This document shows, piece after piece, positions 1 to 41,878 of a DNA stretch of 41,878 nt. Source of the stretch: Nitrospirota bacterium. Lineage in GTDB: Bacteria > Nitrospirota > Thermodesulfovibrionia > Thermodesulfovibrionales > Dissulfurispiraceae. Position 1 is the first letter of the stretch; the number at the start of each line of letters is the position of its first letter. A program made the translations under genes and the position numbers. The notes beneath the pieces are model-generated. The model saw only the letters and a list, made by a program, of their open reading frames with translations, searched no databases and was not told the DNA's origin. The DNA is taken from positions 1 through 41,878 of the forward strand of contig WSNO01000016.1 of assembly GCA_009773415.1 (NCBI GenBank), written 5' to 3'.

Positions 1-99
1 TCTTTTGGTGTTTTTAAGTACTTGTAAACTCAATAATACCAAAGCTTGAGACTGAGTTGGCTTCTTTCTTTGCAATTATTTATGAATTATCTGGGTTAG

Positions 100-184
100 T
101 GGTGCGAACGGGGAGAGTCGAACTCCCACGGGTTGCCCCGCCAGATCCTAAGTCTGGTGCGTCTGCCAGTTCCGCCACGCTCGC
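100..184 (-). tRNA. tRNA-Leu (anticodon UAG)
   Basis: The minus strand folds into a class II tRNA. The 7-bp acceptor stem is GCGAGCG/CGTTCGC with one G-U pair. The anticodon stem CCAGA/TCTGG encloses the loop CTTAGGA, which gives anticodon TAG (leucine, CUA family). There is a short variable arm, the T arm is GGGAG-TTCGACT-CTCCC, and the CCA end is encoded at 102-100. It is transcribed away from hemH. No convincing promoter or terminator was identified next to it. Confidence 0.97.
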
Positions 185-401
185 GCTTTGATGTTTCCTG
201 ATTTTTCAATAATTTGGAAGATATATATAGTATCATGCAGTTTCATGAAATATCAAAATCCGGCCTGAAAATTCAACCGGTTTCCTGAGTCGGATTGGCT
301 CAGGGAAAAGTGCATCATTATTTATCATGTCGGCTCCTGAACTGTTCCGGTTTTCAGGCTGCATATCTCCCTTTTCTTGCATCGCTTCATCCCGTTCGGG
401 T

Positions 402-1373
402 ATGCTTAAGGGCATGATCGGCGTCATTCTGCTGAACCTCGGCGGGCCTGATAGTCCCGCAGCCGTCAAGCCGTTCCTTTACAACCTCTTTTCGGATCGG
501 GACATTATCAGACTAGGCCCCAAGCCCCTGCAAAAACCGATTGCTGCGCTGATTGCTCATTTCAGGGCCCCGAAAACAACGGCTATGTATCAGAAGATAG
601 GCGGAGGATCTCCCATTCTTCCAATTACCGCTGCACAGGAGAATGCGCTTGCGGGGATGCTGAAAGAAACCATGCCGGACACGCCGTTTGTAACATCAAT
701 CGGCATGCGCTACTGGCATCCCTTCATTGCCGACGCCGCGGACAAGCTCTACTTACAAGGTGTGCGGAAATTTATTGCATTGAACCTGTACCCGCAGTAT
801 TCGATTGCAACATCCGGCTCGTCGATGAAGGCGCTTGCCGCCGCGCTGTCCCGACATCAGAACTGTTCCGTGGCTGAAGTTCGGTCGTGGCATCTGCATC
901 CGAAGTATCTTGATGCGCTGGCTGCTGGCATTGAGTCGTCAATGAATGAATTCGTCGAGCGTCCGGTTGTGATCTTCAGCGCGCATAGCCTGCCGCAATC
1001 ATATATCGACAGCGGAGATCCTTACCTGGCTCAGACTCAGGAGACTGTTCGGGCTCTTGCGGACAGACTTGCCCTGAACTCGCGGCTTTCATTCCAGTCG
1101 CGAAGCGGTCCGGTAAAATGGCTTGAGCCGTCCACGGAATCGATGCTTAAAGCCGTTGCAGAAGAAGGGGTACGGAACGTGCTTATCGTCCCGATCAGCT
1201 TTGTGTCAGATCACATAGAAACCCTGTATGAAATTGATATTGAATACCAAGAGCTTGCGCACCGGCTCGGCATTACCATGAAGCGAAGCCCCTCTCTGAA
1301 CACGGCACCGAAGTTCATTGAGGCGCTTGCAAAAATTGTCCTCACCACAGCAAAGGAGCGTAACTGGCTATGA
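402..1373 (+). CDS. hemH: Ferrochelatase HemH
   Basis: Inserts ferrous iron into protoporphyrin or coproporphyrin, a late step of heme synthesis. The N terminus has the family signature GVILLNLGGPDSP. The active-site segment SAHSLPQSYIDSGDPY carries the catalytic histidine, followed by QSRSGPVKWLEPST. Near the C terminus, PISFVSDHIETLYEIDIEY carries the conserved acidic/histidine metal path. Length is about 320 residues, as usual. The start is uncertain: ATG 402 or ATG 414 both fit the family length, neither has a well-spaced ribosome-binding site, and an upstream in-frame ATG at 327 would add an atypical leader. The stop overlaps the next start by 4 nt (ATGA), so the SDR gene is probably translationally coupled. 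The identification is firm. Confidence 0.95.
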   Translation: MLKGMIGVILLNLGGPDSPAAVKPFLYNLFSDRDIIRLGPKPLQKPIAALIAHFRAPKTTAMYQKIGGGSPILPITAAQENALAGMLKETMPDTPFVTSIGMRYWHPFIADAADKLYLQGVRKFIALNLYPQYSIATSGSSMKALAAALSRHQNCSVAEVRSWHLHPKYLDALAAGIESSMNEFVERPVVIFSAHSLPQSYIDSGDPYLAQTQETVRALADRLALNSRLSFQSRSGPVKWLEPSTESMLKAVAEEGVRNVLIVPISFVSDHIETLYEIDIEYQELAHRLGITMKRSPSLNTAPKFIEALAKIVLTTAKERNWL

Positions 1374-2131
1374 AAGGACTTGCAGATCGTGTTGCCATTA
1401 TCACCGGAGGAGGTCAGGGCATCGGCAAAGCTGTCACAAAACAACTGCTTGAAGCCGGAGCAAAGGTTATTATTGCAGAAATAGATGAGGAGGCTGCCCA
1501 TGAAGTTGAGCAGGAGTATGCTGACCTCGGCACGGTTCGCTTCATTGCTGCGGACGTTACGGATGAGGCTTCCGTCAAAGCGCTTATGGAGGAAACAATC
1601 AGGCTGTTCGGCCGCATTGATATCCTGATGAACAATGCAGGCATATCCGCCAACCGGCCGGTTACGGATCTCACGCTGGACACATGGAATAATGTACTCG
1701 CTATCAATCTCACGGGAACTTTTTTGTGTTCAAAGCATGCGGCGCCCTACCTTGGCCGGCAGCACGGCGTCATCATCAACATGGGCTCGACCCGCACATT
1801 GATGTCTGAGGCCGACACGGAAGCCTATTCCGCATCCAAGGGCGGCATCGTCGCTCTCACGCATGCGCTTGCCATAAGCCTCGGGCCAAAGGTACGCGTC
1901 AACTGCATCAGTCCTGGCTGGATTGAGGTCAGCCCGTGGAAAAAAAAGAAGTTCAGAAAAATGCCCGGTATCACCGAAGCAGACAGCATGCAGCATCCGG
2001 TCGGCCGCGTTGGAACCCCCGAGGATATTGCGTCACTCGTGTGTTATCTGGCGTCGCCGGAGAGCGGGTTCATTACCGGCTCCAATATCCTGGTCGACGG
2101 CGGCATGACCAGAAAAATGATCTATACGTAG
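1370..2131 (+). CDS. Short-chain dehydrogenase/reductase (SDR) in heme operon
   Basis: A classical NAD(P)-dependent SDR of 253 residues. The Rossmann glycine motif TGGGQGIG is at residues 12-19 and NNAG is near 90. A catalytic Ser lies in INMGST and the YSASK catalytic pair is near residue 153. The C-terminal ITGSNILVDGGMT is typical of 3-oxoacyl-ACP-reductase/glucose-dehydrogenase-like members. The substrate cannot be read from sequence. It overlaps hemH by 4 nt and is followed 39 nt later by hemY, so it lies inside a heme-synthesis operon. That position suggests a role tied to tetrapyrroles or simply co-expression. No heme enzyme of the SDR class is recognised by me here. Confidence 0.9.
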   Translation: MKGLADRVAIITGGGQGIGKAVTKQLLEAGAKVIIAEIDEEAAHEVEQEYADLGTVRFIAADVTDEASVKALMEETIRLFGRIDILMNNAGISANRPVTDLTLDTWNNVLAINLTGTFLCSKHAAPYLGRQHGVIINMGSTRTLMSEADTEAYSASKGGIVALTHALAISLGPKVRVNCISPGWIEVSPWKKKKFRKMPGITEADSMQHPVGRVGTPEDIASLVCYLASPESGFITGSNILVDGGMTRKMIYT

Positions 2132-2170
2132 TGCGTTAATGCACAAATCACACCAAGGAGTGAATACGAC

Positions 2171-3547
2171 ATGAGCATACGCATCGCGATAGCCGGTGGC
2201 GGCATCTCCGGACTTTCTCTGGCTTACGCCCTGCTTGACAAGAACCCGGCGCTCGACGTGACCGTCTACGAAGCAGACAGCCGGCCCGGCGGCAAGGTCT
2301 ATACGGAACGGGTCGATGGGTATATATGCGAGGCAGGGGTGAACGGCTTTCTTGACAACAAGCCTGCAACCCTGGAGCTGGCAAAAAAGATCGGGCTTCC
2401 GCCGATTAAGAGCAACGACAACGCTCGCAAGCGCTATATTTATTTCGACGGCGCCTTGCGGATGATACCGACCGACCCCGCCAAGTTCTTTCTTTCCAAT
2501 TTCCTGACCCTCGGCGGGCGTCTCCGCATGATGGGCGAATATTTCGTCCCGAAAAAAAACTATGAAGATGAATCACTGAAAGACTTCGCCGTCCGCCGTG
2601 TGGGCGCCGAGTTCTACGAAAAGCTGCTCGACCCTATGGCTTCCGGCATATACGCAGGTGACCCGGAAAAAATGAGCATACGAAGCTGTTTCGGTAAGGT
2701 CTACGACCTTGAACAAAAGTATGGCGGACTCATCAAAGGCTTCATGGCTGTTGCGAAAGAGAAGAAACAGACCGGGGAAAGCAGCAAAGTTGAGGCCGGA
2801 CCGGGCGGCACGCTCATGTCGTTTGAGCAGGGAATGTACAGCCTGATTCAGGCTCTTTCTGATTTTCTCGGGGAGCGTCTGGTTACCGGCAAGCGTCTGG
2901 TCGAAACAGAAAAGAGTACTCATGGTTATACTCTCCATTTTGCTGACGGCACGCAGGCTGATTCAGATTGTGTTGTCATCACCGCTCCGGCTCACGACAT
3001 GGCGGGTGCGATCAAGGGCATTGACAGCAGCATTGCCATGCAGTTGAACGACATCCCCTATCCCGCCCTGTCTGTCGTGGCTTTCGGCTACCGCAAAGAG
3101 CGGCTGACCCGCGATCTGAACCTCTTCGGGTTTCTCATCCCCGCCAAAGAGAAGAGGCAGATTCTCGGCACGCTGTTCGATACGAGCATCTTTCCGAATC
3201 GCGCACCGCAGGATCACGTTCTGCTCCGGGTCATGATTGGCGGAGCCCGTGCAGAGGAACGCGCCCTGCTTCCGGATGAAAAGCTCATTGACGTTGCACG
3301 TTCCGAGCTCGCGGCAATCGCCGATGTGAAGGCTGATCCTGAACTGATAAAGGTATACCGGTGGGAGAAAGCTATCCCTCAGTATCATGTCAATCACCAT
3401 AAAAGGATCGAGATGATCGAAGCTGCGCTCATCAGACACAAAGGGCTCTATCTCGGAGGGAATGCTTTTCGCGGAGTGGCGGTGAATGACTGTATCGGCA
3501 ACGGCTATAGACTGGCGGATCAGATTATCGCGGATATGGACAAATAG
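2171..3547 (+). CDS. hemY: Protoporphyrinogen/coproporphyrinogen oxidase (HemY/CgoX type)
   Basis: FAD enzyme that oxidises porphyrinogen to porphyrin before iron insertion. The N terminus has the dinucleotide-binding fold AIAGGGISGLSLAYAL, followed by VTVYEADSRPGGKVYTE, the FAD-ribose acidic residue and the R-x-G-G-K motif of the amine-oxidase/PPOX superfamily. The C-terminal GLYLGGNAFRGVAVNDCIG closes the FAD site. At 458 residues it matches HemY. The start is preceded by AAGGAG with 10-nt spacing. Together with hemH it forms the terminal heme module. HemY enzymes normally use O2, which is notable beside the anaerobic genes further on. Protoporphyrin- and coproporphyrin-dependent routes cannot be told apart from this sequence alone. 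Confidence 0.93.
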   Translation: MSIRIAIAGGGISGLSLAYALLDKNPALDVTVYEADSRPGGKVYTERVDGYICEAGVNGFLDNKPATLELAKKIGLPPIKSNDNARKRYIYFDGALRMIPTDPAKFFLSNFLTLGGRLRMMGEYFVPKKNYEDESLKDFAVRRVGAEFYEKLLDPMASGIYAGDPEKMSIRSCFGKVYDLEQKYGGLIKGFMAVAKEKKQTGESSKVEAGPGGTLMSFEQGMYSLIQALSDFLGERLVTGKRLVETEKSTHGYTLHFADGTQADSDCVVITAPAHDMAGAIKGIDSSIAMQLNDIPYPALSVVAFGYRKERLTRDLNLFGFLIPAKEKRQILGTLFDTSIFPNRAPQDHVLLRVMIGGARAEERALLPDEKLIDVARSELAAIADVKADPELIKVYRWEKAIPQYHVNHHKRIEMIEAALIRHKGLYLGGNAFRGVAVNDCIGNGYRLADQIIADMDK

Positions 3548-3727
3548 CAGATTGAAGAAAAGAGCTCTCTCCGCTTTATTCATGGATTTTCGGAAGACTG
3601 ATGCCGGGTTCAGCTCGCTTATCGGCGGCAGCGTGAAGCATCGCATTACAGTCCGGGAAAAGTTTCCTGCTATAGTAGTGAAAGTGTTCTGTTTCGGGAA
3701 TAATGAGAAGGAGTGAGGCGGTCCATT

Positions 3728-4117
3728 ATGAGCACTGTGAAAGGGAGCAAGGCGACCAAGGGGCAGCTTGAGGCTCTTATCAGCGATGCTGTTGTCCGAT
3801 TTGAAAAAGATTTCATGGGCAGAGGTCCTCTGGAAACGAAGTCGTATATTATCGATGATATGATTCTGGTCCGACTAAAGAGGGTTCTGACACCAGCTGA
3901 ACATCAGCTCGCCCAGAGCCAGGATCAGGACGGCCGGGATTTGATAAAAAAGGTGCGCGTTGCATTGATAGAAAAAGGAAGGTCATTGCTCGATACGTCC
4001 ATTGAGGACATTGTGGGAATCAAAGTTATCAGCCTGCACACTGATATCAGTACCGTCACGGGAGAGCGCATCATTATTTTTACGTTAGCGTCCCCGACGC
4101 GCTTCCGGCAAGAGTAG
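3728..4117 (+). CDS. DUF2294/MpsC-like small protein
   Basis: A protein of about 129 residues. Its pattern (FEKDFMGRGPLETKSYIIDD, then MILVRLKRVLTPAEHQLA, then a GITVIS-like C-terminal segment) matches the DUF2294 family, now named MpsC after the staphylococcal membrane-potential-generating system. No membrane segment is present, so it should be soluble. I chose ATG 3728 because GAGG lies 9 nt upstream; an in-frame GTG at 3713 falls within the Shine-Dalgarno region. No mpsA/mpsB partner is visible nearby, so the role here is unknown. A weak promoter-like TATAGT lies at 3671-3676. A terminator follows at 4241. Confidence 0.8.
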   Translation: MSTVKGSKATKGQLEALISDAVVRFEKDFMGRGPLETKSYIIDDMILVRLKRVLTPAEHQLAQSQDQDGRDLIKKVRVALIEKGRSLLDTSIEDIVGIKVISLHTDISTVTGERIIIFTLASPTRFRQE

Positions 4118-4240
4118 GCGGCGGACGGATTTCAGGCTTGATGGTCACCCAGCTTGTTTTTTTTGATGGCATTATGTATATTAATTACTTCTCTGCAGGC
4201 TGATGATCAGAGGGCAACCGCGTTGCCTGCTGTGAGTAGG

Positions 4241-4277
4241 CCGCATAACGGAATCCGTTTCGCTATGCGGTTTTTTT
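4241..4277 (+). terminator. Rho-independent terminator after the MpsC-like gene
   Basis: Inverted repeat CCGCATA (4241-4247) / TATGCGG (4264-4270) followed directly by seven T residues. A second small perfect hairpin, GGCAAC-CGC-GTTGCC, lies just upstream at 4213-4227. The pair ends the heme/MpsC transcription unit before the gmhB-sua5 fusion. Confidence 0.85.
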
Positions 4278-4328
4278 ATTTTCTTTCGCTCGGGAAGACC
4301 TCAATGAATGAATGCAGCAAGGGGGAAC

Positions 4329-5843
4329 ATGAAAGCTGTCTTTCTTGATCGGGACGGCACTCTGATTGAAGATCGCGGATACATAGCATCGCCTGATGAC
4401 GTTGTATTTCTGCCTTCAACGTTCCTGGCCCTGCGCAAACTGTCTAAGAATTATCTGCTGTTTTTGGTAACGCAGCAGTCCGGCGTTGCCCGCGGCATTC
4501 TGACCACGGAGAACGTCCTGCGCGTCAATAATTACATCGAGCGGAAACTTTCAGACGCAGGAATTCATATTCAGCATTCATATTTTTGCCCTCATGATAC
4601 CGAAGACAGGTGTCCGTGCAAAAAGCCGTCACCCATTTTTCTCTCTGACGCTGCTGTCAGATGGGGGCTTGACCTCGCCGGCTCATACGTCATTGGTGAC
4701 CACCCTCACGATGTCGAGATGGCAAAAGCTGCAGGAGCGCAGGGAATCTATGTGCTAAGCGGGCATGGCAGAAAGCACCGCGCAGAATTGCAGGGAGATT
4801 GGCTTGTCGCGCATGATGTAGGCGAAGCTGCTGACTGGGTCGCTGCGCTTCATTGTTACGGCAATCAGCCGGCCCTTCTTGACGAAGCAATTCAGAAAAG
4901 TGCGGACGCTGTAAAAAAAGGCGGGGTGGTGGTCTTTCCGACCGAAACTGTCTATGGTGTCGGGGCCAGCGCATTCAATGAAAAAGCTATTTCCCGCATT
5001 TACCGCATGAAAGGCAGGCCGGCGTCAAATCCGCTCATCGTTCATGCGGCGACGTCCGAAAAGGCTTTTGAGCTGACTACGTCGCGCAATGGCAAGGCTG
5101 AACTCCTGGCGGACCACTTTTGGCCAGGACCGCTTACGCTTATCATGCGGGCACACGATTCGGTGCCTTCACCAGTCAGAGCGGGGTTGCCGACCGTTGC
5201 TGTTCGTGTTCCCGGAAATCCTGTCGCTCGGGCATTTATTCAGGCTGCAGGCTGTCCAATTGCGGCTCCCAGCGCAAATCCGAGCGGATTTTTAAGTCCT
5301 GTATCTGCCCTGCATTCGGTCGGCTTCGTTCATGATGAGCCGGATGCCATCCTTGATGGCGGTGAATGCAGATTCGGGATTGAGTCAACCATCATTTCAC
5401 TTATCTATCAGACTCCGCTTGTGCTGCGTCAGGGCGCAATCCCTCTGGAAACCATCCAGAGACTCATCGGAGATGTGCACGTTGCAGACCCTTTGCGAAG
5501 CACCGTGGAGGCTCCGGGAATGCTGAGGCGCCATTATGCTCCCAAAACACCGTTGCACGTTATACCGGCGGGCCTGCCGCTGGCTGGATATCTCGGATCT
5601 GTGGGCGTGTTAACCGCAGGTGGTCGAACTTCCCCGGATGACCTGGAGGTAGCTGAGTTGACAAGAGAACTTCCGGGGGACGGGGAGATGATTCTTGCCG
5701 GACTGTATAATGCCCTGCATGATCTCGACAGCGCCGGGTTGGACAGTATTGCAGTGCGTCTCATGGGAGCAGCAGCAACCTGCCCGGTTCTGTCTGATCG
5801 AATTTGGCGCGCATCATCTCAGATAAAAGAGGAATACAGGTGA
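4329..5843 (+). CDS. GmhB-type HAD phosphatase fused to Sua5/TsaC threonylcarbamoyl-AMP synthase
   Basis: Two enzymes in one 504-residue chain. Residues 1 to about 180 are a HAD-IIIA phosphatase of the D-glycero-D-manno-heptose 1,7-bisphosphate phosphatase type: FLDRDGTL holds the nucleophile Asp, VTQQSG follows, the zinc loop is FCPHDTEDRCPCKKP, and YVIGDHPHDVEMA is the acidic motif. From about residue 190 the chain is a full Sua5: FPTETVYGVG, MKGRPASNPLIVH, WPGPLTLIM and APSANPSG of the catalytic YrdC domain, then PGMLRRHYAPKTPL and a C-terminal Sua5 domain. Sua5 makes threonylcarbamoyl-AMP for tRNA t6A. The start at 4329 follows AAGGGGG with good spacing. There is no stop or frameshift at the junction, so the fusion is read directly. 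Separate genes for these functions are the norm. Confidence 0.9.
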   Translation: MKAVFLDRDGTLIEDRGYIASPDDVVFLPSTFLALRKLSKNYLLFLVTQQSGVARGILTTENVLRVNNYIERKLSDAGIHIQHSYFCPHDTEDRCPCKKPSPIFLSDAAVRWGLDLAGSYVIGDHPHDVEMAKAAGAQGIYVLSGHGRKHRAELQGDWLVAHDVGEAADWVAALHCYGNQPALLDEAIQKSADAVKKGGVVVFPTETVYGVGASAFNEKAISRIYRMKGRPASNPLIVHAATSEKAFELTTSRNGKAELLADHFWPGPLTLIMRAHDSVPSPVRAGLPTVAVRVPGNPVARAFIQAAGCPIAAPSANPSGFLSPVSALHSVGFVHDEPDAILDGGECRFGIESTIISLIYQTPLVLRQGAIPLETIQRLIGDVHVADPLRSTVEAPGMLRRHYAPKTPLHVIPAGLPLAGYLGSVGVLTAGGRTSPDDLEVAELTRELPGDGEMILAGLYNALHDLDSAGLDSIAVRLMGAAATCPVLSDRIWRASSQIKEEYR

Positions 5844-6286
5844 GATATCGCCTCTGTGTACTTGGCGTTACGTTCATTATGGTCTGCCTCGTCAGCGGCA
5901 GCTGGTCGGCATCCGGAGTGTCTTTTGCAGTGCCAGAACGTCTCAATGCCGGCGCGGATGGTCTCGCCATATTTGCCTGGTTGTGCGCTCTTTACGCTAT
6001 AATAATTCTGCTGAGATTGTATTTTCTCGCAATAGATCAGGCTTTTATTCAAGGGACTCCCGGTGTCGCAATACGGAAATATTTTGAAACCCGCAGTTTT
6101 TTATCGGGAAATTATCGGGCATTATCTGCAGATTGCATATCATCGGCAGTTTCGTGCCGATTGGCATGGAGTGTGGCGAACGGCCTTGCCGCGCTCATGG
6201 GAGTGAAACAGAATTTTATCGTTTTATTACTCCGGCAATTGAAATTGTCCTGCGAAGCGTCATATTTAAGGCTTGATTCTGAATAG
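5840..6286 (+). CDS. Uncertain small hydrophobic protein
   Basis: An open frame of 148 codons begins at a GTG overlapping the sua5 stop (GTGA), with an AGAGG-like sequence upstream. The N terminus resembles a signal or membrane segment (VLGVTFIMVCLVSG), and a second hydrophobic stretch (GLAIFAWLCALYAIIILL) lies near residue 50. The second half does not look like a typical domain and I recognise no family. It could be a real membrane protein, a decayed gene, or chance coding. If it is not real, about 510 nt upstream of purE is non-coding. Confidence 0.3.
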   Translation: MRYRLCVLGVTFIMVCLVSGSWSASGVSFAVPERLNAGADGLAIFAWLCALYAIIILLRLYFLAIDQAFIQGTPGVAIRKYFETRSFLSGNYRALSADCISSAVSCRLAWSVANGLAALMGVKQNFIVLLLRQLKLSCEASYLRLDSE

Positions 6287-6356
6287 GTTTGCTCTTGCAA
6301 GCTGGCTTGTTTAGTTGCCGCAGTAATAATCTAAACTATTTCACGAGGAGGTTTGT

Positions 6357-6860
6357 ATGAAGAAAGCACTGGTTGGTATTCTTATGGGGAGTGACAGCGA
6401 TCTTCCGGTCATGGAAAAAGCTGCCGAAGTTTTGAAGGAGATGGGCGTGCCGTATGAGCTTGACATCAGTTCAGCGCATCGGCTGCCCGACAAAACCGCA
6501 GAATATGCGAGAAGCGCCCGTCAGCGCGGAATTGAAGTGCTGATTGCCGGGGCTGGCATGGCAGCGCACCTGGCAGGAGTAGTCGCTGCACACACCACTC
6601 TGCCGGTGATTGGCGTGCCGTTGAAGTCCGGCGCGCTGTCCGGCGTCGATGCTCTTTACTCTACCGTTCAGATGCCTCCCGGCATACCTGTTGCTACGGT
6701 TGCCGTTGATGGAGCAAAAAATGCGGCGTATCTTGCCTGCTCCATACTCTCGATAAAACATCCGGAAGTTGCCGATCGCCTGGAAAACGCTCGTCGCCAG
6801 ATGCGTGAGGCTCTAGCCGTAAAATCTGAAGCAGTCAGAAAAGCCCATTCCGGCGCATAG
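6357..6860 (+). CDS. purE: N5-carboxyaminoimidazole ribonucleotide mutase PurE
   Basis: Purine-synthesis enzyme that converts N5-CAIR to CAIR. The 167-residue product has GSDSDLPVM near the N terminus, the SAHR motif near residue 40, AGAGMAAHLAGVVAAHT and GVPLKSGALSGVDAL of class I PurE. The start has a strong Shine-Dalgarno (GAGGAGG) 6 nt upstream. No purK is adjacent. iorA follows after 63 nt on the same strand, so a shared transcript is possible. Confidence 0.96.
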   Translation: MKKALVGILMGSDSDLPVMEKAAEVLKEMGVPYELDISSAHRLPDKTAEYARSARQRGIEVLIAGAGMAAHLAGVVAAHTTLPVIGVPLKSGALSGVDALYSTVQMPPGIPVATVAVDGAKNAAYLACSILSIKHPEVADRLENARRQMREALAVKSEAVRKAHSGA

Positions 6861-6923
6861 CGCCGGATACCCTCCGGCGCAGCTGCATGGAGGGACTTCT
6901 CAGATCCAGCGAAAGGGAATCTC

Positions 6924-8747
6924 ATGAAAGAAAAAAATAGCATAGGTGCCAGCGTCGTACTGTCGGGAAATGAGGCGATTGCGCAGGGTGCATATGAAGC
7001 CGGCGTAGCTGTCGCTTCGGGTTATCCCGGCACCCCGTCCAGTGAAATTCTCGCCGAACTTTCCCGGTACGGTGACATATACACTGAATGGGCTCCCAAT
7101 GAAAAGGTGGCCCTTGAGGTGGTTCTTGGCGCGTCCTTTGCCGGAACGCGCGCCATGGCGACGATGAAGCATGTCGGGCTGAATGTTGCTGCGGATCCGT
7201 TATTTACTGCTGCCTACACCGGCGTGCTTGGCGGACTGGTCATCGTCAATGCTGACGACCCGGACATGCACAGCTCGCAAAATGAGCAGGACAACAGGAA
7301 TTATGCCTTGGCGGCGAAGCTGCCGATGCTTGAGCCCTGCGACGCTGCCGAGGCCAAATTATTTCTCAAGCAGGCTTTTCACTACAGCGAGATGTTCGAT
7401 ACTCCCGTTATTTTGAGAGTGACGACGAGGGTTTGTCATGTGAGAGGAATTGTCAAAATAGAGCCTCGCGACACACTGACGGTCACCCCGGGTATTCACC
7501 GCATGCCTGAAAAACTTGTAATGCTACCGGGCAATGCACGCAAAAGACGGCGGGATATGGAATCGCGCATTCAACAACTCAAAAGTCATGCCGAGACATG
7601 CCCTGAAAACCGGATTGAATGGGGCGACAAAAAGCGCGGATTCATAACCTCCGGGGTTTCATATTTATATGTCAAGGAAGCGTTCCCCGATGCGTCAATT
7701 CTGAAGCTCGGGATGGTATGGCCGTTGCCGGCCGATTTGATAAGAAAATTCGCCGCCTCGGTCGACGAAGTGATTGTCGTCGAGGAGCTCGATCCCTATC
7801 TCGAAACCCATGTCCGGGCTCTGGGGATTTCCTGCAGGGGAAAGGATATCATATCTCCTGTCGGAGAACTCAGCGCAGCGTCTGTGCGAAAAGCTGTTCT
7901 GGGACAAAACGGTCAGCAGAGCATATTCGATGCAGGTCCGCTTCCGTTTCGTCCCCCTACGCTCTGTCCGGGATGTCCGCATCGTGCCCTGTTTTATGTG
8001 CTGTCAAAACTCGGTGTTTACGTCACCGGAGACATTGGCTGCTATACGTTGGGGGCGCTCCCGCCTCTGTCCGCGATGGATACCTGTGTTTGCATGGGGG
8101 CGGGCATCGGGAACGCTCATGGCATCGAAAAGGCGCTGGGAGTGGAAAACGCAATCGGCAAGGTGGTTGCCGTCATCGGAGACTCGACGTTTTTTCATTC
8201 CGGCATTACGGGACTTATCAATATCGTTTATAACAAGGGATGTTCCACGGTCATCGTGCTGGACAACCGCACGACCGGCATGACCGGCCACCAGCATCAT
8301 CCGTCGACAGGCCGTACCATCAGCGGGGAAAAAACAAAAGAAATCGACATTGCAGCATTATGCACAGCCCTCGGGGTAGAGCATGTCGTGACTGTCAATC
8401 CGAACGATCTCGAAAAAACAGAAGCCGCGATCCGCTCGGAGGTGAACCGGCGCGAACCGTCCGTCATTATCGCGCTTGCTCCGTGCGTACTGCTTCCTGA
8501 AATGAAAACGTTAGCGTCCGGAACCCGCTTCGTCTCCAGAACTGAGAACTGCAAGGGCTGCAGGGCATGTCTCAGGCTCGGCTGCCCGGCCATTGAGTGG
8601 CTGCCGTGGTCTGATGAGCAGATACCGCCGGGGTCAAAGCAGAAAGGCATTTCGTGCATCAACGCATCTCTCTGCTATGGATGCGGGCAGTGTGCGGTTC
8701 TCTGCAAGTTTGGGGCGATCACAGGAACGGAGGCTATCGATGGATAA
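6924..8747 (+). CDS. iorA: Indolepyruvate ferredoxin oxidoreductase, alpha subunit
   Basis: Large subunit of the thiamine-diphosphate enzyme that oxidatively decarboxylates aryl-pyruvates and passes electrons to ferredoxin, used in anaerobic aromatic amino acid turnover. The pyrimidine-binding region is at the N terminus (GNEAIAQGAYEAGV, GYPGTPSSEI). The TPP-binding region carries CPGCPHRALFYVL, GDIGCYTLG and VIGDSTFFHSG around residues 350-430. Two 4Fe-4S clusters are at the C terminus (CKGCRACLRLGCP and CYGCGQCAVLCKFG). At 607 residues it is normal length. It overlaps iorB by 8 nt. Confidence 0.96.
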   Translation: MKEKNSIGASVVLSGNEAIAQGAYEAGVAVASGYPGTPSSEILAELSRYGDIYTEWAPNEKVALEVVLGASFAGTRAMATMKHVGLNVAADPLFTAAYTGVLGGLVIVNADDPDMHSSQNEQDNRNYALAAKLPMLEPCDAAEAKLFLKQAFHYSEMFDTPVILRVTTRVCHVRGIVKIEPRDTLTVTPGIHRMPEKLVMLPGNARKRRRDMESRIQQLKSHAETCPENRIEWGDKKRGFITSGVSYLYVKEAFPDASILKLGMVWPLPADLIRKFAASVDEVIVVEELDPYLETHVRALGISCRGKDIISPVGELSAASVRKAVLGQNGQQSIFDAGPLPFRPPTLCPGCPHRALFYVLSKLGVYVTGDIGCYTLGALPPLSAMDTCVCMGAGIGNAHGIEKALGVENAIGKVVAVIGDSTFFHSGITGLINIVYNKGCSTVIVLDNRTTGMTGHQHHPSTGRTISGEKTKEIDIAALCTALGVEHVVTVNPNDLEKTEAAIRSEVNRREPSVIIALAPCVLLPEMKTLASGTRFVSRTENCKGCRACLRLGCPAIEWLPWSDEQIPPGSKQKGISCINASLCYGCGQCAVLCKFGAITGTEAIDG

Positions 8748-9327
8748 AACAGTCAGCATATTGATATGCGGCGTCGGAGGACAGGGAATTCTGCTTGCGA
8801 GCGAAGTGATATCCGGAGTATGCCTGAAGGCGGGCTATGACGTGCGCCAGAGTGAAGTGCACGGCATGGCTCAGCGGGGCGGTTCGGTCATTTCTCATAT
8901 CCGGTTCGGGGCAAAAGTCTATTCTCCCATTATCGACCCGGGCACGGCGGACTTCGTGGTTTCTTTTGAACTGCTGGAAACCCTGCGCTATGCGCATTTT
9001 GCTCACGAAGGCAGCACTATTATTACCAATACGCAGAGAATTCTTCCTGTCGCGGTTGCCTCGGGAGCGGTGGAGTATCCGAAAAATATTGTCGAACGGC
9101 TTCGGACATTGCCGGTCCGGGTCATTGCGCTTGATGCGTTCAGCGAAGCGAAGTCGCTGGGAGACCCCCGGATGGTGAACATGATATTGGTTGGAGCGCT
9201 CTCCGAACTTCTGCCTTTTGACGGCAGCCTCTGGCGCGAAGTGCTCGAAAGACGCCTCCCGGCCAAAATATTACCGTCGAACATAAAGGCTTTCGATTTT
9301 GGTCGTGCCTCTGTGCAGAAGAAATAA
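8740..9327 (+). CDS. iorB: Indolepyruvate ferredoxin oxidoreductase, beta subunit
   Basis: The 195-residue gamma-type subunit of the 2-oxoacid:ferredoxin oxidoreductase superfamily. The N terminus has ILICGVGGQGILLASEVI followed by SEVHGMAQRGGSVISHIRFG, the signature of IorB/KorC-like subunits. ATG 8740 lies inside the 3' end of iorA and gives the expected N terminus; the frame is also open further upstream but that part belongs to iorA. It acts with IorA as the catalytic pair. No dedicated ferredoxin or acyl-CoA synthetase gene is adjacent. Confidence 0.95.
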   Translation: MDKTVSILICGVGGQGILLASEVISGVCLKAGYDVRQSEVHGMAQRGGSVISHIRFGAKVYSPIIDPGTADFVVSFELLETLRYAHFAHEGSTIITNTQRILPVAVASGAVEYPKNIVERLRTLPVRVIALDAFSEAKSLGDPRMVNMILVGALSELLPFDGSLWREVLERRLPAKILPSNIKAFDFGRASVQKK

Positions 9328-9403
9328 TAACGTGGCGCGGCAACGCCGCACGCTCAGATGAGCAACGCGCTGCACTGCCCCTTTTGACGCTCCGGAAAAT
9401 GCA

Positions 9404-9445
9404 CATGATTGGTCGGGTGGCTCCTCAGCCCCCCGACCAATCATG
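9404..9445. terminator. Long perfect hairpin between convergent genes
   Basis: A 14-bp perfect inverted repeat (9404-9417 with 9432-9445) lies between the convergent iorB and response-regulator genes. The inner GGCT/AGCC can extend the pairing. It has no U tract on either strand, so it is not a canonical rho-independent terminator. Its placement suggests a bidirectional stop or a 3'-end stabiliser. Confidence 0.5.
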
Positions 9446-9501
9446 AACAATATGCATGTCATGGAGCTCCCACCCCGCCCGCAGTCTGAAAACAAACGAA
9501 T

Positions 9502-10143
9502 CTAGTCTGTCAGATCGATCAGCTTATGCTTGATCGCGTAGTTCGTCAATTCCGCATTATTTTTCATCTTCATCTTTTCCAGAATGCGGACACGGTGCGT
9601 ACTCACCGTCTTGACGCTCAGGCAGAGATCTTCCGCGATATCGCTTACCGTCTTGCCGGAGGCAATCATGCACAGCACCTGATATTCCCGATTCGAAAGC
9701 GCTTCATGAACCGGCCGATCTGCATCGCCCTCAAGATCGAGCAGCAACCTTTCCGCAAGTGAGGCACTCACATACTTGCCGCCCAGTGAAATTTTCCGGA
9801 TTGCCTCCATAAGCTCTTCAGAAGCACTTGCCTTGGTAATATAGCCGGAGGCGCCCGCTTTCAGCGCACGGATGGCATACTGTTCTTCAGGGTACATGCT
9901 CAGCACGAGCACTTTGAGCTTCGGCTTGTGCGTTTTGAGCTGCTTCAATGTCTCAAGCCCATTCATCCCGGGCATCGATATATCGAGCAACAGCAGATCA
10001 CACTCTTGTTTCCAGACCTGGTCGAGCACTTCCTGGCCACTGCTCGCCTCGCCAATCACCGAAAGATCTGGGTTCTCTTCAAGTATCTGGCGCAATCCGT
10101 GCCGGAATATCGCATGGTCATCAGCTATCATAATCTTCGTCAT
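9502..10143 (-). CDS. NarL/FixJ-family response regulator
   Basis: Two-component regulator of 213 residues. The receiver domain is at residues 1-120, with the acidic pair in IADDH, phospho-acceptor Asp54 in LLLLDISMPGM, and the Lys in GYITKAS. A C-terminal LuxR-type helix-turn-helix follows at about 148-205 (LSNREYQVLCMIASGKTVSD, then LSVKTVSTHRVRILEKM). Its ATG overlaps the stop of the upstream kinase by 4 nt, so the two form a cognate pair. It probably binds DNA as a dimer after phosphorylation. The target genes are not evident here. Confidence 0.95.
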   Translation of the reverse strand: MTKIMIADDHAIFRHGLRQILEENPDLSVIGEASSGQEVLDQVWKQECDLLLLDISMPGMNGLETLKQLKTHKPKLKVLVLSMYPEEQYAIRALKAGASGYITKASASEELMEAIRKISLGGKYVSASLAERLLLDLEGDADRPVHEALSNREYQVLCMIASGKTVSDIAEDLCLSVKTVSTHRVRILEKMKMKNNAELTNYAIKHKLIDLTD

Positions 10144-12380
10144 AGGCGATCCACCTCTTCCTTCGTGAGCGGCATGCTCACAATCACCGTCGTCCCGATG
10201 TCCGGCACCCCCAGAAACTTGACATCACCGCCCAAAAAACGCACCCGCTCGCGAATTCCGATAATCCCGAAAGAAGTCGGGCTGGCAAGCTGAGTATCGG
10301 TAATGCCTTTGCCGTTATCCCGAATCTGCAGAGCAAGCGTATTGCACTCCAACTCTGCATGCACCTGAACCTTTGTGGCTCCTGAGTGACGGATCACATT
10401 CGTGAGAGTCTCCTGAAAAATGCGGAATATCGCGGTGGCGCGCTTCTGATCCAGCGGCAGCTCCTCAGTGCCGACAGAAAGTTCGAATGCTATTCCGGTG
10501 CGCTTGCGAAACTCCTCAACCTGCCATTCTATAGCTGCAAAGAGACCAAGGTAATCCAGCACTCCCGGGCGCAGTTCGGACGAGATGCGCTGAACTACCT
10601 CGATGGTTGTATCAACAAGATTCATCATCGTATGAACGCTCGGTATAAGTTCGCTCTTTTCTTTAGCGAGGCGGCGCTTCAGCCATGACAAGTCCAGTTT
10701 CAGAGCGGTCAGAATCTGGCCGAGCTCGTCATGAATCTCCGTGGCAATCTGGCGCCGCTCTTCCTCGCGAACAGCCTGAAGATGCGCAGACAGGTTGCGA
10801 AGCTGTTCACGGGAACTGCGGAGCTGCTCTTCAACGCGGTTACGCTCCGTCATGTCGCGCATTATTGTCCGTGTCTTTATCATGGTACCGTTCTTGTCAA
10901 GCTCGACAAATACATGGAGACTGGCCGGGAAAACCGATCCATCCTTGCGGATGATGTTCCTCTCCAGACCGATCACGGTACGCTGCTTCTTGATGTCCGG
11001 GAACGCGCGCTCGTGCATCTCACGGGATTCAGGGGTAAAAATATCGGTAATGGGACGGCCGATCAGCTCCTCGCGGGCGTATCCAAGCATGCGCACTTCG
11101 GTTTCATTGCAATCGATGATTATGCCGTTCCGATCAACAGAATGATACATGTCCGGAGCGTTATCATAGAGATCGCGATATTTCTCTTCAGATATGCGCA
11201 AGGCTTCTTCGACCTTGCGCCGCTTGTTGATATTCATCAGGAGGGTGAAAATGATCGCTGAGAGAGTCCCGATGGTGGCGAGAATGCCCCATATCAGAGT
11301 TTTGTTTTTTGAATAGAAAGTATCTGGAGCATTGATGACGATGCTCTCAGGCGGCAACAGCCCCTGTCTCACCCGGAAGCGCTGCATTTCCCTGTAATCA
11401 AACATATACCGGTTCGGGCTTGTCCTGACAATTGGAACAGCACCAACATCCTCACCCTGCAAAATCCTCAGGGTCTGCTCCGCCGCAGTCCGTCCCTGCG
11501 CATAGCCGCTCGTCAGCATGCCGCCCACGATGCCGCGCCCGAGATAGAACTCCCAGAAACTGAAAATCGGAACCGTAGCTTCTTTGTAGATCACGGCAAG
11601 GCTCTCTTCGTATGCAAAAAAATTGCCACTTTTGTCCCGGTTGACTACGAGCAGGAGGATGATGCTGTCATAGGGTATCTGGCGGATGCGGACCTTTAGT
11701 TCCTGAATATCGAAGTCCTCATAAAAGACAAACTGCACACGGTCCTGAAAAGCCGGCATGACACGCAAAACTTCATTTTTCATGGCAACGCCGGTCGTCG
11801 TCTGGTCATTGACGACCACAAACTCCTTCGCATACGGATGCAGCTTTAAGGCGATTTCTATAGTGCTCCGGACATCGGTCTCTTCGACGACACCCGTAAT
11901 ATTCGAATGTCCTTCAATCAACTTGTCGGTAAAGTGATTAATGCCGGTAAAGACCACCGGGGTGCCGGGAAAGAGTTCGCTCCGATGCCGGAGGACGAAT
12001 TCCAGCGCATCGTTATCCGCAGCAATAATGACATCAAAGCTTTCTTTCCGGTACTTCAGCTTGAATGTTTTATGGAGCTGCTCAAAATACGCAGGATTGA
12101 AATAACGCTTGGTGTCCATGAATTCAAAATCCATCTCAACGTCAAGCCCCTGTGCGGGGAAGACCGATTCAATGCCGCGAATTATGTTGTCGGTCCAGCT
12201 CAGCCCTTTGTGGTAGGAGTTCAGAACAAGAACCTGTTTTTTCTTGGCAGCTTTCGGTTCAGACTCGGAGGAGTGAGCAAGACATGCAAAGCCCGCTGCA
12301 AACATAAGCACTGCAATAATGACTTTCAGAACGTAGAAACGGATAGGAACGATTTCTGCCGGCATACGATATGATTGCAT
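10140..12380 (-). CDS. Sensor histidine kinase: binding-protein-like sensor, PAS, HisKA_3
   Basis: A 746-residue membrane sensor. After an N-terminal membrane segment comes a periplasmic domain (about 49-340) like the ABC-transporter substrate-binding family PF04392: LVLNSYHKGLSWTD, EFMDTKRYF, GTPVVFTGINHF and LGRGIVGGMLTSGYAQG. A transmembrane helix follows at about 360-385, then a PAS domain with PAC segment (about 396-515). The kinase is of the NarX/DegS type: RRQIATEIHDELGQILTAL with the phospho-His near 547, then an HATPase with DNGKGI. It overlaps the NarL-type regulator gene. The ligand is unknown; such domains bind small molecules such as amino acids or purines. The paralogous sensor at 19261 shares this domain. 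Confidence 0.93.
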   Translation of the reverse strand: MQSYRMPAEIVPIRFYVLKVIIAVLMFAAGFACLAHSSESEPKAAKKKQVLVLNSYHKGLSWTDNIIRGIESVFPAQGLDVEMDFEFMDTKRYFNPAYFEQLHKTFKLKYRKESFDVIIAADNDALEFVLRHRSELFPGTPVVFTGINHFTDKLIEGHSNITGVVEETDVRSTIEIALKLHPYAKEFVVVNDQTTTGVAMKNEVLRVMPAFQDRVQFVFYEDFDIQELKVRIRQIPYDSIILLLVVNRDKSGNFFAYEESLAVIYKEATVPIFSFWEFYLGRGIVGGMLTSGYAQGRTAAEQTLRILQGEDVGAVPIVRTSPNRYMFDYREMQRFRVRQGLLPPESIVINAPDTFYSKNKTLIWGILATIGTLSAIIFTLLMNINKRRKVEEALRISEEKYRDLYDNAPDMYHSVDRNGIIIDCNETEVRMLGYAREELIGRPITDIFTPESREMHERAFPDIKKQRTVIGLERNIIRKDGSVFPASLHVFVELDKNGTMIKTRTIMRDMTERNRVEEQLRSSREQLRNLSAHLQAVREEERRQIATEIHDELGQILTALKLDLSWLKRRLAKEKSELIPSVHTMMNLVDTTIEVVQRISSELRPGVLDYLGLFAAIEWQVEEFRKRTGIAFELSVGTEELPLDQKRATAIFRIFQETLTNVIRHSGATKVQVHAELECNTLALQIRDNGKGITDTQLASPTSFGIIGIRERVRFLGGDVKFLGVPDIGTTVIVSMPLTKEEVDRL

Positions 12381-12418
12381 GACGTAGTAGATTACCTGAT
12401 AAAATCGCTTTCAGACAA

Positions 12419-13216
12419 TCAGACATCCTCAGCGGTCCAGTATGCCTCGGCAACCCGCGCACGCGCCTCCTGTGCAAGCTTCTTGCGATCACCGCCGGCA
12501 TTTTCTGAAGAACAGAGGGGTGCACCGGCTGCCACCCGCACGACAAGCTCGTGCATGCCGAACAATTGCCATACATTCGGCGCAAGCGGGGCGTTGCCGA
12601 ACCAGGCAACCGGCGAAACGGCATCTGCGGGAACAGTGCGGCCGTCAACGCTCATGTAGCGAAGAGCCACAGGCAGCACCGGCAGGCGAGCCCTGGCAGG
12701 AAGATCGAAGAACGTGCTTTTGAACTCCAGCAGCCGGAGACCGTCCGACGTCGTTCCTTCAGGAAAGACGACGACGCTGACGTCATGAGCAATCCGCTCC
12801 TCTATCTCCTGCATTGCAGGAAGTGCTGCACGCCGGGAATCCCGATTGACGAAGACAGTGCCCGCAAAGGAGGCAAGTCGGCCAAGAATCGGCCAGTCCT
12901 TCACGTCGTGTTTTGAAAGAAACGCAACCGGCCGGACAGAGGCAAGAACTACGATATCGACATAACTGACATGATTGCTGACGATAAAATATGCCTCATT
13001 CTGAACAAGCGGCCATACCTCACCGCGTTGAACGATCCGAATGCCGAGAACTGCTGAGATAAGGATGGCCCACAGTCGTGTGCAGCGGGCACGAACCCCG
13101 GAGCGAAACTGCGGCAGCGGGCGGAAAATTATGCTCACAACGGCGCCGATACCAAGAAATGCAAAACAGATAACGAAAATGAGTATCGCCTTTGCGACTT
13201 TCCGGATGAGCGTCAT
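12419..13216 (-). CDS. plsC: 1-acyl-sn-glycerol-3-phosphate acyltransferase (PlsC-like)
   Basis: Membrane acyltransferase of phospholipid synthesis, about 265 residues from the chosen start. A hydrophobic anchor at the N terminus (ILIFVICFAFLGIGAVVSII) is followed by the catalytic HX4D box in VSNHVSYVDIV. Then come GTVFVNRDSR and VVVFPEGTTSDG, the glycerol-phosphate-binding and FPEGT motifs. I chose ATG 13216, preceded by GGAG. The frame stays open to 13309, but that extension would run into the divergent gene. It ends 38 nt before the sensor kinase on the same strand, so the three minus-strand genes may be co-transcribed. Confidence 0.9.
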   Translation of the reverse strand: MTLIRKVAKAILIFVICFAFLGIGAVVSIIFRPLPQFRSGVRARCTRLWAILISAVLGIRIVQRGEVWPLVQNEAYFIVSNHVSYVDIVVLASVRPVAFLSKHDVKDWPILGRLASFAGTVFVNRDSRRAALPAMQEIEERIAHDVSVVVFPEGTTSDGLRLLEFKSTFFDLPARARLPVLPVALRYMSVDGRTVPADAVSPVAWFGNAPLAPNVWQLFGMHELVVRVAAGAPLCSSENAGGDRKKLAQEARARVAEAYWTAEDV

Positions 13217-13292
13217 ATGCTTTGTTTCTCCAGAAACATTCGTCCTCCGCGTGAGTGCAATCGCAAGTCTGTACGTTTTATAATACAAAGTT

Positions 13293-14525
13293 ATGAGAAA
13301 TTCATTCACCGCGAACTGTCCCTTGTGTCAGCGATTGTTCGGCACAGGGGGGCATATTGCTCTTGTTCTGCTGATGCTGCTGCTGACCGGAATTGCAGGC
13401 GACGTATCTGCAGCACCAGATTTTGCGAAAGACTCAGTGGTCGTCATTACCGTAAAGGATACCGACGGAGTGATAACTGCCTTCTCAAGCGGAACCGTTC
13501 TCCGCAGCGACGGCCTTGTCGCGACCACCTGCACCATTGTTACACAATGGCTGCTCGGCACTCGTCACACTCTGAGAATCGTCACCAGTGACGGCACCGA
13601 TATACCGATGATTGATGCGCTGTCCTGCGACAAAAAGACCAATTCCGCACTGATACGCGTACCGGCGGAGAGTCTCAGCCCCGTTATCGCCCTCAGGCAG
13701 AAAGACATTCCGAGAAGTGCCGTGCTGCTCAGCCGGATTTCGCACAAGGAGGTGAGGCGGACCGCACTTGCGCTGACTCCTCGGAAAGTAAAAACAGAGA
13801 CCCTTGCAAGTTCAACATCCATTTCAGAAGCTCTTGCCGGTGGCCCGGTGCTGAATGAACGGGGAGCCGCCCTGGGCATTGCAACTGTTGACCGCATTTC
13901 GCAGACGACGCTGGTCGTCCCTATAAACAGGCTCTTTGACCACTATGAACAGTACCGACTGCTGCAAAAAAAGCGCCGGCAGATTGAGTTATTGGAACAG
14001 ACAGGCAGCACTGATCCTATGATTATCCGTCCGATCCCCCCGGAGATCAAGCAGGCTCAGGGCCAGGTGAATGCGCAGCCGGCAAATCCTGAAGCCTATA
14101 TGTCCCTCGGGAAGGCGTACGATGCATCGCGGCTTTATGACCAGGCGGTTGATGCTTACCGTCATGTCATTCGGCTCGATCCGGGAAATTTCGAAGGTCA
14201 TATAAATCTCGGACTTGCGGCATATCAGGCGGGACGCTACCGGGAAGCGGCAAATGCCTATGAAAGCGCACTGAGGCTGCAGTCCCAGTCGGTCGCTGCT
14301 CTCATAAAACTTGGAGCCGCCTATCTCATCCTCGGAGAGTATTCTTATGCGGTTTCTGCCTTGAAGAAGGCTGCTGCCATTGAACCGAAAAACCCGCAAG
14401 CAAGATATAATCTCGGCGTTGCGCACTTTCTGAACGGTGACAATGACGCCGCAATGGTCGAATATCTTCATCTGAATGCGGTCGATCCCAAGCGGGCCCG
14501 CAGTCTGTTTGATTTGGTCAATTAA
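13293..14525 (+). CDS. Secreted trypsin-like domain protein with TPR repeats, catalytic residues apparently lost
   Basis: A 410-residue exported protein. An N-terminal hydrophobic segment ending ...VSAA acts as a signal peptide or anchor. A DegP/S1C-like beta-barrel domain occupies about residues 45-210: SSGTVLRSDGLVATTCTIV, then KKTNSALIRVP, and ALAGGPVLNERGAALGIAT. In active proteases the first segment ends in a TNxHV motif and the last contains GNSGGP. Here the histidine position reads T-C-T and the serine position reads A-L-A-G-G-P, so proteolysis is unlikely. About four TPR repeats (AYMSLGKAYDASRLYDQAVD, then GHINLGLAAYQAGRYREA and similar) fill residues 255-400. A TATAAT lies at 13279-13284, very close to the start. 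Likely a periplasmic scaffold. Confidence 0.82.
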   Translation: MRNSFTANCPLCQRLFGTGGHIALVLLMLLLTGIAGDVSAAPDFAKDSVVVITVKDTDGVITAFSSGTVLRSDGLVATTCTIVTQWLLGTRHTLRIVTSDGTDIPMIDALSCDKKTNSALIRVPAESLSPVIALRQKDIPRSAVLLSRISHKEVRRTALALTPRKVKTETLASSTSISEALAGGPVLNERGAALGIATVDRISQTTLVVPINRLFDHYEQYRLLQKKRRQIELLEQTGSTDPMIIRPIPPEIKQAQGQVNAQPANPEAYMSLGKAYDASRLYDQAVDAYRHVIRLDPGNFEGHINLGLAAYQAGRYREAANAYESALRLQSQSVAALIKLGAAYLILGEYSYAVSALKKAAAIEPKNPQARYNLGVAHFLNGDNDAAMVEYLHLNAVDPKRARSLFDLVN

Positions 14526-14687
14526 GAAAACGACAACTGTTTCTGAGCAGGATGCAAGCAGAACAAATTATTTTTCCATAATCATCTTTTGCAACCGGGC
14601 AGGAGTGTTTATCGATGCGGACGAATGCCTCATCTCAGGAAGATTCGTCTATTGCCGGAGGGGCAAAGCCATCGCTGATCACCGGCC

Positions 14688-15197
14688 TTACGGCTTTATT
14701 ACTATAGGCGTACCATCCGGCACAAGACGCCAGATTTCCTGGATCTCTTTGTCAGTAACGGCAATGCAGCCTTCGGTCCAGTCTTTTTCGCGATGCAGTT
14801 TACCCAGATAAGCAAATTGAGGCTTCAGGCCATGAATCATAATGCTTCCGCCGGGAGAAACTCCGAGATCCTCGGCCCGCTGCACATCATCCCGGCTCGG
14901 ATACGATATCCGCAATGAAAGGTGAAATGCGCTGTTCGGATTGCGTGAATCAATTATATACGAACCTTCAGGGGTCTTTCTGTCCCCTGCCCTGACTTTA
15001 TGACCGTATGGATTCGTGCCCAAAGCGATACGATAGGATTTGAGGATTTCGCCGTTCTGCATCAGCATCATGACGCGCTTGCTTTTGATAACGACGATGC
15101 GATCCGCCTGATCAACAGTTGCAAACGCCGGAGCCTCCGTTACAAAAACAGTCAGCAGGATGATCGAGATTATGAGGGAACTATAGATTCTTTGCAT
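14688..15197 (-). CDS. L,D-transpeptidase (YkuD domain)
   Basis: An exported 169-residue protein with a signal peptide (SSLIISIILLTVFVTEAPAFA). It is followed by a YkuD catalytic domain: IALGTNPYGHKVRAGDRKTP, SIMIHGL, and DWTEGCIAVTDKEI with the nucleophilic cysteine. Such enzymes form 3-3 peptidoglycan crosslinks or attach proteins to the wall in the periplasm. No LysM or other wall-binding domain is present. The start has GGAGG 10 nt upstream. It converges with the TPR protein. A 7-bp hairpin (14620-14626 / 14643-14649) lies between them but lacks a U tract. Confidence 0.92.
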   Translation of the reverse strand: MQRIYSSLIISIILLTVFVTEAPAFATVDQADRIVVIKSKRVMMLMQNGEILKSYRIALGTNPYGHKVRAGDRKTPEGSYIIDSRNPNSAFHLSLRISYPSRDDVQRAEDLGVSPGGSIMIHGLKPQFAYLGKLHREKDWTEGCIAVTDKEIQEIWRLVPDGTPIVIKP

Positions 15198-15395
15198 TAC
15201 AGCGCAGCCTCCACAATTATCTGCATGCGTTCATGTGCGACAAATGGTTTATACGAGATAGTATACCATCTGCTTGTTGCCTGCTGCAGGACTCTGCAGG
15301 CTTTCATCAATCGATGCAGCTTTTATGGATATGCAGCGTTGAACAATAGAGATACCCGAACAATCAGCTCCGTTCGCGGGAGCAGGAGTGATGCA

Positions 15396-16613
15396 TCAGT
15401 CCGCTGATTTTCCCCAGCAAGCGATTCCCCGCTCCGGTGTCCACGGCGACAGCAGCCGCAGGTCTGCAATAATGCGGGGAATAATCGCGAGCGCCTGGTC
15501 GATTTCATCAGCCGTGGTGTATCGGCTGAGCGAAAACCGGACGGATCCTCGGATATATTCCACCGGAACCGCCATGGCCTGCAGCACATGACTCGGACCG
15601 TCTGACCCTGAAGAACATGCCGACCCCGACGAGGCACAAATACCGGCTGCATCGAGCTTCATCAGGATTGCCTCTCCCTCAATATACCCAAAGCTGATAT
15701 TCGTCGTATTCGGCAGCCGGTGCTCACAGTCTCCATTCACCCTTGTATCGTGACACCTCTGAAGCAGTCCGTGTTCAAGACGATCCCGCAGGGCAGCCAC
15801 TGCGGTCTGCTCCTCTGCGATATGCGCGCCTGCGAGCGCGCACGCGCGGCCGAGGCCGACAATGGATGCAACGTTCTCTGTCCCGGCCCGGTGCCCGTCT
15901 TCCTGATGTCCGCCGATGACATAGGGATTAAACGACACCCCTTTTCTGAGATAAAGAACTCCTATTCCCTTCGGTGCATGCAGTTTGTGGCCAGATAGCG
16001 AGAGCATGTCGACAGGAAGTTTTTTCAGATCTACCGGCACCTTGCCGATCGACTGCACGGCATCAGTATGGAACAGCACCCCGCGTTCACGGCAGAAAGC
16101 CCCAATCTCATCAATCGGAAAAAACACGCCGGTTTCGTTATTTGCATGCATTACCGAAACGACTGCAGTATCCGCGTCAATCGCCGCCTTCAGTTGGTCA
16201 GGGTCGAGGCGTCCAAGAGGATCAACCGGGAGAAAGGTCACACGATAGCCCTTGCCCTGAAGACGGCGGGCAAAATTGAGCACGGCAGGGTGCTCTACCG
16301 CGGTTGTGATGACATGCCGCCGCTCAGGATACTCTTCCAGCGCGCTGTTCAGGGCTGCGTTGTCGCTCTCCGTGCCGCAACTGGTGAAAACAATTTCATC
16401 TGCATCTGCGCCGAGAAGACCTGCTATCTGCCCGCGTGCCTCTTCGATCGCCCGGCGCACACATCGTGATATGGTATATGCGCTGGACGGATTGCCGAAA
16501 TGCTCCCACAGATAGGGCTGCATCGCCTCAATCACCTCGGGAGCGATTGCCGTGGTGGCATTGTTGTCGAGATAGAGTATCTTCCCTTTTTTTTCAAAAT
16601 AAACTTCACGCAT
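15396..16613 (-). CDS. nifS: Cysteine desulfurase (NifS/IscS family)
   Basis: PLP enzyme that releases sulfur from cysteine for Fe-S cluster or thio-cofactor assembly. Motifs are YLDNNATTAIAPEV, FGNPSSAYTISRCVRRAIE, TSCGTESDNAAL, HANNETGVFFPIDEIG, the PLP-lysine segment SLSGHKLHAPKGIG and the catalytic cysteine loop CASSGSACSSG. About 405 residues. I prefer ATG 16613 over the in-frame GTG at 16622, because AGG lies 8 nt before the ATG and the shorter N terminus is typical. It follows cysM on the same strand after about 97 nt. No iscU/nifU scaffold is adjacent, so the receiving pathway cannot be named. Confidence 0.94.
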   Translation of the reverse strand: MREVYFEKKGKILYLDNNATTAIAPEVIEAMQPYLWEHFGNPSSAYTISRCVRRAIEEARGQIAGLLGADADEIVFTSCGTESDNAALNSALEEYPERRHVITTAVEHPAVLNFARRLQGKGYRVTFLPVDPLGRLDPDQLKAAIDADTAVVSVMHANNETGVFFPIDEIGAFCRERGVLFHTDAVQSIGKVPVDLKKLPVDMLSLSGHKLHAPKGIGVLYLRKGVSFNPYVIGGHQEDGHRAGTENVASIVGLGRACALAGAHIAEEQTAVAALRDRLEHGLLQRCHDTRVNGDCEHRLPNTTNISFGYIEGEAILMKLDAAGICASSGSACSSGSDGPSHVLQAMAVPVEYIRGSVRFSLSRYTTADEIDQALAIIPRIIADLRLLSPWTPERGIACWGKSAD

Positions 16614-16710
16614 TGTTTGCACCTGCCTTATTTCTGTTCCCTTATTCCTGAAACGCCGACTTTCCCGCCTCCGGACTTCCGCTCTGCGGCATGTTCCGAT
16701 TCTTCGGACC

Positions 16711-17619
16711 CTACGGAGGGCATTTGCCGCACACTGAGGTAAAAAGCGCCGTAGACAGATAACGGTCTCCGCGGTCAGGAAAAATCACGGCGATGACGCC
16801 ATCTGTCAGCTCGCTCGACGTGCGAATTGCAGCATGCATAACAGCCCCGCTGGACATGCCGACAAAGATGCCTTCCTGCAGCGCAAGCTTCCGGGTCGTG
16901 TCGAAGGCCTCTTCATCATTCACGATGATGCGTGCGTCAAGTTCGCCGGGATTGAAAATCTGCGGGATGATCGCTTCTTCCATATTCTTGAGACCCTGCA
17001 CACGGTGCCCTTTGACCGGCTCTACGCCGATAACGCGAATTCCCGGATTAAATTCTTTCAAACGGCGACCGACACCCATAAGCGTGCCGGTGGTTCCCAT
17101 GCCCGCCATGAAATGGGTTATCGCCCCTTTCGTTTGTTCGATGAGCTCTCTGCCGGTGGTCTCGTAGTGCGCAAGAATATTTGCCGGGTTGTCGAACTGG
17201 TTCGGCATGAAATAACGATCCGGTGTTTCGGCATAGATCTGATGAGCAAGGCGGATTGCCCCGTCAGTGCCTTCGTTGGCAGGGCTGATGATTATCTCGG
17301 CCCCGAAAGCTTCCAGCACCTTGCGGCGTTCGATGCTGACACATCCCGGCATGACAAGTTTGCATCGGTATCGCTTCGCCGCTGCGACCATGGCAAGACC
17401 GATTCCGGTATTCCCGGATGTTGCCTCCAGAATAATCCTGTCGCGGGTCAGCAGACCTTCACGCTCAGCTGCTGCAATCATGTAGAGCGCCGTTCTGTCT
17501 TTAATCGAACCGCCGGGATTGTTCCCCTCCAGCTTTGCATAAATCGTCACCTTCGGATTCGGGTTGATATTATCAACCCGGACCAACGGCGTGTTACCGA
17601 TGCAGTCAATTATGCTCAT
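16711..17619 (-). CDS. cysM: Cysteine synthase (CysM/CysK family)
   Basis: PLP-dependent beta-replacement enzyme, 302 residues. It makes cysteine from an activated serine (O-acetyl- or O-phosphoserine) and sulfide or thiosulfate. Motifs are IDCIGNTPLVRV, the PLP lysine (about residue 40) in NNPGGSIKDRTA, the phosphate loop TSGNTGIGLA, MAGMGTTGTLMGVGR and the terminal segment FPDRGDRYLST. The start is preceded by GAGAGGG. Lying just upstream of nifS, it would supply the desulfurase substrate. The exact substrate preference is not readable from the sequence. The CGKC near the C terminus is an unusual extension. Confidence 0.93.
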   Translation of the reverse strand: MSIIDCIGNTPLVRVDNINPNPKVTIYAKLEGNNPGGSIKDRTALYMIAAAEREGLLTRDRIILEATSGNTGIGLAMVAAAKRYRCKLVMPGCVSIERRKVLEAFGAEIIISPANEGTDGAIRLAHQIYAETPDRYFMPNQFDNPANILAHYETTGRELIEQTKGAITHFMAGMGTTGTLMGVGRRLKEFNPGIRVIGVEPVKGHRVQGLKNMEEAIIPQIFNPGELDARIIVNDEEAFDTTRKLALQEGIFVGMSSGAVMHAAIRTSSELTDGVIAVIFPDRGDRYLSTALFTSVCGKCPP

Positions 17620-17749
17620 TCAGAACACCCTCTCAATGCAGTAGTAGTTTCATCCGGACGGCACCGCTGCCCCATAAGAAGAGCCCCGCAAAGCATGCCT
17701 CGGCAAAGAACGACATAGTTTACTGATTCAGGATGAAAAATATCATCTC

Positions 17750-18184
17750 TCAGGGCGGGTACTGCACAGGGAGCCGGCAACTATCGTACTGATCGAGCAT
17801 GCTCAGGTCATACGCCTGCGGTCTGAGCAGCACCGGACCGTCAACCTGCTCGGTGCAGCTGAAATCAAAGAGAATCAGTTCTTTTCCCCGGAAAACAAGC
17901 AACCGGTAGTAGGTTCCTTGTGCCGCAACATCGAGACGATAGCGCCTCAGAGCATTAAAATAGTCTGCCGGCATCTTGTCTTTTACCACGGAAAGAAGCC
18001 ACGCAGCGTCAAACTTTTCGGGAATATCGTCGCCATATTCACCAAACACCTTGCCAGCTGAAAAAGAGACTGCCGACATCAGCAGCCCATACTCCTTCTG
18101 CTGACGTTCAGCAATGGTTGCGCATGAGCAGACGCCGGAAACGAACAGCAATGCAACGATAATTAAGCGGATACGGCGCATCAT
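17750..18184 (-). CDS. Predicted lipoprotein of unknown function
   Basis: A small protein of about 144 residues with a signal peptide (RIRLIIVALLFVSGVCSCA). It ends at a cysteine that could act as a lipobox (V-C-S-C). The mature part has no family that I recognise; it contains SFSAGKVFGEYGDDIPEKF and a C-terminal PVQYPP. ATG 18184 overlaps the stop of the phospholipase-like gene, so the two are co-transcribed and probably act together at the cell envelope. Confidence 0.7.
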   Translation of the reverse strand: MMRRIRLIIVALLFVSGVCSCATIAERQQKEYGLLMSAVSFSAGKVFGEYGDDIPEKFDAAWLLSVVKDKMPADYFNALRRYRLDVAAQGTYYRLLVFRGKELILFDFSCTEQVDGPVLLRPQAYDLSMLDQYDSCRLPVQYPP

Positions 18185-19110
18185 ACCCAAAAGGTAACCG
18201 GCATCCCCGGCAGTCCCATATCGCGCCCCGTGTCAAGATTCCAGTTTCTGACAACCGTCGCCACCTGCAGGCTTGATGAGAGTCCGGCAAAAAGGGCATT
18301 CCAGGCGACAATCACATTATGCAGCGCATAATCAAACCCGCTCTTGAGAAAGGATCCCGGCAACCCGTTCGGCAGACGCACCGAGGCGTAATACTTCTGA
18401 AAATCAAGCGGATGTTCAGCGAGAATCTCCTGCGTGGTTCGATAGATATAATTTCCACCGAGTCCCAGGTGGCGGAACAGTGCCGCAACTCCAGAGCCGC
18501 CCTCGGCTGCGTCAATTGCCCTGGCGTACGTTGTGAACCACCGACGAGGGTCAGGCTCGCCGCTTGTCGGATAGACCTTCTGCGCATGCAGCTTCCAGAA
18601 CGTCATCAGATCGCCGAAATAAGGAGACTGCCGGCAGAATTGAATGACTGATGAGAGCTCCGCATACCGGATATCGTTGCCATTGTTCTGAGCATTGAAC
18701 AGGAGCGAATCCTGCGTCATCTCACATGTTCGGTGCTCCGGCTTGTGCGATGCATACTCGCCGACAATGCACTCCACGATTGGGTGTATCGTGGCATCGG
18801 CGACAAGATGCGAGACATACCCAAGAAGCCATACCAGGAGGATTTCTTCTTCAGTCCCATGGGCAGGCCAGACCCGCTTCAGTTCACGGTGGCCGCTGAT
18901 GACGATGCCGTTCGTTTTCTCATAATGCATGAGATCGGCCCAATTGAGCGCACCGGAAGGTGCAGAAAGGTACGGCAGATCGGGGCTCACAGAGCCGAGC
19001 CAGAGAAACTCGGCATATTTGCTCAACATCTTCCTCAACTTCGGGTCGTTGACGGCGGGATGTCGCTTGGCTGCATTTGCAATAATGATATGGGTAATTG
19101 CTCCTGCCAT
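18181..19110 (-). CDS. Zinc-dependent phospholipase C-like protein
   Basis: A 309-residue protein resembling the zinc-dependent phospholipase C family (PF00882). It opens with MAGAITHIIIANAAKRHP, has FLWLGSVSPDLPYL, and carries HLVADATIHPIVE with the zinc-binding histidine/aspartate pattern. The active metal site would need H and D residues dispersed through the first 150 residues, and these are present. ATG 19110 is chosen because AGGAG precedes it by 5 nt. It has no clear signal peptide, so it may be cytoplasmic. It is followed by an overlapping lipoprotein gene. The lipid substrate is unknown. Confidence 0.82.
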   Translation of the reverse strand: MAGAITHIIIANAAKRHPAVNDPKLRKMLSKYAEFLWLGSVSPDLPYLSAPSGALNWADLMHYEKTNGIVISGHRELKRVWPAHGTEEEILLVWLLGYVSHLVADATIHPIVECIVGEYASHKPEHRTCEMTQDSLLFNAQNNGNDIRYAELSSVIQFCRQSPYFGDLMTFWKLHAQKVYPTSGEPDPRRWFTTYARAIDAAEGGSGVAALFRHLGLGGNYIYRTTQEILAEHPLDFQKYYASVRLPNGLPGSFLKSGFDYALHNVIVAWNALFAGLSSSLQVATVVRNWNLDTGRDMGLPGMPVTFWV

Positions 19111-19260
19111 GACCACTCCTGAAAAGTCTTATGCATTCCAAGAATAGAATGCACACTCCGGTGAGGATAGTACAACATCTGTGATAATATAATTATTCTG
19201 AATATTAGCTTTTTTTGCAAAACATAGTGTGCGAGTCGTTCGGGAGGAATTGGAAAAGAC

Positions 19261-21438
19261 ATGTTGCGCCGGAATTCATTTGCCATTCTCTGCTCCTGCC
19301 TCGTCCTGCTCCTTTCCCTTTCATTCATGGTGTCTGCTTCAACAGCGGCCGCTGATTCCAAAAAGCGTGTTCTCATCCTCCATTCATACCATAAAGGGCT
19401 GAAGTGGACAGACAGTGAAGACGAAGGTATCAATGCTGTTTTGAGAACGCGCGGGTCACAGCTTGAAGTGCACACGGAATACATGGATACCAAACATCAT
19501 TCCGACGATCGCCACTATCAGATGCTCGCGGACTTCTTCAGGCAGAAATACTCGTCCATGGCCATCGATGTCATTATTGTCTCGGACGAAGATGCCTACA
19601 ATTTCATGCTGAAACATCATGACGCAATCTTTCGGAATGCTCCGGTTGTGTTTTGCGGCGTCAATTTCTTCGATGCATCAATCATTGAAAAAAATCGGGA
19701 CACCTATACAGGCGTCGTCGAAGCATATGATATCCGCAGCACACTCCGCACGGCTCTGGCATTGCATCCCGATACGTACCGGATTGTTGTCATCAACGAT
19801 CGCTCTGTGACGGGACTTGCGAACAAAAAGATCCTGAACGAAGTCATGCCGGAATTTGAACGCAAGGTCAGCGTGGTTTACTTTGAGGATCTCGACATGG
19901 AAGATCTGCTGAAACGCGTTTCCGCGCTGAACAGGGGCGATATTATTCTTCTGATGACGTTCAATAAAGATCGTTCGGGAAGGGTATTTGTTTACGATGA
20001 CAGCATATCTCTCGTGGCAAGAGCTTCCCGTGTGCCCATGTACGGGGTGTGGGATTTCTTTCTCGGAAAAGGCATTGTCGGCGGCATGCTTACAAGCGGC
20101 GCAAATCAGGGCAAATTGGCTGCTGAAATGGCGCTCCGGATTCTCGATGGCGAAAAAGTGCGTTCTATCCCGGTTGTCAAGGAAAGCCCCAATCGTTATA
20201 TGTTTGATTACGAACAGCTCAGCCGTTTTTCGATCCGGCAGGAACATCTTCCGGAAGGAAGCATCGTCAACAACCGTCCTGTCTCCTTTTACGAAGAACA
20301 CCGGGGGAAAGTCCTTGCTGTTGCCGCCATCATTGCTGCGCTGTCCGGCATGCTTATCGCCCTTCTGGTGAATATCGAACGACGGAAAAAGACGGAATCC
20401 TCGCTGCGGAAATCCGAAGAGAAGTTTGAAAAGATATTCCGCTTCAGCCCTGACTGGATTGCAATTCTTCGTCTTTCTGACGGCACCTATGTTGATGTCA
20501 ATGATGCATTTGTAAAAATGACCGGCTATGCGCGTGAAGAAGTCATCGGCAAAACATCGCTTGATATCGGCATCTACGTGAATCCCGATCAGCGGTACGA
20601 AATCAATGAGCAGTTCCTGCGGGACGGCCGCGTCGAAAAGAACGAACTGCAATACCGCATGAAGTCCGGAGAAATAAAGACGGTTGAACGCTCCGGAGAG
20701 CTCCTCGATATAGCAGGAGAACGATGTATCGTTTCTATCGTTCGCGACGTTACCGCGAAAAAAGAAGCTGAAATGGCAACGCTCGAAAGTGAGCGCCAGA
20801 AAAAACTGCGCAAAGAAGCAGAAATCAAAATGCTTCAGGCACAGATTAACCCTCACTTCCTGTTTAACGCAATCACCACAATCATCCATTACACGCGAAC
20901 GGCTCCCGATGTTGCAACAGAACTGCTCATGAAGCTGGCTGATTTTTTCCGAAAGAATATTAAACCGGAAAGGGAGCGGGTACCGTTGGCGAAAGAACTT
21001 GAGCACTGCGAGGACTATATCGGCATAGAACGCGCGCGTTTTGAAGAGCGGCTCCAGGTAACATACGACATTGATCCGGCAGCTCTTGAATGCAGGGTTC
21101 CTCCGCTCATCCTGCAGCCCTTGGTCGAAAATGCGCTGCGCCATGGAATTCTCCCGAAAGAACAAGGCGGAAACGTCGTCATAGGGGCACACAGGGAGGG
21201 AGCACTCGTTCGCATTTTTGTGCAGGATGACGGCGTCGGGATGACGCAGAAGCAGGTTGAAGTGCTGTTTATTGAGCCCTTAGAGCAGGCCGGGGAAGGC
21301 GGGCGCACCGGCGCTGGCATAGCTCTCCAAAATGTAAACGCTCGCCTGATCGCAATTTACGGCCCCGAACACGGCCTGACAATCGAGAGCGCTCCCGGAC
21401 AGGGCGCAAAAATATCATTTACCGTTCCGGAATGCTGA
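19261..21438 (+). CDS. Sensor histidine kinase: binding-protein-like sensor, PAS, LytS-type kinase
   Basis: A 725-residue membrane kinase. A signal/membrane segment (1-30) precedes a PF04392-like periplasmic domain (about 36-335) that closely parallels the kinase at 10140: LHSYHKGLKWTD, EYMDTKHHSD, NAPVVFCGVNFF and LGKGIVGGMLTSGANQG. A transmembrane helix lies at about 350-372 and a PAS/PAC unit at about 380-500. The transmitter is the LytS/YehU His_kinase type: LQAQINPHFLFNAITTI with the phospho-His near 532, then an HATPase with DDGVGM. No LytTR or other response regulator is adjacent. The start follows CGGGAGGAATTGGAAAAGAC; a TATAAT lies at 19188-19193. Confidence 0.93.
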   Translation: MLRRNSFAILCSCLVLLLSLSFMVSASTAAADSKKRVLILHSYHKGLKWTDSEDEGINAVLRTRGSQLEVHTEYMDTKHHSDDRHYQMLADFFRQKYSSMAIDVIIVSDEDAYNFMLKHHDAIFRNAPVVFCGVNFFDASIIEKNRDTYTGVVEAYDIRSTLRTALALHPDTYRIVVINDRSVTGLANKKILNEVMPEFERKVSVVYFEDLDMEDLLKRVSALNRGDIILLMTFNKDRSGRVFVYDDSISLVARASRVPMYGVWDFFLGKGIVGGMLTSGANQGKLAAEMALRILDGEKVRSIPVVKESPNRYMFDYEQLSRFSIRQEHLPEGSIVNNRPVSFYEEHRGKVLAVAAIIAALSGMLIALLVNIERRKKTESSLRKSEEKFEKIFRFSPDWIAILRLSDGTYVDVNDAFVKMTGYAREEVIGKTSLDIGIYVNPDQRYEINEQFLRDGRVEKNELQYRMKSGEIKTVERSGELLDIAGERCIVSIVRDVTAKKEAEMATLESERQKKLRKEAEIKMLQAQINPHFLFNAITTIIHYTRTAPDVATELLMKLADFFRKNIKPERERVPLAKELEHCEDYIGIERARFEERLQVTYDIDPAALECRVPPLILQPLVENALRHGILPKEQGGNVVIGAHREGALVRIFVQDDGVGMTQKQVEVLFIEPLEQAGEGGRTGAGIALQNVNARLIAIYGPEHGLTIESAPGQGAKISFTVPEC

Positions 21439-21947
21439 CTCTCATCGGCTGCATCCCGGAAAGGACCCCATAACTCAGGCTTACAATCAGATAACCGTTT
21501 AAAATCATACTGTTTTTAATATTTGAACAGCGCTATGCGCACTCCGGTCGCCCCCAAATGAGACCGCTCGATTGACTCGCCAACCCGGCTGGATACGGCC
21601 GGTCAGTGGGGTTGAAGCTGCATACCGACTTGTCGCCTGCCCCTGTTTTCCGGCCGTTTGGCCTTGAATATCGACTGTTCACCTCTGAATTTCTGCCGCT
21701 CGTCGCGCATGAGCTTTAAATCTCTTTGATTTTAAAGTACTTTTTTAAAAAGTTTTTTGTTATTCCGATCCTCATAAAACCCTGCCGCGTGCCGACGACC
21801 GTTCACGGCGATATCCTGCTATTCACAGTTTTTATATTTCCTTTATTTTCCAAGCTGTTTAAAATTGATTTATGCTTGCGGCGCAATCGCAATGTTAATG
21901 AAGGAGGCACCTTGAGGTGTCCCATTATTTATGGAGGAGGGAGTCCC
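21439..21947. other. Non-coding stretch before lutC
   Basis: About 500 nt with no supportable gene. The lutC frame is open back to 21726 but that extension is low-complexity and lacks a start signal. An A/T-rich block at 21720-21760 contains AAAGTACTTT and a run of T residues. Near the gene, an imperfect inverted repeat GGCACC-TTGA-GGTGTC (21905-21920) sits upstream of the lutC ribosome-binding site and may be a small regulatory hairpin. I could not identify a known riboswitch. Confidence 0.4.
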
Positions 21948-22499
21948 ATGTTCGAAAGCTTCAAGACAAGGGCAGAGGCAGTGAGCGCAGAGGTGCACCG
22001 GTTTGGCACCAAGGCAGAGGCGCTCAACTTTATCGTAGAGCAGTTAAAGAATGAAGGGATTAGCGAAGCACCGGGCAAGTATGCTGTCTGGGCGGACTGT
22101 CCGTTCCTGAAAGGGGTTGACAAGGCTTCACTGACCGCGCAATTTCCGGGGCTGAAGTTCGAGTTTGATCGCAAGTTCGCAAAGGAAGCCCATATTGGAA
22201 TCACTCAAATGGATTGGGGCATCGCCAACACCGGAACGCTTGCCGGCGACCAGACGGCAGTCGAGCAGAGGCTTGCATCGTCGCTCTCCTGGATTCATAT
22301 CGCTATCGTTGCAACCGACAAGATTCTTGCTGATTTGCCGTCGCTCATGACCAAAATGCATCCGAATCAGGCTGGATTTCTCGCCCTGATTACCGGTCCG
22401 AGCCGAACGGCTGATATTGAGAGAGTTCTCACCATCGGCGTTCACGGTCCCGAGCGACTCATCATAGTATGCGTTGATGAATTAGGAGGTCTGAACTAA
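21948..22499 (+). CDS. lutC: LutC-like LUD-domain protein
   Basis: A 183-residue protein of the LUD superfamily, LutC/YkgG type, a component of the LutABC iron-sulfur L-lactate dehydrogenase complex. The C-terminal signature ITGPSRTADIERVLTIGVHG is followed by GPERLIIVCVDE. MDWGIANTGTLAG lies in the middle. ATG 21948 is chosen because it directly follows GGAGGAGGGAG and gives a sensible N terminus. It is shorter than many LutC proteins. Its stop overlaps the lutBA start by one base (TAATG). Confidence 0.92.
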   Translation: MFESFKTRAEAVSAEVHRFGTKAEALNFIVEQLKNEGISEAPGKYAVWADCPFLKGVDKASLTAQFPGLKFEFDRKFAKEAHIGITQMDWGIANTGTLAGDQTAVEQRLASSLSWIHIAIVATDKILADLPSLMTKMHPNQAGFLALITGPSRTADIERVLTIGVHGPERLIIVCVDELGGLN

Positions 22500-24643
22500 T
22501 GAGCCACGAAACCACCCAGGACATCCACGCTGCCATCGATAAAGCCGTTGAAAACTCGAATCTTACCGGCGCACTCGGCCGCTTCTCGGAAGCCTATGCC
22601 GTATCTCGTGTAAAAGCGTATGAAGGAATCGATTTTGAGGGGATCAGATCCCGGATCAAGGCTGCCAGGGGCTATGTAGCTGACCATCTTGAAGAGGTCG
22701 CTACCACCTTCAAGAAAAATGCTGAAGCCCGCGGCGCGAAGGTCTTTATTGCCCGCAGCCCGGAGGAAGTCAAGGAATATATTACAAAAGTTGCTAAAGA
22801 TGCCGGTGTCAAGATGATAGTCAAATCGAAGTCCATGGCTTCCGAAGAGATTCACCTGAATGAACACCTTGCAAAGCACGGCATAAAGGCCGAGGAAACC
22901 GATCTCGGCGAGTGGATCATCCAGCTTGCCGGACAGAAGCCGTCTCATATGGTTATGCCGGCAATTCACATGACGAAGGAAGAAGTCTCCGACCTCTTCA
23001 GCAAGGAAGTCAACGAACGCCTCACCAACGAGATCCCGCGCCTGGTCAAAGTCGCCCGCAAAGAACTCCGCGAGAAGTATTTCCAGGCTGAGATGGGCAT
23101 TTCAGGCGGGAATATTGCGATTGCCGAGACCGGCTCAATCGTTCTGGTCACGAACGAGGGGAACGCCCGCCTTGTTACCACGCTTCCGAAGATTCATGTC
23201 GCACTCGTCGGTCTTGAAAAACTCGTTCCATCCTATACTGATGCTGCTCCGATTCTGACCGCGTTGCCGAAGAGCGCGACAAGCCAGCTGATCACCAGCT
23301 ATGTAACCTTCATAACCGGCCCGACCCCGAATGATGACGGAACGATGAAGGATATTCATATCGTTCTTATGGACAACAAACGGTCGGACATGGCCAGGGA
23401 TGAGAAGTTCAAACAGACGTTTAACTGCATTCGCTGCGCTTCGTGCCTGAACGTCTGCCCCGTGTACCGCCTCGTCGGCGGCCATGTTTTCGGCCACGTC
23501 TACACCGGCGGCATCGGCACAATCCTGACCGCATGGTTCAACGAACTGAAGACCTCGCAGGATATGCAGGGTCTGTGCATCCAGTGCGGAAAGTGCAAGG
23601 AGATCTGTCCCGGCGGCATCGACATTCCCGGCCTGATTCTCGAAATAAGACGCAGAATCGCCAAAAAGGATGGGCTTCCGTTCATCCAGAAGACCGCCCT
23701 GAAGATCATCAATAATCGCCCGGTCTTCCACGCCATGCTGCGTGCCGCGCATATTGGCCAGAAGCTGTTCGAGAAAGAGGGCTATATCCGCCATCTGCCG
23801 ATGTTTCTCTCGAGCCTATCCGAACACCGCAGTCTGCCGACGGTCGCCAAGGAATCATTCCGAGAAATCTTCAAGAAAATCAAGCAGCCGAAGGGCCGCG
23901 TCAAGGCAGCATTCTTCGCCGGCTGCGCAACCGAGTTCGTCTTCCCGAAGGTCGGCGAAGCGGTCGTCAAGGTGTTGAACAAGGCCGGCATCGAGGTCAT
24001 CTTTCCGGAAACCCAGACCTGCTGCGGCATTCCGCACTGGGGCACCGGCGCATTCGATATGGCGGCAATGGCAGCCGAGCAGAACCTGCGCGCCCTTCTC
24101 GAAAACGATGTCCAGTACGTCGTAACCGGCTGTGCAAGCTGCGCGACGGCTTTGAAGAAGGAATGGTCTCATATCCTGAAGGATGAGGGCAAGGACAGCC
24201 TCGTGCCAAACGCTGAGAAGATCGCGGCAAAGACCTTCACCTTCTCGGAACTGGTCAAGAAAATGATCGACGAGAAGCGCCTGACCCCGAAGGAGGGGTT
24301 GAAGGCGCAGACCTTCACCTATCATGACTCCTGCCACGCGAAGCGCCACTGCGGCATTTATATCGAGCCGCGCGAAGCCATGAAGGCGGTCGGCTTTGAA
24401 CTCAAGGAGATGTTCGAGTGCGATACCTGCTGCGGCATGGGAGGTTCCTACACTGTCAAGCAGCCGACGCTCTCGATGCGCATGCTGAAGCGCAAAATCA
24501 AGAACATCGAGGATACCGGCGCAGATTGCGTTGCCGTCGAGTGCCCGGGATGTCTTATTCAAATTGCCGGCGGCCTCGACAAGGCAAAGTCCAAAGTCAA
24601 GGCGAAGCACATTGCGGAGTTGCTGGAAGACAAGTTTCAATAA
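22499..24643 (+). CDS. lutBA: Fused LutB-LutA lactate-oxidation iron-sulfur protein
   Basis: A 714-residue fusion. The N-terminal LUD domain (about 60-290) has SKSMASEEIHLNEHL and SGGNIAIAETGSIVLVTNEG as in LutB/LldF. Two 4Fe-4S motifs follow near 310 (CIRCASCLNVCPVYR) and 360 (CIQCGKCKEICPGGID). The C-terminal third is LutA/LldE-like, with two CCG domains (FFAGCATE and CCGIPHWGTG near 507; YHDSCHAKRHC and CCGMGGSY near 643). It should oxidise lactate together with LutC, passing electrons onward. This architecture is known from sulfate reducers such as Desulfovibrio (DVU3032-3033). No lactate permease is in the window. Confidence 0.94.
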   Translation: MSHETTQDIHAAIDKAVENSNLTGALGRFSEAYAVSRVKAYEGIDFEGIRSRIKAARGYVADHLEEVATTFKKNAEARGAKVFIARSPEEVKEYITKVAKDAGVKMIVKSKSMASEEIHLNEHLAKHGIKAEETDLGEWIIQLAGQKPSHMVMPAIHMTKEEVSDLFSKEVNERLTNEIPRLVKVARKELREKYFQAEMGISGGNIAIAETGSIVLVTNEGNARLVTTLPKIHVALVGLEKLVPSYTDAAPILTALPKSATSQLITSYVTFITGPTPNDDGTMKDIHIVLMDNKRSDMARDEKFKQTFNCIRCASCLNVCPVYRLVGGHVFGHVYTGGIGTILTAWFNELKTSQDMQGLCIQCGKCKEICPGGIDIPGLILEIRRRIAKKDGLPFIQKTALKIINNRPVFHAMLRAAHIGQKLFEKEGYIRHLPMFLSSLSEHRSLPTVAKESFREIFKKIKQPKGRVKAAFFAGCATEFVFPKVGEAVVKVLNKAGIEVIFPETQTCCGIPHWGTGAFDMAAMAAEQNLRALLENDVQYVVTGCASCATALKKEWSHILKDEGKDSLVPNAEKIAAKTFTFSELVKKMIDEKRLTPKEGLKAQTFTYHDSCHAKRHCGIYIEPREAMKAVGFELKEMFECDTCCGMGGSYTVKQPTLSMRMLKRKIKNIEDTGADCVAVECPGCLIQIAGGLDKAKSKVKAKHIAELLEDKFQ

Positions 24644-24669
24644 GCGGCACGAATTGAATTCAGGTGTGG

Positions 24670-24710
24670 GAGTGGTTTTCTACAAGCCCTGAAGAGAACC
24701 GCTCTCCTTT
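24670..24710 (+). terminator. Hairpin after lutBA
   Basis: An 11-bp stem with two G-U pairs (24670-24680 with 24694-24704) follows the lutBA stop, trailed by TCCTTT. A terminator or 3'-end structure for the lut operon. Confidence 0.5.
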
Positions 24711-24721
24711 CTCCATACCTT

Positions 24722-24756
24722 GCCGGCTCACGTCAAACTGAGCCGGCCTTTTTTTT
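24722..24756 (+). terminator. Rho-independent terminator of the lut operon
   Basis: A perfect 9-bp stem GCCGGCTCA / TGAGCCGGC (24722-24730 with 24739-24747) followed by a C and eight T residues. It ends plus-strand transcription exactly where the convergent baiN-type gene stops. Confidence 0.9.
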
Positions 24757-25931
24757 CAGGCAACCTGCCCTGCAGCGAAACCCGAAGCCCATGCCCAATG
24801 GAGGTTGTAGCCGCCGAGCTGTCCGGTCACGTCGAGCACTTCGCCGATAAAGTAAAGTCCCGGTACTTTTTTCGCCTCCATGGTCTTTGATGAGAGTTCA
24901 TCGGTATCGACCCCTCCCGCAGCAACCTCGGCTTTTGCATACCCCTCGGTTCCGGCCGGAATTATTGTCCACTCATGAAGCATTCCGGCAATCGACTTCA
25001 GTTCTTTATCCGGGTATGTATTCAGCGGCCGGGACGGAGCATATGCTTTACACCACGCCTGAATGAACCGCTTCGGAAGAAACCGGGCGATAAGATTGTG
25101 CAATTCTATCGCGCTCAGGCGATGATTCATGAGCACCTCAAGAATATCCGTATCCGGGACCAGATTAACGACTATCTCTTCGCCCGCCCGCCAGACGGTC
25201 GAAATCTGCAAAATGGAAGGGCCGCTCAGTCCCTTGTGCGTAAAAAGAGCATTGCCGCGAAACCGGTGATTGCGGCAGGCAGCCTCAACGTCAAGCGAAA
25301 TGCCGCTCAACCCCGCAAAATGCTTCGCATCACGCTCTGAAAAAAGCAGCGGGACGAGCGCGGGAGTAAACGGCACTATATTAAGGCCGAATTGCCGGGC
25401 TATCCTGAGTCCGAAATCAGTAGCCCCAAGCTTCGGATAGGAGCATCCGCCCGTTGCAATGACGAGGGCTTCGGCCCGATATGTTGCATCCTTTGTCATC
25501 ACCTCAAAAGCCTCAGGCCGTGCAATCGATTTCACCGGATGACCCAAAAGTATCTCTACTGCGAACTTTATGCATTCCTGCTGAAGTGCATGAACAACCA
25601 GGGACGCACTCCGAAGACAAAAAAGCTGTTCCCCCTCTTTTTCAGCAAAAGCTATCTTGTGCTTCGTGAGAAAAGCCATGAAGTCGTCAGGCGCATAGCG
25701 CGCAAGAGCAGACTTGCAGAAGTGCGGATTCGAAGAATAATAATGCTCGGCCCGAACATCACGATTGGTAAAATTGCATCGGCCGCCGCCGGAAACCTGC
25801 ACCTTCTTTGCAAGCCGATCGGCATGGTCAAGAACGAGCACCCTGCGACCGCGCTTTCCGGCTTCAATCGCGCACATAAGACCGGAAGCCCCGGCACCGA
25901 TTATGATAACGTCCTTCTGAATTATCTGCAT
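24756..25931 (-). CDS. BaiN/HI0933-family FAD-dependent oxidoreductase
   Basis: A 391-residue flavoprotein of the HI0933/YhiN family, now often named BaiN/RdsA. The N-terminal Rossmann motif is VIIIGAGASGLMCAIEAGKR, followed by KVQVSGGGRCNFTNRDV, the family hallmark. ALVIATGGCSYPKLGATDFG marks the second FAD segment, and GLYFIGEVLDVTGQLGGYN closes the site. The physiological substrate is not established for most members. It stands alone, in convergent orientation with the lut operon. The start has only a weak GGA-type ribosome-binding site. Confidence 0.93.
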   Translation of the reverse strand: MQIIQKDVIIIGAGASGLMCAIEAGKRGRRVLVLDHADRLAKKVQVSGGGRCNFTNRDVRAEHYYSSNPHFCKSALARYAPDDFMAFLTKHKIAFAEKEGEQLFCLRSASLVVHALQQECIKFAVEILLGHPVKSIARPEAFEVMTKDATYRAEALVIATGGCSYPKLGATDFGLRIARQFGLNIVPFTPALVPLLFSERDAKHFAGLSGISLDVEAACRNHRFRGNALFTHKGLSGPSILQISTVWRAGEEIVVNLVPDTDILEVLMNHRLSAIELHNLIARFLPKRFIQAWCKAYAPSRPLNTYPDKELKSIAGMLHEWTIIPAGTEGYAKAEVAAGGVDTDELSSKTMEAKKVPGLYFIGEVLDVTGQLGGYNLHWAWASGFAAGQVA

Positions 25932-26035
25932 TTCCGGAGCGTACTCTTCACCTGCCGCAGGAATTCGCTCCAGGAGAACTTTCTGAATCCGGGATTGCTA
26001 TCATTGCGTTCTTCTTCGGAGCATGCCACATGTGA

Positions 26036-26710
26036 TTACTGCTCTTCCTGCAGACGCTTTTCATAATACGCGCGGTCTTCGGAAAGCGGTGCAAGATCGT
26101 CCTCAAACCGCTTGAGATTCCGCTCCAGCTCCGCAATGACAATAGTTTTTTCATTCACCCATGCGTACTCCTCCGGCAAAAGAAAATCCTTCCACCGAAC
26201 AAGCGGATCTTTGCCGTTGATAACTGCCTTTCGTTTTCCTTCCGCCTGCAATGCACTCATTCTGTCCCGCACCCTGGAGATTTCGTCTTCCGCCTGAAAC
26301 TTCTGTTTTTCCAGCGTCTCAATTCTAATGGTGATTTCATTGATGCGATCCTGCAACATGCCTCGCTTTGCCGCAGCAGTATCACTCCTTATCTGCTCAG
26401 CATCCTGCTGCGGCGGTCTTTGCTTCCGCGCAGGATTGATGCCGAGTGCTGGGTCGGTAGGCATTTCGGCCTGTTTTCGGGAACGTTCGACCCGCTGAAT
26501 GGATCGCACATCGGACTGGCTGATACCGATTATGCCGCCGTCATACTCTGCCCGTATATGATTTCCTGACTTTTCATACGCCTCAACGATGATTTCCGTG
26601 CCGTTCTTCAGGACAATCTTGTATGCGGCATCGACACTCTGCGCCAAAAAGCAGAAAAAAATCGCCGCAGCCAACGCGAAAACCGCCTGTCTGCTTATCT
26701 GCACTATCAA
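26036..26710 (-). CDS. Exported coiled-coil protein of unknown function
   Basis: A signal-like segment (AVFALAAAIFFCFLAQSVDA) is followed by a short beta-rich unit (YKIVLKNGTEIIVEAYEKSG, then EYDGGIIGISQSDVRSI) of about 45 residues. A Gln/Pro linker and a long coiled coil complete it (MLQDRINEITIRIETLEKQK through ELERNLKRFEDDL). I recognise no named family. The start is uncertain: TTG 26710 with AAGGGAG 8 nt upstream, or GTG 26704. The frame is open to 26749, but that would overlap the upstream gene. It probably shares a transcript with the small membrane protein just upstream. Confidence 0.7.
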   Translation of the reverse strand: MIVQISRQAVFALAAAIFFCFLAQSVDAAYKIVLKNGTEIIVEAYEKSGNHIRAEYDGGIIGISQSDVRSIQRVERSRKQAEMPTDPALGINPARKQRPPQQDAEQIRSDTAAAKRGMLQDRINEITIRIETLEKQKFQAEDEISRVRDRMSALQAEGKRKAVINGKDPLVRWKDFLLPEEYAWVNEKTIVIAELERNLKRFEDDLAPLSEDRAYYEKRLQEEQ

Positions 26711-26729
26711 GATGCACGCTCCCTTCTTC

Positions 26730-26951
26730 TCATGCTGAACTCCGGTCACCCGGGGTCACGTTATAGCTCTTGAGCTCCCTCAACTCGCGCTGAATCGGCC
26801 ATTCAGTGAGCGCAAACCAGATAAATACAATAAAATTTATTCCCGGAATAAAACAAAGAATAAGCTGCATTCCGGAATAGCCCGCCTTTCTGAAAATCAG
26901 GACCATCAGGACAGCCGTGACGACAAAACCAACGAATGCAAAAAAACTCAT
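26730..26951 (-). CDS. Small two-helix membrane protein
   Basis: A 73-residue protein with two predicted membrane helices (FVGFVVTAVLMVLIFR and LILCFIPGINFIVFIWFAL) and a short charged tail. The CFIPGIN turn between strongly hydrophobic stretches resembles small DUF805-like or PLDc_N-like membrane proteins, but I cannot assign a family. It ends 19 nt before the likely start of the coiled-coil gene. Confidence 0.65.
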   Translation of the reverse strand: MSFFAFVGFVVTAVLMVLIFRKAGYSGMQLILCFIPGINFIVFIWFALTEWPIQRELRELKSYNVTPGDRSSA

Positions 26952-27174
26952 ATGCCCCTCCTGTACGCAGATATGTTATTCCCGGACAAAAAGCCTGTCC
27001 TTGCTCTTACCCCTGCTCCATTATTGAACGTCTCAACAAACAAAAACATCCCGTGAGCACTGTCACATGAAAAAATCGGCGTGTGATAACCGCTTTTTCT
27101 ATTTTACTCTTTGCACCCGGCGTTTGCCATGGCGACCGACCTTGTCCTGAAGAGCGGTAATGGTCCGAGTTTGC

Positions 27175-27390
27175 TCACGACGTCGGCCACGAACCGGGCT
27201 GAAACGCACCTCCCGAAAACGATCCTTCCCCGCTCTGCCGAACATGCGGACCACGATTCTGAAAGATGAAATGATACTCGCCCTCCAGGCAAGCAAGTAA
27301 CACCAGAATGGCTGTATTCAGAGATTCGATCTTGCCCAGAACATTCGGGCAGATCTGCAGGTGTTTCTTCAGCATCTCCAGATTTATCAC
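27175..27390 (-). CDS. Possible small gene or gene remnant
   Basis: A GTG at 27390 is preceded by AGGAG with 9-nt spacing. It opens a 71-codon frame whose first 45 residues look protein-like (INLEMLKKHLQICPNVLGKI, then a Leu/Ala stretch). The end (GSFSGGAFQPGSWP) looks like out-of-frame coding. A different frame continues to 27099 with a basic tail, so this may be a frameshifted remnant of a protein of about 100 residues. No family recognised. Apart from this, 26952-27602 holds no supportable gene. Confidence 0.3.
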   Translation of the reverse strand: MINLEMLKKHLQICPNVLGKIESLNTAILVLLACLEGEYHFIFQNRGPHVRQSGEGSFSGGAFQPGSWPTS

Positions 27391-27559
27391 CGAAAAAGGC
27401 TCCTTTTTTGAATACGCTCATGCGCAGTCGACCAGAGACAACGAGGCAACGTCGCCGACGGAGCTGATGGATAATAATATCACACCGTTATCCTGATTTT
27501 GCCGGGAACCCTTCCGCATCTGAGCACAAAAGATTATCTGCTTTCCGCTCCTCTGCATT

Positions 27560-27568
27560 TGGTATAAT
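27560..27568 (+). promoter_or_regulatory. Extended -10 promoter for the ATPase-RsbW operon
   Basis: TTGGTATAAT provides a consensus TATAAT at 27563-27568 with an upstream TG dinucleotide, 34 nt before the TTG start. No good -35 is visible, as expected for an extended -10 promoter. Confidence 0.5.
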
Positions 27569-27602
27569 TAGTTTTATTCAACCGGCACTGAAGGAGCATT
27601 TT

Positions 27603-29294
27603 TTGCCGTTTAATTGCATTCCGGCAACAGATTTTGTGAACCGTACAAACGAGGTGCTGTATCTGAAGCGCCTCCCCGATTTGCGCGAAAGACACCTTGC
27701 CGGAAACATCCTGCTTGAAGGTGCCAACGGCAGCGGCAAAACAGAACTGCTCAAGCAGGTCTATCGCAGCATTTACTGGGAAGATTCACCTATAGTCCCT
27801 TTCTACTATGCATTTAAAACCGCAACCCTGAAAGCAAGCATTTTTGCCCAGGATTACTTCACCCAGTTCATCCGGCAATATATTTCTTTCTTCAGCAAAG
27901 ACCCCTCCCTTGTTATCGGACGGGGGTTGTCACCCGCCCGGGCAATACCGCCCTCCGCTGCATGGTTGCTCGATCTGATGGATGAATTCGAAGAACTGCG
28001 GAAAGCCGGGGATTTCTGCGGTCAGCTGCTTGCAGCTGTCTCGGCTCCGGCTCACGCGGCGGCGATGAGCGGAAAACCGGTGCTCATCATGCTCGATAAT
28101 TTTCAGATGGCTTTGCGGCTTTATGAAACAACTCCAGGAGATTTCAGCGGACTTGCCGGTTTTTTTGAATCTCCGATGAAGATGAATCTTTGCCCCCACA
28201 TAGTGACCGGCACTCCGACAGAAACGCTTGAGTCGGTTTTCGCCGAAAATGCTTTCCGGGGAACAGCGGAACGAATGGTACTGCGTCCCCTTCCTGACGA
28301 TGTCGCGCGTGCGCTCTTAAAATCGTTCTGTGACAAGCTCGGCATCAGGGAAGAACGCGAAACATCCATCAGGTTCGTGAGATTTCTTGCCTGCAATCCG
28401 CTCTATATCAAGTGCATCGCGCACAGCATCCGGCGAATGGGCAAGAAAGAGGCCACCCATCGGGATCTTTGGGAGAGCTATAGCCATGAAGTATCTGAAG
28501 GCGAGATTGCTCTCTACTGGTCATCCATCCTCAGTGAGGCACTACGAGAGCCCGGAATCCGCCGTCTCGCCGTGCGCTTGTTCATGCATCTGGCCGAATC
28601 CAATGGAGAAGTAACTGCAACAGGACGCCTCCCGAGAATGCTTGGCGTTGCGGAAGCCGAGGTGAAAGAGGTTCTTGCCGCATTGAAGTGCGCCGGATTC
28701 CTTACGGGAACAACCGGATACAAAGTACCGAAAGAGCCTGTCCTGCGGGACTTCATGCATAGCCTGTATATGCAGGACATAGACAGCAAAACACCGGATC
28801 AGGTGAGAGAGTTAATCCGTGCAAAATACTCCGAACAGGGTTCGCCTGACATGTGCTTTGAAATAATACTTCCGTCAGTGCCTGATGCTGAGCTTATCGC
28901 AGCAAAAGCCTTCGAGCAGATTGCACAGACCCTGAAACTTCAGCCAGAAGTGACCGAACGCATTCAGCTTGCGCTGATTGAGGCATGCATTAACGCCATG
29001 GAACACAGCGGCAGCTTTGAAAGAAAGGTCTTTTTGAAATTTCGCGCATCCGAAGAACGACTGGAGATTGCTGTGGAAAGCTCCGGCCGCTTTTTTGACC
29101 CCGAAGCGGTTGAAGACCCGGCAATAGAGTTGAAGCTGACGTCGGCCAATAAACGAGGATGGGGCCTCAAGCTCATACAATCCATCATGGATGAAGTGCG
29201 TATTGAGCGAATTGATGACAGGACGCGCGTTCTTCTCATAAAAAATATCAAAAAGGAAGAGGTGGTGCATGACACCAGGAAGCTTCAGAGTTAG
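27603..29294 (+). CDS. AAA-type ATPase fused to an RsbW-like anti-sigma/kinase domain
   Basis: A 563-residue protein. Residues 1 to about 300 form an AAA/STAND-like ATPase: Walker A EGANGSGKTELLKQ (about 38-50) and Walker B KPVLIMLDNFQMA. A helical, winged-helix-like middle section (about 300-400) follows. The C-terminal 140 residues are a GHKL kinase of the RsbW/SpoIIAB type: N-box ALIEACINAMEHSG near 457-470 and G-box RGWGLKLIQS near 516. It starts at TTG 27603, with AAGGAG 6 nt upstream. It overlaps the STAS gene by 26 nt, so the pair should form a partner-switch in which ATP binding or oligomerisation of the first half controls phosphorylation of the STAS protein. The target of the switch is unknown. 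Confidence 0.85.
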   Translation: MPFNCIPATDFVNRTNEVLYLKRLPDLRERHLAGNILLEGANGSGKTELLKQVYRSIYWEDSPIVPFYYAFKTATLKASIFAQDYFTQFIRQYISFFSKDPSLVIGRGLSPARAIPPSAAWLLDLMDEFEELRKAGDFCGQLLAAVSAPAHAAAMSGKPVLIMLDNFQMALRLYETTPGDFSGLAGFFESPMKMNLCPHIVTGTPTETLESVFAENAFRGTAERMVLRPLPDDVARALLKSFCDKLGIREERETSIRFVRFLACNPLYIKCIAHSIRRMGKKEATHRDLWESYSHEVSEGEIALYWSSILSEALREPGIRRLAVRLFMHLAESNGEVTATGRLPRMLGVAEAEVKEVLAALKCAGFLTGTTGYKVPKEPVLRDFMHSLYMQDIDSKTPDQVRELIRAKYSEQGSPDMCFEIILPSVPDAELIAAKAFEQIAQTLKLQPEVTERIQLALIEACINAMEHSGSFERKVFLKFRASEERLEIAVESSGRFFDPEAVEDPAIELKLTSANKRGWGLKLIQSIMDEVRIERIDDRTRVLLIKNIKKEEVVHDTRKLQS

Positions 29295-29634
29295 CTCAAA
29301 AAAGGTGGGAGATGTCGCCGTCATCTATCCACAGGGATATCTGAACAATGTTGCCGGAGAAGGTCTTGTCCATGAGTGCACCTCATATATTGAAAAAGGC
29401 ACAAAGAAGATTGTCATCAGTTTCAGCAAAACGGAGCTTGTCAACAGCATCGGCATTTCAATGCTTCTCTCCGTCATCGAAAATCTGCTGAATACCGGCG
29501 GAGAGCTCTGCTTCACCGATATGAGCAAGATGCTGAAAGAGACCTTTGAAATGCTCGGCCTCATCAAGTTCATCACGACGTTCGACACCGAAGCTGAAGC
29601 ACTGAACTACCTGAATACAATAGTGCTTGCATGA
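29269..29634 (+). CDS. STAS-domain anti-sigma-factor antagonist (RsbV/SpoIIAA-like)
   Basis: A 121-residue single STAS domain. DVAVIYPQGYLNNVAGE forms the first strands. The loop ELVNSIGISML holds Ser60 at the position phosphorylated in RsbV/SpoIIAA, though the usual preceding Asp is Asn here. It starts inside the 3' end of the kinase gene, the tight coupling seen for rsbV-rsbW pairs but in reversed order. It should be the phosphorylation substrate of the RsbW-like domain. A phosphatase is expected to complete the cycle, and the truncated ORF directly downstream may be what is left of it. Confidence 0.9.
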   Translation: MTPGSFRVSSKKVGDVAVIYPQGYLNNVAGEGLVHECTSYIEKGTKKIVISFSKTELVNSIGISMLLSVIENLLNTGGELCFTDMSKMLKETFEMLGLIKFITTFDTEAEALNYLNTIVLA

Positions 29635-29771
29635 GCCATAAACTGCAGCGGGTTCTCTATAACCTCGCCTCGCTCGCGGATCTCGGGCATGAAGTTGCCT
29701 CGAAAAAGAATTTTACGATAGCATCAACCTGCCCCTCAGTCAAGGCAGGTAAAACGGTCTCGCCTTTATGA
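29631..29771 (+). pseudogene. Truncated third gene of the partner-switch operon
   Basis: An ATG overlaps the STAS stop (ATGA) and opens a 46-codon frame. It begins MSHKLQRVLYNLASLADLGH and continues EVASKKNFTIAS before turning into unlikely sequence and stopping at 29771. Such an N terminus resembles the helical lead-in of GAF-domain signalling proteins, which often precede a PP2C phosphatase or GGDEF domain. This is inference from a short stretch. The gene appears to have lost everything beyond about 35 residues, and the next gene (a lipoprotein on the other strand) ends 9 nt later. Confidence 0.4.
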
Positions 29772-29780
29772 CAAAAAGAC

Positions 29781-30215
29781 TTAGTCCTCTGTTTTTTCCA
29801 ATACCCATGCGCTTGCTTTCTCCATAGCGGAGGAGAACAAGCCTGCCGACGTAAGTTCAACCCTTTTCAGGCAATTTCTCTCGTCAAATTCCATGAGCAA
29901 TAGCGAAGTATGCCCTACATCCACTATCGCTCCGCGGCCGCCAGCGCCTCCGATGAACAAGTACCCTTGCGTCCGGGTCCACGTATAGACAAAAACACTC
30001 TGATTGCTGAGAGTCGCATCGGGCTCCCCGAATCTCAGAAGGATCTCTTCACGGGTAGCGGCACCTGGCCGGAATTCCTGAATCGCTTCCTGTGCGATCA
30101 TCCCCCGGCCATGCATAATGCTGTGTTGCGGCGTGGGAATATAGAGACATCCCGAAGAGACCAGCAACAGCGCAATCAGAATAAAACCGCGTGCAATTGA
30201 ACGCGTACATTTCAT
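29781..30215 (-). CDS. BamE/SmpA-like lipoprotein 3
   Basis: A 144-residue predicted lipoprotein with signal peptide and lipobox VSSGC. The motif ATREEILLRFGEPDATL is the conserved core of the SmpA/OmlA (BamE-like) fold, and a glycine-rich FIGGAGGRGAIVDVG follows. Its ATG overlaps the stop of lipoprotein 2. It is the last of three related lipoproteins encoded head-to-tail. A role in outer-membrane or envelope assembly is inferred from fold only. Confidence 0.8.
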   Translation of the reverse strand: MKCTRSIARGFILIALLLVSSGCLYIPTPQHSIMHGRGMIAQEAIQEFRPGAATREEILLRFGEPDATLSNQSVFVYTWTRTQGYLFIGGAGGRGAIVDVGHTSLLLMEFDERNCLKRVELTSAGLFSSAMEKASAWVLEKTED

Positions 30216-30688
30216 GGCTGCCGTCTGACCAATCCGTGCCTGAGCACAACACCTTCATTCCCGTAAACCAGAATCAAGTGGAATTCCAGAACGCTGGCGA
30301 TAATCTCTTTTTGATATTTGGCTTCATGCTCAGGGGTAACGACAAGCAGTGCGCCTTCCGCATCCAGATGCTCAAAACGCCATTTCTCGATCATGCCCGC
30401 CGGGAAATTTTTAGCGGCGCTCCAGGTTGCATACTGCTTGTCGTTCATGCCGTTCTTCCACTCATGAACAATCGCCCGGTAGACGGCAATTCTTCCGTTC
30501 TCATAGATTTTTGAAGGATCTCCGAGCTTTTCAACTATCTGACCGCGTGACGTATTACTATCAATCGGAATGGGAAGCCAGCGAGCATACAGATACTCAT
30601 CAGTAAAATATGATTCATACGACACCGTCCGGCATCCGAAAAGGAAAACAGCCGTCACCACGAGCAAGCAAATCCCGAGAATCTTCAT
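30212..30688 (-). CDS. BamE/SmpA-like lipoprotein 2
   Basis: A 158-residue predicted lipoprotein. The start is set at ATG 30688, where the signal peptide MKILGICLLVVTAVFLFGC begins; the frame extends upstream but only into the preceding gene. The core SRGQIVEKLGDPSKIYENG corresponds to the GEP motif of SmpA-type proteins, here GDP. The start overlaps the stop of lipoprotein 1 (ATGA) and the stop overlaps the start of lipoprotein 3, so all three are coupled. Confidence 0.8.
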   Translation of the reverse strand: MKILGICLLVVTAVFLFGCRTVSYESYFTDEYLYARWLPIPIDSNTSRGQIVEKLGDPSKIYENGRIAVYRAIVHEWKNGMNDKQYATWSAAKNFPAGMIEKWRFEHLDAEGALLVVTPEHEAKYQKEIIASVLEFHLILVYGNEGVVLRHGLVRRQP

Positions 30689-31089
30689 TTGAGTTTGTCT
30701 TGTGCGCCGACCAGACTGAATTTTTCGAGCACTCCGTCCCTGCGAAAGACAATCACCAGGCTGCACACTGAAGGACTAAAATTGTATAGTCTCGGATCCC
30801 GCTGATTCAGTGCCAACTGACGCGGTAAAACATGCAGTTGCCCTTCATTGCCGATTGCAAGGATGTATGTAAAGATTCTCTCCCCTTCATACTGACCTGA
30901 GGGCTCTCCTAGTCGAAGCAGAACATCCTCTCTGCTTGTGCGCCCGGCCTCGAGAAACTGCAGCTTCGCCAGAAAGTCTTTTGTTTCAATAGTCTTGATC
31001 ACCGGAGTTGCACATCCATACGCTGTACATGCGATGACTACCCACATGACGAGTGCCCTGAACAACACCAAAGAGAACGATTGTGTCAT
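30685..31089 (-). CDS. BamE/SmpA-like lipoprotein 1
   Basis: A 134-residue predicted lipoprotein. ATG 31089 follows GGGAGGGC and starts a signal peptide ending in the lipobox AYGC. The core TSREDVLLRLGEPSGQYEGE is an SmpA/OmlA-type motif. The C-terminal half ends SLVIVFRRDGVLEKFSLVG, a strand pattern typical of the fold. It lies 40 nt downstream of sixA and is first of the three tandem lipoproteins. Confidence 0.8.
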   Translation of the reverse strand: MTQSFSLVLFRALVMWVVIACTAYGCATPVIKTIETKDFLAKLQFLEAGRTSREDVLLRLGEPSGQYEGERIFTYILAIGNEGQLHVLPRQLALNQRDPRLYNFSPSVCSLVIVFRRDGVLEKFSLVGAQDKLK

Positions 31090-31129
31090 ATGCCCTCCCG
31101 CGCCGGAGAAGATGCATTCATCGCCAGTT

Positions 31130-31603
31130 CTATGGGTCAAAACCTTTTTCGCCTAAAAGTGCGGGCGTCACCATCCACTGCAACACCCATACGCCAACAC
31201 TCAGCCGCCGGATGCAGACAACCGCGGCAGTCGGAAACTGCACACTGTTTTCATCGGCATAGCCGCACACCAGCGCCGAAAAAAGCTTCGGCAAAAACGG
31301 CATGTGGCTGACAAACATCATATCTCTCTCAATACTCTGCAGGCGTTCAGCCCAGCGCACCGCGTCGTCAAGTGGGCCTATGCCCTCCGTTTCAACAACA
31401 GCATTTTCGCACCCTGCATGCGGAGCAATAATTTCCGCCGTTTCTTTGGCGCGCAACTTTGTGCTGTGACAGATAGTATCTAGTACGATTTTCCTGGATG
31501 CAAAGAAGAGTCCGATTTTTTCCGCGTCCTGTCTGCCCTGCGGCGACAGCGGGTTGCCGGCATCGTTGCACGCATCAGCATGTCGCATTAAATAGAGATT
31601 CAT
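31130..31603 (-). CDS. sixA: Phosphohistidine phosphatase SixA-like
   Basis: A 157-residue histidine-phosphatase superfamily member. The catalytic RHG-type motif MRHADACN is at the N terminus, HSTKLRAKETAEII follows, and the second catalytic histidine lies in FVSHMPFLPKL. This short form matches SixA, which removes phosphate from histidine-phosphotransfer domains. It starts with GAGGG 6 nt upstream. It leads the lipoprotein cluster and is separated from the dCMP deaminase gene by a terminator. Confidence 0.88.
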   Translation of the reverse strand: MNLYLMRHADACNDAGNPLSPQGRQDAEKIGLFFASRKIVLDTICHSTKLRAKETAEIIAPHAGCENAVVETEGIGPLDDAVRWAERLQSIERDMMFVSHMPFLPKLFSALVCGYADENSVQFPTAAVVCIRRLSVGVWVLQWMVTPALLGEKGFDP

Positions 31604-31670
31604 AATGCACCCTCACTTCGGGATTCCTTTGAACTATTGTCCCATACAACAAGGCATCCTGCAAGAGAAA

Positions 31671-31705
31671 GAGCCTGCCGGATCATATTCCGGCAGGCTC
31701 TTTCG
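31671..31705 (-). terminator. Rho-independent terminator after the nrdJ-comEB operon
   Basis: A perfect 11-bp stem GAGCCTGCCGG / CCGGCAGGCTC (31671-31681 with 31690-31700). On the minus strand it is followed by TCTTTCTCTTGC, a U-rich tail. It separates dCMP deaminase from sixA. Confidence 0.8.
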
Positions 31706-31728
31706 GGTTATCAACCAGCTCTGCTCTC

Positions 31729-32226
31729 TCAGCCGGAGGGAAGTCCAATCGGCACGTAGAGTTGTTTCGTGTCTTTAATATGCACAAGGGTTCCGTCCTT
31801 TTTGAGATACACAACAGAGGATATCTGAGCATTCAGGATCATCCGTGAGCAGAGCAGGCACGGCGTCCCATCCGCGATTGTGCCATTTTCTTCAAAGCCG
31901 GCAACATACATGGTTGCATCTTTCATCCGCTCCGGGGAGCCGTTGACAAGAGCATTCTGCTCAGCATGCACTGCTTCGCACAGCTCATAGCGCTGACCGG
32001 ACGGAATATTCAGCTCCTTCCGCTTGCAGCGGTTGATGTCTGCGCAGTTGATGACGCCCCGTGGCGCACCGTTGTACCCGGTGCTAACGATAACATTGTC
32101 TTTCACAATCACCGCGCCATAGCGCCGCCGCAGACAGGTCGAGCGCGACGAAACCACTTTGGCAATCTCGATAAAGTAGGCGTCCCATGCGGGACGCTTG
32201 TAGCTGTTGTCGTTGTTGCTGCTCAT
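31729..32226 (-). CDS. comEB: dCMP deaminase (ComEB-like)
   Basis: A 165-residue zinc deaminase that converts dCMP to dUMP for thymidylate synthesis. It has YGAVIVKDNVIVSTGYNGAP, the catalytic CEAVHAEQNAL (H-A-E) and the zinc ligands in DGTPCLLCSRMIL. The start lies 4 nt after the nrdJ stop, so both are made from one transcript, coupling ribonucleotide reduction with pyrimidine deoxynucleotide balance. A terminator follows. Confidence 0.94.
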   Translation of the reverse strand: MSSNNDNSYKRPAWDAYFIEIAKVVSSRSTCLRRRYGAVIVKDNVIVSTGYNGAPRGVINCADINRCKRKELNIPSGQRYELCEAVHAEQNALVNGSPERMKDATMYVAGFEENGTIADGTPCLLCSRMILNAQISSVVYLKKDGTLVHIKDTKQLYVPIGLPSG

Positions 32227-32230
32227 CGAC

Positions 32231-34489
32231 CTATCCGCACCTCGTGAAGCCGCAGCTGTGGCAGACTGCGCAGCCGCCCTCGTGTTCGACCGCGCCGCCG
32301 CACTCAGGGCACGCGCCGATAATCATGAGGGGGCTGTTATGGGATTTTCCGTTGCCGCCCTTGTCGGCTGCCGGGGCATCGGTCGGCATGTATTTTTCAA
32401 GCGCCTTGGCGATAGCATCGGAGCAGGAGAGGATGCGGCCGCCCTCGGCCCATGCGGGCTGATGGCAGGATATGCCTTTCAGCTGCTTCACCAGTTCCTG
32501 TGCCTCCAGCCCGGAGCGAAGAGCCAGCGAAATAAGACGGCCGATGGCCTCTGCCTGGCTGGATGCGCAGCCGCCGGCCTTGCCGATATTGGTGAATATC
32601 TCAAACGGCATGCCGTTTTCATCCTCATTGATCGTGACATAGAGATGACCGCAGCCGGTCTTCATCAGTCGGGTGGACCCGTTTATTACCGCCGGGCGCT
32701 TCTTCGGCACCACTTTCTCTTCAACGGCGGGGGCAGACGGAGTAGCCTGCTCTGCCTTGCTCTTTTTTGTACTCAGCACCTGATCCTCCCGCGAACCGTC
32801 GCGGTACACCGTAACGCCTTTGCATGCGAGCGTATAGGCAAGCATATACACGTCCTCAACATCTTTCGTGGTCGCTGAGTTCGCAAAATTGACGGTCTTG
32901 GAGACCGCATTGTCTGTATATTTCTGAAATGCCGCCTGCATGCGGATGTGGTCGACCGGTGAAATATCGTGTGACGTTACAAAGACGCGCTTCACCTCGT
33001 CTGGAAGCTCTGCGATAGCAGCGATGGTGCCGTGCTCTGCGATGCGCTCGGCAAGTTCCCGCGTCCAGATGCCGAGCCCGCGGGCAACCTCTTCAAAATT
33101 GATGTTGGTTTCAATGAGTTTGGTGCCCTCCATCACGTTGCGAACATAAGAGACTGCAAAAAGCGGCTCGATCCCGGATGAGCAGCCCGCAAGAATCGAG
33201 AGCGTTCCGGTCGGCGCGATTGTTGTGACGGTTGCATTGCGGACAAGCATTTCTCCGTTGAAGATACTTTGTTCATAGTTCGGAAATGGTCCGCGGTCTT
33301 CTGCAAGAACAGAAGAGGCCAGACGGCCTTCGGTCTGGATAAATCCCATGACCTCTTCACCGAGCCGGATAGCCTCGTCCGAGTTATAGGGAATGCCAAG
33401 CTGGATAAGCATATCGGCCCAGCCCATAACTCCGAGGCCAATCTTGCGGTTTGCCTTGGTCATCTCGTCTATCTGGGGAAGCGGATACCTGTTTACATCA
33501 ATGACGTTGTCAAGAAAGTGCACCGCCTTCCCTGTCGTATATTTGAGGCGGGGCCAGTCAACCGCCGGCTGTCCCTGTTCGAACTTCACCATGCGGGCGA
33601 GGTTAATCGACCCGAGGTTGCACGACTCATACGGCAGCAAGGGCTGCTCGCCGCACGGGTTGGTCGATTCGATCTCGCCGATAGCCGGTGTCGGGTTCGA
33701 CGCATTGATGCGATCAAGGAAAACTATGCCCGGCTCGCCGTTCTTCCATGCCTGCTTCACGATCAGATCAAAAACCTCACGCGCTCGGACAGCACCGACA
33801 ACCTTGCGGCTGCGAGGATTCAGCAGTTCATATTCGCTGTCCAGCTCAACCGCTTTCATGAAGTCTTCGGTCACGCCGACCGAAATATTGAAATTATTCA
33901 GCCGTGCGCTGTGGTTTTTGCAGGTGATGAACTCCATGATATCGGGATGATCGACACGGAGCATGCCCATATTTGCCCCGCGGCGGGTACCGCCCTGCTT
34001 GACCGCCTCGGTAGCGGTGTCGAACACCGTCATGAACGAGATAGGTCCTGAAGAAACGCCCTTGGTCGAACCGACAACATCGCCTGCCGGACGAAGCCGG
34101 GAGAAGCTGAATCCGGTGCCGCCCCCTGACTTGTGAATCATGGCTGCATACTTGACCGCATCGAAAATGGACTCCATCGAGTCGCCGACCGGAAGAACAA
34201 AGCATGCTGAAAGCTGGCCGAGTTCTCGCCCTGCGTTCATAAGCGTCGGACTGTTCGGCAAAAACCAGAGCGAGGTCATGAGATCGTAAAATTCGTGCTC
34301 CAGTCGCTTTATCTGAGCATCCGTCTTCCCATATGTGACGTCTGCAGATGCCATATGACGCGCAACTCTGCCGAAGAGCTCCTGCGGCGTTTCGATGACC
34401 TTTCCGTCTTCGTTACGTTTGAGGTAGCGCTTCTCAAGTACCTTCAGCGCGTTCTGCGTCAGATTCAAGGCTCCCGCCGGTGTTTTCAT
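32231..34489 (-). CDS. nrdJ: Adenosylcobalamin-dependent (class II) ribonucleotide reductase
   Basis: A 752-residue reductase that makes deoxyribonucleotides with an adenosylcobalamin radical, so it works with or without oxygen. SPTLMNAGRELGQLSACFVL holds the first catalytic cysteine. GGGTGFSFSRLRPAGD and GTRRGANMGMLRVDHPDI are B12-RNR signatures. STNPCGEQPLLPYESCNLGS contains the thiyl-radical cysteine, and ATVTTIAPTGTLSILAGCSS is the phosphate-binding segment. The C terminus has paired CxxC motifs (CPECGG, CAVCHSCGF). Two NrdR boxes overlap the promoter. Cotranscribed with comEB. Confidence 0.96.
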   Translation of the reverse strand: MKTPAGALNLTQNALKVLEKRYLKRNEDGKVIETPQELFGRVARHMASADVTYGKTDAQIKRLEHEFYDLMTSLWFLPNSPTLMNAGRELGQLSACFVLPVGDSMESIFDAVKYAAMIHKSGGGTGFSFSRLRPAGDVVGSTKGVSSGPISFMTVFDTATEAVKQGGTRRGANMGMLRVDHPDIMEFITCKNHSARLNNFNISVGVTEDFMKAVELDSEYELLNPRSRKVVGAVRAREVFDLIVKQAWKNGEPGIVFLDRINASNPTPAIGEIESTNPCGEQPLLPYESCNLGSINLARMVKFEQGQPAVDWPRLKYTTGKAVHFLDNVIDVNRYPLPQIDEMTKANRKIGLGVMGWADMLIQLGIPYNSDEAIRLGEEVMGFIQTEGRLASSVLAEDRGPFPNYEQSIFNGEMLVRNATVTTIAPTGTLSILAGCSSGIEPLFAVSYVRNVMEGTKLIETNINFEEVARGLGIWTRELAERIAEHGTIAAIAELPDEVKRVFVTSHDISPVDHIRMQAAFQKYTDNAVSKTVNFANSATTKDVEDVYMLAYTLACKGVTVYRDGSREDQVLSTKKSKAEQATPSAPAVEEKVVPKKRPAVINGSTRLMKTGCGHLYVTINEDENGMPFEIFTNIGKAGGCASSQAEAIGRLISLALRSGLEAQELVKQLKGISCHQPAWAEGGRILSCSDAIAKALEKYMPTDAPAADKGGNGKSHNSPLMIIGACPECGGAVEHEGGCAVCHSCGFTRCG

Positions 34490-34532
34490 ATGTAATCCCC
34501 CTTGTTTTGAACGACGTATTGCCTTGCGTCAA

Positions 34533-34587
34533 ATACTCTATTTTGTGCTACCGTCAAAGTCTACACACTACATATTGTGCTTGTCAA
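34533..34587 (-). promoter_or_regulatory. nrdJ promoter with two NrdR boxes
   Basis: On the minus strand the sequence GCACAATATGTAGTGT (34580-34565) matches the NrdR-box consensus acaCwAtATaTwGtgt. A second, weaker box, GCACAAAATAGAGTAT, lies at 34548-34533. They are separated by 16 nt, the usual helical spacing. A sigma70-like -35 TTGACA (34587-34582) and -10 TAGACT (34563-34558) lie 18 nt apart, so the first box sits between them and NrdR would block transcription. No nrdR gene is in the window. Confidence 0.8.
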
Positions 34588-34683
34588 GCGAAAAGAAGAG
34601 GAAAGCAGAACCCCCTCTTTTTTCTCGTTTTTTCCGGTGAAATCCGTGTTGAGAGCATGTGAAAAAGGCTGCGCCCCCGATTC

Positions 34684-34692
34684 TGGTATAAT
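34684..34692 (+). promoter_or_regulatory. Extended -10 promoter upstream of tgt
   Basis: TGGTATAAT with TATAAT at 34687-34692, about 260 nt before the tgt start. The same TGGTATAAT form occurs before the ATPase-RsbW operon. No -35 is evident. The 34700-34950 stretch between it and tgt holds no recognisable gene. Confidence 0.45.
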
Positions 34693-34788
34693 TGTGCGAT
34701 GAGCATTTTGCATTGCATCGCATCAGGATCCTTCTTGTGCGGAACTCATTGAGCTGACATCATGCGTTCTTTAGCAGAAGGCTCTTAA

Positions 34789-36105
<1,317 letters not shown>

Positions 36106-36127
36106 TTTTCATCAGGAGTCGGAAGCT

Positions 36128-37006
36128 GTGAAGAGAAGTGCGGAAGTCAGAAAAGTCCTGATTGTAACCCTGCTGCTCAACTGTGCTGTTGCTGCGGCCA
36201 AGATATTTTATGGCTTTTCGACAAACTCCGTAGCCATCACATCAGACGGCTTTCACTCCATGTTTGACGGCGTCTCGAATATCGCAGGCTTAATTGCCAT
36301 ATACATTGCGGCTCATCCGCCGGACGCACGTCATCCATACGGTCACCGGAAATACGAAACCGTTTTCACCATCTTCATCGGCGTGCTTATGCTCTTCACC
36401 TGCTTTGAAATCCTGAAGCAGGCCTGGGCATCGTTTCACGGAGAGCAGCGTCCCGTGCTCGGTGCCACGAGCTTTGTCGTCATGGTCGGAACCCTTGCGG
36501 TGAACATCTTTGTCGCAACATACGAAAAACGCATGGGCACAAAATTGAACAGTTCCTTTCTCATCGCCGACTCACAGCACACCCGCAGCGACATCTATGT
36601 GACGCTTGGCGTACTCGTCTCGCTGCCCTTCGTGCTGCTCGGGTACGCGTTTGTCGATCCGCTCGTCGGCGTAATTGTCGGGGTCATGGTGGCACGCATC
36701 GGCATTATCATTATCCGTGATTCGGCAAACACTCTTGCGGACAGCCGGGCCGAATGTCCGGTCGTGATTCAGGAAATATGCAAGGGAGTGGAAGGAGTTG
36801 TCGGCTGCCACAAGATCAGAACCCGCGGAACAGCAGGAAGCGTCTTTGTCGACCTGCATATCCAGGTCGCTCCGTCCATGCCGATAGAAGACGCCCATGC
36901 AATAGCGCACCGCGTTGTGACAACCATCAAGGCTGAAATGCCGGACGTTGTCGATGTTGTCGTCCACGTCGAGCCCCACAACGGCGGCGATGCGACTATC
37001 GGCTGA
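36128..37006 (+). CDS. Cation diffusion facilitator (CDF) transporter
   Basis: A 292-residue inner-membrane metal/proton antiporter of the CDF/FieF type. Six membrane helices are expected. Metal-site motifs are SDGFHSMFDGVSN in helix 2 and SQHTRSDIYV in helix 5, and the C-terminal cytoplasmic domain (from about 210) has HKIRTRGTAG and VVVHVEPH. The metal (Zn, Fe or Mn) cannot be read from the sequence. GTG 36128 is chosen as start, with AGGAG 10 nt upstream. It lies directly beyond tgt and is the last core-type gene before the island. Confidence 0.92.
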   Translation: MKRSAEVRKVLIVTLLLNCAVAAAKIFYGFSTNSVAITSDGFHSMFDGVSNIAGLIAIYIAAHPPDARHPYGHRKYETVFTIFIGVLMLFTCFEILKQAWASFHGEQRPVLGATSFVVMVGTLAVNIFVATYEKRMGTKLNSSFLIADSQHTRSDIYVTLGVLVSLPFVLLGYAFVDPLVGVIVGVMVARIGIIIIRDSANTLADSRAECPVVIQEICKGVEGVVGCHKIRTRGTAGSVFVDLHIQVAPSMPIEDAHAIAHRVVTTIKAEMPDVVDVVVHVEPHNGGDATIG

Positions 37007-37211
37007 CGGCCGCCGGTATGCTCCCGAACTCCACAATGTTCTCGACCTGAAACGAGCATGCGCAAGTACCGGGAAATCAACAAGCACCACAGCAATACTA
37101 TCGGCAGCAAATCCGTGAGCGATGAATGAACGCATCTGTCAGATGACAAAACAGAGGCATTGAGGGAATGTTCGTTGAATCCCACCGTATTTACCGGAGG
37201 CTCTGCAATTT

Positions 37212-37350
37212 GAGCGGATGTGGGCACGACGAGCAGAGATCGACCAAGGCATTCGGGGTGGTCTCACCAGAGCGTCTCAAGGCGTTGGAGCGTGAGAATC
37301 GTGAGCTGAAGCACGCCAACGAGACAGTGCGCAAGGCGTCGGCTTTCCTC
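37212..37350 (+). pseudogene. IS3-family transposase OrfA remnant
   Basis: Two frames together rebuild the C-terminal half of an IS3-group OrfA. Frame one (from 37221) reads WARRAEIDQGIRGGLT. After a frameshift near 37262-37272 the other frame reads SPERLKALERENRELKHANE and TVRKASAF, the leucine-zipper segment of these proteins. The DNA-binding half, orfB and the terminal inverted repeats are missing. The reading ends where the convergent NERD gene stops. It marks the boundary between core genes and the accessory island. Confidence 0.75.
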
Positions 37351-37359
37351 CCGCCAGGC

Positions 37360-38037
37360 TCAGGTTTTTATGTGCCTGCACTTCGGATACGAACTGCACC
37401 CTATAAACTTTTCTCCTGCCCTCGGCCCATTCCTTGCTGTCCTCTCAACGAGCCGGCCACCGCATTTCGGGCATTTGGCTGTATCGGAATACCTGTCTCT
37501 GAGACTTTGGGCGTGCTGACGGCTTGATCCCTGTCCATTCCTTAATTTTTCCAAATTCCGACGGAGCATCTCCACTTCGGATTCTGAGAATATCACTTTA
37601 GTAAAACTCTCGATGTATGAGGATAGTCCGCGGCTCATCACATTTGGCGGAAAATCGCTTTTCAGTTCCGCATCTCCGATGAAGAATACAATTGAGTGGA
37701 TTTTGCTGTGTTCAACCTGAAGACATTCAGACAGGGCTTTTGTGTGCTTGTAATTCTGATGCAAAGGGTTCTGAAAATGACTTTTCTTGCCGAATAGGTT
37801 CTGAGTCCAGCTTTTCTGCTTCTCTCCGCCATAGATCCAGCCGTTGTAGTTCTTTGTTTCAATTACAAAAATCCCGTACCTGGATAACAAGATATGGTCG
37901 ATTTGCGTTGTTCCATTCTCTGTCTGAATAATGAGATTGTGAAAGCGCATGTATGTTTCTTCGTCAAGTTTTGCCCACATTCCAAATTGTGTGGCCTTCT
38001 CTCCAAACCACCCCTTGAGAATACTCAGCAGAGACAT
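37360..38037 (-). CDS. NERD-domain protein with C-terminal topoisomerase-type zinc ribbon
   Basis: A 225-residue protein. The NERD nuclease-related domain is at residues 1-130: QTENGTTQIDHILLSRYGIF and VIETKNYNGWIYG hold the D and E-x-K residues of the PD-(D/E)xK fold. A four-cysteine zinc ribbon (AKCPKCGGRLVERTARNG, then FIGCSSYPKCRHI) of the topoisomerase I type lies at the C terminus. Such proteins are probable nucleases, often found in defence or mobile regions. Base composition is A/T-richer than the hsdR beside it. It lies downstream of hsdR on the same strand, 163 nt away. Confidence 0.88.
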   Translation of the reverse strand: MSLLSILKGWFGEKATQFGMWAKLDEETYMRFHNLIIQTENGTTQIDHILLSRYGIFVIETKNYNGWIYGGEKQKSWTQNLFGKKSHFQNPLHQNYKHTKALSECLQVEHSKIHSIVFFIGDAELKSDFPPNVMSRGLSSYIESFTKVIFSESEVEMLRRNLEKLRNGQGSSRQHAQSLRDRYSDTAKCPKCGGRLVERTARNGPRAGEKFIGCSSYPKCRHIKT

Positions 38038-38200
38038 ATTTGATTATCCTCTCATTCTGATTACAGAGCCTGCTTGTATCAATTTGTCCTCCAAATAGTT
38101 CTTCTCTCGCGCTAATCCGGTGCTTACCCACCAGCGCTAACGGCCAGTTGACCTGCACCGCATTTGCGTTGTCTGGATGAACTGTTTGTTGGTGCCGACT

Positions 38201-40290
38201 TCATGAAACCAGCCCGAAGTAACGCTCGAAGAATGCAGCGAGCTTGTCCAGCACGGTCTGCTTCTTAAGCGCATGACCGTTCTCCTTCGAGAACCGTGAT
38301 GCCGGCGGCAATACCAGGGTGATGGCGGTGCCGGCGGTCGGAATCGCGCCGTTGCGGAAGGCGTTGTCGATAAAGGCCCGGGTCTCCTCGGCGTTGAGGT
38401 TTTCAACCCGGATGATGCGCTCCAGTTCTTCGGCCTTTCTGGCGACCACGAAGGCCTGCCATTGGGCATCCACCTTGCCCCTGGTGGACACGGAATCCAC
38501 AAACTGCTCGATGAGGTCCTTCTTGTTGCGCAACGAAGGGCTGGCGTTGACGGCCCGTTCGATGTTGGCGCGGATTTCCTTGTCCTGCCCGCTGCCTTTG
38601 GCCTTCAGATACTGCTCCACCAGCATCAGGATGTAATCGACGTTTATTTCGACCTGTTTGATCAGCTCGATCTCGAACACCACATCGTCATTGATGGATT
38701 CCTTCTGTGCTTCCGAGGCGTTTCGGAACTCGGCGTAGAGGTTCAGGTAAACGCTCTGGTAATCCTGAAAGTCGCGTTGGCTGAGGATTTCGTTACCGGC
38801 AAGCTCGTCGAAGGCGGTGAGGATGTTCTTCAGCCGCAGGATGGAGCCAAACAGCTTGATAAAGGCCTTCTGCGCCGTCTCGCCGACAATGGCCTGCCCC
38901 AGCAGCGGAAACTGTGCCAAAAGCTCGGCAATCTTGGTCTGGTATTCCTGGAAATACTCGGCATAGGGCTTCAGAAGCACGATGCCCCTGGCGTCCTTGT
39001 TGCCGAACAGGGCCAGGGCATCGTTGGTGGCCTGCTCCAGGTTGCGGAAGGAGATGATGTTGCCGTAAGTCTTGACCGAATTGAGGATGCGGTTGGTGCG
39101 CGAATACGCCTGGAGCAGCCCGTGGGCCTTCAGGTTCTTGTCCACCCACAGGGTATTCAGGGTGGTCGCGTCGAAGCCGGTCAGGAACATGTTGACCACG
39201 ATGACCAGATCCAGCTCGCGGGTTTTCAGCCGCTGGGACAGATCCTTGTAGTAGTTCTGGAATTTGTCGGCAGTGGTGTCGAAGCTGGTGCCAAAGAAGG
39301 CGTTGTAGTCCTTGATGGCGGCGTCGAGAAAGTCGCGCGAGCTCTGATCCAGCCCCTCCGTCTCGAATTCTTCCTCGCCCAGCAGGCCGTAGGCTTCTTC
39401 GTTTGCGGCAAAGCTGTAGATCAGACCGATTTTGAGCCGTTGCGCCTTGGGCAGTTCTTTTTGCTGCGCGGCGAATTCGGTATAGTAGCGCCTGGCGGCA
39501 TCAATGCTGGCGGTGGCGAACAGCGAATTGAATCCAGCCAGCCGCTTGCCGTGCATTGTATAGGAGGCGGCACGCCTGGTCTTTTGGTCGAAATGCTCGC
39601 GGATGTAGCCCACGATCTGGCTGATACGTTCCGGCGCCAGGAGCGCCCGCTCGGTGTCAATGGCCGACACCTGCTTGTCCTTGATGCCGGGCGCGGTCTT
39701 GATGGTGTTGATGTAATCAATGCGAAAGGGCAACACATTCTTGTCGTTGATGGCATCGACAATAGTGTAGGTGTGCAGCCTGTCGCCAAAGGCCTGCTCG
39801 GTGGTACGCCTTGAAGGGTCGCCGCCGGTGTCCGCATTGTCGGCAAAGATCGGTGTGCCGGTAAAGCCGAACAGGTGGTAGCGTTTGAATATCCGGGTGA
39901 TCTCGGCGTGCATGTCGCCGAACTGGCTGCGGTGGCATTCATCAAAAATCACCACCACATGCGCCTCATACACCGGGTGTTTTTTGTTGTTCGCCACGAA
40001 GCGCGAAAGCTTCTGGATGGTGGTAATGATGATGCGGGCATTGGCATCTTCCAACTGTTTTTGCAGCACCGCCGTGGAGGTGTTGGAGTTGGCCGCGCCC
40101 TTCTCGAAGCGCTCGTATTCGCGCATGGTCTGGTAGTCCAGATCCTTGCGGTCGACCACAAACAGCACCTTGTCGATGTCGGACAGGCCGCGCGCCAGTT
40201 GCGCCGCCTTGAAGCTGGTCAGGGTCTTGCCGCTGCCGGTGGTGTGCCAGATGTATCCGCCCGCCGCCTCGGTGCCCAGATGCCGGTGTT
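38201..40290 (-). pseudogene. hsdR: Type I restriction enzyme subunit HsdR, C-terminal part (after frameshift)
   Basis: Motor and C-terminal portion of HsdR, the restriction and DNA-translocation subunit of type I R-M systems. It contains the helicase motifs YIWHTTGSGKTLTSF (Walker A), VVIFDECHRSQFGD (DEAH-like box), LFGFTGTPIF and the later LVIVVNMFLTGFDATTLNTL and LLQAYSRTNRIL. A helical C-terminal region runs to FGLVS. It has no start codon of its own at the proper place; it continues the upstream fragment after a -1 shift near 40270-40300. Adding one base to 38201-41301 gives a 1033-residue protein, the normal HsdR size. The hsdM and hsdS genes would lie beyond the right edge. Confidence 0.9.
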
Positions 40291-41301
40291 CGTGCCGGTG
40301 GCGATGCGCTGCAGAATCTGCTCCGTCGCCGCAATCTGATAGGGGCGCATCACCAGGAGCTTGCGGTCCACGTCGAACACGCAGTAGCGGGTGAGTATAT
40401 TGAGCAGCGAGTGCTTGGCAAAAAAGGTTCGGGCAAAGCCGTCCAGCTCGGTGATGGGCCGGTTCTTTGCGTCGGCCCACCAGCTGGTAAAGGCAAAACT
40501 GTTGGCGGTTTTACTCTTGCCGCGCTTGGTTTTCTGCTCGTCCAGGTGGCCTTCGCGCACCGTGTTGCTGTAATACTTGGTTAGGGTACCGTTGCTGATG
40601 ACGAACAACTGCACATACTCGAACAGTCCCGAACCCGCCCAGAAACTTTCGCGCTGGTAGCGGTTGATCTGGTTGAAGGCCTCGCGGATGTCCACGCCCC
40701 GGCGTTTCAATTCCACATGCACCATCGGCAGACCGTTGACCAGGATGGTCACGTCGTAACGATTCTTGCGCGTTGCAAAATTCCCCTCCCCGGGAGGGGT
40801 GCCCGTCAGGGCGGATTTATTCCCCTCCTGTGGAGGGGTGGCGCCGTAAGGCGACGGGGTGGTCTCGTACTGGTTGATAACCTGCATGCGGTTGTTGTGA
40901 ATGTTCTGCTTGTCGATGAGATAAATATTTTTAATCGTGCCGTCGTCGCGCTTGAGCAGTTGCACATGGTCTTCCTGGATGCGCGTGGTTTTTTCCATCG
41001 TGCCGTCGTTGGCGCCGGCAATGCAGGAGCCAAAGAAGCGCTGCCACTCGGCGTCGGAAAATGCTATCTTGTTGAGCGCCTCAAGCTGCCGGCGCAGGTT
41101 GGTGACCAGCGCCGCCTCCGAGGTGATAGACAGGTATTCGTAGGCCTGCTTTTGCAACTGGGCGATAAAGTCCCGCTCCAGCGCCGCTTCGCTCTGGTAG
41201 GACGCTTCGCGCACGCCCTCTGGCACGAATTCGGCAACAACGGTGCTTTCGCTGGACAGCGCAATCGGCTCGTAGCGGTAGGGTTTGAAGTCTTCGGTCA
41301 T
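40219..41301 (-). pseudogene. hsdR: Type I restriction enzyme subunit HsdR, N-terminal part (before frameshift)
   Basis: N-terminal nuclease portion of HsdR. It includes SYQSEAALERDFIAQLQKQA, then RYDVTILVNGLPMVHVELKR with the D and E-x-K catalytic residues, and YCVFDVDRKLLVMRPYQIAA, the Q-tip leading into the motor. ATG 41301 follows GGAGG, provided by a palindromic repeat. Residues about 146-174 are an insertion (TTPSPYGATPPQEGNKSALT, then GTPPGEGNF) encoded by two more copies of that repeat, in frame, just before the nuclease motif. After GTNTGIW the frame is lost and a false tail runs to the stop at 40219. Confidence 0.9.
40779..40862. repeat. Two palindromic repeat units inside hsdR
   Basis: Unit A (about 40779-40818) and unit B (about 40819-40862) each contain a G/C hairpin CCCCTCC-n-GGAGGGG followed by a small hairpin (GCCC-GTCA-GGGC in A, CGCC-GTAA-GGCG in B). 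They are in frame with hsdR and encode a TPPxEGN-type peptide. The same repeat family flanks the DUF559 gene. Confidence 0.85.
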
Positions 41302-41375
41302 AAATTCCCCTCCTCTGGAGAAGTGCCGAAAAGCAGGGGCTTTAACCTTGCAGGCAGGTTGAAGTCTTCGCTCAT
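41298..41375 (-). CDS. 25-codon ORF copying the hsdR start
   Basis: ATG 41375 opens MSEDFNLPARLKPLLFGTSP and ends EEGNL with TGA overlapping the hsdR ATG. Its first six codons repeat the hsdR start (MSEDFN against MTEDFK), and it ends in a degenerate palindromic repeat (41301-41340). Upstream, its own ATG overlaps the DUF559 stop. It looks like a by-product of a 74-nt tandem duplication rather than a functional peptide, but it may keep ribosomes coupled to hsdR. Confidence 0.4.
   Translation of the reverse strand: MSEDFNLPARLKPLLFGTSPEEGNL
41301..41340. repeat. Degenerate palindromic repeat at the hsdR start
   Basis: A decayed copy of the repeat, with CCCCTCCTCTGGAG intact but the second hairpin lost. 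It carries the GGAGGGGAATTT that serves as hsdR ribosome-binding site. Confidence 0.65.
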
Positions 41376-41812
41376 AAATTCCCCTCCTGTGGAGGTGTAC
41401 CCGTAAGGGCAAAATTATTCCCCTCCTGTGGAGGGGTGCCCGTAAGGGCGGGGTGGTTCTGCAAGAATGCCAGCACCCCTTCCATATTATGCAATATGTC
41501 TTTGGCCGATATTCGGATTACCGTCAGCCCCAGGCTTTCCAGATAATCGTCACGTTGTGCATCGTTCTCCTGCCGCCCCAGGTGAGAGCTGCCATCGGCT
41601 TCGATCACTACCCCTTTTTGCGCGCAGAAAAAATCCACAATGTAGTTGCCGATGATTTTCTGCCGGTCGAAGTCCAATCCTTTGAAACTTTTCCGCTTGA
41701 TCTGATTCCATAACAAAGCTTCGTGCAGAAGACCGGCCTTGCGTAGTTCCCTGGCGCGCTCTTTCAGCTTGGGGTTGAAGGGCAAGGACATGTAGCGGGT
41801 TGTGTTTCTCAT
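41372..41812 (-). CDS. DUF559 (Vsr-like) endonuclease-domain protein
   Basis: A 146-residue protein. The PF04480/DUF559 domain has LRKAGLLHEALLWNQIKRKS, FDRQKIIGNYIVDFFCAQKG and VVIEADGSSHLGRQ, the D/E pattern of the restriction-endonuclease-like fold shared with Vsr. The last 25 residues (HPALTGTPPQEGN, then NFALTGTPPQEGNL) are encoded by two palindromic repeats. The start at ATG 41812 abuts a further pair of repeats in opposite orientation; ATG 41791 is an alternative. It lies upstream of hsdR, where no conserved R-M gene is expected. Its true function is not established; a role in moving or fixing the repeats is a hypothesis. Confidence 0.85.
   Translation of the reverse strand: MRNTTRYMSLPFNPKLKERARELRKAGLLHEALLWNQIKRKSFKGLDFDRQKIIGNYIVDFFCAQKGVVIEADGSSHLGRQENDAQRDDYLESLGLTVIRISAKDILHNMEGVLAFLQNHPALTGTPPQEGNNFALTGTPPQEGNL
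41376..41458. repeat. Two palindromic repeat units at the 3' end of the DUF559 gene
   Basis: Units C (41376-41416) and D (41417-41458) each have CCCCTCC-TGT-GGAGG (unit D extends to GGAGGGG) followed by CCC-GTAA-GGG. Both are coding, giving the tandem TGTPPQEGN tail. They match the units inside hsdR. Confidence 0.85.
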
Positions 41813-41878
41813 AGGCACCACCCCGTCAGGCTTCGCCTGCCACCCCTCCAAAGGCACCACCCCGTCAGGCTTCGCCTG
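41813..41878. repeat. Inverted-orientation palindromic repeats at the 5' side of the DUF559 gene
   Basis: Two exact 27-bp direct copies (41813-41839 and 41852-41878) are separated by CCACCCCTCCAA. Each has outer arms ACCACCCCG...CACCCCTCC around the hairpin AGGC-TTC-GCCT. Relative to the units on the other side of the DUF559 gene they are reversed, so the gene is bracketed by inverted repeats. The array may continue past the window edge. Confidence 0.85.

Follow-up and report, generated by a model that had tools for sequence, protein, structure and literature searches.

Organization of the Repeats around the DUF559 Gene

Does a small Vsr-like nuclease mobilize the palindromic repeats that bracket its own gene? 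This question is raised by one end of the window (i.e., the whole stretch of 41,878 nucleotides under analysis, bases 1-41878 of a 97.9-kb scaffold), where genes and repeats are arranged on the reverse strand in the order hsdM, hsdS, repeats, DUF559, repeats, hsdR. An earlier note on this DNA had described at least seven copies of one repeat family within 1.1 kb, placed on both sides of the DUF559 gene in opposite orientations, at its 3′ end as coding sequence, at the start of hsdR, and twice inside hsdR as a TPPxEGN peptide. The analysis of the locus bore out each of these points. Seven copies are located at 40780-41878 (1.1 kb), and at least two further ones lie past the N gap (an assembly gap) that forms the window edge at 41878, within the repeat cluster; two copies read there are followed by hsdS and hsdM. 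Elsewhere in the window, just two isolated ACCACCCCG 9-mers are present, at 4922 and 37254. For the two 9-mer arms, 6 and 4 occurrences were counted in the window, compared with 0.25 and 0.27 expected, and for the hairpin CCCCTCC-N-GGAGGGG, 3 compared with 0.01.

The DUF559 gene (PF04480; 41372..41812, − strand; Pfam E-value 8e-32) encodes a Vsr-like PD-(D/E)XK nuclease of 146 aa. On its 5′ side, a palindromic element with the structure ACCACCCCG-hairpin-CACCCCTCC (41816..41854, + strand, exact match) corresponds to a tandem 39-bp unit without its GGAGGGG arm, and a second copy (41855..41878, + strand) is cut by the N gap; the tandem 39-bp palindrome units (41816-41878) enter this short gap, and the cluster runs on to contig 38 position 41974. 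On the 3′ side, the copies are partly tandem and lie on the − strand. A complete element (41417..41457, exact match, fold z −3.6), composed of the stem CCCCTCC/GGAGGGG, a second hairpin GCCC/GGGC and the triplex arm GGGGTGG, is in frame with the gene and encodes TGTPPQEGN, while a partial copy with the stem and the second hairpin but no arm (41378..41412, − strand) is in frame at the C terminus. The final ~25 residues of the nuclease are encoded by repeat copies, and the C-terminal tail is predicted to be disordered.

A degenerate copy (41303..41333, − strand) is located directly upstream of the hsdR start codon. Within the N-terminal part of hsdR (HSDR_N; 40219..41301, − strand), a complete element (40819..40863, − strand, exact match) encodes TTPSPYGATPPQEGN in frame, and a second, arm-less copy in the same insert (40780..40814, − strand) encodes ALTGTPPGEGN, so that both a TPPQEGN and a TPPGEGN peptide are embedded in a repeat-derived insert at HsdR residues 149-176 (40774..40857, − strand). 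Both copies are absent from the EcoR124I HsdR (2w00), and the phmmer alignment to this protein skips exactly these 28 residues. The insert is not a conserved loop of HsdR: it is absent from EcoR124I, and in the HsdR of a bin of another lineage (locus L029) this site is taken by another peptide that also derives from a palindrome but is different.

Near 40,270-40,300 the frame of hsdR shifts, and the coding sequence is taken up by the ORF 38201-40480; the gene is apparently frameshifted (40219-40480), the HSDR_N frame stopping at 40219 and the helicase frame spanning 38201-40480, which may reflect either decay or a sequencing error. Beside hsdR, the ORF 37360-38037 resembles, by eye, a nuclease with a NERD domain and a zinc-finger tail. 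In hsdS, a 12-bp tandem repeat (EAEL units) lies between the two specificity halves (locus L006, 2728-2773, i.e., contig 38, 42728-42773); in other type I systems, repeats of this kind alter the spacing and, with it, the specificity.

The host genome (2.46 Mb, with a stated completeness of 100%) harbors this single DUF559 gene, and all 5 exact repeats are found at this locus, at most 1.3 kb apart. The pattern searches on which the genome-wide repeat counts are based revealed no dispersed copies in the host genome away from the DUF559 cassette.

Structure of the Repeat Element

The unit had been described as conserved arms around a small hairpin. These parts are present, but the description is incomplete, the main hairpin being the CCCCTCC/GGAGGGG stem and the small one a second hairpin. 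When complete, the element has the sequence ATTCCCCTCC-nnn-GGAGGGGTG, followed by the second hairpin and by GGGGTGGT. It thus consists of a stem-loop CCCCTCC-nnn-GGAGGGG, then a sequence-variable but pairing second hairpin, and then an arm of the ACCACCCC/AACACCCC/ATACCCC type, which on the G-rich strand is GGGGTGG. As single-stranded DNA, the two hairpins are both predicted to fold well, with z values of about −3.3 to −3.7. The second hairpin pairs by at least 3 bp in 156 of the 171 elements retrieved from 70 loci (27 after shuffling), in spite of the 78 distinct sequences occupying this position, which indicates that its pairing, rather than its sequence, is conserved.

On the G-rich strand, the arm corresponds to the purine strand of the stem read backwards, with G facing G and A facing either T (260) or A (78); read from sequence, this rule is the code of an antiparallel purine-motif triplex. 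It fits 244/268 hairpins at DUF559 loci, whereas a maximum of 132 was reached when the stems were swapped between elements. In the six commonest stem classes, 86-94% of the elements obey the rule of their own class, and mostly less than 15% that of another. By reading, the window copies at 40819-40863 and 41417-41457 also obey the code, and the rule holds in other DUF559 clades, whose elements are simpler, with a TAA loop replacing the second hairpin. It is very probable that arm and stem are related by a triplex-type rule at the level of sequence; that they form an actual triplex in cells may be held with lower confidence, and a G-quadruplex or a G-hairpin fold would give rise to a similar mirror pattern. 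The test for stop-codon avoidance by the element gave a modest signal (5.29 open frames vs. 4.87).

The earlier note knew of no described system of this kind; this appears to hold for the link with the nuclease, but not for the repeats. Intrastrand-triplex motifs have been known in E. coli for 30 years as BoxC, later rediscovered as PIT elements and TM_ECO, with 23 copies counted in MG1655 and 3610 across 262 genomes of proteobacteria (Hoyne 2000, 2002; Holder 2015; PMC4666352). The triplex of TM_ECO was demonstrated in vitro, no function or origin of BoxC/PIT is known, no mobility genes were found nearby, and no associated enzyme was named (PMC4666352). The window element shares with them the succession of a C-rich arm, a loop, a purine arm, a second loop and a third strand in the purine-motif code (G-G-C, T/A-A-T), as well as the occurrence in many genomes, often as inverted pairs. 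However, TM_ECO has 9-nt strands and a 3-nt second loop, whereas the window element has 7-nt strands and, in place of the 1-6 nt loops allowed in the search of PMC4666352, a pairing and co-varying hairpin of about 14-19 nt; because of these differences in strand length and second loop, it can be considered a relative with the same code and not a member of TM_ECO. Unlike BoxC/PIT/TM elements as described, it surrounds DUF559. PMC4666352 makes no mention of DUF559, of an endonuclease or of ycjD, and no published link between DUF559 and palindromes or REPIN-like systems was found in the open-licence literature, where a closed paper could be missed. Since that paper and the DUF559 literature accessible in this way are silent on it, the link between nuclease and repeat appears to be new.

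The strong single-strand fold of the element might also suggest a role at the RNA level, the palindromes being transcript terminators or processing signals around an often-transferred gene, which they could insulate, and their spread being incidental. Nevertheless, the arm follows the G-over-G code used by purine-motif DNA triplexes, reading frames contain elements in either orientation, and neither promoter nor terminator activity was seen for BoxC/PIT elements (work cited in PMC4666352), which makes such a role very improbable.

Association of DUF559 Genes with Palindromes across Bacteria

DUF559 loci were retrieved from four sources: genomes of the family to which the host belongs (31), named genomes covering many phyla (80 loci), finished records of a plasmid collection, and a sample of the host's phylum (148 genomes). 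Of 133 DUF559 genes, belonging to more than 15 phyla, 121 have a complete element with the exact arm code at a distance of up to 300 bp, compared with 2/133 shuffled flanks and 2/218 windows placed 1000-1300 bp away. The arrangement was found in most of the bacterial phyla sampled. The density of hairpins is 8.8/kb within 100 bp of DUF559 and 0.015-0.05/kb at a distance of 4-10 kb (0.015/kb at 7-10 kb). Hairpins are present at 76/80 loci, the reversed-sequence control hairpin at 7/80. Moreover, the arms face the gene: the nearest upstream motif is GGGGTG in 64 cases and CACCCC in 9, and the nearest downstream one CACCCC in 66 and GGGGTG in 2.

The type of stem was also compared with the phylogeny of the nuclease. 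Along the tree, 9 changes of stem type are required on each side of the gene, compared with means of 20.6 and 16.2 after shuffling, and none of 1000 shuffles was as low; since the tree is short and poorly resolved and the shuffles leave relatedness in, this result points to a clustering by clade and is not a proof of co-evolution.

The repeats are not equally common in genomes with and without the gene. Among the 148 genomes of the same phylum, an expansion of hairpins was observed in 29/53 of those with a strong DUF559 and in 7/95 of the others (p 2.6e-10), and within families, too, DUF559 genomes are richer in hairpins (p ≤ 5e-5; control pattern, p 0.33). In 24/53 strong-DUF559 genomes, the tested hairpin pattern is not expanded.

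The elements are G/C-rich and of low complexity, and many loci come from metagenome bins, so that the pattern could in principle be artefactual, owing to base composition, to assembly or to mis-binned contigs. This explanation is already refuted for practical purposes: the reversed control patterns, the shuffled flanks and the distant windows all gave values near zero, which also rules out chance, and the arrangement occurs in isolates and finished plasmids; E. coli K-12 has ycjD beside fabI, and the palindromes next to ycjD were seen in strain H240. The physical and evolutionary coupling of DUF559 with the palindromes can be regarded as practically certain. A phage origin of the gene was discarded, a relative being found in just 3/50,697 phage records.

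The DUF559 Nuclease

The predicted structure of the window protein (mean pLDDT 80) is nearest to a DUF559 protein of Neisseria gonorrhoeae (3hrl, Z 14.5), followed by the catalytic domain of the homing endonuclease I-Bth0305I (3r3p, Z 11.2), with which a sequence similarity is also detectable, and by Vsr (1cw0, Z 10.1), an enzyme acting on T:G mismatches. Residues E33, D62, E73, H79 and D86 are invariant in an alignment of 34 sequences. On the basis of its fold and of these conserved acidic and histidine residues, DUF559 is a Vsr/EDxHD-type PD-(D/E)XK nuclease. To our knowledge, no biochemical test of a DUF559 protein on these palindromes has been described.

The sole DUF559 protein that we found studied in a cell is VsrA of Caulobacter, which carries a DUF559 domain and causes the DNA-damage response of cells missing a methylase; the site with which VsrA is associated, YGCCGGCR, is a different one (PMC12907096). 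This indicates that members of the family can act on the chromosome; flanking triplex palindromes are no part of the Vsr/VsrA system.

Together with the Vsr fold and the instability to which triplex repeats are tied in E. coli (PMC4666352), the action of VsrA on the host chromosome (PMC12907096) would be compatible with a pairing based on repair or maintenance, where DUF559 resolves a triplex or a hairpin and the nearby palindromes, autoregulatory or selected as substrates, are not moved by it, just as the gene is not. This explanation leaves unaccounted for the in-frame cassettes flanking the gene in unrelated genes, the inverted arrangement, the near-identical cassettes in different lineages and the MITE-like arrays of pairs reported below, and it is therefore considered improbable.

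Cassettes, Dispersed Copies and In-Frame Insertions

The distance from hairpin to hairpin across the DUF559 gene is about 440-520 bp (median 473 bp), which delimits a compact cassette. In Methylomonas, Muricauda and Weeksella, the palindromes occur solely as flanks of the cassette, and the same is true for the window's genome. In other DUF559-bearing genomes they are dispersed: Azospirillum harbors 39 hairpins (0 for the control), with pairs ~94 bp apart, and a termite-gut Oscillospiraceae bin (G180) gave 97 hits, many of which are inverted pairs ~50 bp apart. In three genomes (G166, G169 and G180), the loops of the dispersed copies match those of the genome's own cassette. G180 also contains many copies of ~170-bp MITE-like units (L181-L185), whose ends resemble TAGACTTCTTTCAAAACC and surround tail-to-tail palindromes.

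Cassettes or solo elements are inserted in frame in HsdR, in type ISP and other R-M methylases, in HsdS, in a radical-SAM protein and in QueA. The HsdR insertions lie directly before the ATPase (SWI2/SNF2) domain in several loci, several of them in Bacteroidota, and those in QueA were found in six alphaproteobacterial loci, at two positions. Besides that of EcoR124I, two empty sites were recognized, as a 155-residue insert of QueA is absent from the solved QueA structures and the hsdS of the window's contig lacks the insert carried by its relative at L029. The DUF559 of L029 is 82% identical to that of the window, and the two cassettes are near-identical in spite of the different lineages. At L054 and L062, HsdR contains an in-frame GIY-YIG nuclease domain in addition to a DUF559 cassette. 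No annotated transposase belongs to the unit, and no target-site duplication is evident at the hsdS filled/empty pair, which is, however, diverged.

These recurrent sites, together with the kinship in fold and sequence to the intron homing endonuclease I-Bth0305I and with the persistence of repeats in E. coli genomes lacking DUF559, might suggest that the palindromes came first: another process (replication slippage or another enzyme) would spread them, and DUF559, as a homing endonuclease, would cut them so that its gene lands in between, being a parasite of the repeats and not their mobilizer. Under this scenario, the cassette-only genomes, including the window's, should contain free copies, but none accompany the cassette there; furthermore, expansion is rare in genomes without DUF559, and the comparison of QueA and HsdR with their PDB homologues leans towards a cassette that arrived complete with both palindromes. 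Homing into pre-existing palindromes is thus regarded as unlikely, although less so than a role in repair.

The reading that we favor, with a probability of about 0.58, is that DUF559 and its inverted triplex-type palindromes form a mobile selfish cassette, in which the nuclease would be the mobilizer of the repeats. The data supporting it are the anatomy of the element, its flanking position and orientation, the co-variation of its parts, the association with copy number and the in-frame inserts with their empty sites. The core of the interpretation in the earlier note, the coupling of a Vsr-like nuclease with palindromes in a minimal cassette by analogy with RAYT/REPIN, is strongly supported beyond this genome by the flanking, the inward orientation, the distribution of stem types on the tree and the enrichment; in the host genome itself, however, the repeats have not dispersed away from the cassette. 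Neither movement nor a target-site duplication was observed, and the persistence of elements in E. coli genomes without ycjD and the expansion in 7/95 genomes without a strong DUF559 count against a mobilizing role.

According to this reading, the DUF559 gene and its two inverted flanking palindromes would be a single cassette, mobile together with the palindromes that it sheds. Once single-stranded, each palindrome may fold into a stem-loop with the third strand lying over its purine strand, forming an intrastrand purine triplex in which, in the window lineage, the connecting loop would be the second hairpin. We infer that the nuclease recognizes this folded end, and probably also matching or naturally accessible targets, and that it nicks or cuts them; repair or replication might then copy the cassette, or the palindromes alone, to new sites. 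Insertions that keep the reading frame open would survive within genes, as in hsdR, in hsdS and in DUF559 itself. The odd C-terminal and internal peptides (TPPQEGN, HPSTGGE) of restriction and other proteins would be explained by the repeats.

Comparison with Other Palindromic Repeats and Nucleases

The arrangement resembles that of REP/REPIN elements and their RAYT transposases, in which short inverted palindrome pairs are dispersed and also flank a dedicated enzyme gene, and the class of the palindrome tracks the clade of the enzyme; the dispersed inverted pairs of Azospirillum and G180 share this REPIN-like trait. On the other hand, RAYTs are Y1 HUH transposases associated with a GTAG tag, whereas here the enzyme is a PD-(D/E)XK nuclease, the GTAG tag is missing, and cassettes lie in frame inside genes; membership of the RAYT/REPIN systems was ruled out on enzyme type and tag. 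With the EDxHD/Vsr-like homing endonucleases (I-Bth0305I, PDB 3r3p), the DUF559 proteins share the catalytic fold, sequence similarity and the location of their genes within other genes. They differ in being encoded by a free-standing short gene between palindromes, with no defined target site yet; the inserts in HsdR, QueA and methylases read in frame, and no intron or intein was recognized at the loci read. Rickettsia palindromic elements are likewise inserted in frame in protein genes; we know of no nuclease partner for them and, as far as we know, their sequence is unrelated.

BoxC Elements and ycjD in Escherichia coli

In E. coli K-12, the DUF559 gene ycjD adjoins fabI, and in strain H240 triplex-type elements come after ycjD. 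BoxC was first noticed beside envM, as fabI was formerly called. The E. coli copies that were read have T-T-A and C-C-G second loops, as described for types A and B. The ycjD gene is present in about 3,360/5,426 E. coli genomes and missing from about 2,000, and in the genomes without it the elements are found at similar numbers of matching places.

It is conceivable, albeit at somewhat less than even odds, that DUF559 nucleases are dedicated mobilizers of BoxC/PIT triplex repeats throughout bacteria, each clade reading the three-stranded fold as a transposon end with its own co-evolved triplex code. We know of no mobile element in which a three-stranded DNA fold is the signal for end recognition, and the present data suggest that a DNA triplex could act as such a signal in DNA mobility. 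The BoxC/PIT repeats, reported in hundreds of genomes, would gain their first candidate enzyme and mobilizer, and DUF559, a widespread family still filed under "unknown function", a candidate substrate; through this link, tests on purified protein and oligonucleotides become possible for the repeats and the nuclease alike.

Three E. coli intervals (hrpB-mrcB, alx-sstT and nrdA-nrdB) were considered as clean insertions and rejected, since most of their variability consists of segments that were deleted between palindromes or replaced by other sequence. In the nrdA-nrdB interval (L127, L193, L194), a BoxC-like element is present in one strain and apparent BIME/REP palindromes in others. Lastly, in the sapF-fabI interval (L111, L195), the one ycjD-less genome that was read harbors an RND efflux operon and a TetR-type regulator upstream of fabI.
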